Assembly (NCBI RefSeq): GCF_038593265.1
Contig: NZ_CP151979.1
Location: 1,426,001 to 1,490,000, forward strand
Direction: 5' to 3'
Length of the DNA stretch: 64,000 nt
Origin: Ureibacillus sp. FSL W7-1570
Lineage (GTDB): Bacteria; Bacillota; Bacilli; Bacillales_A; Planococcaceae
Shown here: in pieces, positions 1 through 64,000 of the stretch
How the letters are laid out: each line of letters begins with the position of its first letter
How positions within the stretch are numbered: the stretch's first letter is position 1
The notes under the pieces: generated by a model
The model's database searches: none
What the model saw: only the letters and a program-made list of their open reading frames with translations
What the model was told of the DNA's origin: nothing
Position numbers and translations under genes: made by a program

Positions 1-1040
1 ATGGATTTGGACACGATTGTGGATGACGTATTCGGTGCCAAGTGGATCATTTTTGCACCGGCGTCTTGGTGCTGACCTTTACCCGCCAATGCGATGGATA
101 ACGTCATACCGCGGGCTCCTTCACCTTTCAAAATACATGCAGGATATTTCATTGTGAGTTTGGAACCGATGTTGCCGTCAATCCATTCCATTGTACCGTT
201 CGCTTCCACAACCGTACGTTTTGTCACCAGGTTGTACACGTTGTTGGACCAGTTTTGGATTGTCGTATAACGGCAGTAAGCATCTTTCTTCACGATGATT
301 TCAACCACCGCAGAGTGAAGGGAGCTTGTTGTGTAAACAGGTGCTGTACATCCTTCCACATAATGTACGGAAGCCCCTTCGTCCACAATGATTAACGTAC
401 GTTCGAATTGCCCCATATTTTCAGAGTTGATCCGGAAGTATGCTTGAAGCGGAGTTTCCACTTTCACGCCAGGTGGAACGTAGATGAAAGAACCACCGGA
501 CCAAACAGCTGTATTCAAAGCGGCAAATTTGTTGTCGGAAGCCGGCACCACTGTTCCCCAATACTTTTTGAACAGCTCTTCGTTTTCTTTCAAAGCGGAG
601 TCTGTATCTTTGAAGATGATTCCTTTTTCTTCAAGTTCTTTTTTCATGTTGTGGTAAACCACTTCTGATTCGTATTGGGCGGAAACGCCGGCCAAATATT
701 TTTGTTCCGCTTCCGGAATACCTAAACGGTCGAACGTTCTTTTGATTTCTTCAGGCACTTCATCCCAGGAACGTTGAGTCGCTTCCGTCGGTTTTACATA
801 GTAAGTGATTTCATCGAAGTTTAATTCGGATAAGTCGCCACCCCATTGCGGCATTGGTTTTGAATAGAATATATCAAGGGCTTTTAAACGGGCCTCGAGC
901 ATCCATTCAGGTTCATTTTTCATTGTTGAAATTTCACGGACGATTTCTTCGGTTAATCCACGTTTTGAACGGAATACAGAAACGTCCTTGTCACGGAAAC
1001 CGTATTTGTAATCGCCAATATCAGGCACATTTTTTGCCAT
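1..1040 (-). CDS. sufB: Fe-S cluster scaffold protein SufB (3' part cut by window edge)
   Basis: SufB is the cytosolic scaffold subunit of the SUF iron-sulfur assembly machine and works as SufBC2D, receiving sulfur from SufS/SufU and passing clusters to apo-proteins. The minus-strand frame opens at 1040 with [15 protein letters not shown], typical of Bacillus SufB, after a GGAGGAGAG ribosome binding site. It stays open to the window start, giving 346 of the roughly 465 residues expected. The beta-helix core with the stretch [19 protein letters not shown] is visible; the C-terminus lies outside. It is the last gene of the suf operon in this window, 19 bases after sufU. Identity is secure; only completeness cannot be judged. 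Confidence 0.96.
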
Positions 1041-1059
1041 GTTCTCTCCTCCGTTCAAA

Positions 1060-4020
<2,961 letters not shown>

Positions 4021-4038
4021 CTTTCATCGTCCTCCTAA

Positions 4039-4824
4039 TTAAGCTTCTTTTTCAGTTACTGCGTCTGTATCTTCAATTCCCAACTCTTTTTTGACCCATT
4101 CATAACCTTCCGCTTCCAATTTCTTAGCCAGCTCAGGTCCGCCGGATTTCACGATTTTGCCTTGCATCATAACATGAACATAATCTGGAGTGATGTAGTT
4201 CAATAAGCGCTGATAGTGGGTGATCACCAAGCAGCCAAAATCTTCGCCACGCATTTCGTTAACGCCTTTGGAAACGACTTTCAAAGCGTCGATATCAAGA
4301 CCGGAGTCGATTTCGTCCAAAATGGCGAATTTAGGTTTCAGCATCATCATTTGAAGAATTTCGTTACGTTTCTTTTCCCCACCGGAGAAACCTTCGTTCA
4401 AATAACGTTGAGCCATTTCAGGATCCATTTCCAGGAATTCCATTGTTTTATCCAATTCACGGATAAATTTCATGATTGAAATTTCATTGCCTTCCCCGCG
4501 GCGGGCATTAATGGCTGAACGGATGAAGTCGGCATTGGTAACACCTGAAATTTCGGATGGATACTGCATGGCAAGGAAAAGCCCCGCTTTAGCCCGCTCG
4601 TCCACTTCCATTTCCAATACATTTTGTCCATCTATTTCAATTGTTCCTTGAGTAACCTCATATTTAGGATGACCCATGATCGCTGAAGCCAATGTGGATT
4701 TCCCTGTACCGTTTGGCCCCATGATTGCATGTACTTCATTTGTATTGATTGTCAGGTTTACACCTTTTAAAATTTCTTTTCCTTCGATTGATACATGAAG
4801 ATCTTTAATTGTTAAAGTTGACAT
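4039..4824 (-). CDS. sufC: SUF system ATPase SufC
   Basis: SufC is the ABC-type ATPase that drives conformational change in the SufBC2D scaffold. It is soluble and is not a transporter. In its 261 residues I see Walker [10 protein letters not shown] at 36-44, the signature SGGEKKR at 147-153 and Walker B ending [10 protein letters not shown] at about 168-177, the SufC form. It is the first gene of the operon. Its start follows a GGAGGT site about eight bases upstream, and a good sigma-A promoter lies 48-76 bases before it. The C-terminal acidic tail is normal. Confidence 0.97.
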
Positions 4825-5332
4825 CTATATACCTCCATTTTTGTTATGGTTGGCAGTACCATTACTAATTTATTATCATTCTAATCTTAACCTAAATCAA
4901 GGGGGCATGCAAAAGTTTTAAACTTTTATTCCCATAAATCAGCAAAAACCTCACCAATATTAGTGTTTACAATTCCCAATTCAGTTTTTTCAGTGATCGT
5001 TTTTGTAAAAAGTAGGCATGTTCATTTTCAATAAATCCCGACTAATTGAGAACAATTATTAATGAGTGAATATTAAGAAAATATTCCAATATACTTTCTT
5101 CTTGCATATCCTTTTAATGGCAGGAATAGGAATCATTTTTTTAATAATTGTTATTTAATAAATTTATAAAGTAGGAAGAAAAAATTCAAATAAGCGCTTC
5201 CGGCCCCTTTCATTTTAAAGGTTCATCATTACTTTCCATCGTTTACATTTATATAATTTTCTTTTAATATAAAAAATACATATATATCATATATAGACTC
5301 ATCTGTTTTTTAGATGATTAGGAGGGAGTACT
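4825..5332. other. 508-base intergenic region between sufC and the LysR gene
   Basis: No gene is seen here. Besides the suf promoter it holds an inverted repeat AAAAGTTT-T-AAACTTTT (4911-4927) just upstream of that promoter. A perfect -10 hexamer TATAAT (5252-5257, plus strand) could serve the LysR gene but has only a weak -35 (TTACTT, 17 bases away). The rest is AT-rich sequence. The length is large for two divergent promoters, so binding sites for the LysR protein itself may be present, but I cannot assign one. Confidence 0.4.
4872..4900 (-). promoter_or_regulatory. Sigma-A promoter of the suf operon
   Basis: On the minus strand TTGATT (4895-4900) and GATAAT (4872-4877) are separated by exactly 17 bases, about 48 bases upstream of the sufC start. 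This fits a housekeeping promoter (5 of 6 in the -10, 4 of 6 in the -35). The hexamers are seen; promoter activity is inferred. Confidence 0.6.
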
Positions 5333-6235
5333 CTGGAATTACGTCAATTGCGCTATTTTGTTGAAGTGGCAGAGCGGGAACATATTTCAGACGCTGCTGA
5401 ACACCTTCATGTAGCTCAATCTGCTGTGAGCAGACAAATAGCAAATTTAGAAGAAGAGCTTGGCACACCACTTTTTGAACGGGTCGGGCGGAATGTGAAA
5501 TTGACACCGATCGGCAAAATCTTTTTGGAGCATGCCATTACCGCACTCAATGCCATCGATTATGCGGTCAAGCAAGTGGAGGAATATTTGGATCCTGAAA
5601 GGGGCTCCATTAAAATCGGGTTCCCTACCAGTTTAGCAAGTTACGTTCTTCCGACAGTCATTTCCGCCTTTAAAAAAGACTATCCTGATGTCAATTTCCA
5701 CTTGCGTCAGGGTTCTTACCGATACTTGATCGAAGCGGTGAAAAATCGGGAGTTGAATCTTGCCTTTCTTGGCCCGGTACCCCGAAAAGATGAAAGCATC
5801 AATTCAATGATTTTGTTCAACGAAAATATTTGCGCCCTGCTTCCCGCCAATCATCGGCTGGCGAAACGGGATAAAATCCATTTGGATGAACTGCGGAATG
5901 ACAATTTTGTTCTTTTCCCGGAAGGATACATTCTACATAAAGTCGTGGTCGATGCATGCAAATCGGCTGGTTTTCTTCCTAAAGTCACTTCGGAAGGGGA
6001 AGATATGGATGCTTTGAAAGGGATGGTGGCAGCAGGCATTGGCGTCACATTGCTTCCTGAAAGCTCCTTCTATGATTCAACCCCGCGTTTAACGATCAAA
6101 ATGAAAATTGATAACCCAAACATCACACGCAACGTAGGAATCATTTATCCGGCGAACCGGGAATTGGCTCCTTCTGAACAAGTATTTATCAAATTCGTCA
6201 ATTCATTCTTCTCCAGATTGAATCAATTCCAATAG
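5333..6235 (+). CDS. gltC: LysR-family transcriptional regulator, GltC-like
   Basis: This is a 300-residue LysR regulator with an N-terminal winged helix-turn-helix (about 1-60; SDAAEHLHVAQSAVSRQIAN) and a C-terminal ligand domain. The sequence closely resembles what I remember of B. subtilis GltC, the activator of gltAB (glutamate synthase), including IKIGFPTSLAS and VLFPEGYILHKV. The usual first residues MELRQLRYF are recovered only by starting at CTG 5333, six bases after a strong GGAGGG (5321-5326); a TTG at 5348 is the alternative and would trim the conserved start. No gltAB is adjacent, whereas in B. subtilis gltC lies next to gltA, so the target may differ. It is divergent from suf and ends at a shared terminator. 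Confidence 0.78.
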   Translation: MELRQLRYFVEVAEREHISDAAEHLHVAQSAVSRQIANLEEELGTPLFERVGRNVKLTPIGKIFLEHAITALNAIDYAVKQVEEYLDPERGSIKIGFPTSLASYVLPTVISAFKKDYPDVNFHLRQGSYRYLIEAVKNRELNLAFLGPVPRKDESINSMILFNENICALLPANHRLAKRDKIHLDELRNDNFVLFPEGYILHKVVVDACKSAGFLPKVTSEGEDMDALKGMVAAGIGVTLLPESSFYDSTPRLTIKMKIDNPNITRNVGIIYPANRELAPSEQVFIKFVNSFFSRLNQFQ

Positions 6236-6248
6236 CCTTTTAAATTAG

Positions 6249-6285
6249 AAAAAACCTCCTAATCATCCCGATTAGGAGGTTTTTT
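6249..6285. terminator. Bidirectional rho-independent terminator between gltC and metQ
   Basis: A perfect 16-bp stem, AAAAAACCTCCTAATC (6249-6264) with GATTAGGAGGTTTTTT (6270-6285), and a five-base loop give U-runs on both strands. It suits the two convergent genes. Confidence 0.93.
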
Positions 6286-6294
6286 ACCGCTAAA

Positions 6295-7152
6295 TTATTC
6301 GCTTACTGGTACTACTGAGCCGCCCCATTCTTCAAGAATGAAGTCTTGGATTTCTTTGGAGCGCAATACTTCTACCAATTTTTTGATTTCTTCGCGGTTT
6401 TCATCGCCAGAACGTACAGCAATTACGTTTACATAAGGTGATTCTGAACCTTCAATGGCGATGGAATCTTTTACAGGGTTGATGCCTGCGTCAATCGCAA
6501 AGTTGGAGTTGATGACAACTGCGTCTCCTTCTTCGTTTTCATAATATGTAACCATCATTTCAGGAGCGTCAGTTGCTTCAATTTTCAAGTTTTTCGGATT
6601 TTCTACAATATCATCCAATGTGGCTTTTGTTTTATCAATGCCGTCTTTTAATTTGATTAAACCTTGCGCTTCAAGCAATGATAAAATGCGGCCATGGTCA
6701 GGAATTGAGTTTGAAATCAGGATTGTCGCACCATCAGGCAGTTCATCTAAAGATTTATATTTTTTGGAGTAGATGCCGATCGGTTCGATGTGGATACCGC
6801 CAGCATTGACTAGATCATAACCTTCTTCGGCCACTTTTTGTTCAAGATACGGAATGTGTTGGAAGTAGTTTGCATCAAGGTCGCCATTGTTCAAATCTTC
6901 GTTTGGCAATACATAGTCTTGATATTCTTCAATTTCCAGTTCAATTCCTTCTTTTTCCAAAATAGGTTTGGCTTTTTTCAAAATCTCCGCATGCGGTGTA
7001 TGGGAAGCACCCACTTTTAATGTTACTTTTTCTTTTGTTTCGTCGTCTTTTGTTCCTTCATCAGACGAAGAATTTGCATCGTCTTTCGTACCGCATGCTG
7101 CTAGTGCGAGTACAAGAACGGATAAAAGCAAAAATGATAATAATTTCTTCAT
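6295..7152 (-). CDS. metQ: Methionine-binding lipoprotein MetQ
   Basis: MetQ is the membrane-anchored receptor of the methionine ABC importer. The 285-residue product has a lipoprotein signal peptide with lipobox LAAC (Cys20) followed by a low-complexity Ser/Glu/Lys linker and the NLPA fold from about residue 45 (LKVGASHTPHAEIL, then YFQHIPYLEQ and the late motif NFAIDAGI). It is the last gene of metN-metI-metQ on the minus strand, 59 bases after metI, with an AGGAG-type site. The whole operon lies downstream of a SAM riboswitch. Confidence 0.95.
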   Translation of the reverse strand: MKKLLSFLLLSVLVLALAACGTKDDANSSSDEGTKDDETKEKVTLKVGASHTPHAEILKKAKPILEKEGIELEIEEYQDYVLPNEDLNNGDLDANYFQHIPYLEQKVAEEGYDLVNAGGIHIEPIGIYSKKYKSLDELPDGATILISNSIPDHGRILSLLEAQGLIKLKDGIDKTKATLDDIVENPKNLKIEATDAPEMMVTYYENEEGDAVVINSNFAIDAGINPVKDSIAIEGSESPYVNVIAVRSGDENREEIKKLVEVLRSKEIQDFILEEWGGSVVPVSE

Positions 7153-7211
7153 GCCTCTTTCTCCTTCTCCTTCAATTTTTTTATGTGAACGGCTTTCGCC
7201 AAATCACCCAA

Positions 7212-7880
7212 CTAACGCTTGTCCGTTTTGGCAGTAATAGTATCGCCAATCCATTGTATGATGAATACAATGACCAAAATAAAAATCGTTGACATTAACG
7301 TGACATCTTCCCGGGTTCTTTGGAAACCTTCCAAAAACGCCAAGTTACCCAGACCGCCGGCACCGATGATTCCCGCCATTGCCGTATAGCCGACAAGGGC
7401 AACAGCCGTTACCGTAATGCCGGAAATGAGGGCAGGTTTGGATTCCGGAATCAACACTTTCCAAATAATCTGAAATGTATTGGCGCCCATTGATCTTGCC
7501 GCTTCAATGACCCCTTTATCCACTTCTCTGAATGCGATTAAAACGAGACGGGCATAGAATGGCGCAGAACCGATAATCAGCGCCGGCAAAGCGGCATTCA
7601 CTCCACGGATTGTTCCAAGTAAAAACTTCGTAAATGGAATCAACAAAATGATCAATATGATAAACGGAATCGAACGGAAGATGTTGACAAGGGATCCCGT
7701 CAAGAAATGAACCACTTTGTTCGCCCACAATTGATGGGGACTAGTTAAAAAAAGCAAAATACCGATCAATAATCCAAGAACGAAGGTGACCGCCGTTGAG
7801 ACAACCGTCATGTAGACCGTGTCATAAGTAGCTTGCCACATGAGGTCCCACTTTACATTTGGAAATAAAGTTTCAATCAT
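7212..7880 (-). CDS. metI: Methionine ABC transporter permease (MetI/MetP)
   Basis: This is the integral membrane subunit of the D/L-methionine importer. It has 222 residues with about five transmembrane helices. The cytoplasmic EAA loop that docks on the ATPase is seen as EAARSMGANTFQIIWKVLIP, followed by the conserved GYTAMAGIIGAGGLG. The start overlaps the 3' end of metN by eight bases. B. subtilis calls this gene metP. Confidence 0.95.
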   Translation of the reverse strand: MIETLFPNVKWDLMWQATYDTVYMTVVSTAVTFVLGLLIGILLFLTSPHQLWANKVVHFLTGSLVNIFRSIPFIILIILLIPFTKFLLGTIRGVNAALPALIIGSAPFYARLVLIAFREVDKGVIEAARSMGANTFQIIWKVLIPESKPALISGITVTAVALVGYTAMAGIIGAGGLGNLAFLEGFQRTREDVTLMSTIFILVIVFIIQWIGDTITAKTDKR

Positions 7881-8898
7881 TGGAAATCACCTCCGTTTTA
7901 ATGTTCATCGTCTGCAATTTTTCCAACGCCTTTTCCACTTTTTCCTTATCTCCGTCAAGTTGGACGATCAATGTTCCATAAGGGCCATTGGCAGTTTCGG
8001 ATATATTGCCGTAAAGGATATTAACATCAATTTGGAATTCTTTGATCAAGTAAGAAATAACCGGTTGATCGGATGTATTTCCTACAAAAATCAATTTCAC
8101 CAATTTCCCTGTTGGGTAATTTTTCAAAATATGCTCAATCGCTTCTTTGGATTCTCTTGAATCGGACACTTGCATCACAAAGTTTTTCGTAATATCCGCT
8201 TGAGGATTTCGGAACACCTCAAGTACGTCCCCTTGTTCAACTATGCGCCCGGCTTGCATTACCGCCACCCGATGGCAAATTTTGCGGATGACATGCATTT
8301 CATGGGTAATCAACACAATCGTTAATCCGAGGCGCTGATTAATATCTTGCAACAGACTCAAAATCGAATCGGTTGTTTCCGGGTCCAATGCGCTCGTCGC
8401 TTCATCGCAGAGCAGCACTTCCGGATTGTTTGCCAACGCTCTCGCAATCCCCACACGCTGCTTTTGTCCCCCGGAAAGCTGGGAAGGATAAGCATCCGCT
8501 CTTCCGCCCAGCCCCACAAGTTCGATCAATTCTTGAACTTTCTTGTCCCGTTTCGCCTTTGGAACACCGGCGATTTCCAGAGGGAATGCGATATTTTCCG
8601 CAACCGTTCTCGACCACAATAGATTGAAATGTTGGAAAATCATACTGATTTTTTGGCGCGCTTTGCGCAACTCTTTTCCTTTTATCGATGATATCTCAAG
8701 ACCATTCACAGTGACTGAACCGCTTGTTGGTTTTTCAAGTCCATTCAAAAGGCGGATCAATGTACTTTTTCCGGCACCGCTATATCCGATGATTCCGAAA
8801 ATTTCACCTTTTTGAACGGATAAACTGACATGATCAACTGCGGTTAATTCTCCATCTTTCGTTTTAAATATTTTTGTGACATCTTTTACTTCAATCAT
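7873..8898 (-). CDS. metN: Methionine ABC transporter ATP-binding protein MetN
   Basis: MetN energises methionine uptake. The 341 residues contain Walker A GYSGAGKST (38-46), signature LSGGQKQR, Walker B LLCDEATSALD and the switch histidine in LITHEMH. A C-terminal NIL (ACT-like) domain from about residue 265 binds methionine and inhibits transport when it is abundant. The start has AAAGGAG upstream. It is the first gene of the operon, reading out of the SAM riboswitch about 105 bases before it. Confidence 0.96.
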   Translation of the reverse strand: MIEVKDVTKIFKTKDGELTAVDHVSLSVQKGEIFGIIGYSGAGKSTLIRLLNGLEKPTSGSVTVNGLEISSIKGKELRKARQKISMIFQHFNLLWSRTVAENIAFPLEIAGVPKAKRDKKVQELIELVGLGGRADAYPSQLSGGQKQRVGIARALANNPEVLLCDEATSALDPETTDSILSLLQDINQRLGLTIVLITHEMHVIRKICHRVAVMQAGRIVEQGDVLEVFRNPQADITKNFVMQVSDSRESKEAIEHILKNYPTGKLVKLIFVGNTSDQPVISYLIKEFQIDVNILYGNISETANGPYGTLIVQLDGDKEKVEKALEKLQTMNIKTEVISND

Positions 8899-9003
8899 AT
8901 GAGTACTCCTTTGACAAACCGCAATAAAGTTTTAATACTGCATCTGTGAATTTTACAGTTTTTATTCTATTACTTTAGCAATGTAAAAAGAGGAAATTTC
9001 AAT

Positions 9004-9034
9004 AAAAAAACCTCCTACTTTGATAAGTAGAAGG
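9004..9034 (-). terminator. Expression-platform terminator of the SAM riboswitch
   Basis: On the minus strand CCTTCTACTT (9034-9025) pairs with AAGTAGGAGG (9020-9011) across a four-base loop, followed by a run of seven U. The upstream half of the stem can instead pair with GGAAG near the 3' end of the aptamer, giving the antiterminator expected for an S-box. Confidence 0.88.
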
Positions 9035-9069
9035 GAAGTTGAACAACCCAGAAGAATTTGTAAAACTTC

Positions 9070-9182
9070 CTCTTATCTTTCAAAGTAATAAATACTTTGC
9101 GTGATTTGGCACCTTATCATATCAAAAATATGATGGTTGCCGGGTTTCATAGGGCACTTCCCTCCACCACTCTTAATAAGAG
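9070..9182 (-). promoter_or_regulatory. SAM-I (S-box) riboswitch aptamer
   Basis: Read on the minus strand, the classical S-box elements occur in order: P1 5' strand CTCTTAT with AAGAG, the block GGTGGAGGGAAGTGCCCT, then ATGAAACCCGGCAACC, a variable hairpin around CATATTTTTGATATG, GGTGCCAAATC, GCAAAGT and the closing GAAAGATAAGAG. P1 pairs 9182-9176 with 9076-9070. SAM binding should favour the downstream terminator and shut off metN-metI-metQ when methionine/SAM is plentiful. The match to the S-box consensus is very close. Confidence 0.97.
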
Positions 9183-9204
9183 TTTTCTATTTAATTATGG
9201 AACC

Positions 9205-9233
9205 AATGTACCATGTAATCTATCATATGTCAA
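9205..9233 (-). promoter_or_regulatory. Sigma-A promoter of the met importer operon
   Basis: TTGACA (minus strand, 9233-9228) and TACATT (9210-9205) are spaced 17 bases apart, and transcription would start about 15 bases before the riboswitch P1. The -35 directly abuts the stop codon of the upstream thioredoxin-like gene. Confidence 0.7.
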
Positions 9234-9536
9234 CTATAATCTCAACTTTTCATATAAGTTTTGTACGGATTCAAAGGCATAAACTTTTTCATGCTCTTTT
9301 CCATTCTTCGTAATCAAAAGACAAGGCACGCTTTCGATTTGCTGTTCAAAAGCGAAATCCTCCAGAAAATTGATATTCGCTTTGCCAATGGGAATCTGTG
9401 GCAGCAACACTTCGACGACTTCCAACATTTTTGATGCCACTTTGCATGTTCCGCAAAAGGGTGTGTATAAATATAAAGCCGTTACTTCATGATTTTTTGC
9501 TTTCTCTTTCCAAGTTTCAATTGTCCATTCTTCCAT
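9234..9536 (-). CDS. Thioredoxin-like protein (YusE type)
   Basis: A single thioredoxin-fold domain of about 100 residues, with active site PFCGTC (C28, C31) and the conserved cis-proline in SVPCLLI. It probably acts as a cytosolic disulfide reductase of unknown partner. The position beside the toprim gene and gcvH matches yusE in B. subtilis. I prefer the ATG at 9536 (MEEWTIE), nine bases after TAGGAA; an in-frame ATG at 9545 has its ribosome binding site too close. It starts 12 bases after the toprim gene, so the two are probably co-transcribed. The cysteine following the cis-proline is unusual for a thioredoxin. Confidence 0.8.
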   Translation of the reverse strand: MEEWTIETWKEKAKNHEVTALYLYTPFCGTCKVASKMLEVVEVLLPQIPIGKANINFLEDFAFEQQIESVPCLLITKNGKEHEKVYAFESVQNLYEKLRL

Positions 9537-9548
9537 TTCGATCATTTC

Positions 9549-9890
9549 CTATACTAAATATTCTTTGTGTACTGAAAATTTCGCTTCCTTCAGTAATTGT
9601 GCCAATACTTTTCTTGGGGCATTCGCCACTTCCATATAAGTCTTCGGAACGTTGAGATGGGTAGCCTCAGAATAGATCCGCTTCATCAATTTTCTTAATT
9701 TATCGCCCGATTGATCCGCATCAAAAAATGTATATAGTTCGCATTCCTCATAAGGCTCAAGGAGTTCCAGCAACGCATCTTCGCTGATGGTTCCATTTGT
9801 ACAGACGATTTTCACCTCTTCCGCAAATATGGGGGCCAATTTCATCATATCCGAACGACCTTCAACAATAATACATTTTTCATAATGCAT
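9549..9890 (-). CDS. Small toprim-domain protein (YusF type)
   Basis: A 113-residue protein made almost only of a toprim fold: VEGRSD at about 9-14 gives the catalytic-type glutamate and FFDADQSGDKLRK the DxD metal-binding pair. Toprim domains occur in primases, topoisomerases, RNase M5 and OLD nucleases; this small stand-alone form (YusF/YabF-like) has no function I can name, though RNase M5-like RNA maturation is possible. I start it at ATG 9890, behind GGGGTG. The longer open frame to 9995 runs through the gcvH terminator and encodes a spurious hydrophobic leader. Confidence 0.8.
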   Translation of the reverse strand: MHYEKCIIVEGRSDMMKLAPIFAEEVKIVCTNGTISEDALLELLEPYEECELYTFFDADQSGDKLRKLMKRIYSEATHLNVPKTYMEVANAPRKVLAQLLKEAKFSVHKEYLV

Positions 9891-9972
9891 GTTGATCACC
9901 CCAAGTACTATAATAAAAACCGAAGAAACAAAAATAAAATAAAAAGGTTGTTTATTTATTATATTTTGTTTT

Positions 9973-10005
9973 AAAAAAAACGCCAGTTCTTTCACTGGCG
10001 TTTTT
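9973..10005 (-). terminator. Terminator after gcvH
   Basis: CGCCAGT (9981-9987) pairs with ACTGGCG (9994-10000) across a six-base loop. Runs of A and T flank both sides, giving eight U on the minus strand just after the gcvH stop. Confidence 0.88.
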
Positions 10006-10011
10006 CACATA

Positions 10012-10392
10012 CTATTCCGAAATGATTTCTTCGTATTGTTCCGCAGTCAATAATTGATCGATTTGGGAAGCATCTGAAGGTTCAACGACAATCATCCAAG
10101 CTTTTTCATATGGTGATTCATTCACAAGTTCCGGGCTGTCTTCCAGTTCAGTATTCACTTCAACAACTTTGCCGGAAACCGGTGCATATAATTCAGAAAC
10201 CGTTTTTACGGATTCAACGCTTCCAAACGGCTCGTTCATTTGAATTTCGTCACCCACTTGCGGAAGTTCCACGAACACAATATCGCCAAGTTCAGATTGC
10301 GCGAAATCAGTGATTCCAACACGCACTTTACCATCTTCCACTTTTACCCATTCATGTTCTGAAGTATAACGTAATTCCTTAGGTACTGTCAT
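10012..10392 (-). CDS. gcvH: Glycine cleavage system H protein
   Basis: GcvH is the lipoyl carrier that shuttles the aminomethyl group between the P, T and L proteins; in Firmicutes it is also the first acceptor of octanoyl/lipoyl groups for transfer to other enzymes. The 126 residues match the family, with the lipoyl lysine K63 in [12 protein letters not shown]. The gcvT and gcvP genes are not in the window, as in B. subtilis where gcvH stands apart. A GGAGG site precedes the ATG. Confidence 0.96.
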
Positions 10393-10468
10393 ACTTTAAC
10401 CTCCATCATATGTAATCTTTTAACCAGTTTGACATATTTCCATAGCAAAAACAAGCCATTTCAGTGGA

Positions 10469-10825
10469 TTACTTCCATGTCTTTTCAAACTCTTCCTCTT
10501 TGAATCCAAGAGTGACTTTTTCCCCATCCGTCACGATTGGACGCTTGATCAACATTCCATCAGAGGCAAGCAATTCCAGCTGTTCCTCTTCGGACATCGC
10601 ATTTAGTTTATCCTTTAAACCAAGGGATCTATACTTTTGTCCGGATGTGTTAAAAAACTTTTTCAGAGGCAGTCCGCTTTTTTCCCAATAGGATTTTAAT
10701 TCTTCCTTCGTAGGAGTTTGTTCTACAATATGAATGGCTTCATAGTTTATTCCATTTTCGTCCAACCATTTTTGCGCTTTTTTGCAAGTTGTGCATTTTG
10801 GATAATGGATAAATTTCAACGTCAT
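10469..10825 (-). CDS. ArsC/Spx-family thioredoxin-fold protein (YusI type)
   Basis: A 118-residue ArsC-like protein with a CTTC motif (C11, C14) and the family C-terminal stretch LIKRPIVTDGEKVTLGF. It falls near Spx, MgsR and YusI. YusI occupies the same place next to gcvH in B. subtilis, so I call it YusI-type rather than Spx. It could be a redox enzyme or an RNA polymerase-binding regulator; the sequence alone does not decide. It has its own upstream region (10826-10989) divergent from the SPFH gene, with a perfect inverted repeat ATGATT-CA-AATCAT at 10881-10894. Confidence 0.82.
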   Translation of the reverse strand: MTLKFIHYPKCTTCKKAQKWLDENGINYEAIHIVEQTPTKEELKSYWEKSGLPLKKFFNTSGQKYRSLGLKDKLNAMSEEEQLELLASDGMLIKRPIVTDGEKVTLGFKEEEFEKTWK

Positions 10826-10989
10826 CTCTTTTTTCTCCTTGTATTCATAATATTTCTAACTTCTCTTATTTTTATCATGCATGATTCAAATCATGTGTTC
10901 AAGCAGAATTTTCATGAAATTATAATGCATTCGAATGGGATTCGAAGTAGAATGAATTATATGGCAATTAGTAGATTGGAGGGAATGTG

Positions 10990-12291
10990 ATGGGCTTATT
11001 GAAAGCGGGGGTTGGCGCTTTGGCCGGGGTGCTTGCGGATCAATGGAGAGAGTATTTTTATTGCGACTCCATCCCGGCGGACGTAATAATAACAAAAGGA
11101 AAAAAACGCGGAGGCAAACGGGGCTTTAATCGAAAAGGAAGCGACAATATCATCAGCAACGGTTCCATCATTGCCATCAACGAAGGGCAAAGCATGATTA
11201 TTGTCGACCAGGGAAAAATCGTGGAATTCTGCTCTGAACCGGGGGAATACGTATACGATTTTTCAACGGAACCGAGCATTTTTTATGGGGACTTGAACGA
11301 ATCTGTCCAGGCAAGTTTCGAATCCCTCGGAAAGCGTTTCAGTTTCGGCGGCGAACCTGGAAAAGATCAGCGGATTTATTTCTTTAATATGAAAGAAATC
11401 ACAGGAAATAAATATGGAACGCCTACACCGATTCCTTTCCGCATCATCGACCGGAACATCGGGCTGGATATCGACATCTCCATTCGTTGCCATGGAGAAT
11501 ATTCCTATAAAATTGTGGACCCGATTCTTTTTTATACGAACGTTTCCGGAAATGTGCAAGAAGAATATAAACGGGCTGAAATCGATGGCCAGCTGCGGTC
11601 GGAATTGTTGACGGCATTGCAACCGGCCTTTGCAAAAATTTCGGCGATGGGCGTACGCTACAGCGAACTTCCCCAACACACGATGGAGATCGCCCAAGCA
11701 CTGAATGAAGTGTTATCGGATAAATGGAGAAAGCAAAGGGGCATCGAAATCGTTTCATTCGGCATCAATGCGGTCAATGCTTCGGAAGAAGATGAAAACA
11801 TGATCAAACAACTGCAAAGAAGCGCCGTGTTCCGCAATCCATCCATGGCTGGTGCGACGATGATTGATGCCCAAAGTGAAGCGATGAGAAAAGCGGCGGA
11901 AAATGAGGGTGGAGCTTTCGTCGGATTTGCCGGCATGCAAATGGCACAACAGGCAGGGGGAATAAACTCGAAAGATTTATTGGAAATGGGGGCAAAACAA
12001 CAACCTGCTCATGTCCAGTCACAAAACGCGGTTTGGCAATGTGCTTGCGGGGCTCAAAATCAAGGAAATTTCTGCACGGAATGCGGGAACAAGCGGCCGT
12101 CTTCCCACACTTGGATTTGCCAATGTGGCACGGAAAACAAAGGCAAGTTCTGCCATGAATGCGGTGCACCGAAGCCGGCTGATTTCAAGCTGACATGCGA
12201 CAAATGCGGCTGGCAACCGGAAGACCCGTCCTTCACGCCAAAGTTCTGCCCGGAATGTGGAGATATCATTGATGAGAATGATCGCAAATAA
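10990..12291 (+). CDS. SPFH-domain protein with C-terminal zinc ribbons (YdjI type)
   Basis: A 433-residue protein with an N-terminal SPFH/band-7 type domain (about 25-300, sometimes labelled virion core protein-like) and a C-terminal array of zinc ribbons from about 345: CACG..CTECG, CQCG..CHECG and CDKCG..CPECG. It resembles B. subtilis YdjI, which is encoded with PspA and helps recruit envelope-stress proteins to the membrane. There is no obvious transmembrane helix apart from a short hydrophobic start. The ATG at 10990 is six bases after GGAGGG; a GTG at 10987 is too close. It is followed 11 bases later by a YdjG-like gene. Confidence 0.83.
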   Translation: MGLLKAGVGALAGVLADQWREYFYCDSIPADVIITKGKKRGGKRGFNRKGSDNIISNGSIIAINEGQSMIIVDQGKIVEFCSEPGEYVYDFSTEPSIFYGDLNESVQASFESLGKRFSFGGEPGKDQRIYFFNMKEITGNKYGTPTPIPFRIIDRNIGLDIDISIRCHGEYSYKIVDPILFYTNVSGNVQEEYKRAEIDGQLRSELLTALQPAFAKISAMGVRYSELPQHTMEIAQALNEVLSDKWRKQRGIEIVSFGINAVNASEEDENMIKQLQRSAVFRNPSMAGATMIDAQSEAMRKAAENEGGAFVGFAGMQMAQQAGGINSKDLLEMGAKQQPAHVQSQNAVWQCACGAQNQGNFCTECGNKRPSSHTWICQCGTENKGKFCHECGAPKPADFKLTCDKCGWQPEDPSFTPKFCPECGDIIDENDRK

Positions 12292-12302
12292 GGGGGACCA
12301 GC

Positions 12303-13400
12303 ATGAGCAACGAGGAAAAGCGAATCATCGAAGTCGATGAGTATGATGCGAAATGTCCATCTTGCGGAGCCTCTATCAAATTTCATCCCGGAACCGGCAG
12401 CTTGGTATGCCCGTATTGCCACCATGAAGAGCATATTCCGGATGCGGATATGCAAGTGGACGAGGAAGTGCAGGAGCTGGATTTCCATGAAGCGGAAGCA
12501 AGAAGCAGTTTCCGGTGGGGTGAAGAGAAAAAGTTGGTCGTTTGTGACGCCTGTGCCGCGGAATTGGTATACGATGCATTGGAAGTCGCAAACGTCTGCC
12601 CTTATTGCGGTTCCAATCATGTGATGGAAATCGATTCTGAAAATACGATTGCACCAAATGGCATCATTCCATTTCAAATTACGAAAGAGCAGGCCAATGA
12701 AAATTTTCAGAAGTGGATCAAAGGGCGCTGGTTCGCTCCGAATGAAGCAAGAAAATCGGCAAAGGCGGAAGCATTTACGGGCATTTACTTGCCGTATTGG
12801 ACCTTTGATACAAAAACGGCTTCCCAATACACTGCCTCTTACGGACGAAGAAGAACGGTTTATGATAAAGACGGGAAACCGCAAACCGTCACGGATTGGT
12901 ATCGCACAAGGGGATTTTATCAAGAATTTATCGACGACCATCTCGTGCTCGCTTCCAAACGTTATGACCCTTTCATTTTAAACAAAGTGGAACCTTTTCA
13001 ATTGAAACAGGCAAGGTCCTATAATAAAGATTATTTGCAAGGGTTTGCGGCCGAACGCTACAGCATTGGCCTTGATGAAGGATGGCAAATCGCAAAAGAA
13101 GAAATACACGATTATCTTGAAACCCAAATTACCCACCATATTTTGTGGAAACATCATGCCGATGTGGTGAAAAATTTAAGATTTTCAACCGTCCATTCGG
13201 ATATTACATATAAATATCTCATGCTGCCGCTATGGCTATCCACCTTCCGTTATCGAGACAAAACCTATCAATTTATGGTCAACGGACAAACCGGCAAAGT
13301 GGGCGGCAAGTACCCTGTATCTCCTATTAAGGTGACAATCGCCGTCATCGTTACTCTATTAATTCTTCTGGGGCTTTATTTATATTTTGAAAACCAATAA
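12303..13400 (+). CDS. Zinc-ribbon membrane-anchored protein (YdjG type)
   Basis: A 365-residue protein with two N-terminal zinc ribbons (CPSCG..CPYCH at about 18-40 and CDACA..CPYCG at about 83-105), a central domain of unknown function (FTGIYLPYWTFD is a conserved-looking core) and a single C-terminal transmembrane helix (about 340-362) ending FENQ. It resembles YdjG, which with YdjI belongs to the pspA-ydjG-ydjH-ydjI envelope-stress operon of B. subtilis. Here pspA and ydjH are absent next door. It follows the SPFH gene by 11 bases and ends at a terminator. Confidence 0.8.
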   Translation: MSNEEKRIIEVDEYDAKCPSCGASIKFHPGTGSLVCPYCHHEEHIPDADMQVDEEVQELDFHEAEARSSFRWGEEKKLVVCDACAAELVYDALEVANVCPYCGSNHVMEIDSENTIAPNGIIPFQITKEQANENFQKWIKGRWFAPNEARKSAKAEAFTGIYLPYWTFDTKTASQYTASYGRRRTVYDKDGKPQTVTDWYRTRGFYQEFIDDHLVLASKRYDPFILNKVEPFQLKQARSYNKDYLQGFAAERYSIGLDEGWQIAKEEIHDYLETQITHHILWKHHADVVKNLRFSTVHSDITYKYLMLPLWLSTFRYRDKTYQFMVNGQTGKVGGKYPVSPIKVTIAVIVTLLILLGLYLYFENQ

Positions 13401-13406
13401 TTGATG

Positions 13407-13452
13407 AAAAAAGAGCGGTTGGAGAAATGTTCGAACTCATTCCGCTCTTTTT
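13407..13452 (+). terminator. Terminator after the SPFH/zinc-ribbon pair
   Basis: AAAAAAGAGCGG (13407-13418) pairs with CCGCTCTTTTT (13442-13452) around a larger loop, with a U-run on the plus strand. Confidence 0.8.
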
Positions 13453-13496
13453 CTTTATTTAACACCATTTCAGACTAGCGGACTTTCACGGATGAT

Positions 13497-13542
13497 AAAA
13501 AAATGTCCGAATGCCGTTATGATTGGCTTTCGGACATTTTTT
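13497..13542 (-). terminator. Terminator of the fad operon
   Basis: AAAATGTCCGAA (13500-13511) pairs with TTTCGGACATTTT (13528-13540), extended by GCC/GGC inside the loop. A U-run follows on the minus strand, seven bases after the fadE stop. Confidence 0.88.
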
Positions 13543-13548
13543 GATCGA

Positions 13549-15330
13549 TTAAACGATATATTTTTCCGCTGCGATGAGGCGATCAGCAGCTTCACGTTTT
13601 TTCAAGATCAAGTTGTAAGGGTTGTGACGAGTCAACTTGCGTAAAGCGGAAAGCGTGATGCGCGCATTGTCACCTTCAACGGAAGCGATGATGATTTCTT
13701 TTGCTTCTTTTTCAATTTCCGCAAAGGCTTCTTGGCAGAAAATTTGTGTATACAATAATTTTTGTTTCGCTTTTTCAAGTCCGCTTTTCTCAATGGCTTT
13801 TGCTGTACGCAACACTGTGGATTCCATTGCATATACCAGGTTGGCGATATTGGCAATGTTCACAAGCACTTCCTGCTCTTGCTCAAGTTTTGTGCCGAAA
13901 CGTTGTGCGGCTACACCGGCAGCGAGGATTCCGATTTTCTTCGCATTTTTCACAAGATATCTTTCTTGCGCCAATGGTTCATCGCCCACTTCTTCCGGCA
14001 TGAGCATGAGCATCTCTTCTTGCAAGTTTTGAGCCACTTGCAATAAAGGAAGTTCCCCTTTGAGTGCCTTCTTCATGAATGTGCCTGGCACAATCAAGCG
14101 GTTGATTTCATTCGTCCCTTCGAAAATACGGTTGATGCGGGAGTCGCGGTAAATGCGTTCCACTTCATATTCAGACATGAAACCATATCCGCCATGCAAT
14201 TGAACCGCTTCATCCGCAATGTAATCCAATGTTTCAGAACCGAACACTTTCGCGATGGAGCATTCAATCGCATATTCCGCAACGGCTTTTGCCACCGCTT
14301 TACCGTCTTTTGTTTCCTCTTCTGTAAGCTTGCTGAAACGATCTTCGAAATAGCCGACTGTACGGTAGTTGAGCGACTCGGAAGCATAAAGCTGGGATGC
14401 CATAGTCGCAAGTTTTTCTTTCGTCAAGTTGAAGCTTGAAATTGGGGTATTGAACTGCTTCCGTTGATTTGTATATTGGATGGCAAGCTCCAACGCTCTT
14501 TTGGAAGCTCCAACCGTACCAATCCCCAACTTATAGCGGCCGATATTCAAAATATTGAACGCTACGACATGGCCTCGGCCAATTTCAAATAATACATTTT
14601 CCACCGGAACTGGCACATCTTCCAAAATCAATGTGCGGGTGGATGAAGATTTGATCCCCATTTTCTTTTCTTCCGGACCAACAGATACTCCAGGGAATGA
14701 GCGTTCAACGATGAATGCAGTGAAATGTTCACCGTCCACTTTCGCATATACAACGAATACATCAGCAAAGCCGGAGTTTGTAATCCATTGTTTTTCACCA
14801 TTCAGAATATAGTGGGTTCCTGCTTCGTTCAATTTTGCAGTTGTTTTTGCCCCTAACGCATCGGAACCGGAACCTGGCTCAGTCAGCGCATAAGCGGCAA
14901 TCCATTCGCCTGTCGCAAGTTTTGGCAAATATTTTTTCTTTTGCTCTTCATTTCCGAATAAAACGATTGGCAATGAACCGATTCCTACATGGGCACCGTG
15001 CGTCAAGCTGAAACCGCCGGCGCGGGACATTTTTTCACCGATCAGCGCGGAAGTGATTTTATCCAAGCCAAGGCCGCCATATTCTTCCGGGATGTCTGCG
15101 GAAAGGAGTCCCAGTTCCCCTGCTTTTTTCATTAATTCAACCGAATATTCAAATTCATGGTTCTCCAATTTATCAAATACCGGCAATACTTCATTTTCTA
15201 CGTATTCTTCAGTCGTTTTGGCGATCATTAAATGTTCATCCGAAAAATCTTCCGGTGTGAACACTTTCTCTAAATCCACATCTTCAATTAAGAAGCTTCC
15301 GCCTTTTACAAAATCCGTTGTTTGAACCAT
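13549..15330 (-). CDS. fadE: Acyl-CoA dehydrogenase FadE
   Basis: This flavoenzyme catalyses the first step of fatty-acid beta-oxidation, acyl-CoA to trans-2-enoyl-CoA. The 593 residues hold the normal acyl-CoA dehydrogenase core (about 30-410; YALTEPGSGSDA and QWITNSGFADVFVVYAKVD line the FAD and substrate site, RIFEGTNEINRL the C-terminal core motif) plus an extra helical C-terminal domain of about 170 residues, as in VLCAD-like enzymes and B. subtilis FadE (YusJ). It is the third gene of fadN-fadA-fadE, 39 bases after fadA, with GAGG before the ATG. Confidence 0.93.
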   Translation of the reverse strand: MVQTTDFVKGGSFLIEDVDLEKVFTPEDFSDEHLMIAKTTEEYVENEVLPVFDKLENHEFEYSVELMKKAGELGLLSADIPEEYGGLGLDKITSALIGEKMSRAGGFSLTHGAHVGIGSLPIVLFGNEEQKKKYLPKLATGEWIAAYALTEPGSGSDALGAKTTAKLNEAGTHYILNGEKQWITNSGFADVFVVYAKVDGEHFTAFIVERSFPGVSVGPEEKKMGIKSSSTRTLILEDVPVPVENVLFEIGRGHVVAFNILNIGRYKLGIGTVGASKRALELAIQYTNQRKQFNTPISSFNLTKEKLATMASQLYASESLNYRTVGYFEDRFSKLTEEETKDGKAVAKAVAEYAIECSIAKVFGSETLDYIADEAVQLHGGYGFMSEYEVERIYRDSRINRIFEGTNEINRLIVPGTFMKKALKGELPLLQVAQNLQEEMLMLMPEEVGDEPLAQERYLVKNAKKIGILAAGVAAQRFGTKLEQEQEVLVNIANIANLVYAMESTVLRTAKAIEKSGLEKAKQKLLYTQIFCQEAFAEIEKEAKEIIIASVEGDNARITLSALRKLTRHNPYNLILKKREAADRLIAAEKYIV

Positions 15331-15369
15331 GTCAATTCCTCCCTATCATTTATTAATCTATTGAACGGA

Positions 15370-16545
15370 TCAATATAATACTTCAAATACGCCGGCAGCT
15401 CCCATACCGCCACCGATACACATTGTGACAACGCCATATTTCTTGCCTTGTCTTCTTAATTCATGAATCAATTTCAACGTCAAAACGGCTCCTGTGGCGC
15501 CAAGCGGATGTCCCAGTGCAATCGCGCCGCCGTTGACATTCACTTTATTCAGGTCTAAACCGAGGTGGCGAATCACCTGAATCGATTGGGAAGCAAATGC
15601 TTCATTGAGCTCCCATAAGTCGATATCTTCCAGTTTTAATCCCGCAAGTTTCAAAGCTTTCGGTACCGCTTCAATTGGGCCGATCCCCATTACTTCAGGT
15701 GGAACGCCCCCGACCGCAAAACTCAAGAATTTTGCCATTGGTTTTAATCCTTGTTTTTCGGCTTCTTCCCGGTCCATCACAAGAACTGCTGCAGCCCCGT
15801 CAGATGTTTGGGAAGCATTGCCGGCAGTCACAGTTCCATTTACACTGAAGGCTGGACGCAATTTCGCCAACACTTCTTTCGTCGTTCCTGGGCGAACCCC
15901 TTCATCCATCGAGAACGTGAAGCGTTTTTCTTTCAACGTGTTATTTTCGTCCACATAATGCTGTACCACATCGATCGGGACAATTTCATCGTTGAACTTA
16001 CCTTCCTGAATCGCTTTATAAGCCAATTCGTGGGAACGGACTGCAAATTCATCCTGATCTTCACGGCTCACACCATAGCGTTTTGCCACTTCTTCCGCCG
16101 TATGTCCCATGCTCATGTAATATTGTGGCGCCTCTTCAGCGAGTTTCGGATTCGGCCGGATCACGTTCCCCATCATCGGCACCATGCTCATGGACTCCAC
16201 ACCGCCTGCCACAATCGCCTTGGCGTGGCCGAGCATGATTCGTTCAGCCGCATACGCAATGGATTGTAGTCCGGATGAACAGAAACGGTTGATGGTAATG
16301 GCCGGCGTTGTATCCGGAAGCCCCGCCAATGCCCCGATATTTCTTGCCACATTCATGCCTTGCTCCGCTTCAGGCATGGCACAACCTAAAATTAAATCAT
16401 CTATTTCTCCTTCATATCCTGCACGTTTAATTGCTTCTTTTACAACGATTGCGCCAAAATCATCAGGTCGCATTTGGGCAAGCGATCCCTTTTTCGCTTT
16501 TCCGATTGGCGTTCTCGCACCTGACACGATTACTGCTTCGCGCAT
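15370..16545 (-). CDS. fadA: Acetyl-CoA acyltransferase (3-ketoacyl-CoA thiolase) FadA
   Basis: Thiolase of beta-oxidation, cleaving 3-ketoacyl-CoA with CoA. The 391 residues carry the nucleophilic cysteine C89 (INRFCSSG), H346 ([11 protein letters not shown]) and C376 ([12 protein letters not shown]), the complete thiolase triad. It sits between fadN (27 bases upstream) and fadE. An AAAGGGGGAG ribosome binding site precedes the ATG. A biosynthetic acetoacetyl-CoA thiolase is the alternative, but the operon context favours degradation. Confidence 0.95.
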
Positions 16546-16572
16546 GTTAACTCCCCCTTTGTTCGTTCTATA

Positions 16573-18957
16573 TTAGTTACGCAACGGTTTTCCAGTCACG
16601 AGCATATGCTGCATCCGTTGTTGTGATTTTTGATCGGCAACGAGCTCCAGGAATGCTTGACGTTCCAAGTTCAACAAGTATTCTTCAGGCACCTCTGTTC
16701 CGTATGGCACAAGGCCGCCAGCAATCACAAATGCAAGTTTCTTTGCAATTTTCAGATCGTGATCGGAAATGTAGCCGCCTGTGTGCAAGTTTTGTGCCGC
16801 AAGTAGCAACGTTGCATAACCAGGTGCACCTGCCACTTTGATTTTCTTTTTCACCGGCGGTTTGTAGCCGGATTCGTATAATTGAAGCGCCACTTGTTTT
16901 GCATCGTAAATCAAGTGATCCGGATTTACGGAAATGCCATCCTGTTTGTTTAAGAAATTGTTTTCACGGGCTTCTTCCGCGGAAGTGGATACTTTGGCCA
17001 TCGCAATTGTTTCAAACACTTTATTGGCAACGGCTTGTAAATCAATTTCCACACCATTCGGAAGATTTTCCAGCGTTTTTTCATAAAGCGCCAAGTTTCC
17101 TCCGCCTCCAGGAATGAGTCCAACGCCGACTTCCACAAGTCCCATGTATGTTTCCATGGAAGCTTGGATGCGCGCTGCCGGCAAGCACACTTCCGCTCCT
17201 CCGCCGAGCGTCATGCCGAATGGAGCCGCCACAACCGGTTTTTTCGAATATTTAATGCGGCGCATCGTTTTTTGGAATGCTCGTACCACATAATCCAATT
17301 CAAAAATGTTGTCGTCTTGGGCTTCCATTAAAATCATGCCAAGGTTTGCCCCTACGCAGAAGTTCTTGCCTTGGTTTCCGATGACAAGCCCTTTGTAATT
17401 CGCTTCCACTTCATCAATCGCATAGTTGATCATTTGAATGATATCGAGTCCAATCGCATTGGATTTTGAATGGAACTCAAGAAGCAAAATGCCGTCACCG
17501 ATATCGATCAAGCTGGCACCGGAATTGGATTTAAGGACACCGTGTTTTTTCTTGTAACGTTTTAAGTCGATCGCTTTTTCATTGACCGGAATCACTTCAT
17601 ATTCTTCGCCGTTGAAGAATGCCAATTGACCGTCTATTTCTTTATAGAAAGATTCATAGCCTTTTTCCAACAGCTTTTTCACGAAGGAAGGAATCGTACG
17701 GCCTTCTTCTTCCATCCGCTTCACGGATTTTTCCACGCCGATTGCATCCCACATTTCGAACGGTCCTTGGCTCCAACCGAATCCCCATTTCATCGCGTTA
17801 TCGATTTCCACAATATTGTCCGCGATGATGCCGTTCAGTTCCGCAGAGTAAATCAATGTTGGCGCAAAGATGTTCCATAACAGTTCTCCTGCGCGGTCAT
17901 TTGCATATACCAATGTTTTTAAGCGGTTATCCAAGCCTTTTGTTTGTTTCGCCAGTTCAATGGAAGGAGCTTGCAATTTCTTTTGCGGCACATATTCAAG
18001 GGTATTTGGATCAATTTCGTAAATCTCTTTGCCTTTCTTCACATAGAAGCCCTGACCTGATTTTGCACCGAGCGCCCCTCTTTCCACCAATTTATGAATG
18101 ATTTCAGGGACTTCGAACACCTTTTGCTCTTCGCCGGTTGTTTGGTCATACACCGTTTTTGCCACGTGAATGAATGTATCCAATCCGACCACATCTAGCG
18201 TGCGGAATGTGGCGGATTTCGGTCTTCCAATCAGCGGACCTGTTACAGAGTCCACCTCACCCACTGAATAGCCGCGTTTCAACATTTCATGGAGCGTAAT
18301 GTGCAACCCGTATGTTCCGATGCGGTTGGCAACAAAGTTAGGCGTATCTTTGCCGATTACGACACCTTTGCCAAGAACATCTTCCGCAAAGGTTTTCATG
18401 AAAGACAACACTTCCGGCGATGTATGTTCTGTCGGAATGATTTCTAGCAATTTCAAATAGCGTGGCGGGTTGAAGAAGTGTGTTCCTAAGAAATGGTTCT
18501 TAAATTCTTCCGAACGCCCTTCCACCATTTTATTTACGCTGATTCCGGAAGTATTGGAGCTGACGATGGTTCCGGGTTTTCTGACCTGCTCGATTTTTTC
18601 AAATAGATTTCTTTTCACTTCTAGATTTTCAACAACGACTTCAATAATCCAATCCACTTCTTTTAACTTGTCCAAATCATCTTCCAAGTTCCCGACAGTC
18701 AATAAAGCCAAATTTTTAGGAGATGTAAGCGGTGCCGGTTTTTGTTTCAATAATTTTTGCACTGCATTGTTCACAATGCGGTTTCTCACTGCCGGATGCT
18801 CAAGCGTTAATCCTTTTGATTCCTCTTCTTTTGTCAGTTCTTTTGGGACAATATCTAACATATATGTTGGTATGCCGATATTTACTAAATGTGCTGCAAT
18901 GCCGGACCCCATGACGCCGGATCCAATAACTGCTACTTTTTCAATCTTGTACGTCAC
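16573..18957 (-). CDS. fadN: 3-hydroxyacyl-CoA dehydrogenase / enoyl-CoA hydratase FadN
   Basis: Bifunctional enzyme for the two middle steps of beta-oxidation. The N-terminal NAD-binding dehydrogenase has the Rossmann motif GSGVMGSGIAAHL and the HADH core NHFLGTHFFNPPRYLKLLE. The C-terminal half (from about 480) is a crotonase with KNFCVGANLG and GGGAEVCLPA forming the oxyanion hole. I start at GTG 18957, eight bases after AAGGGGGAA, giving 794 residues; the longer frame to 18996 runs through the FadR operator. It is the first gene of the fad operon. Confidence 0.93.
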   Translation of the reverse strand: MTYKIEKVAVIGSGVMGSGIAAHLVNIGIPTYMLDIVPKELTKEEESKGLTLEHPAVRNRIVNNAVQKLLKQKPAPLTSPKNLALLTVGNLEDDLDKLKEVDWIIEVVVENLEVKRNLFEKIEQVRKPGTIVSSNTSGISVNKMVEGRSEEFKNHFLGTHFFNPPRYLKLLEIIPTEHTSPEVLSFMKTFAEDVLGKGVVIGKDTPNFVANRIGTYGLHITLHEMLKRGYSVGEVDSVTGPLIGRPKSATFRTLDVVGLDTFIHVAKTVYDQTTGEEQKVFEVPEIIHKLVERGALGAKSGQGFYVKKGKEIYEIDPNTLEYVPQKKLQAPSIELAKQTKGLDNRLKTLVYANDRAGELLWNIFAPTLIYSAELNGIIADNIVEIDNAMKWGFGWSQGPFEMWDAIGVEKSVKRMEEEGRTIPSFVKKLLEKGYESFYKEIDGQLAFFNGEEYEVIPVNEKAIDLKRYKKKHGVLKSNSGASLIDIGDGILLLEFHSKSNAIGLDIIQMINYAIDEVEANYKGLVIGNQGKNFCVGANLGMILMEAQDDNIFELDYVVRAFQKTMRRIKYSKKPVVAAPFGMTLGGGAEVCLPAARIQASMETYMGLVEVGVGLIPGGGGNLALYEKTLENLPNGVEIDLQAVANKVFETIAMAKVSTSAEEARENNFLNKQDGISVNPDHLIYDAKQVALQLYESGYKPPVKKKIKVAGAPGYATLLLAAQNLHTGGYISDHDLKIAKKLAFVIAGGLVPYGTEVPEEYLLNLERQAFLELVADQKSQQRMQHMLVTGKPLRN

Positions 18958-18981
18958 AACCAATTCCCCCTTTTTCTGTTT

Positions 18982-18999
18982 TGAATGAACAATCATTCA
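18982..18999. promoter_or_regulatory. FadR operator 1 of the fad operon
   Basis: TGAATGAACAATCATTCA is an 18-base inverted repeat with perfect 7-base arms. It fits the Bacillus FadR (YsiA, TetR family) consensus I recall, TGAATGAnTAnTCATTCA, except at the centre. It lies 25 bases upstream of the fadN start. Long-chain acyl-CoA would release FadR and induce the operon. Confidence 0.85.
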
Positions 19000-19076
19000 T
19001 TTTGCGCTCCTATACCCCTTTGTTCCTTTTTAGTTTATTCAACAAGTTGAAAAAAGATGTCCATTTTACAACAAAA

Positions 19077-19094
19077 TGAATGACTATTCATTTC
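19077..19094. promoter_or_regulatory. FadR operator 2 of the fad operon
   Basis: TGAATGACTATTCATTTC matches the FadR consensus at all but two outer bases. Its centre lies 95 bases from operator 1, so the two sites flank the presumed fadN promoter region. Confidence 0.75.
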
Positions 19095-19283
19095 AAGTTC
19101 AAAAAAAATACATAAAGTTGCTATTCCTGTATTTAGTGTAGATGATTTTTCGAAATTTCGCAATCCTTTTATTTTAATTTTCGAAAAATTTGTTGATGTT
19201 TTAATAGTTTTGCATTTTTGTCCGGAACATATTTCTTTCCGACTTTCGCCAAAATGTGTAAACTACTAGGTGAGGAGGCGAAA

Positions 19284-19607
19284 ATGGTGAAAGAAATTAC
19301 GTCTGTAGAACAATTTAATGAAATTATTGGTAAAGATCAACCAGTCATCGTAAAATTTTATGCTACTTGGTGCCCTGATTGCACACGCATGAACATGTTC
19401 ATCGATCCAATTATTGAGAAGTACAGCCAATATGAATGGTATGAAATCAACCGCGATCATTTCCCGGAACTGGCTGAGAAATATCAAGTATTGGGAATTC
19501 CAAGTTTACTGATTTATAAAAACGGGGAAAAACTTGCCCACCTTCACAGTGCAAACGCCAAAACTCCGGAAGATGTAACGCAATTTTTGGATGCGCAAAC
19601 CGTTTAA
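19284..19607 (+). CDS. Thioredoxin family protein
   Basis: A 107-residue single-domain thioredoxin with active site WCPDC (C30, C33) and cis-proline in LGIPSLLIYKNG. It is a small cytosolic thiol-disulfide protein distinct from TrxA (WCGPC); the Pro-Asp pair should alter redox potential. I start at ATG 19284 after GGTGAGGAGG; an upstream in-frame start at 19218 adds 22 residues without a good ribosome binding site. It stands alone, divergent from fadN and closed by its own terminator. Confidence 0.88.
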   Translation: MVKEITSVEQFNEIIGKDQPVIVKFYATWCPDCTRMNMFIDPIIEKYSQYEWYEINRDHFPELAEKYQVLGIPSLLIYKNGEKLAHLHSANAKTPEDVTQFLDAQTV

Positions 19608-19618
19608 TCGCAATATTT

Positions 19619-19660
19619 AGGACATAACTTTAACCCTCAAAGTTATGTCCTTCATTTTTT
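19619..19660 (+). terminator. Terminator after the thioredoxin gene
   Basis: A 13-bp perfect stem, AGGACATAACTTT (19619-19631) with AAAGTTATGTCCT (19639-19651) and a seven-base loop, followed by TCATTTTTT. It probably also serves the convergent gene ending at 19660. Confidence 0.9.
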
Positions 19661-20067
19661 CAATATGGTTTTTCCTCTTTCGTTCCATGAAAAATGCTTA
19701 GGATCAATGTGAAACCTGCCGCCATTTCAACTAAACCGGTAGAGTGGACTTTAACGAACCATGGACCAAAGGGCACAGTCCCCGATGTTATAGAAGAAAT
19801 GGGGATTATTAGCGAGACAATAAGACAAGGAAGAAATGCGCCGATAAACAATGGAAAGTTGAATTGGATTTTCCATCGTTTAATCGAGATTAACGACAAA
19901 TAGATCCCCCAAACAAAATGAATGAAAAAAATATACCATAAATATCCTTCGATCCGATAGTTGGTGCCCTCTTCGATTTCCTGTTTCAAGTCAATGCTGA
20001 TGATGGCCAAAATCAAAAGACCAATGATCCAAAGAATTTTCCAACCATAACGCATCACTTTTTCCAT
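19660..20067 (-). CDS. Small integral membrane protein of unknown function
   Basis: A 135-residue hydrophobic protein with four predicted transmembrane helices (about 9-25, 42-62, 72-92, 108-127) and a short charged C-terminus ending GTKEEKPY. I recognise no family. An AGGGGG site seven bases before the ATG supports translation. It lies 71 bases after the nitronate monooxygenase on the same strand and may share its transcript; nothing in the sequence suggests a function. Confidence 0.72.
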   Translation of the reverse strand: MEKVMRYGWKILWIIGLLILAIISIDLKQEIEEGTNYRIEGYLWYIFFIHFVWGIYLSLISIKRWKIQFNFPLFIGAFLPCLIVSLIIPISSITSGTVPFGPWFVKVHSTGLVEMAAGFTLILSIFHGTKEEKPY

Positions 20068-20138
20068 TCGCAGCCCCCTGGATATAACAGATTTTCAACA
20101 ATATATGTGAAATACACTTTCCCCTATGTTTGAAAAGT

Positions 20139-21161
20139 TCACGATTGACACCGCTCCAGCTCCCTGATGAGTTTTTCGAATACATCCTTCACCGTGCCTT
20201 GTTGAATCTCTTTAAAACGCGTGCTTGCCCAAAGTGACATGGCTTGAGGATTTCCATCTTTCAATGCTTTTGAGCGAATCGGCTGAGTCAATGCATTGAC
20301 GGCGGGATAACAGCGGGGTGCAATGCTTTCATACTTCACCATAAATTCATTTTTCAATCCCCGCGCAAGTCTTCCGGAAAAAGTTCTTGTTAAAGCCGTT
20401 TCCTTAAACTCGCCCGACTTCAACGCCTGTTTATAAATCGGGTTGGCTCCGCTCTCTTCCGTACATAGGAAAGCTGTTCCAAGTTGCACGGCATCAGCCC
20501 CCGCACTTAATGCCAGATGAATGTCCTTCCCATTCATGATTCCGCCTGCCGCAATCATAGGGAGTGGAATTTCCCTTCGAATGATGGCAATTAGTTCCGT
20601 TAATGGCACATTGGAATCTTCGTCCACATTTTGGAAGGTTGCCCGGTGACCTCCAGCATCCGCTCCTTGTAGGCAAATGGCATCCGCTCCGTTCCCCATA
20701 GCCATTTTCGCTTCTTCCAAATTCGTCACCGTCACAATTGCTGCACTGCCATTTTCCTTGAGTTGTTCAATGATCTCCCTGGATGGACAACCGAATGTAA
20801 AGGAAACATAAGGCACTTTATATTTCTTTACCAACTCCAGTTTTTCCGTCCAATAGTCATCATTGGGTTCCGGAATGGCCAATGGGACTTGGAAATCTTC
20901 TTCGAGCCGCTCCTTATACGAATACAATGATTCATCAATCGGATCATTTTGTGGAACAAATAGGTTCACCCCAAATGGCAATCCGGATTCTTTGCACTTA
21001 TAGATTTCTTCTTCGATCGCTTCCGGTGTTTTATAACCGGCAGCCAGAAATCCGAGGCCACCATTCTTTGAAACGGCGAGTGCCAAATCGACCGTTGCAA
21101 TCCCCCCTGCCATGGGCGCCTGAATGATCGGATACTTCAAGTTGCTGAACAAGTAACCCAT
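20139..21161 (-). CDS. Nitronate monooxygenase (2-nitropropane dioxygenase family)
   Basis: FMN-dependent TIM-barrel enzyme that oxidises nitronates such as propionate-3-nitronate, generally a detoxification role. The 340 residues show the family motifs: PIIQAPMAGG at the start, GADAICLQGADAGGHRA in the FMN/catalytic region (the histidine is the proposed base), PMIAAGGI and AVQLGTAFL for phosphate binding. The annotated ATG directly abuts the GGGGG ribosome binding site, so a TTG nine bases downstream is a real alternative start. The related FabK enoyl-ACP reductase is a possible confusion. Confidence 0.88.
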   Translation of the reverse strand: MGYLFSNLKYPIIQAPMAGGIATVDLALAVSKNGGLGFLAAGYKTPEAIEEEIYKCKESGLPFGVNLFVPQNDPIDESLYSYKERLEEDFQVPLAIPEPNDDYWTEKLELVKKYKVPYVSFTFGCPSREIIEQLKENGSAAIVTVTNLEEAKMAMGNGADAICLQGADAGGHRATFQNVDEDSNVPLTELIAIIRREIPLPMIAAGGIMNGKDIHLALSAGADAVQLGTAFLCTEESGANPIYKQALKSGEFKETALTRTFSGRLARGLKNEFMVKYESIAPRCYPAVNALTQPIRSKALKDGNPQAMSLWASTRFKEIQQGTVKDVFEKLIRELERCQS

Positions 21162-21344
21162 CCCCCTTTTTCACAACTCCATGGTTTAAAGTTAATTCTA
21201 TTATAAATAGTTTTCCAATTTATTTAAATAACGAAATGGAAGATTGCTAGTCTATCATCCCCCTTTTCACCAGGGCAATCTGCCAGTTGGTGGATTGAAA
21301 TTATGAAAAAGGGAGGAAGCCATAAATGCCGATTCAATAAAAAA

Positions 21345-21463
21345 GAGGCTGGGACAAAAGATAAAAAACACCATTTTCTCCCGGGAGAAAATGGTGTTTT
21401 TTTGATAATTGAAGAAAATTGATTTCCGTTCCGGGGACGCTTTCCGCGGGCCCGGCTCGAGCC
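21345..21463. repeat. Left half of an intergenic repeat split by the IS4 element
   Basis: This block starts with GAGGCTGGGACA (21345-21356), the inverse of TGTCCCAGCCTC at 23244-23255. It contains a long hairpin and the GC-rich string GGACGCTTTCCGCGGGC before ending in the target duplication GGCTCGAGCC. I recall very similar GC-rich intergenic repeats in many Bacillales genomes; copy number here cannot be seen. With the right half it reconstitutes a 258-base unit. Confidence 0.7.
21363..21402. terminator. 40-base perfect palindrome inside the repeat
   Basis: AAAAAACACCATTTTCTCCC is followed at once by its exact reverse complement, centred on CCCGGG. As RNA it forms a long hairpin with U-rich ends on both strands, so it could terminate transcription in either direction. 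Confidence 0.7.
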
Positions 21464-23106
21464 CAATGTCAGAAACTTATACAACCAATAATTTACAGTT
21501 AGTAGGCAACCATCTGGTTGTCTACTTTTAAAAATACTATTCAACCTACAAAGTGTTGATAATTTTCTAAAATCGGCTAAAAAAGGCAATAGGATGCCCG
21601 GGGCTTAAATTTTTATTTTTTTAAGCCCCTAATTTATTTACATTTAATAAACAAATAGGTTATATTTATCCTACGTATTGTTTATAGACACCTTTTTTGG
21701 TTTAGGGGATACTTTGTTGAGGACAGACCATTCCTTCGTGGGTAACTTCTCCCAAACCGAATAGGTGTCTTATTTCTTATAATCACTTTCATGATTTTTG
21801 TAAACATTCTCTCTCTTTTGATTGGACAATCTTCTAATAATAAGTGAACCATCCTATCTTTTAATTTTCCTATTAAGATATTTGTGTTTACTTGATAATC
21901 ATGTTTTCGTCTTTTTTTCTTACTCTCCTCATTAATTGTTTCATTGGCATCATTTCTCAATAAACTGACCATATTCGATAAATATATTGATGCATAGAAA
22001 TCTTGTTCAATTGCGATTTTCGAACTACCCGTGAAATTTTCTATTTCGATTTTATTTTTCACATCATTATATTCTGTTTCAATTCCCCAGCGTTTAAAAT
22101 AAAGAGATTTAAACTCAGAGATATCAAACTCTTCCTCGGTTAAATTTGTGACAAGTATTTCTTCCGTGCCAGAATCCAGTGGGAATCTAACTACACGAGC
22201 AGTAATCACTTGTTTCCTATGTATTATATGAATGTTTTGATCAGCATCTTTCGCTTCGACAATTTCCTTTATCGTATTTTTTTGACATCGCATCACATAT
22301 TTGATACCAAGGGCATCTAAATAGGCAATAAAATCTCTCGATGGATACCCTCGATCAAATAAAAAAAGATCATTTTTTAATCCAATTTGTACGAGTTCTT
22401 CAATCATATCCTTTGCACTATCTCGCTCAGCTACCTTATATGGATTGATTCTAGAAGTAATAATGATTCCATTCTCAAGATCGTAAATACAAGAGGCACT
22501 AGCTCTTGCATAACTTGTCTTATGATTTTTTCCATACCCAAAATAATTTCGAAGCTCCTCAGTATCAGGAATTTGGAGCACACTTCCATCGATTGCGCAA
22601 AGTCTAAATCCACGATAAGTTTTAAAGGAATTTTCTTCATAATACCAATTCACAATCGCTTTTGTAAGTTTTACAAAAGCGAGAGGAGAAATCTTTTTTC
22701 GTGCGGCTGAATAGCCTTGTTTGGAAATACTAATTTCTGATAAATTAAATTTGTCGAAAAAGTCGTCAAGTTCAATTTGGAGGCTCTTTTTAACAAAGTT
22801 TAAGCTAAATAGAATAGTATTTTTAAAATTTAACTTCTTTTCTTTTCGTGTAAAATACGTTTCTTTTGTCCGAGATTCAAGCATAAACATCACATCATTC
22901 AGCAACTTTCGAGTAATCTCAATTGCCCCTAAAAAAGTACTTTTTGTTTTCAAAAAAACCACCATCCTCGTTTTATTAACCAAAAATTGGATTCTAAAAC
23001 GATTTTGGTGGACTTTTTAAAATTACAAGAGGCTTATTACCTAATTTTATAAAAGTTAAATTAAATATTATTTTCCATTAAATGTAACGTTAAGTTGATG
23101 ACATTG
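21464..23106 (-). mobile_element. IS4-family insertion sequence, 1643 bp, apparently complete
   Basis: The ends CAATGTCAGAAACTTA (left) and CAATGTCATCAACTTA (reverse complement of the right end) form imperfect 16-bp terminal inverted repeats with two mismatches. A 10-base direct repeat GGCTCGAGCC flanks both sides (21454-21463 and 23107-23116); this target is itself palindromic. One transposase gene fills the element. Ends, duplication and gene are all intact, which points to a fairly recent insertion. Confidence 0.92.
21682..22983 (-). CDS. IS4-family transposase
   Basis: A DDE transposase of up to 433 residues. The first catalytic aspartate is in LCAIDGSVLQIPD, the second in LFLFDRGYPSRDF. 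The glutamate lies in the IS4 signature Y-R-E-K, seen as YFKRWGIETEYNDVKNK. The N-terminal region is basic and helical. The start is uncertain: the open frame begins at a TTG (22983), with an ATG at 22965 and another TTG further in. No frameshift is seen, so the enzyme should be active. Confidence 0.93.
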   Translation of the reverse strand: MVNKTRMVVFLKTKSTFLGAIEITRKLLNDVMFMLESRTKETYFTRKEKKLNFKNTILFSLNFVKKSLQIELDDFFDKFNLSEISISKQGYSAARKKISPLAFVKLTKAIVNWYYEENSFKTYRGFRLCAIDGSVLQIPDTEELRNYFGYGKNHKTSYARASASCIYDLENGIIITSRINPYKVAERDSAKDMIEELVQIGLKNDLFLFDRGYPSRDFIAYLDALGIKYVMRCQKNTIKEIVEAKDADQNIHIIHRKQVITARVVRFPLDSGTEEILVTNLTEEEFDISEFKSLYFKRWGIETEYNDVKNKIEIENFTGSSKIAIEQDFYASIYLSNMVSLLRNDANETINEESKKKRRKHDYQVNTNILIGKLKDRMVHLLLEDCPIKRERMFTKIMKVIIRNKTPIRFGRSYPRRNGLSSTKYPLNQKRCL

Positions 23107-23116
23107 GGCTCGAGCC

Positions 23117-23255
23117 TCCTCGGAGCTCAATCCTTCGTTCCTGCGGGGTCTCGAGACTCGGGCTGTTCCCGCAGGAGTCGCCCCGTCACTCCAATCAATT
23201 TTTTACAAAAATTCTTTTTGCAGCTCGTTCACTTTATTAGTTATGTCCCAGCCTC
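23117..23255. repeat. Right half of the split intergenic repeat
   Basis: It continues after the second GGCTCGAGCC copy with GC-rich sequence able to fold (CTGCGGG around 23142-23148 with CCCGCAG around 23168-23174) and closes with TGTCCCAGCCTC (23244-23255), the inverse of the left end. It lies just after the stop of the MMPL gene and may double as its transcription end. Confidence 0.65.
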
Positions 23256-23264
23256 CCTAAATAT

Positions 23265-25364
23265 TTACGCTTCCTTTTTATCCTTTTCAAAGAACAAAAT
23301 GAGTGTCGGCAATAACATTCCCCGAACAAGGAACGTATCGATGATGATACCGACTGCCACGATGAATCCAAATACAAACAAGTCGATGACCGGCATTGTC
23401 GTCAACGCCGCGAACGTCGCTGCCAGGATGACACCGGCGGATGAAATCACACCGCCTGTATTGCGGACGGCGATTTCCAATGCGTTTTTCACCGATTCAA
23501 ATTTCCGCTCTTCCAGGAAGCGGCTCACCATGATGATATTGTAGTCGATTCCCAATGCCACCAGGAAGATGAATGCATATACCGGAGCCCGTGTAGACAC
23601 CGCATCATATCCGAATAACACATCCAAAAGGAATAATCCCAAACCTAATGCAGAGGCATAGGAAATCAGAATCGTAGCCATCATATAAATCGGCATTTTG
23701 AGAGAACGTGTCAGGAACAATAGCAAGACAAGAATCAACAAAGTTTCCAAACTGAAGATGACTTTGATATCCCGGTTGTTGACATCTTCTTCATCAACCA
23801 ATTTGGCTGTCGTACCTGCATATTCCAATTCCACTTCTTTATCATTGGCTAATTGATAGGTCGCATGTTCTTCGCGGAATTCCTTAATGAAATCAATCGC
23901 TTCCACACTGTATGGATCTTCGTTTAAAGAAATGGTGATTTTTCCGTACTTTCCATCATCCGTTACACCGGAAGCCCTTGCAGAGCCGATCATTTCATTC
24001 CCGGAAAAATCCTGGGCGATTTCCTGAACATCTTCAAAGGTTAAATCTTCCCCTGTCACCAGTACGGTCGTTTGAGCCAAATCCCCTTTATTGAACTTCT
24101 CTTCCACGATTTCAAAACCGACACGGGAAGGCAAGTCTTCAGGGAAATTTTTGACCATGTTAAATTCGTATTTAATATTAAAGACGTTCAACCCTGTGAT
24201 GATCAAGAACAAAATGACTGTCGCGCCAACCAATACCGGTTTTGTTGTGACAAACTTCGCAATCGGTCCCCAAATGCCATGTTTTACTTCACTGGCTTCA
24301 CCGAATTTCGGAACTTTCGGCCAGAATGCTTTGCGGCCAAACAACGCAAATAAAGCCGGTACAAGGGTGATGGCCGCAATCATAATAATGATCATGGCCG
24401 TTGCAAAGATTGGCGCAAAGTTTTGATATTCGCGGAAATGGGCGAAAATCAGGATGATCATTGCGGCAAGCACCGTACTTGCGGCAAATAACACCGGCGT
24501 TGCAGTAGAACGCATGGCGATTTTCATTGCTTCGAACTTATCTTCATGATGGTTCAGTTCTTCCCGATAGCGGGAGAATACGAATAATGAATAGTCAATC
24601 AGCGCCGCAAACAACAGGATGCTCATGATGGATGTTGTCGAGTTGTTGATTTCAAGTCCTGCGGCACCCAATAGCGCCACTGTCTGATTCACCACTTGAT
24701 ACACAACAACCGTGGCAAGCAAAGGAATCAGCGCAAGTAGCGGTGAACGATAAATCACGATCAATAAAACCAAGATAATAAGAATCGTTGCAAATAAAAG
24801 TTTTAAGTCCGCAGATTCGAACAATTTTACTGTATCCCCGGAAATCCCTGCAGGTCCGGTAATATAGAATTCAACACCTAAATCTTCCGCGATTTCCGTC
24901 CCCACTTCAGTCGCTTTATCATTAATTTCCGCATACTGGGAACTTCCCAAATCCTTCTCCAAGTTCATCGGAACAATCATTGTGGTCTTATCTTCCGACA
25001 TAAAAGCCGTTAAAGCTTGGGGAGGCATTGCAGTGATATCAACTATTGCTTCGATTCCATCAATATCGGCCTCTTTGATGCCATCAATAATTTTTCCGAC
25101 TTCATCGGCTGTTATTTCCCCATCAGGTTTATGGAACACATAGATTCCCGGAGTCCCTTGTTCGTCAGGGAAATATTCGTCCAACTTATTTTGGGCGATA
25201 ATGGATGGAGCATCATCCGGCAAAGCCTGGAAGTTGGTAGTCTTATACTCACTGAGTCTTGGTCCGGCGCTGATGGCAATCATGACGATCAGCCAGATGA
25301 CAACCGTGATCCAAGCGCCTTTTTTTGTCGAAACTTTATCAGTAATTGACCGAATAAAATTCAT
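23265..25364 (-). CDS. MMPL/RND-family transporter (YdfJ-like)
   Basis: A 699-residue export protein of the MMPL type: two repeats, each with one transmembrane helix, a large extracellular domain and five more helices. The first helix is at 18-36; helix clusters follow at about 185-330 and 535-690. The paired motif IDYSLFVFSRYREE and GIDYNIIMVSRFLEE (one per repeat) holds the conserved Asp-Tyr proton-relay residues. Substrates are probably lipids or hydrophobic compounds; the family does not tell which. It is a single gene with AGGAGG before the ATG and TATAAT about 95 bases upstream lacking a good -35. Confidence 0.9.
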   Translation of the reverse strand: MNFIRSITDKVSTKKGAWITVVIWLIVMIAISAGPRLSEYKTTNFQALPDDAPSIIAQNKLDEYFPDEQGTPGIYVFHKPDGEITADEVGKIIDGIKEADIDGIEAIVDITAMPPQALTAFMSEDKTTMIVPMNLEKDLGSSQYAEINDKATEVGTEIAEDLGVEFYITGPAGISGDTVKLFESADLKLLFATILIILVLLIVIYRSPLLALIPLLATVVVYQVVNQTVALLGAAGLEINNSTTSIMSILLFAALIDYSLFVFSRYREELNHHEDKFEAMKIAMRSTATPVLFAASTVLAAMIILIFAHFREYQNFAPIFATAMIIIMIAAITLVPALFALFGRKAFWPKVPKFGEASEVKHGIWGPIAKFVTTKPVLVGATVILFLIITGLNVFNIKYEFNMVKNFPEDLPSRVGFEIVEEKFNKGDLAQTTVLVTGEDLTFEDVQEIAQDFSGNEMIGSARASGVTDDGKYGKITISLNEDPYSVEAIDFIKEFREEHATYQLANDKEVELEYAGTTAKLVDEEDVNNRDIKVIFSLETLLILVLLLFLTRSLKMPIYMMATILISYASALGLGLFLLDVLFGYDAVSTRAPVYAFIFLVALGIDYNIIMVSRFLEERKFESVKNALEIAVRNTGGVISSAGVILAATFAALTTMPVIDLFVFGFIVAVGIIIDTFLVRGMLLPTLILFFEKDKKEA

Positions 25365-25797
25365 GGATTTCCTCCTAATTGTTAGAGAATTAATTTTGTG
25401 GGGATATTTAGAATCTTGGTGTAATGAAAAAAAGATGCACGCACTTGTGTAATATTATAACGAATATTTAACTGAAATTTTACCTTAAAGAAAAATATAC
25501 TCAAAAATGTTAAGATTTTGCAAGAATGTTCAGTATCAGCACATTACTTTCCCAATACTAACAACAGAAGAATGGAGAGAATTTGCAAGGCAATATAAAA
25601 AAACGAACGCCTGCCAATCCTTTTCACCTGCATATTAAAAAGGGTGTCCGAAAATCCAACTTTGCTGACACCCTTTCTTAAAATCTCATTCTTTGTTTCC
25701 CCGACCGCCGATAAAAAGTTTTCCACTCGATATAACTTCAGCGGAATGCAAAGGGGCCGTCTCAAAATGACGATTCAGACGGCCCCTTCCATCCTTT
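25365..25797. other. 433-base gene-free stretch with two hairpins
   Basis: I see no convincing gene. Two strong hairpins occur: AAGGGGCCGTCT with AGACGGCCCCTT (25751-25762 / 25777-25788), directly after the chemoreceptor stop, and GGGTGTC with GACACCC (25637-25677), which has a U-run on the minus strand. A 73-codon minus-strand frame spans both hairpins but lacks a ribosome binding site. The promoter of the MMPL gene must lie near 25400-25470. Confidence 0.5.
25637..25677 (-). terminator. Terminator downstream of the chemoreceptor gene
   Basis: GAAAGGGTGTC (minus strand, 25677-25667) pairs with GACACCCTTTTT (25648-25637) across an 18-base loop, with a U-run. It is the second hairpin after the gene and the one with a proper tail. 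Confidence 0.65.
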
Positions 25798-27267
25798 TTA
25801 ACTTTTTGTCATTTTCCTCAGTTTTTTGCTCAGTTCATGAATTTCGGCAATGGACTTATTAATTGAAGCCAGCAATTCATGTTCATTTTCCAAAGTTGAA
25901 ATGATTTCTTCAGTGGCTGCCGCATTTTCCTCAGAGATGGCGGTTACAGTTTCAATTTGATTTTGAATGGTAAAGAAATTGTTTTTGGCATGTTCGATTT
26001 CTGCCCGTTCCTCTAACAATGAATCGTAAATATCTGTAAAAGTATCCTTGATTTCATCGAAGTAAACGGCAATCTCTTTCAATAATCTTCTTCCCTCTGT
26101 GATCGCCATTTCCCCTTGGGCGGATTTTTCCTGCGCTTCTTTGGATTTAGTGAACAATTCCACCGTCACCACTTGAATACTTTCTGTAATCCGTGCGCTT
26201 TGTTCGGCCAGCTTTCTCACTTCTTCCGCCACAACCGCAAATCCCTTCCCATGCTCCCCTGCCCGGGCGGACTCGATGGCTGCGTTGAGCGCCAACAGAT
26301 TGGTTTGATCTGCTATTTCTTTAATGCTGCCAAGGAGCGTGTTCACTCTTTCCAAACTTTCCTGCAAATCGGAGACGGTTATGGTCGTATTGCTGATGGT
26401 TGTACCGACAGAATCCATGTAGTCTGTCACTTGATTGATTTTGTTCCAGCCTTCCCGCACTTTGTTGTTCATGTTTTCCGATTTCTTCATAATCTCTTCC
26501 GCCACAGTGACAATCTGATCCATTTTTTCAACCGACTGTCCCATCGAATCATTGATGACTGACACGCTGCCCGCCTCTTCCTGAATGCCGGTTCCAACTT
26601 GTTCAGCGGATTGCACAATATCCTTGCTCGATTTATAAATGCTTTTAATGTCGCTGTAAAACTTCGTAATATGTTCATCAAGCAAATCGGATGCCTGTTC
26701 CACTGATGAAAAGGTTTCCTTCAACTTGCTTACCAGTTCCTTCGCTTCAAATTCCTTTTGATAGGCATCTTCAATGAGCTGCCTGCCCCATCGAGTCAAT
26801 AAATAAAGCAGCACAACAATGGCATTCATTACAAAAAAGATGACGACGAAATTATTGTTTGCGCCTATCAATTTTTCCGGATACAAAATATAGATTGAAA
26901 GATAGGCTATATCCAAAAATATACCTAATGCAATGATCAGTTCTTTTTTAAAATACATTGTGACCATTGCAATGGACAGAATAATGATATAATGTTTTCC
27001 TAAAGTAAATCCATCCATTAAAAAAAGTGTAATAATCACTATACTTGGAATTAATGAAATTAATAAACCTTTTATATATTTATTGATCGGCAAAAAATAC
27101 AAAAGAATCGACACTAACAGAATCAGTGTTCCTGCCATGACATATAATTTGCTTCCTTCAAGCCCTTTTTCATTGACATGGGGTGCACAAATCAAAAAGA
27201 CCAAAATGATCGTCAATACCACATTGATTTTATGAACTCTGTGCGTATTGTAGTTCGCTTGGATCAC
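25798..27267 (-). CDS. Methyl-accepting chemotaxis protein with multi-helix membrane domain
   Basis: A chemoreceptor of 489 residues from GTG 27267, which sits six bases after GGGAGGGG; the ATG at 27282 is part of that ribosome binding site. The N-terminal 170 residues hold about six transmembrane helices and no extracellular ligand domain. There is no clear HAMP domain. The C-terminal signalling helices contain the conserved hairpin tip [20 protein letters not shown] and [11 protein letters not shown], which docks CheA/CheW. With so little outside the membrane, it probably senses a membrane-related or intracellular cue. It stands alone. Confidence 0.87.
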
Positions 27268-27529
27268 ATCGTCCCCTCCCATATGTTGTGGTCATAATTG
27301 GTGTTTTTTCGACAAAAACATTTCCGTGGAAATAATCTAACTAATAAACAGGACATCGATTTTCAGTCATAATCCATCCTTTCTTATCCATCTAATATGA
27401 GAAGATTCAGAAAAATAAGTAGATTATACCATATTTAATCTTATTAACCTATTTATGTAAATAAGAAATTCATACTAATTCTCCTCCATTATTCTACAAT
27501 TTTTGTAAACAGAAATCGGGTGTTGCTAG

Positions 27530-28060
27530 ATGAAAAGAAGAATTCTGAATGTTCAAGGCCATTCACAGTATCATAAAGAAATCCTTCCATCCTACCGGAA
27601 CTCTGCCTGTGGTCCGACAACAATTTATGTGATTTTAAAATATTTATTGGGAATAGACTATGCCAAAAATGTAAATGATCTTTACTCCTTGCTGGGGACA
27701 ACGAAGATCGGGCTGTTTCGTTGGAGGCTCATCAAAAACTTGCAAAGATATTTGGGTCCTGAATGGATTGTACAAAAATGTTCTTTAAAAGAAGCTTTGC
27801 GGCAAATTGATGAAGGCAGACCGGCAGCAGCAAAGTTCGATAAATATTTCACCTTTCAATGGAATTCAAAGCCTTCTTTCAAGTATCATTGGGTTCCTCT
27901 GATTGGGTACGAAATCGATGACGGGGAATTAATTTTAATAGTCCATGACAATGGTGGCGTGAATCGGGATAGTCAGATCCGAAAGGTTCCTTATTCCAAA
28001 AACAGCAAAGTGCTCAGCTTTGTGAAAATTGAACCGAAAATAAAACAGGACACAAACTGA
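27530..28060 (+). CDS. C39-like cysteine peptidase family protein
   Basis: A 176-residue protein with the papain-like C39 arrangement: C27 in SACGPTT, H120 in YHWVPLIGY and D140 in VHDNGG, a plausible Cys-His-Asp triad. No signal peptide and no ABC transporter domain are present, unlike bacteriocin-processing C39 enzymes; the phrasing resembles the stand-alone BtrH-like or peptidase C39-like family. No bacteriocin precursor is visible nearby. It is divergent from the chemoreceptor, with a weak ribosome binding site, so expression may be low. Confidence 0.68.
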   Translation: MKRRILNVQGHSQYHKEILPSYRNSACGPTTIYVILKYLLGIDYAKNVNDLYSLLGTTKIGLFRWRLIKNLQRYLGPEWIVQKCSLKEALRQIDEGRPAAAKFDKYFTFQWNSKPSFKYHWVPLIGYEIDDGELILIVHDNGGVNRDSQIRKVPYSKNSKVLSFVKIEPKIKQDTN

Positions 28061-28077
28061 TCCCTCCGTTTGTGTCC
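28048..28077. terminator. Hairpin between convergent genes
   Basis: GGACACAAAC (28048-28057) pairs perfectly with GTTTGTGTCC (28068-28077) across a ten-base loop. It overlaps the stop of the peptidase gene and lies just after the exonuclease stop. U-runs are poor, so termination strength is uncertain. Confidence 0.6.
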
Positions 28078-28086
28078 ATGGATATT

Positions 28087-28974
28087 TTAAACAATCGGCA
28101 TTAAGGAATGGGCATGTTTCGCAATGGATGTAAATCCTTTGCTTGCCAAATGCTCGAAGGTTTCCGCTTTGTAATTTGGGACAGTCAATTCATCCAAACT
28201 CGCTTTGATCGAAACATTTTTGTTGATCGATGCCAATTGATAAGACAGTTTCAACATTTCCATATTCTCGGCGATTTTGTTTCGTTGGCCTGGTTTTAAT
28301 TCTTCCAAATTTTTTAAAACTCCATCAACGGAGCCGTATTTTTGGATAAGTTGGAGTGCCGTTTTCGGTCCGATTCCTTTGACACCCGGATAACCGTCGC
28401 TCGAATCCCCCATAAATGCTTTTACATCCACAAACTGATGGGGTTCTATCGCATACTCCGATTTAAATCGTTCCACTGTATAGACATCGTACTCTGAATA
28501 GCCTTTTTTGGTAAACGCTATTTCCGTGGCAGGGTTCAACAATTGCAACAAATCCCTGTCCCCGCTTATGATGGTGATCTTCGCTTCTTCTTTCCACTTC
28601 TCTACGATGGATCCGATGCAATCATCCGCTTCCATTCCAATTTCGCCGATATTCTTCCAGCCAATCCATTCGGAAACTTCCTTCGCCATATCAAACTGGG
28701 GAATCATCTCTTCCGGTGGAGCGCTTCGATTGGACTTATATTCACGAAACAACTCATTGCGAAAAGTTTGGGTCCCCATATCCCAGCAAATGGCAAGATG
28801 GCTCGGCTTTACAATCGATTGGGCGGTCAACACATGCCTTGCAAATCCCTGCACACCGTTGGAAGCTCTGCCGTCCGGCAAATATTGATAATGCCCCATC
28901 ACGCTTGTGGCATAAAAAGAACGGAATAATAGGGCCATTCCGTCAATCACTAAAAGATGCGGTTGAAGTTTCAT
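28087..28974 (-). CDS. 5'-3' exonuclease (YpcP/ExoIX-like)
   Basis: A stand-alone relative of the 5'-nuclease domain of DNA polymerase I, probably removing RNA primers or flaps. The 295 residues contain the metal-binding acidic motifs LLVIDGMALLFRSFYA, GMEADDCIGSI and ISGDRDLLQLL, and the helix-hairpin-helix region SSDGYPGVKGIGPKTALQLI. The ATG at 28974 follows GTGGGGATAAAG and gives the family start MKLQPHLLVIDG; the frame runs open to 29088 but that part looks non-coding. It follows the UbiB gene on the same strand. Confidence 0.88.
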   Translation of the reverse strand: MKLQPHLLVIDGMALLFRSFYATSVMGHYQYLPDGRASNGVQGFARHVLTAQSIVKPSHLAICWDMGTQTFRNELFREYKSNRSAPPEEMIPQFDMAKEVSEWIGWKNIGEIGMEADDCIGSIVEKWKEEAKITIISGDRDLLQLLNPATEIAFTKKGYSEYDVYTVERFKSEYAIEPHQFVDVKAFMGDSSDGYPGVKGIGPKTALQLIQKYGSVDGVLKNLEELKPGQRNKIAENMEMLKLSYQLASINKNVSIKASLDELTVPNYKAETFEHLASKGFTSIAKHAHSLMPIV

Positions 28975-29091
28975 TTCTTTATCCCCACTTTCTACTCCAA
29001 CCATTATAGCAAACTGCCGGCCATCTGTAATTGGAATCCGCAGCCAAAATAAAAGCACCTTTCCCGCGTACAACCGGGAAAAGTGCATTCA

Positions 29092-31080
29092 TCAATCCCT
29101 CTTTTTCATATCCCGTATGGCTTGAATGGACAATCGGACAAGCAAAATGGAACATAAAAACAATCCGAGATAAGCCGCAGTATTTAAATAAATGGCATAC
29201 ACCGTTTCGATAAATTGGGAAATCGCAAGCAGCGCAGTGGAAATGATGCCGAACGTAATTCCAACCATCAATAATACGAATTTCGAAAACAGTTGAGTGA
29301 CGAACTTGGCATTCGTTTTATCCGAGAAGATGTCATGGTGCAAGGTGACCTTTCCATCTTCAATTTTTCGGACCAACTGATCAAATCGCCTTGGGATTTT
29401 TCGCAAGTTCGGGATTAATAACGCAAGTTCTTCCTGCAGTTTTTCCATCGTTTCAACCGGCTCTTTGAACGGCTTTCTGATCGAAGCTTTCATGTAATCG
29501 TTCGTAAATTCTCTCGCTTCTTCGAAAATGTTGATATTGGAATCTATCATATTCAAGGTTCCATCCAATGTCACAATTACCCTTAGCGCAAGGCTGACTT
29601 GGGAATAAAATTGCAGTCCCGCTTCCCTGATTACTGTAAAAATGGAATAAATCGTCTCATCTGTCGGAACTTTATTGACAAAAGAAATTTTCAATAATAT
29701 TTGGCCGATTGCCTGTTCCAATTCTTGCCGATCAATCTCATCTTTATTTTTGATCAACAGTGAAATCGCATCATATAAAATGGAAGGATCGCTCTGTTGA
29801 ATTCCGATGAAAAACAGTTTCAAGCCCTCCAGCTGTTGACCCGACAATCGGCAAACCGCCCCGAAATCCATCAGAATGAGTTCCCCCGTTTCCGGGTTCA
29901 CCGCAATATTTCCAGGATGCGGATCGGCATGGAAGATTCCGGAGACCAGCGCCTGTTCCAAATAGGAGCAAATGAGTTTTCTCGCCAACTCACTCCGGTC
30001 AATGTAATATTGATCTTCTATTTTATCCAGTTCAGCAATGCTTACGCCCTTCACATATTCCATCACAAGAATATTTTCATTGCTGTATTGTTCATAAACC
30101 CTTGGAATTTTTACATTCAGTTTGCTATTCTTCAATATATTGCGGATTTGAATCATATTGCGCGCTTCGATGGAAAAGTCCGTTTCTTCCTTCATTGAAT
30201 TGGCAAAACCTTCTGCCAATGCTTTGAATCCCATGCTCTCCGCCCATTGGGATTTGGCGGTGATCCAATCGGCAAATTCCAACAGAATGCCCAAATCTTC
30301 CCGCATAATGGTCTTCACTTGCGGGCGCAAAAGCTTCACCACCACTTCCTCATGGGTGTCTCTCAGCACGGCACGATGGACTTGACCAATGGAAGCCGCC
30401 GCCAATGGCTTTTCTTCAAAAAAAGAAAAAATTTCATCCACATCCCGGGAATAATTTTCTTTTAAAATCGCTGTTACCTCATCATAGGTCATAGGTGAAA
30501 CTTTTTGTTGCAGTTTTTTCAATTCTTCTGTAAAGACCGGGGAAAACAATTCTTTCCGGGTGGATAACACTTGTCCGAATTTGATGAAAATGCCGCCGCT
30601 CTCTTCAAGGGTTGCCCTTAAAGCAATCGCCAATTGCTTGTCCGTATCTCTGTTTCTTGCATATTTGACCGTTCTCGTGATTCCGTTGGTCACCGCCGCT
30701 TTTACCACTGTGCGCAAACGTTTTTGATATCGCCAATAATTGATCACTTTCCTGAAAATCGTCTTTTTCTCCGCATACCGTCCGGCACTTTCATCCAGTG
30801 CAATCGGATCAAAGAGTTCAAAAAACAAATAAATCAGCATGGAAATTAATAGCATGCTGCCAATCCATAACAAAGTCGCGACGCTGACAACGCCATCTTC
30901 ATATTTTGGATTTTCCCTTATGTACGTATACCAAAATACAAAGGTAGTGAATGAGACACTGATGATGACAGACAACACTCTCCGAAACAGGTTCACATTG
31001 GAACCAATGAGCCTTCCGCTGATAAAAAAGATAATGATTGAAACAAACAGGATTTGCAATATCGCATTGATTGCACTCAT
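29092..31080 (-). CDS. ABC1/UbiB/AarF-family atypical kinase
   Basis: A 662-residue membrane-associated protein kinase-like ATPase linked in bacteria to isoprenoid quinone synthesis; in Firmicutes the quinone would be menaquinone. The N-terminus has about three transmembrane helices (4-22, 33-51, 68-88), then the KxGQ motif in FIKFGQVLSTR, the Ala-rich loop AAASIGQVHRA replacing the glycine-rich loop, VVVKLLRPQ, HADPHPGNI and MDFGAVCRL. Two helices close the C-terminus (about 605-655). All kinase-like motifs are intact. Function in this organism is inferred from the family only. Confidence 0.87.
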   Translation of the reverse strand: MSAINAILQILFVSIIIFFISGRLIGSNVNLFRRVLSVIISVSFTTFVFWYTYIRENPKYEDGVVSVATLLWIGSMLLISMLIYLFFELFDPIALDESAGRYAEKKTIFRKVINYWRYQKRLRTVVKAAVTNGITRTVKYARNRDTDKQLAIALRATLEESGGIFIKFGQVLSTRKELFSPVFTEELKKLQQKVSPMTYDEVTAILKENYSRDVDEIFSFFEEKPLAAASIGQVHRAVLRDTHEEVVVKLLRPQVKTIMREDLGILLEFADWITAKSQWAESMGFKALAEGFANSMKEETDFSIEARNMIQIRNILKNSKLNVKIPRVYEQYSNENILVMEYVKGVSIAELDKIEDQYYIDRSELARKLICSYLEQALVSGIFHADPHPGNIAVNPETGELILMDFGAVCRLSGQQLEGLKLFFIGIQQSDPSILYDAISLLIKNKDEIDRQELEQAIGQILLKISFVNKVPTDETIYSIFTVIREAGLQFYSQVSLALRVIVTLDGTLNMIDSNINIFEEAREFTNDYMKASIRKPFKEPVETMEKLQEELALLIPNLRKIPRRFDQLVRKIEDGKVTLHHDIFSDKTNAKFVTQLFSKFVLLMVGITFGIISTALLAISQFIETVYAIYLNTAAYLGLFLCSILLVRLSIQAIRDMKKRD

Positions 31081-31191
31081 TCACTTCACCACTTCCATTG
31101 AATCTCCATTAATCTTAGTATGGCTTCCATTCCGTAATGGTCATTCCTGGGCCTTCTTATATTAACAATAAATTAATTTTTATCGATATTC

Positions 31192-31220
31192 AAAAAAAGG
31201 ATTCACTAATAGGTGAATCC
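31192..31220 (-). terminator. Terminator after the metallophosphoesterase gene
   Basis: GGATTCAC (minus strand, 31220-31213) pairs with GTGAATCC (31206-31199), followed by seven U. Confidence 0.85.
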
Positions 31221-31258
31221 TGGAATCCTGTTCCATTCCACTTTTTGAAAATTCCCTG

Positions 31259-32023
31259 TTACAATGTAAAATGGCTTGTGGTAATTCCCTTTCCGTTGGC
31301 GGAATACACTTCGATTTCTGAGGAATTTCTTTGGAAACGAACTCCATGGATGTTTCCATCTTTATAAATCTCTCCGCCGCCATCAATGCCGATTTTTTTT
31401 CGGCAAGGGGAAATCCAAACTTTGCTTGAGCCGTCTTCATTTAAAAAGATTGTGGGTGTATGGCCAAAGACGACGATTTCTTTCGCCTGGTGGGGCACTT
31501 TCGTAAATTCTTCCCGGATCCAGAGAAATTCATCCGAACCCGTTTCCAAAAAATCATCGACACCGGCATTGATCCCCGCATGGACAAAAACATATGGTCT
31601 CCAATAATAGTACAAACGAAGGTTTTTAAGAAACTCGATTTCATCCGCAAAATTCGTTTTTAAGATTTCCACCATTTGTTCAAAGCTCAAATCTTCCATT
31701 GATGGTTGGTGTGGCATGGCAGAGAAGAAGCTTTCGATGGTGCTTGCCCCGCCAACTTTTTGGTCAAAATAAAATTCCGACATCACTTTCGGCTTTTTCA
31801 ACCAATTCAAGAAAATTTGTTCATGATTCCCGCTTAACGTAATCACTTTGTATTCTTTCGACAGCTCGATCACTTTCCGCAATACTTGCAAACTGTCTTT
31901 CCCACGGTCAATATAGTCCCCTAAGAAAATTAGCAATTCTTCATTGGGATTCCAATAATCCAATACTTTGTCAAGCAATTGATAACTTCCATGTATATCT
32001 CCAATGGCAAATACTTTATCCAT
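31259..32023 (-). CDS. PPP/ApaH-like metallophosphoesterase
   Basis: A 254-residue calcineurin-type phosphatase with the metal-binding motifs GDIHG (8-12), GDYIDRG (35-41), GNHE (65-68), FVHAG and VFGHTP. These define the Ser/Thr phosphatase / diadenosine tetraphosphatase group. B. subtilis PrpE is a relative of similar size. Whether the substrate is a phosphoprotein or a dinucleotide cannot be read from the sequence. It is a single gene with an AGGTGT-type site before the ATG and its own terminator. Confidence 0.86.
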   Translation of the reverse strand: MDKVFAIGDIHGSYQLLDKVLDYWNPNEELLIFLGDYIDRGKDSLQVLRKVIELSKEYKVITLSGNHEQIFLNWLKKPKVMSEFYFDQKVGGASTIESFFSAMPHQPSMEDLSFEQMVEILKTNFADEIEFLKNLRLYYYWRPYVFVHAGINAGVDDFLETGSDEFLWIREEFTKVPHQAKEIVVFGHTPTIFLNEDGSSKVWISPCRKKIGIDGGGEIYKDGNIHGVRFQRNSSEIEVYSANGKGITTSHFTL

Positions 32024-32283
32024 CTATACACCTCTTTATTCCATTCAAGAGAAGGTGAACCTTTTCTGAAATCTTTCTCACAATTTACATTTTATTCAAT
32101 TATACTACAGAATTGCGGGAAATTTTCATGGTTTTTCAGACAATTTAAGAACGCGTTATCACGATAATCTCTAAAAAAACGATTCATTGGATGAATCAAC
32201 CGTCATGTATAAATGGGAACAGAGATTTTCATACTAACATTTGATCTATTTCAACCAATTCATGATGATTAAAGGTGACATTT

Positions 32284-32763
32284 ATGAAAAACTTGCATCG
32301 ATTTTATTTGTTGTTTCTTGTTTTCATTCTTTTTGCCTGCGGTGTCCCTTCACAATCGAACCTGGGGAAAAACGAAAGGGATGAGGACAAAGAAAGAGAA
32401 ATCCGTCAGCTGGTGGCCGACAATGAACATGTAAAAATAACGGTATTAAATATGAAGAAAATTAAAAATCAATCAAAGACAACGGTCACCATCACTTTTG
32501 ATATACTGAATAAACGCAAAGATGCAATCATCATCTCCGCTCAAAGATTATCGGTGGATGAACGCATGGTAGATGAAACCATCTATGAAATGCATCAGGA
32601 AATCTCCCCCCAAAAAGCCGCAAATGCAAGATTAATCATACAGCAAGCCGATGAGATTGAATTTCCCGAATTCAAAAACGATCTGGAAATGGAAATACAC
32701 ATCTCTTCTACGGAAGATCCATCCTATTTTGAAAAGCATCCTGTCAAAATTATTTTTTCGTGA
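32284..32763 (+). CDS. Small lipoprotein of unknown function
   Basis: A 159-residue predicted lipoprotein: MKNLHRF, a hydrophobic stretch and lipobox LFAC with Cys19, then a charged linker (NERDEDKERE) and a beta-rich domain (about 45-159) possibly of immunoglobulin-like type (ITVLNMKKIKNQ, VTITFDILNKR). I do not recognise the family. The ATG at 32284 is five bases after AAAGGTGA; a GTG at 32275 overlaps that site. It precedes the radical SAM gene by 94 bases, with a probable separate promoter (TATAAT-like at about 32800). Confidence 0.75.
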   Translation: MKNLHRFYLLFLVFILFACGVPSQSNLGKNERDEDKEREIRQLVADNEHVKITVLNMKKIKNQSKTTVTITFDILNKRKDAIIISAQRLSVDERMVDETIYEMHQEISPQKAANARLIIQQADEIEFPEFKNDLEMEIHISSTEDPSYFEKHPVKIIFS

Positions 32764-32857
32764 CTTTTTATTCTTAGGAGAACGTCCGCGATTTATGTGT
32801 ATAATAGATGTGATAGATTGAAGTGTGTTGATTAATCGTTTTAAAGGAGTTCGACTG

Positions 32858-34615
32858 ATGAATATTTTACTGACAACATTGAACGCCAAATACATTCATA
32901 CGAACTTGGCCATCCGCTATTTGAAAGCATATGCCCGGCCGGAGTTTGATCCGGAGATTGTCGAGTTTACGATAAAGGAACCGGCGTTGAATATTGTGAC
33001 CGAGTTGTATCAACGGAAACCGGATTTGGTCGGTTTCAGCTGCTATATTTGGAACATTGAAGAAACGATCAAAGTCATTCAAATGCTGCGCGCCGTGAGC
33101 CCCAAAACAAAAATTGTGTTGGGCGGTCCGGAAGTGTCCTATGACCTGCATTATTGGCTGCGCCGGTTGGATGGGCTTGTCGATTTCATCATCATGGGCG
33201 AAGGGGAATATTCCTTCAAACAACTGCTTCGTTATGTTCATGAAGAAATTCCTTTGGAGGAAGTGCCCGGCATTGCCTATTTGAAAGATGGCAAGATGAA
33301 CATCCATCCACAGCCCCCAAAAGTCGACCTGCGGGAAATGCCGAGCCCCTTCCGTTTTGAAGAAGACCGGGATTCTATTTCAAAGCGGATCCAGTATATT
33401 GAAACGAGCCGCGGCTGTCCGTTTTCTTGCCAATTTTGCTTATCATCCATTGAAGTCGGTGTCCGTTATTTTGACCGGGAAAAAATCAAAGAGGACATCC
33501 GTTATTTGATGGCGAACGGGGCAAAAACCATCAAATTCGTAGACCGCACGTTCAATATCAGCCGCCGCTATGCGATGGACATGTTCCAATTTTTGATCGA
33601 CGAACATGTGCCTGGCGTGGTGTTCCAATTTGAAATCACGGCAGACATCATGCGGCCGGAAGTCATTCAATTTTTAAACGACCATGCACCGGCGGGATTG
33701 TTCCGTTTTGAAATCGGGGTTCAATCAACGAACGATTTAACGAATGAGCTGGTAAAACGGAAGCAAAACTTCGAAAAACTGAAAAGAACGGTCACAATGG
33801 TGAAGGAAGGAGGAAAAATCGACCAGCATTTGGATTTGATTGCCGGCCTTCCGGAAGAGGACTACGAAAGTTTCCGCAAAACATTCAACGATGTGTTCGA
33901 GATGCGTCCCGAAGAATTGCAGCTGGGCTTCCTGAAATTATTGAGGGGCACGGGATTGCGAATTGAATCGGAAAAATTCGGGTATACATACGTGGATATT
34001 GCACCTTATGAAATTTTATCGAACAACGTGTTGAGCTTTGATGACATCATCCGCATCAAACAAGCGGAAGACGTGCTGGAAAAATATTGGAACGCCCATC
34101 GCATGGACGGCACGGTTGAATATTTAGTAACGGAAGTTTTTGAAACACCTTTCGACTTCTTCCAAAATTTCGGTACGTTCTGGGAAGAAAAAGGCTGGTC
34201 CAGAATTGGCCATCAATTGGAAGATTTGTTTACAAGATTGGATGAATTTTTGCGCACTTTGCCAAATGTGAACTTAGGGATTGTCCACAGTTTAATGAAG
34301 CTGGACTTCTTATCAAAACAGCAGTTCCATCCGCGAAAACTTTGGTGGGATGAGCGGATTCCAAAAGAGGAATTAAAGGCCATCAATAAAAAGTTGATTG
34401 AAACACCGGAAATCGCAGGGGAAGAATTCGTTCAAATGAAAGTGAATGAAAAGGAACTGGTGAAACATTCCCTCATCGTTCCATTCAACCTTGACTACGA
34501 AGCGTATCAAAATGGAAAGATTGTTGTAAGCGACACGTATTTGTTTGTCTTCTTCAGACAAGGAAACTCCCCATATTTTGCAACGTTTCCTAAAAGCGTC
34601 ATCGTAACGGAATAA
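32858..34615 (+). CDS. B12-binding-domain radical SAM protein (DUF4080 type)
   Basis: A 585-residue class B-like radical SAM enzyme: an N-terminal cobalamin-binding fold (about 1-140), a radical SAM core with the 4Fe-4S cysteines C187, C191 and C194 in RGCPFSCQFC, and a C-terminal DUF4080-like region. Such proteins include methyltransferases and methylthiotransferases; the substrate is not known to me. The ATG at 32858 follows AAAGGAGTT; the open frame extends 11 codons further upstream without support. It ends at a strong terminator before the tandem repeat. Confidence 0.85.
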   Translation: MNILLTTLNAKYIHTNLAIRYLKAYARPEFDPEIVEFTIKEPALNIVTELYQRKPDLVGFSCYIWNIEETIKVIQMLRAVSPKTKIVLGGPEVSYDLHYWLRRLDGLVDFIIMGEGEYSFKQLLRYVHEEIPLEEVPGIAYLKDGKMNIHPQPPKVDLREMPSPFRFEEDRDSISKRIQYIETSRGCPFSCQFCLSSIEVGVRYFDREKIKEDIRYLMANGAKTIKFVDRTFNISRRYAMDMFQFLIDEHVPGVVFQFEITADIMRPEVIQFLNDHAPAGLFRFEIGVQSTNDLTNELVKRKQNFEKLKRTVTMVKEGGKIDQHLDLIAGLPEEDYESFRKTFNDVFEMRPEELQLGFLKLLRGTGLRIESEKFGYTYVDIAPYEILSNNVLSFDDIIRIKQAEDVLEKYWNAHRMDGTVEYLVTEVFETPFDFFQNFGTFWEEKGWSRIGHQLEDLFTRLDEFLRTLPNVNLGIVHSLMKLDFLSKQQFHPRKLWWDERIPKEELKAINKKLIETPEIAGEEFVQMKVNEKELVKHSLIVPFNLDYEAYQNGKIVVSDTYLFVFFRQGNSPYFATFPKSVIVTE

Positions 34616-34621
34616 ATTTTT

Positions 34622-34653
34622 AGCACAAACCGGGGCAAGGTTTGTGCTTTTTT
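34622..34653 (+). terminator. Terminator after the radical SAM gene
   Basis: AGCACAAACC (34622-34631) pairs with GGTTTGTGCT (34639-34648) across seven bases, followed by five more T. Confidence 0.93.
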
Positions 34654-34696
34654 GATTATGGGGTGGATCGTATTCCAATGGATAGAGCAAAGTTCG

Positions 34697-35452
34697 CATT
34701 TAGTGGGTATGTAGACTTATTTGATGTGGATGTTTTCCCTATTTGGTGCGTATACTTCCCCATTTGGTGCACTTGGCCACTCATTTAGTGCGTAAACTTC
34801 CCCATTTGGTGCACTTGGCCACTCATTTAGTGCGTAAACTTCCCCATTTGGTGCACTTGGCCACTCATTTAGTGCGTATACCCCCGCATTTGGTGCACTT
34901 AGCCACTCATTTAGTGCGTATACCCCCGCATTTGGTGCACTTGGCCACTCATTTAGTGCGTATACTTCCCCATTTGGTGCACTTGGCCACTCATTTAGTG
35001 CGTATACTTCCCCATTTGGTGCACTTGGCCACTCATTTAGTGCGTATACTTCCCCATTTGGTGCACTTGACCACTCATTTAGTGCGTAAACTTCCCCATT
35101 TGGTGCACTTGGCCACTCATTTAGTGCGTATACCCCCGCATTTGGTGCACTTGGCCACTCATTTAGTGCGTAAACTTCCCCATTTGGTGCACTTGGCCAC
35201 TCATTTAGTGCGTATACTTCCCCATTTGGTGCACTTGGCCACTCATTTAGTGCGTATACCCCCGCATTTGGTGCACTTAGCCACTCATTTAGTGCGTATA
35301 CCCCCGCATTTGGTGCACTTGGCCACTCATTTAGTGCGTATACCCCCGCATTTGGTGCACTTGGCCACTCATTTAGTGCGTATACCCCCGCATTTGGTGC
35401 ACTTGGCCACTCATTTAGTGCAAATCACCCCATATTGCTGCGGATGCCACTT
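34697..35452. repeat. 42-bp tandem repeat array, 16 units, built from 21-bp half units
   Basis: From 34740 to 35411 a 42-base unit recurs 16 times without a break in register. Each unit is two related 21-mers, one of type CATTTAGTGCGTAAACTTCCC and one of type CATTTGGTGCACTTGGCCACT, which share CATTT(A/G)GTGC. Degenerate copies extend it to 34697 and 35452. Units fall into three classes at one spot (AAACTTCCCC, ATACTTCCCC, ATACCCCCGC). It fills the space between two convergent genes. Because 42 is a multiple of three, one frame stays open for 247 codons, but it has no ribosome binding site and I do not treat it as a gene. Confidence 0.97.
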
Positions 35453-35454
35453 CC

Positions 35455-36681
35455 CTATTTATCAGTTACCACTTGATTCTTCCTGATCAGGAAAAGATAA
35501 GAAAGAATGGCGAAAACACTTCCAATCATCATTACAATCCCCATCGATACAGATGGATCATTTCCCAATCCTGTCAGAGGCGCAAAGGATCCCGCAATCA
35601 CGTATTGCAATACTCCCAGCAAAGCGGAAGCACTTCCGGCCACTTTCCCCTGATTTTGCAAAGCCAATGATTGTCCGGATGTATTGACCATTCCCATGCT
35701 GGCAATCGCCAAAAATAATGGCGGCAAAATGAAATAAATCTTTGCCTTCAATAGAAGCAGCACCAATAAAACAGCCGTTCCGACAAAGGACAGTCCGATT
35801 CCGGTAACCAACAACTTCTTTTCGCTCACAATCCCCACTAACCGCCCGGTCAATTGGCTGCACAGAACAATGCCAATGCCATTCACGGCAAAAATCAAAC
35901 TATAAAGCTGCGCGGAAAGTCCATACATCTCTTGGAATACAAAGGAAGAACCCGAAATATACGCAAACATCATGGTAAACAAAAAGGCGATCACTAATGC
36001 ATATCCGATAAAGCTGCGGTCCAGAAACAATTTTTTGAAGGTGATGAACGTTTCTTTAATGCTTCCCTTGCTCCGCATACGAACATCCAATGATTCCGGT
36101 AAATAAAACAGAACAATGAAGAACATGACCAACCCGACAACCGCCAAGAATAGAAATACCCCTTTCCAAGGAGCGAAAAGCAATATAATGCCCCCAAGCA
36201 CCGGAGCCAATACCGGAGCAGCACCTTGCACCAAAGCCAGCATAGCAAAAACCTTCGTCAATTTTTTTCCGGAAAAAACATCCCTCAAAATGGCGCGGGA
36301 CAGCACAATACCGCTTGCACCAGATACTCCCTGCAAAAATCTCAAAACAATAAATAGTTCAATGGTTGGAGCAAAAATACACAACAATGAACACACAGCA
36401 TAAACCAAAAGCCCAAACAACAACGGTTTCCGCCGTCCCTTTGCATCACTGATCGGGCCCACCATCAATTGGCCCAATACAAGTCCAAATAAGAAAAAAG
36501 TTAAACTCAACTGCACAATTGATTGGCTTGTATGAAGTTCTTTTGCAATATGCGGGAGTGCCGGTAAATACATATCTATGGACAACGGAGCAAAAGCCCC
36601 CAATGCCCCCAAAATGGCCGCAAGCTTCATCGGCTTTCTATTCATTCGTTCATGCATTTGTTCTTGCAAACGGTCATCCAT
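35455..36681 (-). CDS. Bcr/CflA-type multidrug efflux MFS transporter
   Basis: A 12-helix major facilitator of 408 residues. The N-terminal motif APLSIDMYLPALPHIAKEL and the loop GPISDAKGRRKPLL are typical of the Bcr/CflA drug-resistance group, as is GVSGASGIVLSRAILRD. Substrates cannot be predicted. I start at ATG 36681, six bases after AGGAGG; the frame extends to 36735 without support. The stop lies at the very edge of the tandem repeat array, and the DUF554 gene lies just upstream (its stop is 50 bases before this start). Confidence 0.88.
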   Translation of the reverse strand: MDDRLQEQMHERMNRKPMKLAAILGALGAFAPLSIDMYLPALPHIAKELHTSQSIVQLSLTFFLFGLVLGQLMVGPISDAKGRRKPLLFGLLVYAVCSLLCIFAPTIELFIVLRFLQGVSGASGIVLSRAILRDVFSGKKLTKVFAMLALVQGAAPVLAPVLGGIILLFAPWKGVFLFLAVVGLVMFFIVLFYLPESLDVRMRSKGSIKETFITFKKLFLDRSFIGYALVIAFLFTMMFAYISGSSFVFQEMYGLSAQLYSLIFAVNGIGIVLCSQLTGRLVGIVSEKKLLVTGIGLSFVGTAVLLVLLLLKAKIYFILPPLFLAIASMGMVNTSGQSLALQNQGKVAGSASALLGVLQYVIAGSFAPLTGLGNDPSVSMGIVMMIGSVFAILSYLFLIRKNQVVTDK

Positions 36682-36731
36682 ACCTGATCCTCCTGAACTG
36701 GTCATATCTTTCCTCTTTTTTACTCCAACTT

Positions 36732-37412
36732 TCATTTAAACACCGCCAGAATGAGAAACCAAAGCACCGGTACAAATAGCGCCGGCAGCATGTTCAACGA
36801 CTTGCTGTCCTTGATTCCCAAAATCGACAATCCTGAACTTAAGATCAATATGCCGCCCACAATGGAAACTTCCGTCATCAATTCATTTGTCAAAAAAGGA
36901 GCGATATAGGTTGCGCTTAGATAAATAGCCCCCTGCCAGCAAAACAATACTACCGCTGCAAACGCGATGCCGATGCCGTAAGTGGCAGCCAATGCCATTG
37001 ATGTCACCAAATCCAGGGTTGCATTGGTAAATAAATATGTATGATTTTGATGAAGCGCGCTTTCCACAGGCCCTAATATCGATAAAGTGCCAATACAAAA
37101 CAGCAAAATTGCCGTAGATAATCCCTTGCTTAAATCCGTTTTTGAAAAACGATCAACGACTTTTTTGAATTTCCCGTCAAAATCGATGATTGTTCCCACC
37201 AACCCGCCGATCGATAAACTCACGATAAATAATATCGGGTATTCACTATTGGGCATATTTTGAACAATGGCATTTACGCCCAATGCTGTAGCCGCAAATC
37301 CCATTGCGGTAAATAACGCCGTTTGGTATTCCTCTTTAATCCCCTTTTTCAATATGCTGCCTACCAAGCTGCCCACCAGAATACAAACGGTATTAACGAT
37401 TGTGCCAATCAT
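36732..37412 (-). CDS. DUF554 membrane protein (YdfK/YqgA-like)
   Basis: A 226-residue integral membrane protein with about six to seven helices matching the DUF554 family (start GTIVNTVCILVGSLVGSILKKGI; core ALGVNAIVQNMPNSEYPILFIVSLSIGG; late SIVGGILILSSGLSILGI). A transport role is often suggested but not established. GGAGTG precedes the ATG. It reads toward the efflux gene on the same strand and is divergent from bioD. Confidence 0.83.
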   Translation of the reverse strand: MIGTIVNTVCILVGSLVGSILKKGIKEEYQTALFTAMGFAATALGVNAIVQNMPNSEYPILFIVSLSIGGLVGTIIDFDGKFKKVVDRFSKTDLSKGLSTAILLFCIGTLSILGPVESALHQNHTYLFTNATLDLVTSMALAATYGIGIAFAAVVLFCWQGAIYLSATYIAPFLTNELMTEVSIVGGILILSSGLSILGIKDSKSLNMLPALFVPVLWFLILAVFK

Positions 37413-37653
37413 GTTTTACACTCCTATCAACTATTCAAGCTTCAAACAACATTATTTCTTAAAAAAATATACAAATTTTGTAATAATAAAGAATTTTAAC
37501 ACAACTCTACAAAAATCACATTTGATTTTTATACTAAAAGAATTCCAACATCGGCCCTCATTGAATAAATCCTCCAAATAGTCTCACCATTCCAAAACCA
37601 ATTACCTAATTTATACAAAATTCCAAAAAAATATTTACTGGAAAAAGAAATTG

Positions 37654-37682
37654 TGTTAACTTAATAAACAACTAAGTTAACA
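37654..37682. promoter_or_regulatory. BirA (biotin repressor) operator of the bio operon
   Basis: TGTTAACTTA (37654-37663) and TAAGTTAACA (37673-37682) form a perfect inverted repeat. The cores TGTTAAC and GTTAACA are 15 bases apart, the spacing expected for Gram-positive BirA sites. It lies 30 bases before bioD and overlaps a weak promoter (TTTACT 37634-37639, 17 bases, TAACTT 37657-37662). BirA with biotinyl-AMP would repress here. Confidence 0.85.
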
Positions 37683-37711
37683 TAAACCACAACAGCTAAG
37701 AAGGTGATAAG

Positions 37712-38413
37712 TTGAACCATTTTTGGGTTGCAGGAACAGACACCGATGTAGGGAAAACTTTCATCACAACATTGATTATGCGGTATTTGCAAAGAAAAGG
37801 GTTAAAAGTTGTACCCTATAAGCCCGTACAAACGGGAGCGGTAAAAAAGGGGGATATAACATACTATTACGATACGTCTACTTACTTAAATTATAGTTTG
37901 CATCCTTTATCTCCCGAATCAATCAATTCATATTCTTTCCCTGTTCCCGCCTCTCCCCATTATGCCGCCGAGCTGGAGGGGGAATGGATCAGTGGGGCAC
38001 AAATACTGAATAAAATAAGCCATTTAACAAAAGAATATGACGCTGTGATTTGCGAAGGGGCTGGAGGGCTGTTTGTACCTTTGCAACCCCATACTGCATT
38101 GACCTTGTTGGATATCATTCAACGCTCAAAACTGCCGGTTGTATTGGTGACACCCTCAAAACTTGGCATGCTCAATCACACATTATTATCTCTTGATGCT
38201 CTGAATACAAGAGGAATAGAAGTGCTTGGCATCGTCATCAACCAATATAAAAATAGTCCCATTGAACAAAATAACGTCCAAACTTTGCGCCGGTTCATTC
38301 CTGACAAGCCAATAGTCATTGTCGAGGGAAACCGGACGATTGAAAGCTTTGACGGAGAAACGATTTTTGAAAGGCTGATTACGGTTGAATTACTTGGAAC
38401 TTCAAGACCTTGA
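37712..38413 (+). CDS. bioD: Dethiobiotin synthetase BioD
   Basis: BioD closes the ureido ring of dethiobiotin from diaminopelargonate with CO2 and ATP. The 233 residues show the P-loop variant GTDTDVGKT at 8-16, PYKPVQTG and [11 protein letters not shown]. Translation starts at TTG 37712 behind AAGAAGGTGATAAG. It is the first gene of a bioD-bioA-bioY-bioB operon; its 3' end overlaps bioA by 29 bases. Confidence 0.95.
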
Positions 38414-39755
38414 TCTAAAACATATTTGGCATCCTTGCTCCCAAATGAAAGACTATGAATCTTTCCCTCCTATCGTCATTGAGCGGGGCGAAGGAGTCTG
38501 GCTGTACGATAAGCAAGGAAACCGTTATTTGGATGCTGTTTCCTCCTGGTGGGTCAACTTGTTTGGACATGCCAATCCGCGCATCAGCAAGGCAATCGCT
38601 GATCAGGCAAAAAAATTGGAACATGTCATCTTTGCAAACTTTACCCATGAACCGGCCATCCACGTGGCAAAAAAGCTGGTGGACAAAACACCGGATGGCT
38701 TGGAAAAAGTATTTTTCGCCGATAACGGTTCAGCCGCCATCGAAATTGCATTGAAAATGAGTTTTCAATATAGAGTCCAAACCGGCCAACCGAATAAACA
38801 ACGGTTCTTGACTTTTACCAATGCCTATCATGGGGAAACACTCGGAGCATTATCTGTCGGGGCAGTCGACTTGTACAACAAAGTATTTACACCCCTTCTT
38901 TTGAATGTCGTCCGTGCAGAAGGACCGAATTGTTACCGCTGTCCATTTAATGAAAATCCAGGCACATGTGATGCTCCTTGCACCCTGTTTGTTGAAGAAC
39001 AGTTCGAAAAACATGCGGACACCCTTTCCGCCGCCATCATCGAACCGTTAATCCAAATAGCAGGCGGCATGAACATGTATCCCCCTGTTTTCTTAAAAAA
39101 ATTAAGAGCATTGTGTGACCAGTACGATGTGCATCTCATTGCAGATGAAATCGCGGTCGGCTTTGGAAGAACAGGCACGTTATTTGCGTGCGAACAAGCG
39201 GACATTACTCCGGATTTCCTCTGTTTATCCAAGGGCATTACTGGCGGTTACTTGCCTCTTTCGGCAGTGTTGACGACAAACAAAATCTATTACGCCTTTT
39301 ATGACGATTACGGCACGATGAAAGCTTTCTTACATTCCCATAGCTACACGGGAAATCCCCTGGCATTGCGTGCAGCCAAGGAAGTCCTCGCCATCTTTGA
39401 AGAAGAGAAGGTATTAGAAAAAATTGCGGACAAAGCAAAATTATTAAACCAACTGGCGCATGAAGCCTTCGATTCACTTCCAACCGTTGGGGAATATCGT
39501 CAAACGGGATTTGTCGGAGCCATTGAACTGGTTGCCGATAAAAAGTCAAAAGCGCCACTCCCTGAAGAAGAGCGTATTGGCTATCAAATATACAAAAGGG
39601 CATTGAAAAAAGGAATTTTGCTCAGACCCCTTGGCAACATCTTATATTTCATGCCTCCATACGTCATTTCCGAAGAAGAAATTGAATGGATGGTGGAAAC
39701 GGCAAAACAGGAAATCATGGAATTTTTCAAAGAGAGAAAGGTGGGAATTCGATGA
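38385..39755 (+). CDS. bioA: Adenosylmethionine-8-amino-7-oxononanoate aminotransferase BioA
   Basis: PLP aminotransferase making diaminopelargonate from KAPA. About 456 residues, class III fold, with the start motif [29 protein letters not shown], the PLP aspartate in [14 protein letters not shown] and the PLP lysine K283 in [13 protein letters not shown]. The start is a TTG (38385) inside bioD; another TTG at 38394 is possible and would fit the family equally well. The amino donor (SAM or lysine, as for BioK) cannot be decided by eye. Confidence 0.93.
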
Positions 39756-40330
39756 GAAATTCGCAAATTTATTCCCTTACACTCGTTGCAATATTTGCGG
39801 CGCTTACAGCAATTGGGGCATTCATCAAGATACCGTTGCCGATTGTGCCGTTTACACTGCAAATTGTCATCGTATTTTTGGCAGGATCGATTTTAGGAAG
39901 CAAAAGAGGTTTGCAGAGCCAATTGGTTTATATCTTGGTAGGTTTGGCAGGACTCCCTGTCTTTACAAAAGGGGGCGGGCTGACATATGTATTGCAGCCC
40001 ACTTTCGGATATTTGGCCGGTTTTGCTTTAGGCGCTTTTGTGATCGGATACATTATTGAACGCGGAGGAGAAGAACCTTCCCGTTTACGATTTGTCATGG
40101 CGAATTTGGCAGGCACATTCGTGATTTACGCAATTGGTGCCCCTTACGTTTACTTGGCATTAAATTTCTGGCTTGATATGCCGACAAGCGCATCAACCGT
40201 ATTTGTAACCGCCTTTTTAAGCACGGTAGGTGTTGACATTGTATTGGCGATGGTCACTGGACTTTTTGCAAGACGGATTTACTTCATTTTAAATAAAAGA
40301 CTAATCAATGTATTGGAGGCAACAAAATGA
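39752..40330 (+). CDS. bioY: Biotin transporter BioY
   Basis: BioY is the substrate-binding membrane subunit of biotin ECF transporters. The 192 residues hold six helices with the family motifs [17 protein letters not shown] and [18 protein letters not shown]. The ATG at 39752 overlaps the bioA stop (ATGA) after AAAGGTGGGAATT, and the stop overlaps bioB the same way. No EcfAA'T genes are nearby, so it would share a general ECF module elsewhere or work alone. Confidence 0.93.
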
Positions 40331-41325
40331 ATTGGCAAACTCTAGCCCAAGAAGTCATTGACGGAAAAGAACTTTCAAATGAAGAAGCGATGGCGATTTT
40401 AAACGCGGAGGATGATGAACTCCTTCCATTATTGCATGGAGCATTTACAATCCGGAAACACTACTTCGGGAAAAAAGTGAAACTGAACATGATCATGAAT
40501 GCAAAAAGCGGCTACTGCCCCGAAGATTGCGGTTATTGTGCCCAATCTTCGAAATCCTCTGCTCCGATCACAAAATATCCTTTCATCACAAAAGAGGAAA
40601 TTTTGGAAGGGGCAAGAATCGCTTTCGAAAATAAAATTGGCACCTATTGCATCGTGGCAAGCGGCCGAGGTCCGACCCGGAAAGATGTGAACGTGGTCAG
40701 TGAAGCCGTGAAAGAAATTAAAGAAAAATACGGATTAAAAGTATGCGCCTGTTTGGGGATCTTAAAAGAAGAACAAGCACAGCAGCTGAAAGAAGCGGGT
40801 GTGGACCGTTACAACCACAATATCAATACATCCGAAAGACATCACTCATTCATCACGACAACCCATACGTACCAAGACCGGGTGAATACAATTGATATCG
40901 TGAAAAAGCACGGCCTTTCCCCTTGTTCCGGCGCCATCATCGGCATGAAAGAAACAAAACAGGATGTGATTGATATCGCCCGGGCTTTGCGGGCGCTTGA
41001 TGCAGATTCCATTCCGGTCAACTTTTTGCATGCGATCGAGGGCACGAAACTGGAAGGGACAAATGAGCTGAATCCGCGCTATTGTCTGAAAGTCCTTGCC
41101 TTATTCCGCTACATGAACCCGACAAAAGAAATCCGCATTTCCGGCGGGCGAGAAGTGAATCTCCGTTCTTTGCAGCCGTTGGGATTATACGCGGCAAACA
41201 GCATTTTCGTCGGCGACTATTTGACAACGGAAGGACAAGAATCAAACCAGGACTATCAAATGCTGGAAGACTTGGGTTTTGAAATCGAGCTTACGGAAAA
41301 ACAGCAGGAGCTGTTGAACGTTTAA
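40327..41325 (+). CDS. bioB: Biotin synthase BioB
   Basis: Radical SAM enzyme inserting sulfur into dethiobiotin. The 332 residues carry the 4Fe-4S cysteines C64, C68 and C71 (SGYCPEDCGYCAQS), the SAM-binding region ASGRGP and the auxiliary 2Fe-2S cluster ligands, among them VCACLG and SPCSGAIIGM, with the arginine in ISGGREVNLR. It starts in a four-base overlap with bioY and is the last gene of the operon. The early-pathway genes (bioW, bioI, bioC, bioF) are not in this window. Confidence 0.96.
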   Translation: MNWQTLAQEVIDGKELSNEEAMAILNAEDDELLPLLHGAFTIRKHYFGKKVKLNMIMNAKSGYCPEDCGYCAQSSKSSAPITKYPFITKEEILEGARIAFENKIGTYCIVASGRGPTRKDVNVVSEAVKEIKEKYGLKVCACLGILKEEQAQQLKEAGVDRYNHNINTSERHHSFITTTHTYQDRVNTIDIVKKHGLSPCSGAIIGMKETKQDVIDIARALRALDADSIPVNFLHAIEGTKLEGTNELNPRYCLKVLALFRYMNPTKEIRISGGREVNLRSLQPLGLYAANSIFVGDYLTTEGQESNQDYQMLEDLGFEIELTEKQQELLNV

Positions 41326-41384
41326 AAAACATCTCATTAGTGCATGAGGAATTCGCCGAAGAATGGCCATTTAAATTGATAAAA

Positions 41385-41426
41385 CAAGGTGTCCAATACT
41401 TCTGGATCAGGACACCTTGTTTTTTC
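41385..41426 (+). terminator. Terminator of the bio operon
   Basis: CAAGGTGTCC (41385-41394) pairs with GGACACCTTG (41410-41419) across 15 bases, followed by seven T. Confidence 0.88.
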
Positions 41427-41542
41427 CCCCAATAGAAGGATTGGAACTATTCCCCATCTTCATCCGTGAATTTTCATTCAGTTACTTTTTTATTATCAAA
41501 AACATATAATACAAAAGATAATTGGATCGGGGGAGCTGGAGG

Positions 41543-41884
41543 ATGGTCAATGAATTTTACCCATTTTTTCAACTTGAACAAGAAAATCAGTCAGCACAAA
41601 ACAGCACCAGCAATGACTCTTCCGATATCAGTCTTGCAAAATTAGCAGTGTTCGGCAATATTATTCAAATCATCGGGGCATTGATTTCAACTTATTCAGC
41701 AATCCTGGAGATTGAACAACTTCAGCGCCAACAACGTACCCCACAGCCTGCCCAACAACCCACACAACCGCCATACCAAAACCCGTACGAAGAAAGAATC
41801 AAGGAACTCGAAAGGCAAATTCAATATTTGACAAAGGAAATTGAAAAACAGAAAGAAAAGAGGTTTCCTTATCCTTATTATTAA
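41543..41884 (+). CDS. Small coiled-coil protein of unknown function
   Basis: A 113-residue protein: an Asn/Ser/Gln-rich start, a hydrophobic segment (about 30-55, KLAVFGNIIQIIGALISTYSA) that could be membrane-associated, a Pro/Gln-rich linker (PQPAQQPTQPPYQNPYEE) and a C-terminal coiled coil ending PYPYY. I recognise no family. ATG 41543 is seven bases after GGGGGAG. It is a single gene; the upstream region has AT-rich sequence with a possible TATAAT-like box (about 41508). Confidence 0.7.
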   Translation: MVNEFYPFFQLEQENQSAQNSTSNDSSDISLAKLAVFGNIIQIIGALISTYSAILEIEQLQRQQRTPQPAQQPTQPPYQNPYEERIKELERQIQYLTKEIEKQKEKRFPYPYY

Positions 41885-41989
41885 AAAAGCTTGCAAAACA
41901 AGTCCTTGACTTATTTCGCAAGCTCATCATCATTTCTTGATCCATAGAATCCTTCACTTTTCCTCGAAGTCCGTTTGATGGATGGGAAC

Positions 41990-42571
41990 TTATTTAAGGA
42001 CAACAAGTTTTTTCTCCACCGGGATAATCTCTTTTTCGATCGCCGGCTGCGCTTGTTTACCGAAAGGCATTTGCGCAATAATCTTCCAATTTTCAGGAAT
42101 GTTCCATTCTGGACGTATATCGATGTCTATATGTTGAAGGGATGCGGCATAACCAACCTCCTCTAATCCCGTCCAGATGACGTATTGAAGCATGCCTTGG
42201 TTTTGATGGGCCCATGCTTCAAGCGCATCACGGAGATGTGGCATTTTATTTTGCAAACCTTCGATGACTTCCCGGTCTTGGAAGAATAAAACGGTTCCAT
42301 GACCATTGCGGAAACCTTGAATTCTTTGTTGTGTCCGTTCAAAATCTACCGGATTTTTATCGCGGGCAATTTTCTCCGCGTCGTCCCAAAGTTGTTTATG
42401 ATGTTTTCCAAACAAAATGGCTACACGGGTTTCTTGCCCATTGAATGCAGTCGGTGTATGATTCAAAGCTGATTTGACAATTTCAACCACTTCTTCATCA
42501 GGTACAACCGCTTCATCTTCCAATGCACGAATGGACCGGCGATTTTTTACTGCTTCAAAAAATTCCATCAT
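41990..42571 (-). CDS. Nitroreductase family protein
   Basis: An FMN-dependent nitroreductase of about 194 residues, close to the YdgI/HBN1-like group (start MEFFEAVKNRRSIRALEDE, then SALNHTPTAFNGQETRVAIL and QYVIWTGLEEVGYAASLQH). Members reduce nitro compounds or quinones with NAD(P)H. The start is ATG 42571 or 42568, both just after AGGAGGTG. It is a single gene, upstream of nothing related. Confidence 0.87.
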   Translation of the reverse strand: MMEFFEAVKNRRSIRALEDEAVVPDEEVVEIVKSALNHTPTAFNGQETRVAILFGKHHKQLWDDAEKIARDKNPVDFERTQQRIQGFRNGHGTVLFFQDREVIEGLQNKMPHLRDALEAWAHQNQGMLQYVIWTGLEEVGYAASLQHIDIDIRPEWNIPENWKIIAQMPFGKQAQPAIEKEIIPVEKKLVVLK

Positions 42572-42766
42572 TGGCACCTCCTACATCTATTTGCTACTTA
42601 TATTATTAACATAACATTTTTGAAAATGTGTTTCTAATAACTGACAATCAAATGAAGAGTTTTCAACATGGTGTTTTTTTACGATTGCTGACTGATTCAC
42701 CTGCCGCGCTTTTGAAGGACTTGGTACAAGCCTTTATTAGATTTCCCTGCGCCAAACGGCAAAATA

Positions 42767-42798
42767 GCCGCCGGAAAGTCAGCACCTTTCCAGACGGC
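42767..42798 (-). terminator. Terminator hairpin at the end of the siderophore importer operon
   Basis: On the minus strand GCCGTCTGGAAAG (42798-42786) pairs with CTTTCCGGCGGC (42778-42767), followed by TATTTTGCC. It overlaps the last codons of the ATPase gene and its tail is only moderately U-rich. Confidence 0.6.
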
Positions 42799-43618
42799 AT
42801 TCAAAACGGGAATTTTCCAAATGATTATGATATCTGCCAATTGGCACAATGGATGGGGATAATGAAACCGGATCTTGAATCACTGTGCAATCAAGTCCAA
42901 AAACATCTTTAATTAATTGGCTATTGATCACTTCTGACGGAGTTCCTTCCGCCACCAGCTTTCCTTGCTGGAAGGCAAAAATATGATCCGCATATCGGGC
43001 GGATAAATTGATATCATGCAGCACCAATACGATGGTTGTGCCCCGTTTCCGGTTCAAATCTGTCAACATATCCAATATTTCCACCTGATAGGTGATATCC
43101 AGATAGGTGGTTGGTTCATCCAAAAACAGGATATCCGTCTGTTGAGCTAGGGCCATTGCGATCCATACCCGCTGTCTTTGGCCGCCTGACAGCTCATCGA
43201 TATATCGATCCGCCAAATCCGTAATGTTCATGATTTCCATCGCTTCGCTGACCGCTTCATCATCTTTGCTCGTCCAGCCTTTTAAAAACGAATGATGCGG
43301 AAATCTTCCCCGGCCTACCAAATCAACCACAGTGATCCCTTCAGGAACAATGGGTGATTGAGGCAAATACCCTAACACACGAGCCAATTGTTTCGTTGAG
43401 ATTTGATGAATCGGTTTCCCATCCAACATGACCTGGCCGCTTGCAGGCTTGATTAACCTTGCCATCGTCTTGAGCAATGTGGATTTGCCACAACCATTCC
43501 CCCCGATAATCACACTGATTTTATTGCTTGGAATGGTAATGGTAACATCTTGCAAAACCGTCTTTTTATCGTAGCCCGCATATAAATTTTTTGCTGTCAG
43601 CACGTGTGCAGGATTCAT
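42779..43618 (-). CDS. Iron-siderophore ABC transporter ATP-binding protein
   Basis: FecE/FhuC-type ATPase of 279 residues with Walker A GGNGCGKST, signature LSGGQRQR, Walker B ILFLDEPTTYLD and switch histidine VLHDINLSARY, the family form. It is the last gene of a four-gene operon and its ATG shares one base with the stop of the preceding permease gene. The C-terminal 20 residues run through the terminator hairpin. Confidence 0.93.
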   Translation of the reverse strand: MNPAHVLTAKNLYAGYDKKTVLQDVTITIPSNKISVIIGGNGCGKSTLLKTMARLIKPASGQVMLDGKPIHQISTKQLARVLGYLPQSPIVPEGITVVDLVGRGRFPHHSFLKGWTSKDDEAVSEAMEIMNITDLADRYIDELSGGQRQRVWIAMALAQQTDILFLDEPTTYLDITYQVEILDMLTDLNRKRGTTIVLVLHDINLSARYADHIFAFQQGKLVAEGTPSEVINSQLIKDVFGLDCTVIQDPVSLSPSIVPIGRYHNHLENSRFECRLERC

Positions 43619-44649
43619 TAAAAACCACCCTTTCGATTCAAACGGACTAATAAATAGAGTAAGTAAGGCGCTCCAAGCACGCCGGTGATCACCCCTACAG
43701 GATATCTCGCTTCAAAGGCATGTTGGCCAATCAAATCTCCGGCCAGCACCAAAATGACACCAACGAGCCCGGCAGGAATTATGTTGGAATAACCCGAACC
43801 CATGATCCGATTGGCGATCGGTCCCGCAAGGAAGGACACAAAGGCGATCGGTCCTGTCGTTGCGGTAGCGATCGCAATCATCAAAACGGAACTGATCATG
43901 AGCATAATTCTGGTCATGTTCACGTTCACGCCTAGAGATGTAGCGGTTTGGTCGCCCAATTCCAACATTTCCAGTTGTTTGCCGTATAAGAGCAGCATGG
44001 GAGTAAAAAGTACAACGGTCACGATTAAAGGAAAAAGGGTTTCCATTTTCAAACCATTTAAGCTTCCGCTCAACCAACGCAATGCGGTTGGCAAATCATT
44101 CCGGCTTCCAATCAACAATAAATAAGAAATGACGGAATTGAGCATCGCCTGAATGCCAATGCCGATTAAAATCAATCGTCCGATGGAAAAAGAACTTCCT
44201 TTCGCCAACAAATAGATCACCAAAACCGTACCTAAACCGCCGATAACGGCAGCAACGGATGTCATTGCCAAACTCGCATGGAGGATGACGATACAAAAAA
44301 CGGCGGCGGCACTCGAACCTGTTGTAATCCCAATGACATTCGGATTGGCGAGCGGGTTGCGGAGCATCGTTTGAAACACATAACCGCCTGCCCCAAAGGC
44401 AAACCCCGCAAACAGTCCTGCCACCATCCGTGGCAATCGGATCGTTCCAACAGCAAAAGATGCTCCCTTGACTTGTTCCCCAAGAAGCACCCGGATGACA
44501 TCTTGGACGGGATAAATCGTGTTGCCCAGCATCAGCATCAAGGCGCACAAAGCAAAGGAGATCAGGCAAAGCAAGGATGTCAAAAGCACAAAACGGCGAA
44601 ACCTTCTTGATCGAGCTGTCCGAATTAACTGCAATGTCTCATTCATCAT
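43618..44649 (-). CDS. Iron-siderophore ABC transporter permease (FecCD family)
   Basis: A 343-residue permease with nine to ten helices of the BtuC/FecCD fold. Family motifs are RLPRMVAGLFAGFAFGAGGYVFQTMLRNPLANPNVIGIT and, later, TGPIAFVSFLAGPIANRIMG, taken here in pieces from one continuous region. It pairs with the next permease gene as a heterodimer. It overlaps the upstream permease gene by four bases (ATGA). Confidence 0.93.
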   Translation of the reverse strand: MMNETLQLIRTARSRRFRRFVLLTSLLCLISFALCALMLMLGNTIYPVQDVIRVLLGEQVKGASFAVGTIRLPRMVAGLFAGFAFGAGGYVFQTMLRNPLANPNVIGITTGSSAAAVFCIVILHASLAMTSVAAVIGGLGTVLVIYLLAKGSSFSIGRLILIGIGIQAMLNSVISYLLLIGSRNDLPTALRWLSGSLNGLKMETLFPLIVTVVLFTPMLLLYGKQLEMLELGDQTATSLGVNVNMTRIMLMISSVLMIAIATATTGPIAFVSFLAGPIANRIMGSGYSNIIPAGLVGVILVLAGDLIGQHAFEARYPVGVITGVLGAPYLLYLLVRLNRKGGF

Positions 44650-45680
44650 ATTTCACGAACTTTCGCTTTCATTGTGATAAAGATTAAAATGGGGGCACCG
44701 ATAAAGGCCGTCACCACTCCGACTTCCAATTCCCCCGGACTTCCCAGGATCCTGCCGATAACATCGGAAAATGTCAAAATGATCGCTCCTGTCAAGGCGG
44801 ACATCGGGATGACATATCGCATATCCGGTCCAATGATTAATCGAATGACATGGGTTGCGAGCAAGCCGACGAACCCGATCGGGCCTGCAAGCGCGGTTGC
44901 GGCACCACATAACAGCACTCCGCCAAATGCGGCAAGGAGCCGAATAAACCCAATCCGTACACCCAAACTTTTGGCAACCTCATCCCCCAAAAGCATTGCA
45001 TTTAAAGCCGGCGCTGTCATCAATGCAATCAGGAGACCTACAATTAGAAATGGAAGAAAAATCATAATGGAATCCCACGTGCCGGATCCTACGCTGCCTA
45101 CTTGCCAAAAACGGAATTGATCCATGACGTTGTTGCGGGGAATCATAATGGCCGAGACAAGCGATGACAATACGGCACTTGTCGCGGCCCCGGCCAATAC
45201 AAGTTTCAACGGCGTCGCGCCACCGCTTCCCATCGAACCGACCGAATAAACGAATACGGCTGTTATCATTGCTCCGACAATGGCAAACCAAATATATTGA
45301 CCGGCAGAAGTGATATGGAAAAATGCAATCCCGGTTACGACAAAAAGGGCGGCTCCCGTATTCACTCCCAGAATGCTTGGGTCTGCAATCGGATTGCGGG
45401 TCACTGATTGCATCAAAGCGCCGGAAACCCCTAGAGCCACACCGCACATGATGCTGAACATCGTGCGAACCACCCTTTGCCGCACAACATTGGCTTCGTG
45501 GGTATCGACATTGGAATGAAATAACCCGTCCATGATATCCGCCAAACCGATGGCCCTTGAACCAAACAGCAACGAAGCGATGATGCAAACACCAAGCAAT
45601 AATACGAGCACCATGAGTAATGCTGCAAATCTTTTCGGGATGAGGGTTTGCTTGTTCTCTTTATAGGCAGTCGTTTTCAT
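44646..45680 (-). CDS. Iron-siderophore ABC transporter permease (FecCD family)
   Basis: The second FecCD-type permease, 344 residues, with RTMFSIMCGVALGVSGALMQ, then TRNPIADPSILGVNTGAALF, and the later GPIGFVGLLATHVIRLIIG. It starts one base after the binding-protein gene and overlaps the next gene by four bases. With the other permease, ATPase and binding protein it resembles the YfiZ/YfhA pair of B. subtilis, which import hydroxamate or mixed siderophores. Confidence 0.93.
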   Translation of the reverse strand: MKTTAYKENKQTLIPKRFAALLMVLVLLLGVCIIASLLFGSRAIGLADIMDGLFHSNVDTHEANVVRQRVVRTMFSIMCGVALGVSGALMQSVTRNPIADPSILGVNTGAALFVVTGIAFFHITSAGQYIWFAIVGAMITAVFVYSVGSMGSGGATPLKLVLAGAATSAVLSSLVSAIMIPRNNVMDQFRFWQVGSVGSGTWDSIMIFLPFLIVGLLIALMTAPALNAMLLGDEVAKSLGVRIGFIRLLAAFGGVLLCGAATALAGPIGFVGLLATHVIRLIIGPDMRYVIPMSALTGAIILTFSDVIGRILGSPGELEVGVVTAFIGAPILIFITMKAKVREI

Positions 45681-45681
45681 A

Positions 45682-46731
45682 TTAATTCAGCTTTTTGGCC
45701 GCTTCAGAAAGTAAGCCCAAGTATTCATCGATGGTGTACGCAATGGATAGCGGATTCGGATTTCCCGCCGCCGCAAGTGGCGTATTATCGCCAATGACTA
45801 CAACGGCCCCTTTTTGAATGGCAGGCACTTTGCCTAAAATCGGATCATTTTGTAGCGCTTTTAAAGTATTGTCATCCCCGTATGTCACGATGATGTCCAA
45901 ATCATTTAATGCATCCGCGTTTTCCGCACTCATTTCAATATAGAAACTGTCCTGATCCCCAAATGTTTCGATTAAGCTTTCAGGATATTGCATTCCCAAT
46001 TCCTCAAGAAATTCACCGCGAGGGTCTTGAGTTGTATAAATGTAGAATTTGGATAAATCGGCTGCGCTGATGGAAGCAAAAGCGGCTTTTTTCCCTTTGA
46101 TTTCAGGATGTTCGCCCGCTTTCTCTTGAATTAAGTTTTCAGTGTCCTTAATCAGTTGCTTTCCTTCTTCTTCCATCCCCATTCCTTTGGCATTATATAA
46201 AATTTGGTCTCTCCAAGAAATCACCCATGGAGTTTCCGGATAAGCCACAACCGGAGCGATTTGGCTTAAAAGATCATATTCTTCCTGTGTAATACCGGAA
46301 TAGGCGGCAAGGATTACATCCGGTTCAGCATCTGCAATCGCTTCGAAATCCAGACCGTCTGTATCTTGGAAAATATTAGGATTTTCAACACCAAGTTCTT
46401 TCAATTTCTCTTTTGTCCACGGAAGCATTCCGCTGTCATCTTGTACGCCGTAGTTGGCGGCCGAGAATCCAACCGGCACAACCCCCAAAGCCAAAGCCAC
46501 ATCATGGTTTGCCCAGGAAATTGTTACAACGCGTTCCGGTTTCTCTTCAATCACCGTTTCACCAAAGGCATGTTTTATGACAATTGGATATTCGGAACGG
46601 TTTTCATTTTTTTCCGCATTTGATTCAGCTTCTTTTGAATCTTTGTCATCGGATTGACCGGAACAACCCGCCAAGACCAATAAAAATATGAAAGTTAATG
46701 ATAAAACAGAAAGATAACGTTTAAGATTCAT
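45682..46731 (-). CDS. Iron-siderophore-binding lipoprotein
   Basis: A 349-residue class III (TroA/FecB-like) binding protein. The signal peptide ends in lipobox LAGC (Cys23), followed by an acidic Ser/Asp/Lys/Glu linker and two lobes joined by a long helix. Motifs include VVTISWANHDVALALGV and EPDVILAAYSG. It is closest in style to YfiY-type receptors, but the ligand cannot be named. First gene of the operon, with GGGGTG before the ATG and a Fur box in the leader. Confidence 0.92.
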   Translation of the reverse strand: MNLKRYLSVLSLTFIFLLVLAGCSGQSDDKDSKEAESNAEKNENRSEYPIVIKHAFGETVIEEKPERVVTISWANHDVALALGVVPVGFSAANYGVQDDSGMLPWTKEKLKELGVENPNIFQDTDGLDFEAIADAEPDVILAAYSGITQEEYDLLSQIAPVVAYPETPWVISWRDQILYNAKGMGMEEEGKQLIKDTENLIQEKAGEHPEIKGKKAAFASISAADLSKFYIYTTQDPRGEFLEELGMQYPESLIETFGDQDSFYIEMSAENADALNDLDIIVTYGDDNTLKALQNDPILGKVPAIQKGAVVVIGDNTPLAAAGNPNPLSIAYTIDEYLGLLSEAAKKLN

Positions 46732-46755
46732 ATTTTACACCCCATATTTTATTAT

Positions 46756-46770
46756 TGATAATAATTATCA
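46756..46770. promoter_or_regulatory. Fur box of the siderophore importer operon
   Basis: TGATAATAATTATCA is an exact match to the 7-1-7 Fur consensus. It starts just downstream of the predicted transcription start and 25 bases before the ATG, so Fur-iron would block transcription. Confidence 0.96.
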
Positions 46771-46781
46771 TTCGCAATGTA

Positions 46782-46810
46782 AATATATATTTTGTATAAA
46801 TGTTTGTCAA
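46782..46810 (-). promoter_or_regulatory. Sigma-A promoter of the siderophore importer operon
   Basis: On the minus strand TTGACA (46810-46805) and TATATT (46787-46782) are 17 bases apart, a near-consensus promoter directly upstream of the Fur box. Confidence 0.82.
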
Positions 46811-46945
46811 TCACAAATTCCAATTCCGTGATAAAATTTTACCCCATGATTTTGTGCGAAAAACTTCCCAAAATAAAAGCACCATGCCTCCCTGAGCCAG
46901 GGGAACATGATGCCGGTTATGTATTAAAATTATTATTCATCTATG

Positions 46946-47608
46946 TCATATATGTCGAATATCCAGTACAATCACCGGTTGATCCTCTTCAAAATAATAG
47001 ACATCAAAAACGAGTTTATTGCGAAGAACCGCCAATTTTACCGCCTGTTTTTTATTTTTCCTTATTGCACTGCCAAATTTTTCTTCGAATGTGGAATAAG
47101 GCTTCAATAGAATATAATCCACTTCCAAAATGCGGCACAAACTGATCAACTCGATCAATACTTTCATTTCCAGCCCTTTATTCAAATAATCATCATTCAA
47201 AGATATCTCACTCACTACAAGAAGCTTTAAATAACATTCTTTCATTTCTTTTTGAAAATGTTTCATGAATGAGGACATGATAAAATATTCTTCACTTGAA
47301 AAACTGTTTGCGACCGATAACAATTCAGACGGTCTTATGAAATACGAATTATAAATTTTGAAGTGGAGATATCCGATGATTTGTGCCCCTTCATTGATTG
47401 AAATGATGTTTGACCATCCGTTGATCAATTGCAATTCAGGATTTGTTTCGATTGAAGTATCAATCCGGATATAAGTGCTTCTAAATTCCTCAAAAATGAC
47501 GTCTGTTTGTTCCCCCCAGAAAAAAGGTTTGAACGAATTCCCTTCTTTTTGGTTTTCGTCGCCGGAACCGCTCTCAAAATCGTTTTGATCTTCATCCTTA
47601 TATTCCAT
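46946..47608 (-). CDS. Hypothetical protein, possibly GNAT-like
   Basis: A 220-residue soluble protein with an acidic start (MEYKDEDQNDFESGSGDENQ) and a mixed alpha/beta body. The region from about 70 to 175 (IISINEGAQIIGYLHFKIY, then a helical part ending GLEMKVLIELISLCRILEVDYILLKP) has the rhythm of an acetyltransferase fold, but I see no clear acetyl-CoA loop, so this is a weak guess. AGAGGGG seven bases before the ATG supports translation. It stands alone between the Fur-regulated operon and brnQ. Confidence 0.65.
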   Translation of the reverse strand: MEYKDEDQNDFESGSGDENQKEGNSFKPFFWGEQTDVIFEEFRSTYIRIDTSIETNPELQLINGWSNIISINEGAQIIGYLHFKIYNSYFIRPSELLSVANSFSSEEYFIMSSFMKHFQKEMKECYLKLLVVSEISLNDDYLNKGLEMKVLIELISLCRILEVDYILLKPYSTFEEKFGSAIRKNKKQAVKLAVLRNKLVFDVYYFEEDQPVIVLDIRHI

Positions 47609-47877
47609 AAGAACAACCCCTCTTCAACATTTTCAAAAATAAATTAACACGAACAAGAGTTCTTGTAAATATAAAATTTGTATAATTCAGAATTTTTAGC
47701 TTTTATATCTTTTTATAACAGCGGATATCTACTCTTTTATATCGTTAAATTTATAAAAAATTAACAATTTAATTATTAGAGTGAAAATTCCTTATTTTCC
47801 TACTTTATTAATATTCATAGATTCCTTTTACGATAGTTGATAAAATGATGGAGATTCATCTGAGAAGGAGCATGATT

Positions 47878-49215
47878 ATGAAAAAGTCAAGTTCATTTAC
47901 TACCTATGCCATCATTGGTACCATGCTGTTCGGCATGTTTTTTGGTGCGGGGAATTTAATTTTCCCAATCCAAATGGGACAACTTGCCGGTACGAACTTT
48001 TGGCCGGCTTTGATCGGATTTCTCATTACCGCCATCGGACTGCCTTTCTTGGGAATTGTCGCATTCGGTTTGTCCGGAAGCAACAGTTTGCTTGAACTGG
48101 CCGGACGGGTTCACCCAATATTCGGCGTTGCATTTGCCATCGCCCTCTACTTGACGATCGGGCCGTTTTTTGCAATTCCACGGACGGCCACAGTGCCTTT
48201 TGTGGTTGGTTTCGAACCGTACATCAATCCTGAATACAGCACATTATTTTTAGGTATTTTCAGTTTTGTGTTTTTTGCGATCGTTTATTATTTCTCTTTG
48301 AATCCCGCCAAAATCGTGGACTATATCGGGAAATATTTAACCCCTGCATTTTTATTGTTCCTTTTCATTTTAATTGTGATCGCCATAATCAAACCGATGG
48401 GGACATTCCAGAACCCTGCCGGAGATTATGGGGACCTTGCATTTATTACCGGTTTTAAAGAAGGGTATAACACAATGGATCTCCTTGCATCCTTGGCATT
48501 CGGAATTGTTGTCATCAATGCCATCAAGGGACGGGGGATTACCGATAAAAAGGAAATTGCCGTATCCACTTTGAAAGCCGGCGTTTTTGCCATGGCGCTA
48601 ATGGCGCTCATCTATGGGCTCATCACTTATATGGGAGCATCCAGCGTATCCGCCATTGGTACCTTCGAAAATGGAGGTCAAATTTTTGCAGCCGTCGCCC
48701 AGCATTATTTTGGCAACTATGGGGCCATCCTGCTTGCCATCATCATTGTGCTAGCTTGTTTAAAAACAAGTATCGGGCTCATTACATCTTGCAGTGAGTT
48801 TTTCAATCAAGTGTTCCCGAAAGTCAATTACAAATGGTTCGTATTGATTCTGTGCCTTGTTTCATTCACCATCGCCAACTTTGGATTGAACAACATCATT
48901 CAATTCGCCATCCCTGTATTAATGTTGCTTTATCCGTTGGCAATCGTGCTCATACTATTGACTTTATTTTCCCATTTATATGGAAATAAGCGGAGCGTTT
49001 ATGCTTCCGCGATGGTCTTCACATTCTGCGTCAGTTTCTTTGACGGATACAGCACATTGGTTTCGAGTTTGCCAGGTGCAAGCTTGTCCTTATTCGATTC
49101 GATCAAATCTTTCTACTCCAATTATTTGCCGCTTTACGACATCGGCCTTGGCTGGATGTTGCCGGCAATCGTCGGGGTCATCATCGGCCTGGTTTGGCCC
49201 AAAAAAACCGCATAA
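47878..49215 (+). CDS. brnQ: Branched-chain amino acid transporter BrnQ
   Basis: A sodium-coupled carrier for leucine, isoleucine and valine, 445 residues with 12 helices. Family features include MLFGMFFGAGNLIFPIQMGQ near the start, GPFFAIPRTATVPF, and the C-terminal GWMLPAIVG. I start at ATG 47878, seven bases after AAGGAG; an ATG at 47872 is too close. It is a single gene closed by a strong terminator. I see no clear CodY or T-box element in the 270-base upstream region. Confidence 0.94.
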   Translation: MKKSSSFTTYAIIGTMLFGMFFGAGNLIFPIQMGQLAGTNFWPALIGFLITAIGLPFLGIVAFGLSGSNSLLELAGRVHPIFGVAFAIALYLTIGPFFAIPRTATVPFVVGFEPYINPEYSTLFLGIFSFVFFAIVYYFSLNPAKIVDYIGKYLTPAFLLFLFILIVIAIIKPMGTFQNPAGDYGDLAFITGFKEGYNTMDLLASLAFGIVVINAIKGRGITDKKEIAVSTLKAGVFAMALMALIYGLITYMGASSVSAIGTFENGGQIFAAVAQHYFGNYGAILLAIIIVLACLKTSIGLITSCSEFFNQVFPKVNYKWFVLILCLVSFTIANFGLNNIIQFAIPVLMLLYPLAIVLILLTLFSHLYGNKRSVYASAMVFTFCVSFFDGYSTLVSSLPGASLSLFDSIKSFYSNYLPLYDIGLGWMLPAIVGVIIGLVWPKKTA

Positions 49216-49219
49216 TGCC

Positions 49220-49256
49220 ATGAGGCTGCCAAGTTTCCCGGCAGCCTCATTTTTTT
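49220..49256 (+). terminator. Terminator after brnQ
   Basis: ATGAGGCTGCC (49220-49230) pairs with GGCAGCCTCAT (49240-49250) across nine bases, followed by six more T. Confidence 0.93.
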
Positions 49257-49378
49257 CTTGATTTCTCCACTGTTTTGGCGGATTCATTTCCTACTGTTGG
49301 CCATTGGAAAGATATTTTTCTCCAATTGTTCTACTGTGAGTGGTCTGCTTCGCACTCACTTCTCATTGAATCACTCAT

Positions 49379-50500
49379 CTATCTACTTATTTGGGTATTG
49401 GTGACATATTTTTCTTCTAACTGTTCAAGGGCTTCTTTATAATTTTGTTCATTGATTGCCTTTAATTCTTTATTGAAATTTTTAATCTCATTATCAATCC
49501 ATTTATGATATTTACTATTTTTATTTATTAAATATTCGTAGGTTTCATTATTAAATACTTTTTCTTCGTGCAATTTTGTTAAAATGAAATATATTTTTTC
49601 TCTCTCTTGTACTCCTTTACTTTCTTCCTTCGTTATATAAACAAAAATTTCCAAGTTATTTTTAATATAATTTCTTTCATATTGTTGTTTTCCCTGCTTC
49701 AACCATTTCCCCCATTGTTCTGCCAAATTATTCAGTTTTTCCAGTTCCTTTTGCAATTCACTTTCACTTGTTACTGTGCCATAGATTCCATTCACTTCGG
49801 AAGCCAATTGTTTCAACTGTTGTTGCCCTTCATTATCCACATCAAATCCAATCACATTTATAATAGGGGTAATATTGAAGTTGTATAACTCTTTGGCCGC
49901 TTCTATCGGCTCGTCTTCACATGTTTCGATTCCATCACTGACCAAGTACACAATATTGGTATTGTTTTCACCGTCAAAGGCAGCCAAATCCTTTTTGGCT
50001 TCACGCAATGCCAGTCCGATTGGCGTCCAGCCGCTTGGAGAAAATTGATTAAGCGCTGCTTTGAACTGTTCAGGATTATAATTGGAAATGGAATACATCA
50101 GTTCACTGCTGCTGCAGGATAATTTCTTATCCGAATCAGAGCCACTTCCTTTATGGCCATAAACTCGAATGCCAACTTTCGCATTTTGCGGCAGTTTTTC
50201 TACAAAAGCTAAAATAGAGTCTTTGGCTGAAGCCATTTTTGCTTTCCCATTGATGGTTTGTGCCATACTTCCCGATGCGTCAATGATAAATAACACATTT
50301 AAATTCTCTTTGAATTGGTAGCGGGAATCCGTAACTTGGGGATTACCAAATGTTTCAAATTTGAGTCGATTAATCAGGTTTTCTGGTCCCTCATAATCAA
50401 ATTGCACTCGTTTTAATATTTCACGATAATAGCTATCTAATTCTTGTTCAGTTGGATTTTCAGAGATATCCGGTAAATCACTGAAAACTTTTAAATCCCC
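49379..50500 (-). pseudogene. VWA-domain (YwmC/YwmD-like) protein gene lacking its 5' end
   Basis: The open part from GTG 50407 gives 342 residues with an intact von Willebrand A domain: MIDAS DASGSM (D43), GWTPIGLA and VSDGIETC, plus RVYGHKG and IGFDVDNEGQQQLKQ typical of the Bacillus VWA lipoprotein family. The same frame continues upstream with family-like residues (DLPDISENPTEQELDSYY) to about 50500, yet contains no other start codon before running into the agrC terminator and a stop. The GTG lacks a good ribosome binding site. The family normally has a lipoprotein signal peptide and a longer N-terminal part, both missing. I infer a deletion that removed the start. Confidence 0.7.
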
Positions 50501-50502
50501 AC

Positions 50503-50538
50503 AAAAAAACCTCGAAAGGCTTCACGCCTATCAAGGTT
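50503..50538 (-). terminator. Terminator after the agrC-like gene
   Basis: On the minus strand CCTTGATAGGC (50536-50526) pairs with GCCTTTCGAGG (50520-50510) across GTGAA, followed by seven U. It closes the kinase gene and abuts the broken VWA gene. Confidence 0.85.
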
Positions 50539-50552
50539 CATTCATTGAAGTA

Positions 50553-51869
50553 TCACTCACTGGTTGATTTCCTCTCTGGGCAATCATATCCATGATTTTT
50601 AATTTCCAGAACTTGAGTAAAGGAATTCTCATGAATGGAAGTGTTTAAATGGGCATTGGGATAATGATTCAAAATACATTTTACATTGCTTAACCCTTTT
50701 CCGCGGTTTTGCCCTTTTGTGGAGAAGCCTTCTTTATAGATTTCCTCCACATTCACCAAATCTCCATTGAAAGTATTTTCAATAATGATCATCACGGAAT
50801 CGCTGTTTGTTTTATAAAAAGCGATATCAATACTTTTTTCCGACTTGGAATCCGCAGTCGCTTCAATGGCGTTATCCAAAAAGATTCCCAGAATTCGCGC
50901 CAAATCAATCATATTCATATGAATATCTTCAATTTCATCCGATATTTCGATATTGACTGAGATGTTTTCATTTTCGGCCTGCATCACTTTTGATAAAATG
51001 AGCCCTTTAATACCGGTTATTTTCAACTTTGATAAAGAAGCCAACAGCTGATTCCTCTTTAACGTGTTCTCCTCGGTCGAAAATATATGCTTTTTAAAAT
51101 ATTTTTTCAATCCTTCAAAATCATTGACTTCTATGTAACCTTGCATTGTAACGAGTATATTGAGGTAATCATGACGGAATTTTTGCATATCATTATTGAT
51201 TACTTCCAACGACTTCATATAGTTCTCAAACTGGGCATTTTCAAATTCAATTTTATTAATGTAATGTTGCTTTTTGATGTTGAAAATCGTCAAAGAAAGT
51301 ATAAACAGCATGATGGCAAAGTAAATAATTTGAATACTGAGATTAAAAACCAAAATGGTATCCTTTGATAAATATTCCGTCAAATAAATATTTATATAAA
51401 AGGTGGCCATCGTTACGATCAGCACAAAAAGAATGAATATGTAAGCGCTTTTCATTTCCGGGACATATGCAATGACCTCATTGTAAAAATATCGGTAAAT
51501 CAGAATACATAAAATATATATCAAAATGAAAAGGCAATAATGTTCCAGAACTCCCGGCAAGAAATCAAAGGTAAAAGAAAGCAAAACATATTGGGTGAGA
51601 TTGTCCACCAGAATGCCGAAAATGATGAAAAAGCAAAGGTGTATCAGCACTATATAATCCCTCGAAAGCACATAAAGATAAACGAAGGAACTGATAATGA
51701 AATAAACAATCCCTTGCCATTGTCCCATCCATAAAAAAGCGAGGCTGGTAGGTCCAAAAATGAATAAAATGAAACCGAAAATCGATTTAAAGTTTAATTT
51801 GATTTGCGCTGTGTACATGATTGCCCAAAAAATCAAGAAAAGCTCAATCGTTATAAACAAGATTTTCAT
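50553..51869 (-). CDS. agrC: AgrC-type sensor histidine kinase
   Basis: A 438-residue peptide-sensing kinase: about six to seven transmembrane helices in the first 205 residues, then a GHKL-type kinase (HPK10 group). The phospho-acceptor is the histidine in KFRHDYLNILV, the N-box is ILGIFLDNAIEA and the G-box GKGLSNVK. This is the AgrC/ComD layout. AgrC binds a cyclic autoinducing peptide and phosphorylates AgrA, but no response regulator follows: after the stop comes a terminator. AGGAG precedes the ATG. A promoter and a hairpin separate it from agrD. It may signal to a regulator elsewhere or be an orphan relic. Confidence 0.87.
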   Translation of the reverse strand: MKILFITIELFLIFWAIMYTAQIKLNFKSIFGFILFIFGPTSLAFLWMGQWQGIVYFIISSFVYLYVLSRDYIVLIHLCFFIIFGILVDNLTQYVLLSFTFDFLPGVLEHYCLFILIYILCILIYRYFYNEVIAYVPEMKSAYIFILFVLIVTMATFYINIYLTEYLSKDTILVFNLSIQIIYFAIMLFILSLTIFNIKKQHYINKIEFENAQFENYMKSLEVINNDMQKFRHDYLNILVTMQGYIEVNDFEGLKKYFKKHIFSTEENTLKRNQLLASLSKLKITGIKGLILSKVMQAENENISVNIEISDEIEDIHMNMIDLARILGIFLDNAIEATADSKSEKSIDIAFYKTNSDSVMIIIENTFNGDLVNVEEIYKEGFSTKGQNRGKGLSNVKCILNHYPNAHLNTSIHENSFTQVLEIKNHGYDCPERKSTSE

Positions 51870-51952
51870 ATTTTTCTCCTAGCTTAATTAATAGAGTGAT
51901 GTTGGTTGTCTCGTGATGTATTGTGGAAATAAAATGGGTATTCCTATATTTT

Positions 51953-51981
51953 ATTTTAATAATACAATTCACCTGTAACAA
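51953..51981 (-). promoter_or_regulatory. Possible sigma-A promoter for agrC
   Basis: On the minus strand TTGTTA (51981-51976) and TAAAAT (51958-51953) are 17 bases apart, lying after the agrD-agrC hairpin and 84 bases before the agrC start. AT-rich context makes chance matches likely. Confidence 0.45.
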
Positions 51982-51999
51982 GGTACAGTTGTCTTGACA

Positions 52000-52040
52000 T
52001 AAAAGAAAAGTTCCGACGGGATCATGGAAGTCGGAACTTT
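52000..52040 (-). terminator. Terminator-like hairpin between agrD and agrC
   Basis: On the minus strand AAAGTTCCGAC (52040-52030) pairs perfectly with GTCGGAACTTT (52017-52007), followed by TCTTTT. It starts 13 bases after the agrD stop, so it would lower or stop read-through from agrBD into agrC. Confidence 0.75.
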
Positions 52041-52053
52041 CTTACAAAATGCA

Positions 52054-52212
52054 TTATTTTTTTGAAGCAAACAGATTATTTTGTAATAACTCATTTGGCA
52101 CTTTTTTCTCATGGAATAATGTCGTACATCCATTTGTAGTCGCTATTCCTCCGAATACCACTACAAATGCAGCAATTTTTGCCAATACATTTTTAACACT
52201 CATCCATTTCAT
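52054..52212 (-). CDS. agrD: AgrD-like cyclic autoinducing-peptide precursor
   Basis: A 52-residue minus-strand ORF with AgrD architecture. Residues 1-24 form an amphipathic/hydrophobic leader (MKWMSVKNVLAKIAAFVVVF). The peptide core follows, TTNGCTTLF with Cys29, then the charged tail HEKKVPNELL, which matches the usual C-terminal recognition pattern with VP-EL. The predicted product is a thiolactone ring of Cys29-Thr-Thr-Leu-Phe33 with a short N-terminal tail. Its start lies inside the 3' end of agrB (20-base overlap), with a GGGGGAA site upstream. Precursor order and overlap with agrB are as in known agr operons. Confidence 0.88.
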   Translation of the reverse strand: MKWMSVKNVLAKIAAFVVVFGGIATTNGCTTLFHEKKVPNELLQNNLFASKK

Positions 52213-52781
52213 AATAAAATTCCCCCTTGATTGATTGTGCTATTAGCATAATAGTTTCCACCAATACCCCATAAGCAATAAAAACCTTCACATCAAAATT
52301 CACAATGCAAAATATTCCGAATATTAGGAATACGCGGAACATCATTTTTTTCCGCAAATATTTTTTATGATTTTGATTAATAAGCGGATGTTTTTCTGTG
52401 CCTTTTGGTGCAAGCATATAAATGAGTATTAATGAAACTCCAAAGATGATGTATAAGAGAGTGCCGGAAATCATATTATAATAACTGGCAATCAATTTGA
52501 CCGCGATTGGAAATGTAATGATGCTTGTACCAATGCACACATACAAATTGCTGAAGTGATATCCAAAACAAACCTGCCTTAACAGAAAGAAGCTAATATG
52601 AGCAATCAATGTAGGAACAATGCAGTCTAATAAATAAGCCAAAGAATAGATTAAGATGATTTTGTAGAGTTCAGAAAGAATGAGTTGAATTCCAAATTTT
52701 AATTTTTCCCTTTCCAGATTGGAAAAATACTCTTGATTTAATAGATGGAAGATCGCGTTTTCGATTCTGGAAATTTCTCAT
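52193..52781 (-). CDS. agrB: AgrB-like peptide-processing membrane protease, frame shifted at codon 3
   Basis: AgrB cleaves AgrD and forms the thiolactone. The frame from 52642 down encodes 149 residues with the catalytic pair His and Cys seven apart (CFGYHFSNLYVC), matching H77 and C84 of S. aureus AgrB, and four or so helices. The missing N-terminus is readable in the same frame up to 52774 (ISRIENAIFHLLNQEYF), but the only ATG with a good site (AGGAGGGAG, ATG 52781) is one base out of frame. Removing one A from AGAAATTT would give MRISRIEN and a 195-residue normal AgrB. So there is a one-base insertion, an ATT start, or a sequencing error. Confidence 0.8.
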
Positions 52782-53094
52782 ACTCCCTCCTTTGTTTGAT
52801 AGTAAGTGAAATTTCACCTCCCACCTTTATATTACCACCAATTCATAAATTGGTAAATTATTGATTTTTTACTAAATTTACCATTATAAGTTAATATTTA
52901 TTTGCTTTTGTATTCATTTTTTTGATTATTCCCACTATTACCACATTTCACATTCAACTTTATTCTTGCTGTTTTTACATGTTATGATAGTATAAATAGG
53001 ATTTTTCAACACAACTGGTTTCCAACAAAAAAATTGGAAAAATAGTATTATTTAAGGTAACATAGGTTTGGAATTGAAAGGAGGAAAAAGAAAA
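52782..53094. other. Divergent control region between agrB and the 35-residue peptide gene
   Basis: This 313-base AT-rich region has the palindrome GTGAAATTTCAC (52806-52817), an inverted repeat ACCAATT-CATA-AATTGGT (52837-52854), a hairpin TTTCCAA/TTGGAAA (53019-53040) and an extended -10 box TGTTATGAT (52980-52988) pointing toward the small peptide gene. I do not see the canonical AgrA direct repeats. Any of the inverted repeats could bind a regulator. Confidence 0.45.
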
Positions 53095-53202
53095 ATGTTT
53101 GATCAAATTGGTATTGGCATCATCCAAGCTTTGATTGTTGTGTCTGTTGTATTTATCGTTCTTCTTTTACCGATTGGAGATTACTTATTGAGAAAAAAAT
53201 AA
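53095..53202 (+). CDS. 35-residue single-helix membrane peptide
   Basis: Too short for routine calling, but ATG 53095 is preceded by an excellent ribosome binding site, GAAAGGAGG, with an A-rich spacer. The product MFDQIGIGIIQALIVVSVVF, then a further hydrophobic run and the tail GDYLLRKK, is one transmembrane helix with a basic end. A terminator follows 19 bases after the stop. It is transcribed divergently from the agr-like genes, the position of hld/RNAIII in staphylococci, but its sequence is not like delta-hemolysin. It could be a membrane-active peptide, a small regulator of a membrane protein, or a toxin. Confidence 0.72.
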   Translation: MFDQIGIGIIQALIVVSVVFIVLLLPIGDYLLRKK

Positions 53203-53220
53203 TGCACATATTTTATATAT

Positions 53221-53254
53221 AAGAAGGGGGGGAAATGATGCTCCCTTCTTTTTT
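53221..53254 (+). terminator. Terminator after the 35-residue peptide gene
   Basis: AAGAAGGG (53221-53228) pairs with CCCTTCTT (53243-53250), followed by further T. It confirms that the small gene is a transcription unit of its own. Confidence 0.82.
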
Positions 53255-53489
53255 CATTTTCAATGATGGCTTCATTGTCAACAAATTGACAAATTGGAAC
53301 CTATTGAAGAAGTTGAAATTTCTTAAGAAAATAGAAAATGGTATCTGAATTTTATTAACAAAAGTGGTATGATTACATCAAACCAAAATATTAGTCGGCA
53401 TTATTTTAATCAGAATTGATTGATTCACGTTTCTGTTCAAAGCTGCTGACGATTATTAAACTTCTTCAAATATATTGAGGTGATGGAAA

Positions 53490-53906
53490 ATGCAAAATCG
53501 CAAGCTGGTCATTCAAATGGAATTGCCAATACAAGCTTATGATATTGATGCAATGGGAATTGTGAGTAATCTTGTGTACGTGCGGTGGTTTGAAGATTTA
53601 CGAATGGAATTTTTAAATGCGACGTATTCCTTGACAGAAATGATGAAATCGAACATTACACCGATTTTGATGCGCACGGAAGTCGACTACCGCAAACCGC
53701 TCACGATTTTTGATAAACCAATCGGGCGATGCTGGTTGGTTGAATCGGGGAATTCCAGCTGGGAGATGGCATTTGAAATCAAGAGCGGGGACAAGCTGTA
53801 CTGCAAAGGCATACAGAAAGGCTGCTTCTTTGATTTAGAAAAGAAAAAAGTAACGCGCATACCTCAGCAATTAATCTCAGCCATCGATCGCCTTATTGAA
53901 CCGTAA
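53490..53906 (+). CDS. Acyl-CoA thioesterase (4HBT, YbgC-like hot-dog fold)
   Basis: A 138-residue hot-dog protein. The catalytic motif of 4-hydroxybenzoyl-CoA thioesterases is seen as YDIDAMGIVSNLVYVRWFED (residues 17-36), where D20 is the probable catalytic aspartate. RTEVDYRKPLTIFD and the strand-rich rest fit the family. It hydrolyses an acyl-CoA of unknown chain. GAGGTGATGG precedes the ATG. It is a single gene, followed by a hairpin. Confidence 0.85.
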   Translation: MQNRKLVIQMELPIQAYDIDAMGIVSNLVYVRWFEDLRMEFLNATYSLTEMMKSNITPILMRTEVDYRKPLTIFDKPIGRCWLVESGNSSWEMAFEIKSGDKLYCKGIQKGCFFDLEKKKVTRIPQQLISAIDRLIEP

Positions 53907-54215
53907 TCATGATCGTTCTGGGGCAAATCCATTGGGTTCCGGAGATTGCCCCAGCCGCACCATTTGCGCAACCCTTTCAAAACTTCCCCCAATCCGATTC
54001 AGTATGGGAGGACCTAACACTCCCTTTTTTTACCTATACTTCCAATATCAACATGTTTATTCATTATACCAAAATACCTTTATATCGTGATGAATCTTTC
54101 AATACGCTAGCAATTGTTATTAATTTAATAGTAATAGATACAATTATAATAGTAGAAATTAATATATTTTTAGAAAAAATTATTATTTCCGTTTTTTTCA
54201 GATAATTAAAAAGTG

Positions 54216-54244
54216 TTTATTTTAATAAAAAAATCTGATATTAT
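54216..54244 (+). promoter_or_regulatory. Possible sigma-A promoter of the opp operon
   Basis: TTTATT (54216-54221) and TATTAT (54239-54244) are 17 bases apart, about 77 bases before the oppA start. The -35 is poor, as expected for a regulated promoter, and the region is AT-rich, so chance is possible. Confidence 0.5.
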
Positions 54245-54257
54245 GATTTCGATAATC

Positions 54258-54295
54258 AAATTTCAGAAAAATGCGCAGACTATTTTCTGAAAAAT
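54258..54295. promoter_or_regulatory. Two CodY-type operator sites upstream of oppA
   Basis: AAATTTCAGAAAAAT (54258-54272) and TATTTTCTGAAAAAT (54281-54295) each match the 15-base CodY consensus AATTTTCWGAAAATT with two mismatches. A weaker third copy (54193-54207, three mismatches) lies upstream. They sit just after the predicted transcription start, suiting repression by CodY with branched-chain amino acids and GTP. Confidence 0.7.
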
Positions 54296-54320
54296 TGAAA
54301 AAAAAGTTGGGGGGAGAAAT

Positions 54321-55943
54321 ATGAAAAAGAAGAAGTATTGGCTCTTATTAGCAGCACTTTTCGCACTGACATTGGTGCTGGGTGCCTGCAGCGGCGACAA
54401 AAAAGACGAAGGAAAGGAATCTTCCGGAAAAAAAGAAATTAATTTAGTCATTGCTTCCGAGCCTCCTTCCTTACATCCGGGACTTGCGACAGACTCAACT
54501 TCCGGTGCGATTTTGGACAACGTATTTGAAGGTTTGACAACCCGTAAAGATGGGGAAATCGTGAATGCAGTGGCAGAAGACATTACAATCAGCGATGACC
54601 AATTGACTTACACATTCAAATTGCGCGATGCAAAATGGTCAAACGGCGATCCTGTAACAGCACAAGATTTTGAATACGCTTGGAAATGGGCATTAAATCC
54701 TGAAAACGTTTCCGAATACGCTTCCATCCTTTACCCGATCAAAAACGCAGAGGCATACAATAAAGGTGAAGCGACTGCTGATGAAGTCGGAATCAAAGCG
54801 GAAGACGACAAAACATTGGTTGTCACATTGGAACAACCGACACCTTATTTCTTGGAATTGACGGCATTCAAAACATACTATCCGGTTAATAAAAATGTAG
54901 CCGAGAAAAACCCTAAATGGTACACAGAAGCAGGAGAAGATTATGTAACAAACGGTCCATTCATGCTGGATTCATGGAATCACGACAAAGACATTACATT
55001 AAAGAAAAATCCGAATTACTGGGATGCTGACAAAGTGGCTCTTGATCAAGTCAACATTACAATGGTTGAATCTGAACAAACAGCTTCAACAATGTTCGAT
55101 AATGATGAAATCGATTTCTTGGGATCTCCATTCCAAACAGTGGCATTGGATGCGATTGACCAATACAAATCAGAAGGCATTTTAAATATCGAAGACTACG
55201 CAGCCATTTACGTGTACAAATTCAATACAACAGATGAAATCCTTAAAAACAAAAATATCCGCAGAGCTTTGGCACTTGCAATTGACCGTCAATCATTGAT
55301 CAAAAACATTACAAAAGGGGAACAAAAACCTGCGTTAGGTATGGTTCCTGTAGCGATTCAAGGTTTTGAAGAAGATCGCGGCTACATCAAGGACAATGAT
55401 GTGGAAGAAGCGAAAAAAGCCCTTGAACAAGGTATGAAAGAGCTAGGAATCAGCAAACCGGAAGATATCAACATCACAATTTCATTTAATACGAGTGAAG
55501 CCCATGCATCCATTGCCCAATTCATTCAAGAAAATTGGCGCAAAAACTTGGGCATCAATGCAACACTTGACAACTCCGAGTGGCAAGTTTACTTGGACAA
55601 ACTGACAAAATTGGATTACCAAGTTGGCCGTTTGGGTTGGATTGCAGACTACAACGATGCTTACACATTCTTAGAGCAATATGATTCTGCTGATAACGGC
55701 AACAACGATACAGGTTGGGAAAATCCAGAATACACAAAACTTTTAAGAGAAGCGAACAAACAAACGGATGAAGAAAAACGTTTTGAAATGTTAAAACAAG
55801 CGGAAGCAATCATCATGGAAGAAATGCCGGTTGCACCAATTTACTACTACACTAGTCTGTACGTTTCAAAAGACCATGTGAAAAACATGAAACCGGATAA
55901 ATTGGGCAACATTTATTTGAAATATGTTGATATTGAAAATTAA
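54321..55943 (+). CDS. oppA: Oligopeptide-binding lipoprotein OppA
   Basis: Receptor of the oligopeptide ABC importer. The 540-residue product has a lipoprotein signal with Cys23 (LVLGACSGD) and the SBP_bac_5 fold; EPPSLHPGLATDSTSG, the stretch LRDAKWSNGDPVTAQDFEYAW and NIRRALALAIDRQ are typical OppA features. Peptides imported this way feed nutrition and, in Bacillales, signalling (sporulation, competence). GGGGGGAG precedes the ATG. A hairpin separates it from oppB, which would leave the receptor in excess over the membrane complex. Confidence 0.95.
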   Translation: MKKKKYWLLLAALFALTLVLGACSGDKKDEGKESSGKKEINLVIASEPPSLHPGLATDSTSGAILDNVFEGLTTRKDGEIVNAVAEDITISDDQLTYTFKLRDAKWSNGDPVTAQDFEYAWKWALNPENVSEYASILYPIKNAEAYNKGEATADEVGIKAEDDKTLVVTLEQPTPYFLELTAFKTYYPVNKNVAEKNPKWYTEAGEDYVTNGPFMLDSWNHDKDITLKKNPNYWDADKVALDQVNITMVESEQTASTMFDNDEIDFLGSPFQTVALDAIDQYKSEGILNIEDYAAIYVYKFNTTDEILKNKNIRRALALAIDRQSLIKNITKGEQKPALGMVPVAIQGFEEDRGYIKDNDVEEAKKALEQGMKELGISKPEDINITISFNTSEAHASIAQFIQENWRKNLGINATLDNSEWQVYLDKLTKLDYQVGRLGWIADYNDAYTFLEQYDSADNGNNDTGWENPEYTKLLREANKQTDEEKRFEMLKQAEAIIMEEMPVAPIYYYTSLYVSKDHVKNMKPDKLGNIYLKYVDIEN

Positions 55944-55975
55944 TTTGTCCCTGTAAAATTAGGTTAAATAGTTGC

Positions 55976-56017
55976 AAAGGCTGCTGAAATCGATTTTATT
56001 GATCAGAAGCAGCCTTT
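55976..56017 (+). terminator. Partial terminator hairpin between oppA and oppB
   Basis: AAAGGCTGCT (55976-55985) pairs with AGCAGCCTTT (56008-56017), followed by TCACTATTTTTT. The U-run is interrupted, which suits partial read-through into oppBCDF. Confidence 0.7.
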
Positions 56018-56066
56018 CACTATTTTTTGGGCGTGTACAGAATTTTTAGATAAAGGAGGGAACACT

Positions 56067-56999
56067 TTGCTGAAGTACATTATCAAAAGAATCATTCATA
56101 TTTTGATTGCGTTATTTATCATCATCACCGCAACCTTTTTCTTGATGAAGGCGGCACCTGGTAATCCTTTTGCAAGTGAAAGGAATTTTCCGCCTGAAAT
56201 CGAAGCCAATTTAAAAGCGAAATATGGACTCGATAATCCTTGGTATATCCAATATAAGGATTATTTGGTCAATACCCTTACATTTGATTTTGGAGAGTCC
56301 ATGAAATATAAAAACCGCTCCACAAACGATATCATTGCGGACGGATTCCCTGTATCGTTATCCCTTGGACTTGAAGCCATGTTTTTAGCGGTTGGAATAG
56401 GCGTTTTGCTTGGTATCATTGCAGCCCTTTACCACAACAAATTTATTGATTATTTTGCAACGACCATCGCGGTTTTGGGCATTTCAATCCCCTCATTCGT
56501 TATGGCCGGATTAATGCAATACTTCATCTCTTTAAAATTGGGCCTATTCCCTGTTGCCGGGTGGAACGGCTTTAAATATTCAGTTCTGCCAGCGTTGGCG
56601 ATCGCTTTGACACATGCGGGGTATATCGCAAAATTGGTCCGTTCCAGCATGTTGGAAGAAAACAATAGCGAATATGTGAAGTTGGCCCGTGCCAAAGGGC
56701 TTGGCAAATGGACAATCACCTTTAAGCATACATTGCGCAATGCGTTAATGCCTGTTATTACCTATTTAGGGCCTTTGACAGCCGGTGTTGTAACAGGAAG
56801 CTTTGTCATTGAACAAATTTTTGCCATTCCTGGTTTGGGCAGACATTTCGTTCAAAGCATCACAAACCGTGATTATACCGTAATCATGGGAACAACTGTA
56901 TTCTATGCAATTATTTTAATGTTCGCCGTGTTATTAGTGGACATCTTATACACTTTCATTGACCCGCGCATTAAGTTGAAAGGAGGAGCAAAGAAATAA
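56067..56999 (+). CDS. oppB: Oligopeptide ABC transporter permease OppB
   Basis: A 310-residue permease with six helices. The start MLKYIIKRIIHILIALFIII uses TTG 56067 after AAAGGAGGG. Typical features are TFFLMKAAPGNPF, the EAA loop YVKLARAKGLGKWTITFKHT and the C-terminal TVIMGTTVFYAIILMFAVLL. It forms the channel with OppC. Its stop overlaps the oppC start (TAATG). Confidence 0.94.
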   Translation: MLKYIIKRIIHILIALFIIITATFFLMKAAPGNPFASERNFPPEIEANLKAKYGLDNPWYIQYKDYLVNTLTFDFGESMKYKNRSTNDIIADGFPVSLSLGLEAMFLAVGIGVLLGIIAALYHNKFIDYFATTIAVLGISIPSFVMAGLMQYFISLKLGLFPVAGWNGFKYSVLPALAIALTHAGYIAKLVRSSMLEENNSEYVKLARAKGLGKWTITFKHTLRNALMPVITYLGPLTAGVVTGSFVIEQIFAIPGLGRHFVQSITNRDYTVIMGTTVFYAIILMFAVLLVDILYTFIDPRIKLKGGAKK

Positions 57000-57934
57000 T
57001 GACAAAACAGCATGAAACGACCAACAATTTAACTCCGGAAATGTTTACAGTAGTCGGACCGCGGTTGGAAGAAAGCGATAAAATGACAAAGAAGTCTGTA
57101 TCTTTCTGGAAAGAGGTATTCCTCCGCTTTAAACAAAACAAATTGGCGGTTTCAGGGGTCATCATTCTATTCATCATCGCATTGTTTGCGGCATTGGTCC
57201 CTGAACTTTCTCAATACAGTTATCGCGATCAATTAGGCATTTATAATCAGGCGCCTTCAAAAGACCATTGGTTTGGCACCGATGATTTAGGGCGGGATGT
57301 TTTTGTCCGTGTATGGTATGGAGCCCGCATTTCATTATTCATCGGGATTACGGCTGCCATCATCGATTTAATCATCGGTGTTTTATGGGGAAGCATTTCA
57401 GGCCTGATTGGCGGACGTGTGGATGATATTATGATGCGTTTTGTGGATATTTTATCCGCCATTCCTTACCTTTTGGTTGTCATCATTTTACTTGTTGTGA
57501 TGGAACAAGGTCTCCTTCCGATGATTATCGCCTTATCGATTACAGGTTGGGTCAATATGGCGCGAATTGTCCGCGGTGAAGTGTTGTCCATAAAAAACCG
57601 CGAATTCGTTCTGGCTTCAAGAACCCTTGGCGCAAGCACCAGCCATTTAATCAAGCGCCACATCATACCGAACGCGTTAGGTGCGATTCTTGTAACAATG
57701 ACATTGACAATTCCGACAGCCATCTTCACTGAATCCTTTTTAAGCTTTTTAGGTTTGGGCGTAACACAACCGGTGGCGAGCTGGGGAACAATGGCATCTG
57801 AAGGGATGGGCGGTTTAAGGGTGGCCCCTTGGCGTTTATTCTTCCCTGCCTTCTTCATTTCCTTGACCATTTTTGCTTTCAATGCCATTGGTGATGGTTT
57901 GCGCGATGCACTTGATCCGAAATTACGCAAGTAG
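56999..57934 (+). CDS. oppC: Oligopeptide ABC transporter permease OppC
   Basis: The second permease, 311 residues. It has the soluble N-terminal part with the family OppC_N helix (FLRFKQNKLAVSGVIILFII), the motif HWFGTDDLGRDVFVRVWYGA, and the EAA loop FVLASRTLGASTSHLIKRHI. It pairs with OppB. The start overlaps the oppB stop by one base; oppD follows after 14 bases. Confidence 0.94.
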   Translation: MTKQHETTNNLTPEMFTVVGPRLEESDKMTKKSVSFWKEVFLRFKQNKLAVSGVIILFIIALFAALVPELSQYSYRDQLGIYNQAPSKDHWFGTDDLGRDVFVRVWYGARISLFIGITAAIIDLIIGVLWGSISGLIGGRVDDIMMRFVDILSAIPYLLVVIILLVVMEQGLLPMIIALSITGWVNMARIVRGEVLSIKNREFVLASRTLGASTSHLIKRHIIPNALGAILVTMTLTIPTAIFTESFLSFLGLGVTQPVASWGTMASEGMGGLRVAPWRLFFPAFFISLTIFAFNAIGDGLRDALDPKLRK

Positions 57935-57948
57935 AAAGGGGTGGAAAA

Positions 57949-59001
57949 ATGAAAAAACCATTGTTGGAAGTAAAGAATTTAAAAATAAACTTCAAAACAT
58001 ACGCAGGACTTGTACAAGCAGTAAGGGGCGTTGATTTTACATTATACGAAGGCGAAACATTGGCGATTGTGGGCGAATCCGGTTCGGGAAAAAGTGTGAC
58101 CAGTAACGCCATTATGAAATTGATTCCGCAGCCGCCGGGAATATATGCGGATGGTCATATCTTATTCGAAGGAAAAGATTTGATCCCTCTTTCAGATAAA
58201 GAAATGTCCAAAATCCGCGGAAATGAGATCGCGATGATTTTCCAGGACCCAATGACCGCTTTAAACCCTACAATCCGTGTTGGAAAACAAATAATGGAAG
58301 TGATATTAAAACATAAAAAGGTTTCAAAACATGAGGCGCAAGAAAGAGCGATTGAGCTCCTTCGCCAAGTCGGTATTCCAATGCCGGAAAAACGCTTCAA
58401 CCAATTTCCCCATGAATTCAGTGGCGGAATGCGCCAGCGCGTCGTCATCGCCATTGCGCTTGCGGCTGATCCGAAACTATTGATTGCCGATGAACCGACA
58501 ACAGCCCTTGACGTGACCATCCAGGCGCAAATATTGGAATTGTTGAAGGAACTTCAAAAGAAACGGAAAACATCCATTATTTTTATCACCCATGATTTGG
58601 GGGTTGTTGCAAATGTCGCCGATCGTGTGGCGGTCATGTACGCAGGGCAAATTGTGGAATACGGAACGGTCAACGATATTTTCTACAACCCCAAACATCC
58701 GTACACATGGGGACTGCTTGGCTCAATGCCTGATTTAAATAACAAAAGTGATGAAAAATTATATGCGATTCCAGGTTCTCCGCCGGATTTGACAAATCCG
58801 CCGATAGGAGATGCCTTTGCACCCCGGAACAAATATGCATTGGCCATCGATTTTGAAAAAGAACCGCCAATGTTTAAAGTATCCGATACACATTATGCAA
58901 AAACATGGTTATTGCATGAATATGCTCCGAAAATCGATGTTCCTGAACCAATCGTGAGAAGAATGGAAAGATATAAGAAGGAGGCTGAATTAGGTGAATA
59001 G
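57949..59001 (+). CDS. oppD: Oligopeptide ABC transporter ATPase OppD
   Basis: One of the two ATPases, 350 residues. Walker A is GESGSGKSV, signature FSGGMRQR, Walker B LLIADEPTTALD and switch IFITHDLGVV. The C-terminal oligopeptide-transporter extension (LGSMPDLNNKSDEKLYAIPG) is present. It is longer than OppF as usual. AAAGGGGTGG precedes the ATG, and its 3' end overlaps oppF by eight bases. Confidence 0.95.
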   Translation: MKKPLLEVKNLKINFKTYAGLVQAVRGVDFTLYEGETLAIVGESGSGKSVTSNAIMKLIPQPPGIYADGHILFEGKDLIPLSDKEMSKIRGNEIAMIFQDPMTALNPTIRVGKQIMEVILKHKKVSKHEAQERAIELLRQVGIPMPEKRFNQFPHEFSGGMRQRVVIAIALAADPKLLIADEPTTALDVTIQAQILELLKELQKKRKTSIIFITHDLGVVANVADRVAVMYAGQIVEYGTVNDIFYNPKHPYTWGLLGSMPDLNNKSDEKLYAIPGSPPDLTNPPIGDAFAPRNKYALAIDFEKEPPMFKVSDTHYAKTWLLHEYAPKIDVPEPIVRRMERYKKEAELGE

Positions 59002-59920
59002 CAATCATAAATTATTGGAAGTAAAAAATTTGTCTCAATATTTCGGCTCTCCTTCCAATCCTATCAAAGCGGTGGACGGAATCAGTTTTCATATTTTTGA
59101 AGGGGAAACGTTGGGCCTTGTGGGTGAATCCGGTTCCGGCAAATCGACGACAGGCCGTTCCATTATCGGTCTTTATGACATAACGGGCGGCGAAGTGATT
59201 TTCAAAGGAAAAAATATTCATCAAGTCAAATCAAAAAAAGAGCAGAAGCAATTAAAACGGGAAATGCAAATGATTTTCCAAGATCCATATGCATCATTGA
59301 ACCCGCGGATGACAGCTGGTGAAATCATCAGTGAAGGATTTGATATCCACGGCCTGTATAGAAATAAGAGCGAACGCCAAGCAAAAATCATCTCGTTGTT
59401 GGAAGCGGTCGGTTTAAATCGTGAACATATGACACGGTATCCCCATGAATTTTCCGGCGGCCAAAGACAACGGATCGGGATTGCCAGAGCGTTAAGTTTG
59501 GATCCAAGCTTCATTATCGCCGATGAGCCGATTTCCGCATTGGACGTTTCCATTCAGGCGCAAGTGGTCAATCTCTTAAAAGAGCTTCAGGAAGAACGGA
59601 ATTTAACATACTTATTCATTGCCCATGATTTATCAATGGTCAAATATATCAGCGACCGGATTGCGGTGATGTATCGCGGAAAAATTGTGGAGTTGGGAGA
59701 TGCGGACGAAATTTATCATCATCCGATCCATCCGTATACAAAATCATTATTATCCGCCGTTCCCCTTCCAGATCCGATTTTGGAGAGAAAGCGGAAACGA
59801 ATTCCTTATGTACACGAAGAAACGCCGGATACGGCAAAAATGCATGAACCATTGCCAAATCACTTCGTCTACGGTACGGACGAACAAGTGAATAAATGGG
59901 TACACCAGGCGCAACTGTAA
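58994..59920 (+). CDS. oppF: Oligopeptide ABC transporter ATPase OppF
   Basis: The partner ATPase of OppD, 308 residues, starting at GTG 58994 inside the end of oppD after AAGGAGG. Walker A is GESGSGKST, signature FSGGQRQR, Walker B IIADEPISALD and switch FIAHDLSMV; the tail SLLSAVPLPDP is the family C-terminal motif. It closes the operon and is followed by a terminator. Confidence 0.95.
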   Translation: MNSNHKLLEVKNLSQYFGSPSNPIKAVDGISFHIFEGETLGLVGESGSGKSTTGRSIIGLYDITGGEVIFKGKNIHQVKSKKEQKQLKREMQMIFQDPYASLNPRMTAGEIISEGFDIHGLYRNKSERQAKIISLLEAVGLNREHMTRYPHEFSGGQRQRIGIARALSLDPSFIIADEPISALDVSIQAQVVNLLKELQEERNLTYLFIAHDLSMVKYISDRIAVMYRGKIVELGDADEIYHHPIHPYTKSLLSAVPLPDPILERKRKRIPYVHEETPDTAKMHEPLPNHFVYGTDEQVNKWVHQAQL

Positions 59921-59973
59921 AGATGCCCGGTTTGTGTAGAAGAAGTGGTGAAAATTGATAAAATATATTTTTA

Positions 59974-60010
59974 GGCTCAAGGGGATGTCCATTCCCCTTG
60001 GGCTTTTTTT
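59974..60010 (+). terminator. Terminator of the opp operon
   Basis: GGCTCAAGGGGA (59974-59985) pairs with TTCCCCTTGGGC (59992-60003) across six bases, followed by seven T. Confidence 0.92.
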
Positions 60011-60085
60011 GATGGCAGTGCAGCACGAAAACGGTAAATTCCTTGAAATAAGTGTAGTTGCAGCTGTTTATGGCAAACTAAAAAT

Positions 60086-61800
60086 GGCTCTTACGTTCTT
60101 TTGGTGAAACCATATATGTACAATCCTTCATCTCTTTATTAATTTTTTAAAAAAACATTTTATAAATGATATAACACTCGTTTTTCAAGTAAATCCAGCT
60201 TTGCCCGGCCATACATGATTCGTTTCATCAGCTTCAATCGGTGAACATGGCCTTCCACAACTCCGTTACTGTAGGAAGTACTAAATGCCAGCTTAATCGA
60301 CTGTAAATCCCTACGGAGTCGAAGTGCACAATCATATAAATGATTGTTTGGAGAAGACAATTGTTTTTCCAACCATTTGAAAAATGCCGGATAGTTCCGT
60401 TCATCAAATGCTTCTCTAAATGTTTGAACCATTTGGTGGAAAGAATGAAGGGATGGGTACATCTTAAAGGATTGTTCAAGAAGTTGCAGTTCCTTTTCTA
60501 AAAGTCTAGATTTTCGTTTCCAAACATATGAAATCATTTGCCGTCTGGAAATTCGAACGGAAGATTCCTTAATCCCCTGCCGTTTTCTTTCTTTTCGTAT
60601 GCTTTCGACTGCAACGCGGACACCTGAAAGTGTCCCCGTATATCCATATTTACGAAGTTGCGCATCAATTTCACGGATGGTCTTGCCCTCTTGTTCGAGT
60701 TGCTGAATGTATTGCTCAAAACCATCGGTTTGCCGTTTTCGCTTTCTTTTTACTTGAACCGGCATCTCGGTTATGTTGAGATATTTTGAAATGGTTCGGG
60801 GATCCATATGAAATTCTCTGGCCAACTCCGCTTTTTTCTTTCCTTTTTTGTATTCCTGTTGAATGCTTTTGATCATCATCCATTTCTTTTCGGCTCTTTC
60901 TTTTTGTCTCCTTTGCAGTTTGGTTTCATGCGGAAAGGTTTGTTGGTCCGTTTCTTCTTTTTCCAACGTGATGACGGAAGGAAGAATCGAGGTGAGGCAA
61001 GCATCGATCTGCTTCTTTACCGCCCGGACAAAATGCCATCGGTCATATACTTGCAAAATACTTTGCGAAGCGTTCTGAATCCCTTTCCGAAAAGCCTGAT
61101 AGCCATCACGACTGACAACTTGGATGTTTTGATGATTTTTTAGCCATTTTGATATGGTTTCCGGATAACGTTCCGGAAGTAATGCAACAGGCTTGTGCGT
61201 GCTCAGATCACAAATGATCGTGCCATAGCTGTGTCCTTTCCGAAAAGCAAAGTCATCGATTCCGATAAAAGGGGGACACCTCTTGATGAATCTCCGTTTT
61301 CCGAATAAGGGAGAGCAATACGTCATGGCTGACAGGGAGGGACAGGGCTTTCGCTACTTTTTCGCCATTGAGGCAGCTGGTGGAAAACGCGATTTTACGT
61401 AATACTTCTTCGGACCGTAAAGTTCGGCGTCCATTTTTGGAAATCCAATCATACCGTTCAGTAAAAATTTTTTGGGTGCAATTGGGTTGGTCGCAAAACC
61501 ATTTTCTTGTGATAAGCAGGATGGAAACAGCTTTTCCGGCAATCGGCAAATCTTGAATCATGCGTGTATATCGGCTGTGTGGACGTGTGGAAGGCACTTG
61601 GCAATGAGGACAAGGGCAGGATTCATGAGTGCTTCGAACAATAAAGGTAATGGAGGATGGTTCTTCTTGAATATCCAGAACTTCTAGGAAAGGATCCGGT
61701 GAAGACCAATGGATTTGACGATTCATCATTCATCACACCTTTTCTTTTATTATACTATAAAAGTAAAATTATAGGCCTTCACCAAAATTGCGTAAGATCC
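60086..61800 (-). mobile_element. ISL3-family insertion sequence, 1715 bp
   Basis: The terminal inverted repeats are GGCTCTTACGTTCTTTTGGT (left) and GGATCTTACGCAATTTTGGT (reverse complement of the right end), both followed by GAA. The 8-base direct repeat CTAAAAAT flanks the element at 60078-60085 and 61801-61808, the duplication length expected for ISL3. Its single transposase gene is frameshifted. Confidence 0.94.
60160..61729 (-). pseudogene. ISL3-family transposase, split by a one-base frameshift
   Basis: The N-terminal frame (61729-61253) carries the ISL3 zinc finger (CPCPHC near the start, then WFCDQPNC) and stops after 158 residues. The C-terminal frame (61326-60160) carries the DDE domain beginning FIGIDDFAFRKGHSYGTIICD and ending with the helical YSNGVVEGHVHRLKLMKR. 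They join if one C is removed from a five-C run (plus strand GGGGG, 61271-61275), giving EVSPFIGIDDFAF. No canonical -1 slippery heptamer is present, so mutation is likelier than programmed frameshifting. The whole would be about 520 residues. Confidence 0.86.
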
Positions 61801-61926
61801 CTAAAAATGTAACTTTTGGCAATTAATTTATGTAGATCCAAAAAATAAAAAAACCACTTGCCAACATTCCGACAATACACTACCCTCCTAGTTGGGCAAA
61901 CAGTTCAACGGGAGGTATTGAAGGGG

Positions 61927-62787
61927 ATGTTAGCAGTGGCTGAAATTCATTATATCAGATATGAAGCAAACCAAAAAGGATGTTCCTATTCCGATATTGC
62001 CAAAAGAATGAATCGTGATCCAAGAACAGTGAAGAAGTATGCGGAAATGGAAGACTTCAATCCCTCAAAAGTTAAACAAACGAGAAAAGCGAAAGTGATG
62101 GATCCAGTGAAACCGATATTGGATCAATGGATTAAAGAGGACTTGACAAAGAAGAAAAAATATCGAAGAACTGCGAAACGAATGTATGAAATCTTAAAAG
62201 AAGAATATGGATTTACAGGTTCAGATCGTTCTGTTCGGCTCTATGTATCAAAAAGAAAACAAGAACTGCTCGAACAAAGTGAACCAGCTGCGTTACCTTT
62301 AGAATCGAAACCTGCAACGGCTCAAGTTGATTTTGGAGAAGCTCCTTTTCTCTATCAGGGGAAATACGTCGATTTTCCTTACCTGGTCGTTTCATTCCCT
62401 TACAGTAATGCGGCCTATGTGCAAGTCATGCCAGCTCAAAATCAAGAATGTTTCTTGGAAGGATTAAAACGAATCTTTCACTATATGGGAAGGGTTCCAA
62501 GGGTCATTCGTTTTGATAATCTCTCCCCTGCAGTAAAAACGATCTTGCCAAACGGAGAAAGAGAATTGACAGAGACATTTCAACGATTCGTTTTACATTA
62601 TGGCTTTGAATGCGAGTTCTGCAACCCAGCCAGCGGAAATGAAAAAGGGAATGTCGAATCAAAGGTGAAATATATTCGAAACAATTTCTTTTTACCTGAA
62701 CAAACAATCTATCAACTAGAAAGTTTTAATGAATCTTTATGGGAGAAATGTGAGAAGGACTGGAATGTAAACGTCAACCCCAAATGA
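61927..62787 (+). CDS. IS21-family transposase IstA, truncated at its 3' end
   Basis: An IstA of 286 residues instead of the usual 400 or more. The N-terminal HTH (YSDIAKRMNRDPRTVKKYAEM) and an integrase-like catalytic core are present, with QVDFGEAP, FDNLSPAV and the glutamate in NEKGNVESKVKY as the DDE triad. The frame ends NVNVNPK with a TGA supplied by the end of another element. Start chosen at ATG 61927; a GTG at 61936 is possible. The missing C-terminus and istB would lie beyond the inserted element, outside this window. Confidence 0.85.
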   Translation: MLAVAEIHYIRYEANQKGCSYSDIAKRMNRDPRTVKKYAEMEDFNPSKVKQTRKAKVMDPVKPILDQWIKEDLTKKKKYRRTAKRMYEILKEEYGFTGSDRSVRLYVSKRKQELLEQSEPAALPLESKPATAQVDFGEAPFLYQGKYVDFPYLVVSFPYSNAAYVQVMPAQNQECFLEGLKRIFHYMGRVPRVIRFDNLSPAVKTILPNGERELTETFQRFVLHYGFECEFCNPASGNEKGNVESKVKYIRNNFFLPEQTIYQLESFNESLWEKCEKDWNVNVNPK

Positions 62788-62823
62788 ACAATTTTTGCTC
62801 ATTTCGGATGAACACTTTTTGCT
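62785..62823. repeat. Paired terminal repeats of IS21 element B
   Basis: TGAACAATTTTTGCT (62785-62799) and TGAACACTTTTTGCT (62809-62823) differ at one base and are 24 bases apart. Multiple terminal repeats of this sort are the transposase-binding sites of IS21 ends. Confidence 0.75.
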
Positions 62824-63571
62824 AAGAAAAAATTGTTTCTTGATGTTTTAATCGGTAACTTTCGTTGTTCATATGAATCACTTCAACTCGATGTAACAGA
62901 CGGTCAAGTATTGCAGTCATCATCCCTGGATTATCTACGAGTTCTATCCATTGTTCTGGGCTTCGATTGGATGTTAAAATTAACGAACTTCGTTCATATA
63001 ATTGATGAATAAGCTGGAAGAACAATGTGCCTTCTCGTTGATCCATTGCCATATACATGACATCATCAATTATCACAAGATCTGATGCACGCAGTCTCTT
63101 TAACTTAGTTTTTGACTTATTGACATATTCTTCTGTTTTTAATAGCTGAATTAATTCCCCCATGGTCACAAAATACACTTGAAAGCCTTTTTGAATCGCT
63201 TCAATTCCAAGGCCAACGGATAATAAAGTTTTTCCCGCTCCAGGTGGTCCAAGTAATATTAAGTTGTATGCTTGTTCTAACCATTGAAATTCACGTAATT
63301 GCCTTAATTGCCGCTCTGTAATGGCTGTTTGCTCATCTATATTAAACATACTTAAAGGTTTATAGAACGGGAAACGAGCCCAATTCATTCGTCTTTCAAT
63401 ACTTTTCTCCTCACGTCTTTTTAGTTCATACGTAGTTATCTGTTCTAAGAACTCTAAATATGTCCAAGATGATTGCTCTGCTTTCCGAAGGAGCTCTGGG
63501 AGCTCCTCCGCTGTTTCGGATAATCTCAATTGTTTAAAGGCTTGTTGAATTTCTGGAACACTTTTATTCAT
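62822..63571 (-). CDS. IS21-family helper ATPase IstB
   Basis: A 249-residue DnaC/DnaA-like AAA+ ATPase that regulates target choice and assists IstA. Walker A is LLGPPGAGKTLLSVGL, Walker B LVIIDDVMYM, and sensor I is in LILTSNRSPEQW. It overlaps the end of istA by eight bases, the usual coupling. The gene appears complete and its stop overlaps the element-end repeat. Confidence 0.94.
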   Translation of the reverse strand: MNKSVPEIQQAFKQLRLSETAEELPELLRKAEQSSWTYLEFLEQITTYELKRREEKSIERRMNWARFPFYKPLSMFNIDEQTAITERQLRQLREFQWLEQAYNLILLGPPGAGKTLLSVGLGIEAIQKGFQVYFVTMGELIQLLKTEEYVNKSKTKLKRLRASDLVIIDDVMYMAMDQREGTLFFQLIHQLYERSSLILTSNRSPEQWIELVDNPGMMTAILDRLLHRVEVIHMNNESYRLKHQETIFS

Positions 63572-64000
63572 TTGTTTTTCCTCCCATTCTTTGAATGTAT
63601 GTATTGAAATCCCTTGTTTCTACAGCTATCGAAGAAACAAGTTTAGTAGAATTGACCTGTATTTCAAGAATGGGATTAGATTCTTGTAGCTTTAAGTAAT
63701 TTACGACATCTTGAAAAGCATTTGCACTATACAGTTTTTCACGGATACATTTCTCTAACGCCATTGGAATCCAATGAGGATCATTTTCGGCAACCCTTTG
63801 TAAAATGAGTAATTGATCACGGCGATAGCGCTTATATCTCTGGCAGATTTCATCAATATATTGTCTCGATGCTTCTCCAGTAGGAAATAAATGAAGCACT
63901 CTTTGTTTAAGCATATCAAGCGATTCTGTATGATCTCGTGCATGATTCGTATTTTTAATTAGCTTTCCTTTTTCTAAACTTATCGTGTGCTTGGCAAGTA
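63564..64000 (-). CDS. IS21-family transposase IstA, C-terminal part (cut by window edge)
   Basis: The minus-strand frame is open from the window end to 63564. It shows typical IstA C-terminal sequence: AKHTISLEKGKLIKNTNHAR, then DHTESLDMLKQRVLHLFPTG and a helical tail. The catalytic domain lies outside the window, so completeness cannot be judged. It belongs with the overlapping istB. The ATG at 63914 is an internal methionine rather than the start. Confidence 0.88.
   Translation of the reverse strand, partial: LAKHTISLEKGKLIKNTNHARDHTESLDMLKQRVLHLFPTGEASRQYIDEICQRYKRYRRDQLLILQRVAENDPHWIPMALEKCIREKLYSANAFQDVVNYLKLQESNPILEIQVNSTKLVSSIAVETRDFNTYIQRMGGKTNE

Follow-up and report, generated by a model that had tools for sequence, protein, structure and literature searches.

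An agrBDC locus of Ureibacillus with an apparent ATT start of agrB and no agrA found in the genome

Gene order and the agrD product

The window, that is, the whole 64,000-nt stretch of Ureibacillus sp. FSL W7-1570 analysed here, carries on its minus strand three genes in the order agrB (52193..52774), agrD (52054..52212) and agrC (50553..51869). The host genome is a single contig of 3.28 Mb with one AgrB match. AgrB matches were found in 25 of 261 genomes of the family (E ≤ 1e-10) and in 9 of 25 genomes of the genus (E ≤ 0.001), and an order-level search, likewise of 261 genomes, brought no additional locus. Plasmid origin was considered and rejected: 11 plasmid records match AgrB, with an identity of at most 29.7%.

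We compared the window with 26 longer loci, two of which are the same (L027 and L095), so that there are 26 distinct loci with the window included. Eleven of them form the window's clade, defined by an AgrB identity of 50% or more to that of the window and by membership of an AgrC clade that was supported 100/100 in a tree of 23 rows. Copies, near copies and cut AgrC sequences (L027, L091, L035 and L097) were left out of this tree. The nearest loci are those of U. terrenus (L028; AgrB 73% and AgrC 72% identical to the window's) and U. thermosphaericus (L029; 71% and 68%).

A sequence-only reading had proposed a 52-residue AgrD-like precursor overlapping agrB, and a 52-codon ATG frame indeed lies at 52054..52212 (minus strand). 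Its full translation is MKWMSVKNVLAKIAAFVVVFGGIATTNGCTTLFHEKKVPNELLQNNLFASKK, laid out as MKWMSVKNVLAKIAAFVVVFGGIATTNG-CTTLF-HEKKVPNELLQNNLFASKK. The frame has a purine-rich ribosome site (tcaagggggaattttatt), its 5′ end shares 20 bases (52193-52212) with the 3′ end of agrB, in keeping with the expected overlap, and agrC lies downstream. The AgrD profiles that had been suggested as a check gave a split result: the NCBIfam model TIGR04223 recognized the ORF above its cut-off (21.6 bits against 19, E 1.7e-4), while Pfam's Staphylococcal AgrD (PF05931) gave 16 bits, under its gathering cut-off of 22.7. As AgrD we accepted ORFs with a Cys (or Ser) core, a hydrophobic residue four positions on, a charged tail of the VPxxL type and an adjoining agrB; the ORF at 52054..52212 has this core, ring end, tail and neighbour, and an equivalent ORF follows agrB in all ten other loci of the clade. 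Given the TIGR04223 match and the ten orthologous loci, it is by family resemblance a genuine AgrD-type pheromone precursor, ordinary in kind.

The predicted thiolactone ring, Cys29-Thr-Thr-Leu-Phe33, is encoded at 52114..52128 (minus strand). Its place follows from the AgrD alignment, and its size, closure and cleavage sites are those expected from the family. The Cys and the ring-end Phe are present in 11 of 11 aligned clade members, which agrees with the five-residue ring initially predicted; Gly and Ala in the leader, Glu and Leu in the tail and a late Phe are likewise without variation. For the window's peptide, the computed [M+H]+ values of the predicted thiolactones are 566.264 (CTTLF), 623.286 (GCTTLF), 737.329 (NGCTTLF), 838.376 (TNGCTTLF) and 939.424 (TTNGCTTLF); U. 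thermosphaericus has other residues ahead of its ring. The 'VP-EL' tail held up in part: VP is kept in 10 of the 11 sequences (U. thermosphaericus has IS instead) and the Leu of 'EL' in all of them, but the Glu of 'EL' in just 4.

A search for the CTTLF core in related genomes found it in U. thermosphaericus and in Bacillus sp. CGMCC 1.16541 (L026). U. terrenus differs from the window in having CTALF, and the remaining clade members carry CTAFF, CTIWF (two loci), CTLLF, CSLLF, CTSLF and CTTIF. The sequence-only reading named no described pheromone with this core. The literature on AgrD-type signals and on Ureibacillus, searched by topic, gave nothing on a CTTLF ring; as a sequence, however, the core is not unique, being shared by these two relatives.

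The start of agrB

The agrB frame scored 105.7 bits against PF04647 (cut-off 23). All 11 clade loci retain the His of the GYH motif and a Cys seven residues on, which we take to correspond to the catalytic pair of S. aureus AgrB. We placed the start of the gene by homology at an ATT (52772-52774, minus strand), from which 193 aa are read. An in-frame TGA at 52778..52780 (minus strand), two codons ahead of the ATT, excludes any upstream in-frame start, and the first ATG, GTG or TTG inside the frame comes 44 codons past the ATT. No usable ATG, GTG or TTG start was found near the Shine-Dalgarno (SD) sequence of the window's agrB.

This SD, AAAGGAGGG at 52785..52793 (minus strand), contains a GGAGG that ends 11 nt before the ATT. 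Its duplex with the 16S tail of the host genome (L039), against which all SD energies were computed, amounts to -13.2 kcal/mol. A GGAGG or GGGTG core ending 7-11 nt upstream of the agrB start is present in 11 of 11 clade loci, with duplexes from -10.2 to -17.2 kcal/mol; in the same loci the agrC duplexes range from -5.9 to -8.9 kcal/mol (-8.1 in the window). For the 45 ORFs of the window with 200 aa or more, whose starts were set mechanically, the median is -9.3 kcal/mol and 11% reach -13.2 or lower.

At the start position, the clade has ATT in three loci (the window, U. terrenus and U. thermosphaericus), ATA in five (L026, L030, L032, L034 and L087), ATA directly preceded by GTG in two (L031 and L033) and ATG in a single one (L088). 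AUU or AUA thus stands alone in 8 of 11 loci, or in 7 of 10 without L026. The ATA of L026 is weaker evidence, since its agrB (5998-6570) is open for 149 codons and then meets a stop, past which the homology goes on without a change of frame; the agrD, agrC and agrA frames of this locus look open. Extra in-frame starts occur 5 to 40 codons upstream in L033, L034 and L088, those of L034 (28 and 40 codons upstream) being far from the SD. In the 15 other distinct loci, read by eye, agrB starts with ATG (13) or TTG (2), and the start codon of agrC is ATG throughout the clade (11/11).

One third-position change would turn the agrB start into ATG, yet fourfold sites in AgrC differ at 42-80% (28 pairs from 8 clade loci), so that the weak start codon looks maintained. 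We thus find a conserved near-cognate codon behind a strong SD and no ordinary in-frame start near that SD, as in the AUU/AUA class of starts. By homology of position, agrB appears to start at a rare, weak ATT.

The ATG at 52779-52781, 4 nt behind the GGAGG, allows another reading, in which AgrB begins out of frame and is completed by ribosomal frameshifting, or else begins at an inner in-frame codon. Such an ATG stands between the SD and the ATT in both the window and U. terrenus, but in the latter its frame ends after four codons, and U. thermosphaericus has no ATG, GTG or TTG there. The inner in-frame candidates vary in place from locus to locus (6 to 114 codons past the start), and the ATG of L088 sits exactly at the ATT/ATA position. 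We consider both variants of this reading very improbable compared with initiation at the ATT.

A conserved weak start apparently exists in infC of this family as well. In 7 of 7 genomes (L121-L127), GGAGGTGG is followed, after a few bases, by ATT-AGC-AAA, whose ATT we take to be the start codon from its position and from the start of infC elsewhere. This start is one that we infer, since the in-frame codon four past the ATT is ATG in six of the seven genomes (TTG in U. terrenus), although it lies too far from the SD.

Local mRNA folds of the 11 loci revealed no shared structure that would mask the agrB start, and an Rfam scan of 49300-54400 gave no match at the gathering threshold. Sigma-70 promoter predictions were uninformative, with 16 found against 15.4 expected from shuffles. 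Upstream of agrB and divergent from it, 53095-53202 (plus strand) holds a hydrophobic 35-aa ORF (MFDQIGIGIIQALIVVSVVFIVLLLPIGDYLLRKK) with a GGAGG ribosome site, followed by a terminator-like hairpin.

agrC, the end of the unit and the absence of agrA

The agrC gene (50553..51869, minus strand) encodes a sensor kinase of 438 aa with a GHKL domain (PF14501, 65.4 bits), and motif alignment showed intact H, N and G boxes. Its best NCBIfam match, the staphylococcal AgrC equivalog NF046015, covered residues 7-419 with 236.7 bits, below the cut-off of 500. By these scores the protein is AgrC-like and lies outside the staphylococcal equivalog.

A hairpin with a T run resembling an intrinsic terminator (50503..50539, minus strand) begins 13 nt past the agrC stop. 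Folding of the 51-nt stretch gave -20.7 kcal/mol; a simple terminator scan had missed the hairpin. The agrBDC unit therefore seems to end behind agrC without agrA. In the usual place of agrA lies an ORF with a VWA domain (49379..50407/50490, minus strand; PF00092, 51.3 bits). Its open frame has 380 aa, against 457-506 in 14 matches from other genomes, and the gene seems to have lost roughly 80-120 N-terminal residues where it meets the agrC terminator. This truncation suggests that the region underwent deletions. Of the VWA gene, U. terrenus retains no more than 69 residues, with a stop inside the part that matched; this remnant lies about 3.2 kb away from its agrB.

No AgrA was found in the host genome, which has 23 receiver matches and 2 LytTR proteins (at 2075476 and 2538782) and never both domains together; the N-terminal parts of the LytTR proteins are covered by no receiver match. 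The best hit of an AgrA query (E 3.5e-7) was a receiver protein with a neighbouring kinase. A complete agrBDCA system, with a receiver-LytTR AgrA beside agrC or elsewhere, was thus not found, and an AgrA encoded at a distant site of the host genome was rejected as an explanation, as the LytTR and receiver matches never coincide.

For the count of agrA across loci we used the 24 distinct ones with enough sequence, setting aside L035 and L097 at contig ends. Searches by tblastn with AgrA found the gene at 16 of them and not at the other eight, namely the window, L028 (U. terrenus), L029 (U. thermosphaericus), L032, L034, L088, L093 and L099. The whole genomes of these eight were searched with AgrA along with three controls, all of which have AgrA at the agr locus. 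AgrA-like proteins turned up elsewhere in three of the eight (G022, which is U. thermosphaericus, G232 and G118), and in G022 and G232 the distant AgrA adjoins an AgrC of its own. In the remaining five (G000, G016, G008, G005 and G211) the AgrA query, from which the result for G211 comes, found nothing better than E 1.2e-7; in G008 there are a receiver-LytTR protein belonging to a different kind (L065) and one further LytTR match.

Unlike the window, U. thermosphaericus carries two more agrCA pairs at other genomic sites (L036 and L128), and its AgrC could use these other AgrA proteins. Among the three ATT loci, therefore, only the window and U. terrenus are without AgrA genome-wide. Altogether the U. 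thermosphaericus genome holds three agr-type loci: the agrBDC of L029 without agrA, an agrBD and an agrCA in divergent orientation, and a pair of agrC and agrA with no agrB match in 10.7 kb.

On the AgrC tree, at least five changes of agrA state are required. The ATT trio, in which no member has agrA beside agrC, forms one clade (100/98), and this fits one old loss of agrA followed by constraint. The AgrC tails differ among the loci without agrA, and these differences, together with the five or more changes of state, could reflect repeated decay rather than one rewiring. An HDY/HDH variant of the AgrC H box was considered as a mark of agrA loss and rejected, the association not being strict. 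Behind the agrC stop of L088, we observed a ribosome-site-like stretch and an ATG where agrA of the sister locus L087 starts, after which the sequences diverge, as if agrA had been deleted just past its start.

Retained function, output and comparison with known systems

In the ATT trio, NG86 estimates of dN/dS for AgrC were 0.166/1.35, 0.203/2.43 and 0.191/3.00 (0.12, 0.08 and 0.06), and for AgrB 0.165/1.59, 0.172/1.47 and 0.189/1.60 (0.10, 0.12 and 0.12); the pair of the window and U. terrenus has 0.12 for AgrC and 0.10 for AgrB. The L032-L034 pair gave 0.077/0.56 for AgrC and 0.088/0.41 for AgrB. The eight pairwise values span 0.06-0.22 and are rough, since synonymous sites are near saturation. 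From these ratios, agrB and agrC look to be under purifying selection. This, together with the terminator of its own behind agrC, makes it most likely that AgrC remains active in signalling, with a response regulator other than AgrA. Because U. thermosphaericus has other AgrA proteins, the window and U. terrenus carry most of the case for retained function.

The same data bear on the alternative of a decaying locus, in which agrA was deleted, mutation removed the start codon of agrB, and pheromone production and sensing have ceased. Decay would be in line with the failure to find agrA in the genome, the truncated VWA gene directly past agrC, the divergent AgrC tails, the lack of an ATG, GTG or TTG start of agrB and the interrupted agrB of the relative L026. 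However, ATT is common to three species and ATA stands alone in five other loci; three of these five (L026, L030 and L087) keep agrA, and hence a weak start does not depend on the loss of agrA. The frames are open with a dN/dS of 0.06-0.12 among the three species without agrA beside agrC, the kinase boxes are intact and a terminator-like hairpin lies behind agrC. We regard decay as unlikely. Taken as a whole, the locus is best explained as an agrBDC system in which AgrB starts at AUU, AgrA has been lost and AgrC signals through a different regulator, and we consider this explanation probable.

In such a system, AgrB would convert AgrD to a cyclic thiolactone whose ring is Cys-Thr-Thr-Leu-Phe, and AgrC would detect this ring, as family knowledge and conservation suggest for both steps. 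AgrB would be translated from the AUU behind its unusually strong SD; as with infC, ribosomes should initiate poorly at such a start, and IF3 should discriminate against it. The level of AgrB probably stays low and may vary with IF3, and the scarcity of AgrB would limit signal production. With the cognate AgrA presumably lost from the genome, the output of AgrC would pass to another, non-AgrA receiver.

To survey possible partners, 23 receiver and 26 ATPase matches were paired by eye at a distance of 3 kb. Eighteen of the receivers have a kinase-type ATPase match within 3 kb; for another one (378 aa), which we take to be CheB, the presumed CheA is found within that distance. The remaining four have no neighbouring kinase. 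We take three of them to be like CheY, CheV and (125 aa) Spo0F, respectively; the fourth is Spo0A, the only one of them to pass a model cut-off (TIGR02875, 363.9 bits, cut-off 200). As the Spo0F-like protein and Spo0A are the only non-chemotaxis receivers without a neighbouring kinase, AgrC might feed the sporulation phosphorelay through one of them, but this would be a guess by elimination. AgrC could also be a second kinase for a regulator that already has one, as described for Listeria in the available text of PMC10891604, and in the accessible passages of PMC10301443 the authors working on C. acetobutylicum thought Agr not to act directly on the sporulation cascade. The sporulation route seems to us quite unlikely. 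We are just as doubtful about the composite in which the regulator was dropped, AgrC was plugged into another pathway, possibly the sporulation phosphorelay, and the signal is throttled by an IF3-sensitive AUU on agrB.

A transfer of AgrC to some other regulator would nevertheless be feasible, because in vitro the AgrC of Listeria transfers phosphate to Lmo1172, which is not its cognate regulator, and Listeria mutants point to an Lmo1172 route upon AgrA deletion (both from the available text of PMC10891604). An agrBDC lineage kept under selection without AgrA would break the agr loop and would make sensor rewiring testable in environmental bacilli. That agrB has a conserved AUU/AUA start suggests that translation acts as a brake on pheromone output; if the throttle by AUU and IF3 is true, how much pheromone is made would be coupled to the condition of the translation apparatus. 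Gene callers restricted to ATG, GTG and TTG would probably mis-start or truncate agrB.

Non-canonical starts of this type are described in S. aureus, where, according to the accessible parts of PMC13009471, infC, ccpN, cvfC1 and citZ start at AUA or AUU and the first three have an extended SD. Relative to AUG, reporter fusions of cvfC1, ccpN and citZ yielded about 10% in poor medium, and the ccpN fusion up to 30% in rich medium (same text). The agrB described here resembles infC, ccpN and cvfC1 of that study in its AUU/AUA start, strong SD and cross-species conservation; it differs in being the gene of a pheromone-processing protease, and the effect of its start is a predicted one. The term 'agr' has 0 occurrences in the main text of PMC13009471. 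Our literature searches found no report of a Ureibacillus agr or of an agrB with a non-AUG start, and the agr literature, as far as it was accessible, offered neither an AgrA-less agrBDC with a kept sensor nor an agrB starting at AUU or AUA.

The agr system serves as the paradigm for peptide quorum sensing in Gram-positive bacteria and is usually depicted as a closed loop, with AgrA activating its own operon; in S. aureus it has the layout agrBDCA. With this system the window shares the order B-D-C, an AgrB of the same protease family, an AgrC of the GHKL kinase type and a five-residue ring with a charged tail. It differs in that no agrA was found in the genome, in a unit that seems to end behind agrC, in the ATT of agrB and in scores below the cut-offs of the Pfam staphylococcal AgrD and NCBI staphylococcal AgrC models. 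Judged from these features, the locus is an agr variant in which the regulator has been lost, the sensor and the signal have been kept, and the protease gene stands on a conserved near-cognate start. A further incomplete agr is agr1 of Clostridioides difficile, which, in the available text of PMC8534292, consists of agrB1 and agrD1 only. It is without both sensor and regulator, whereas the window keeps the sensor and only the regulator is missing.
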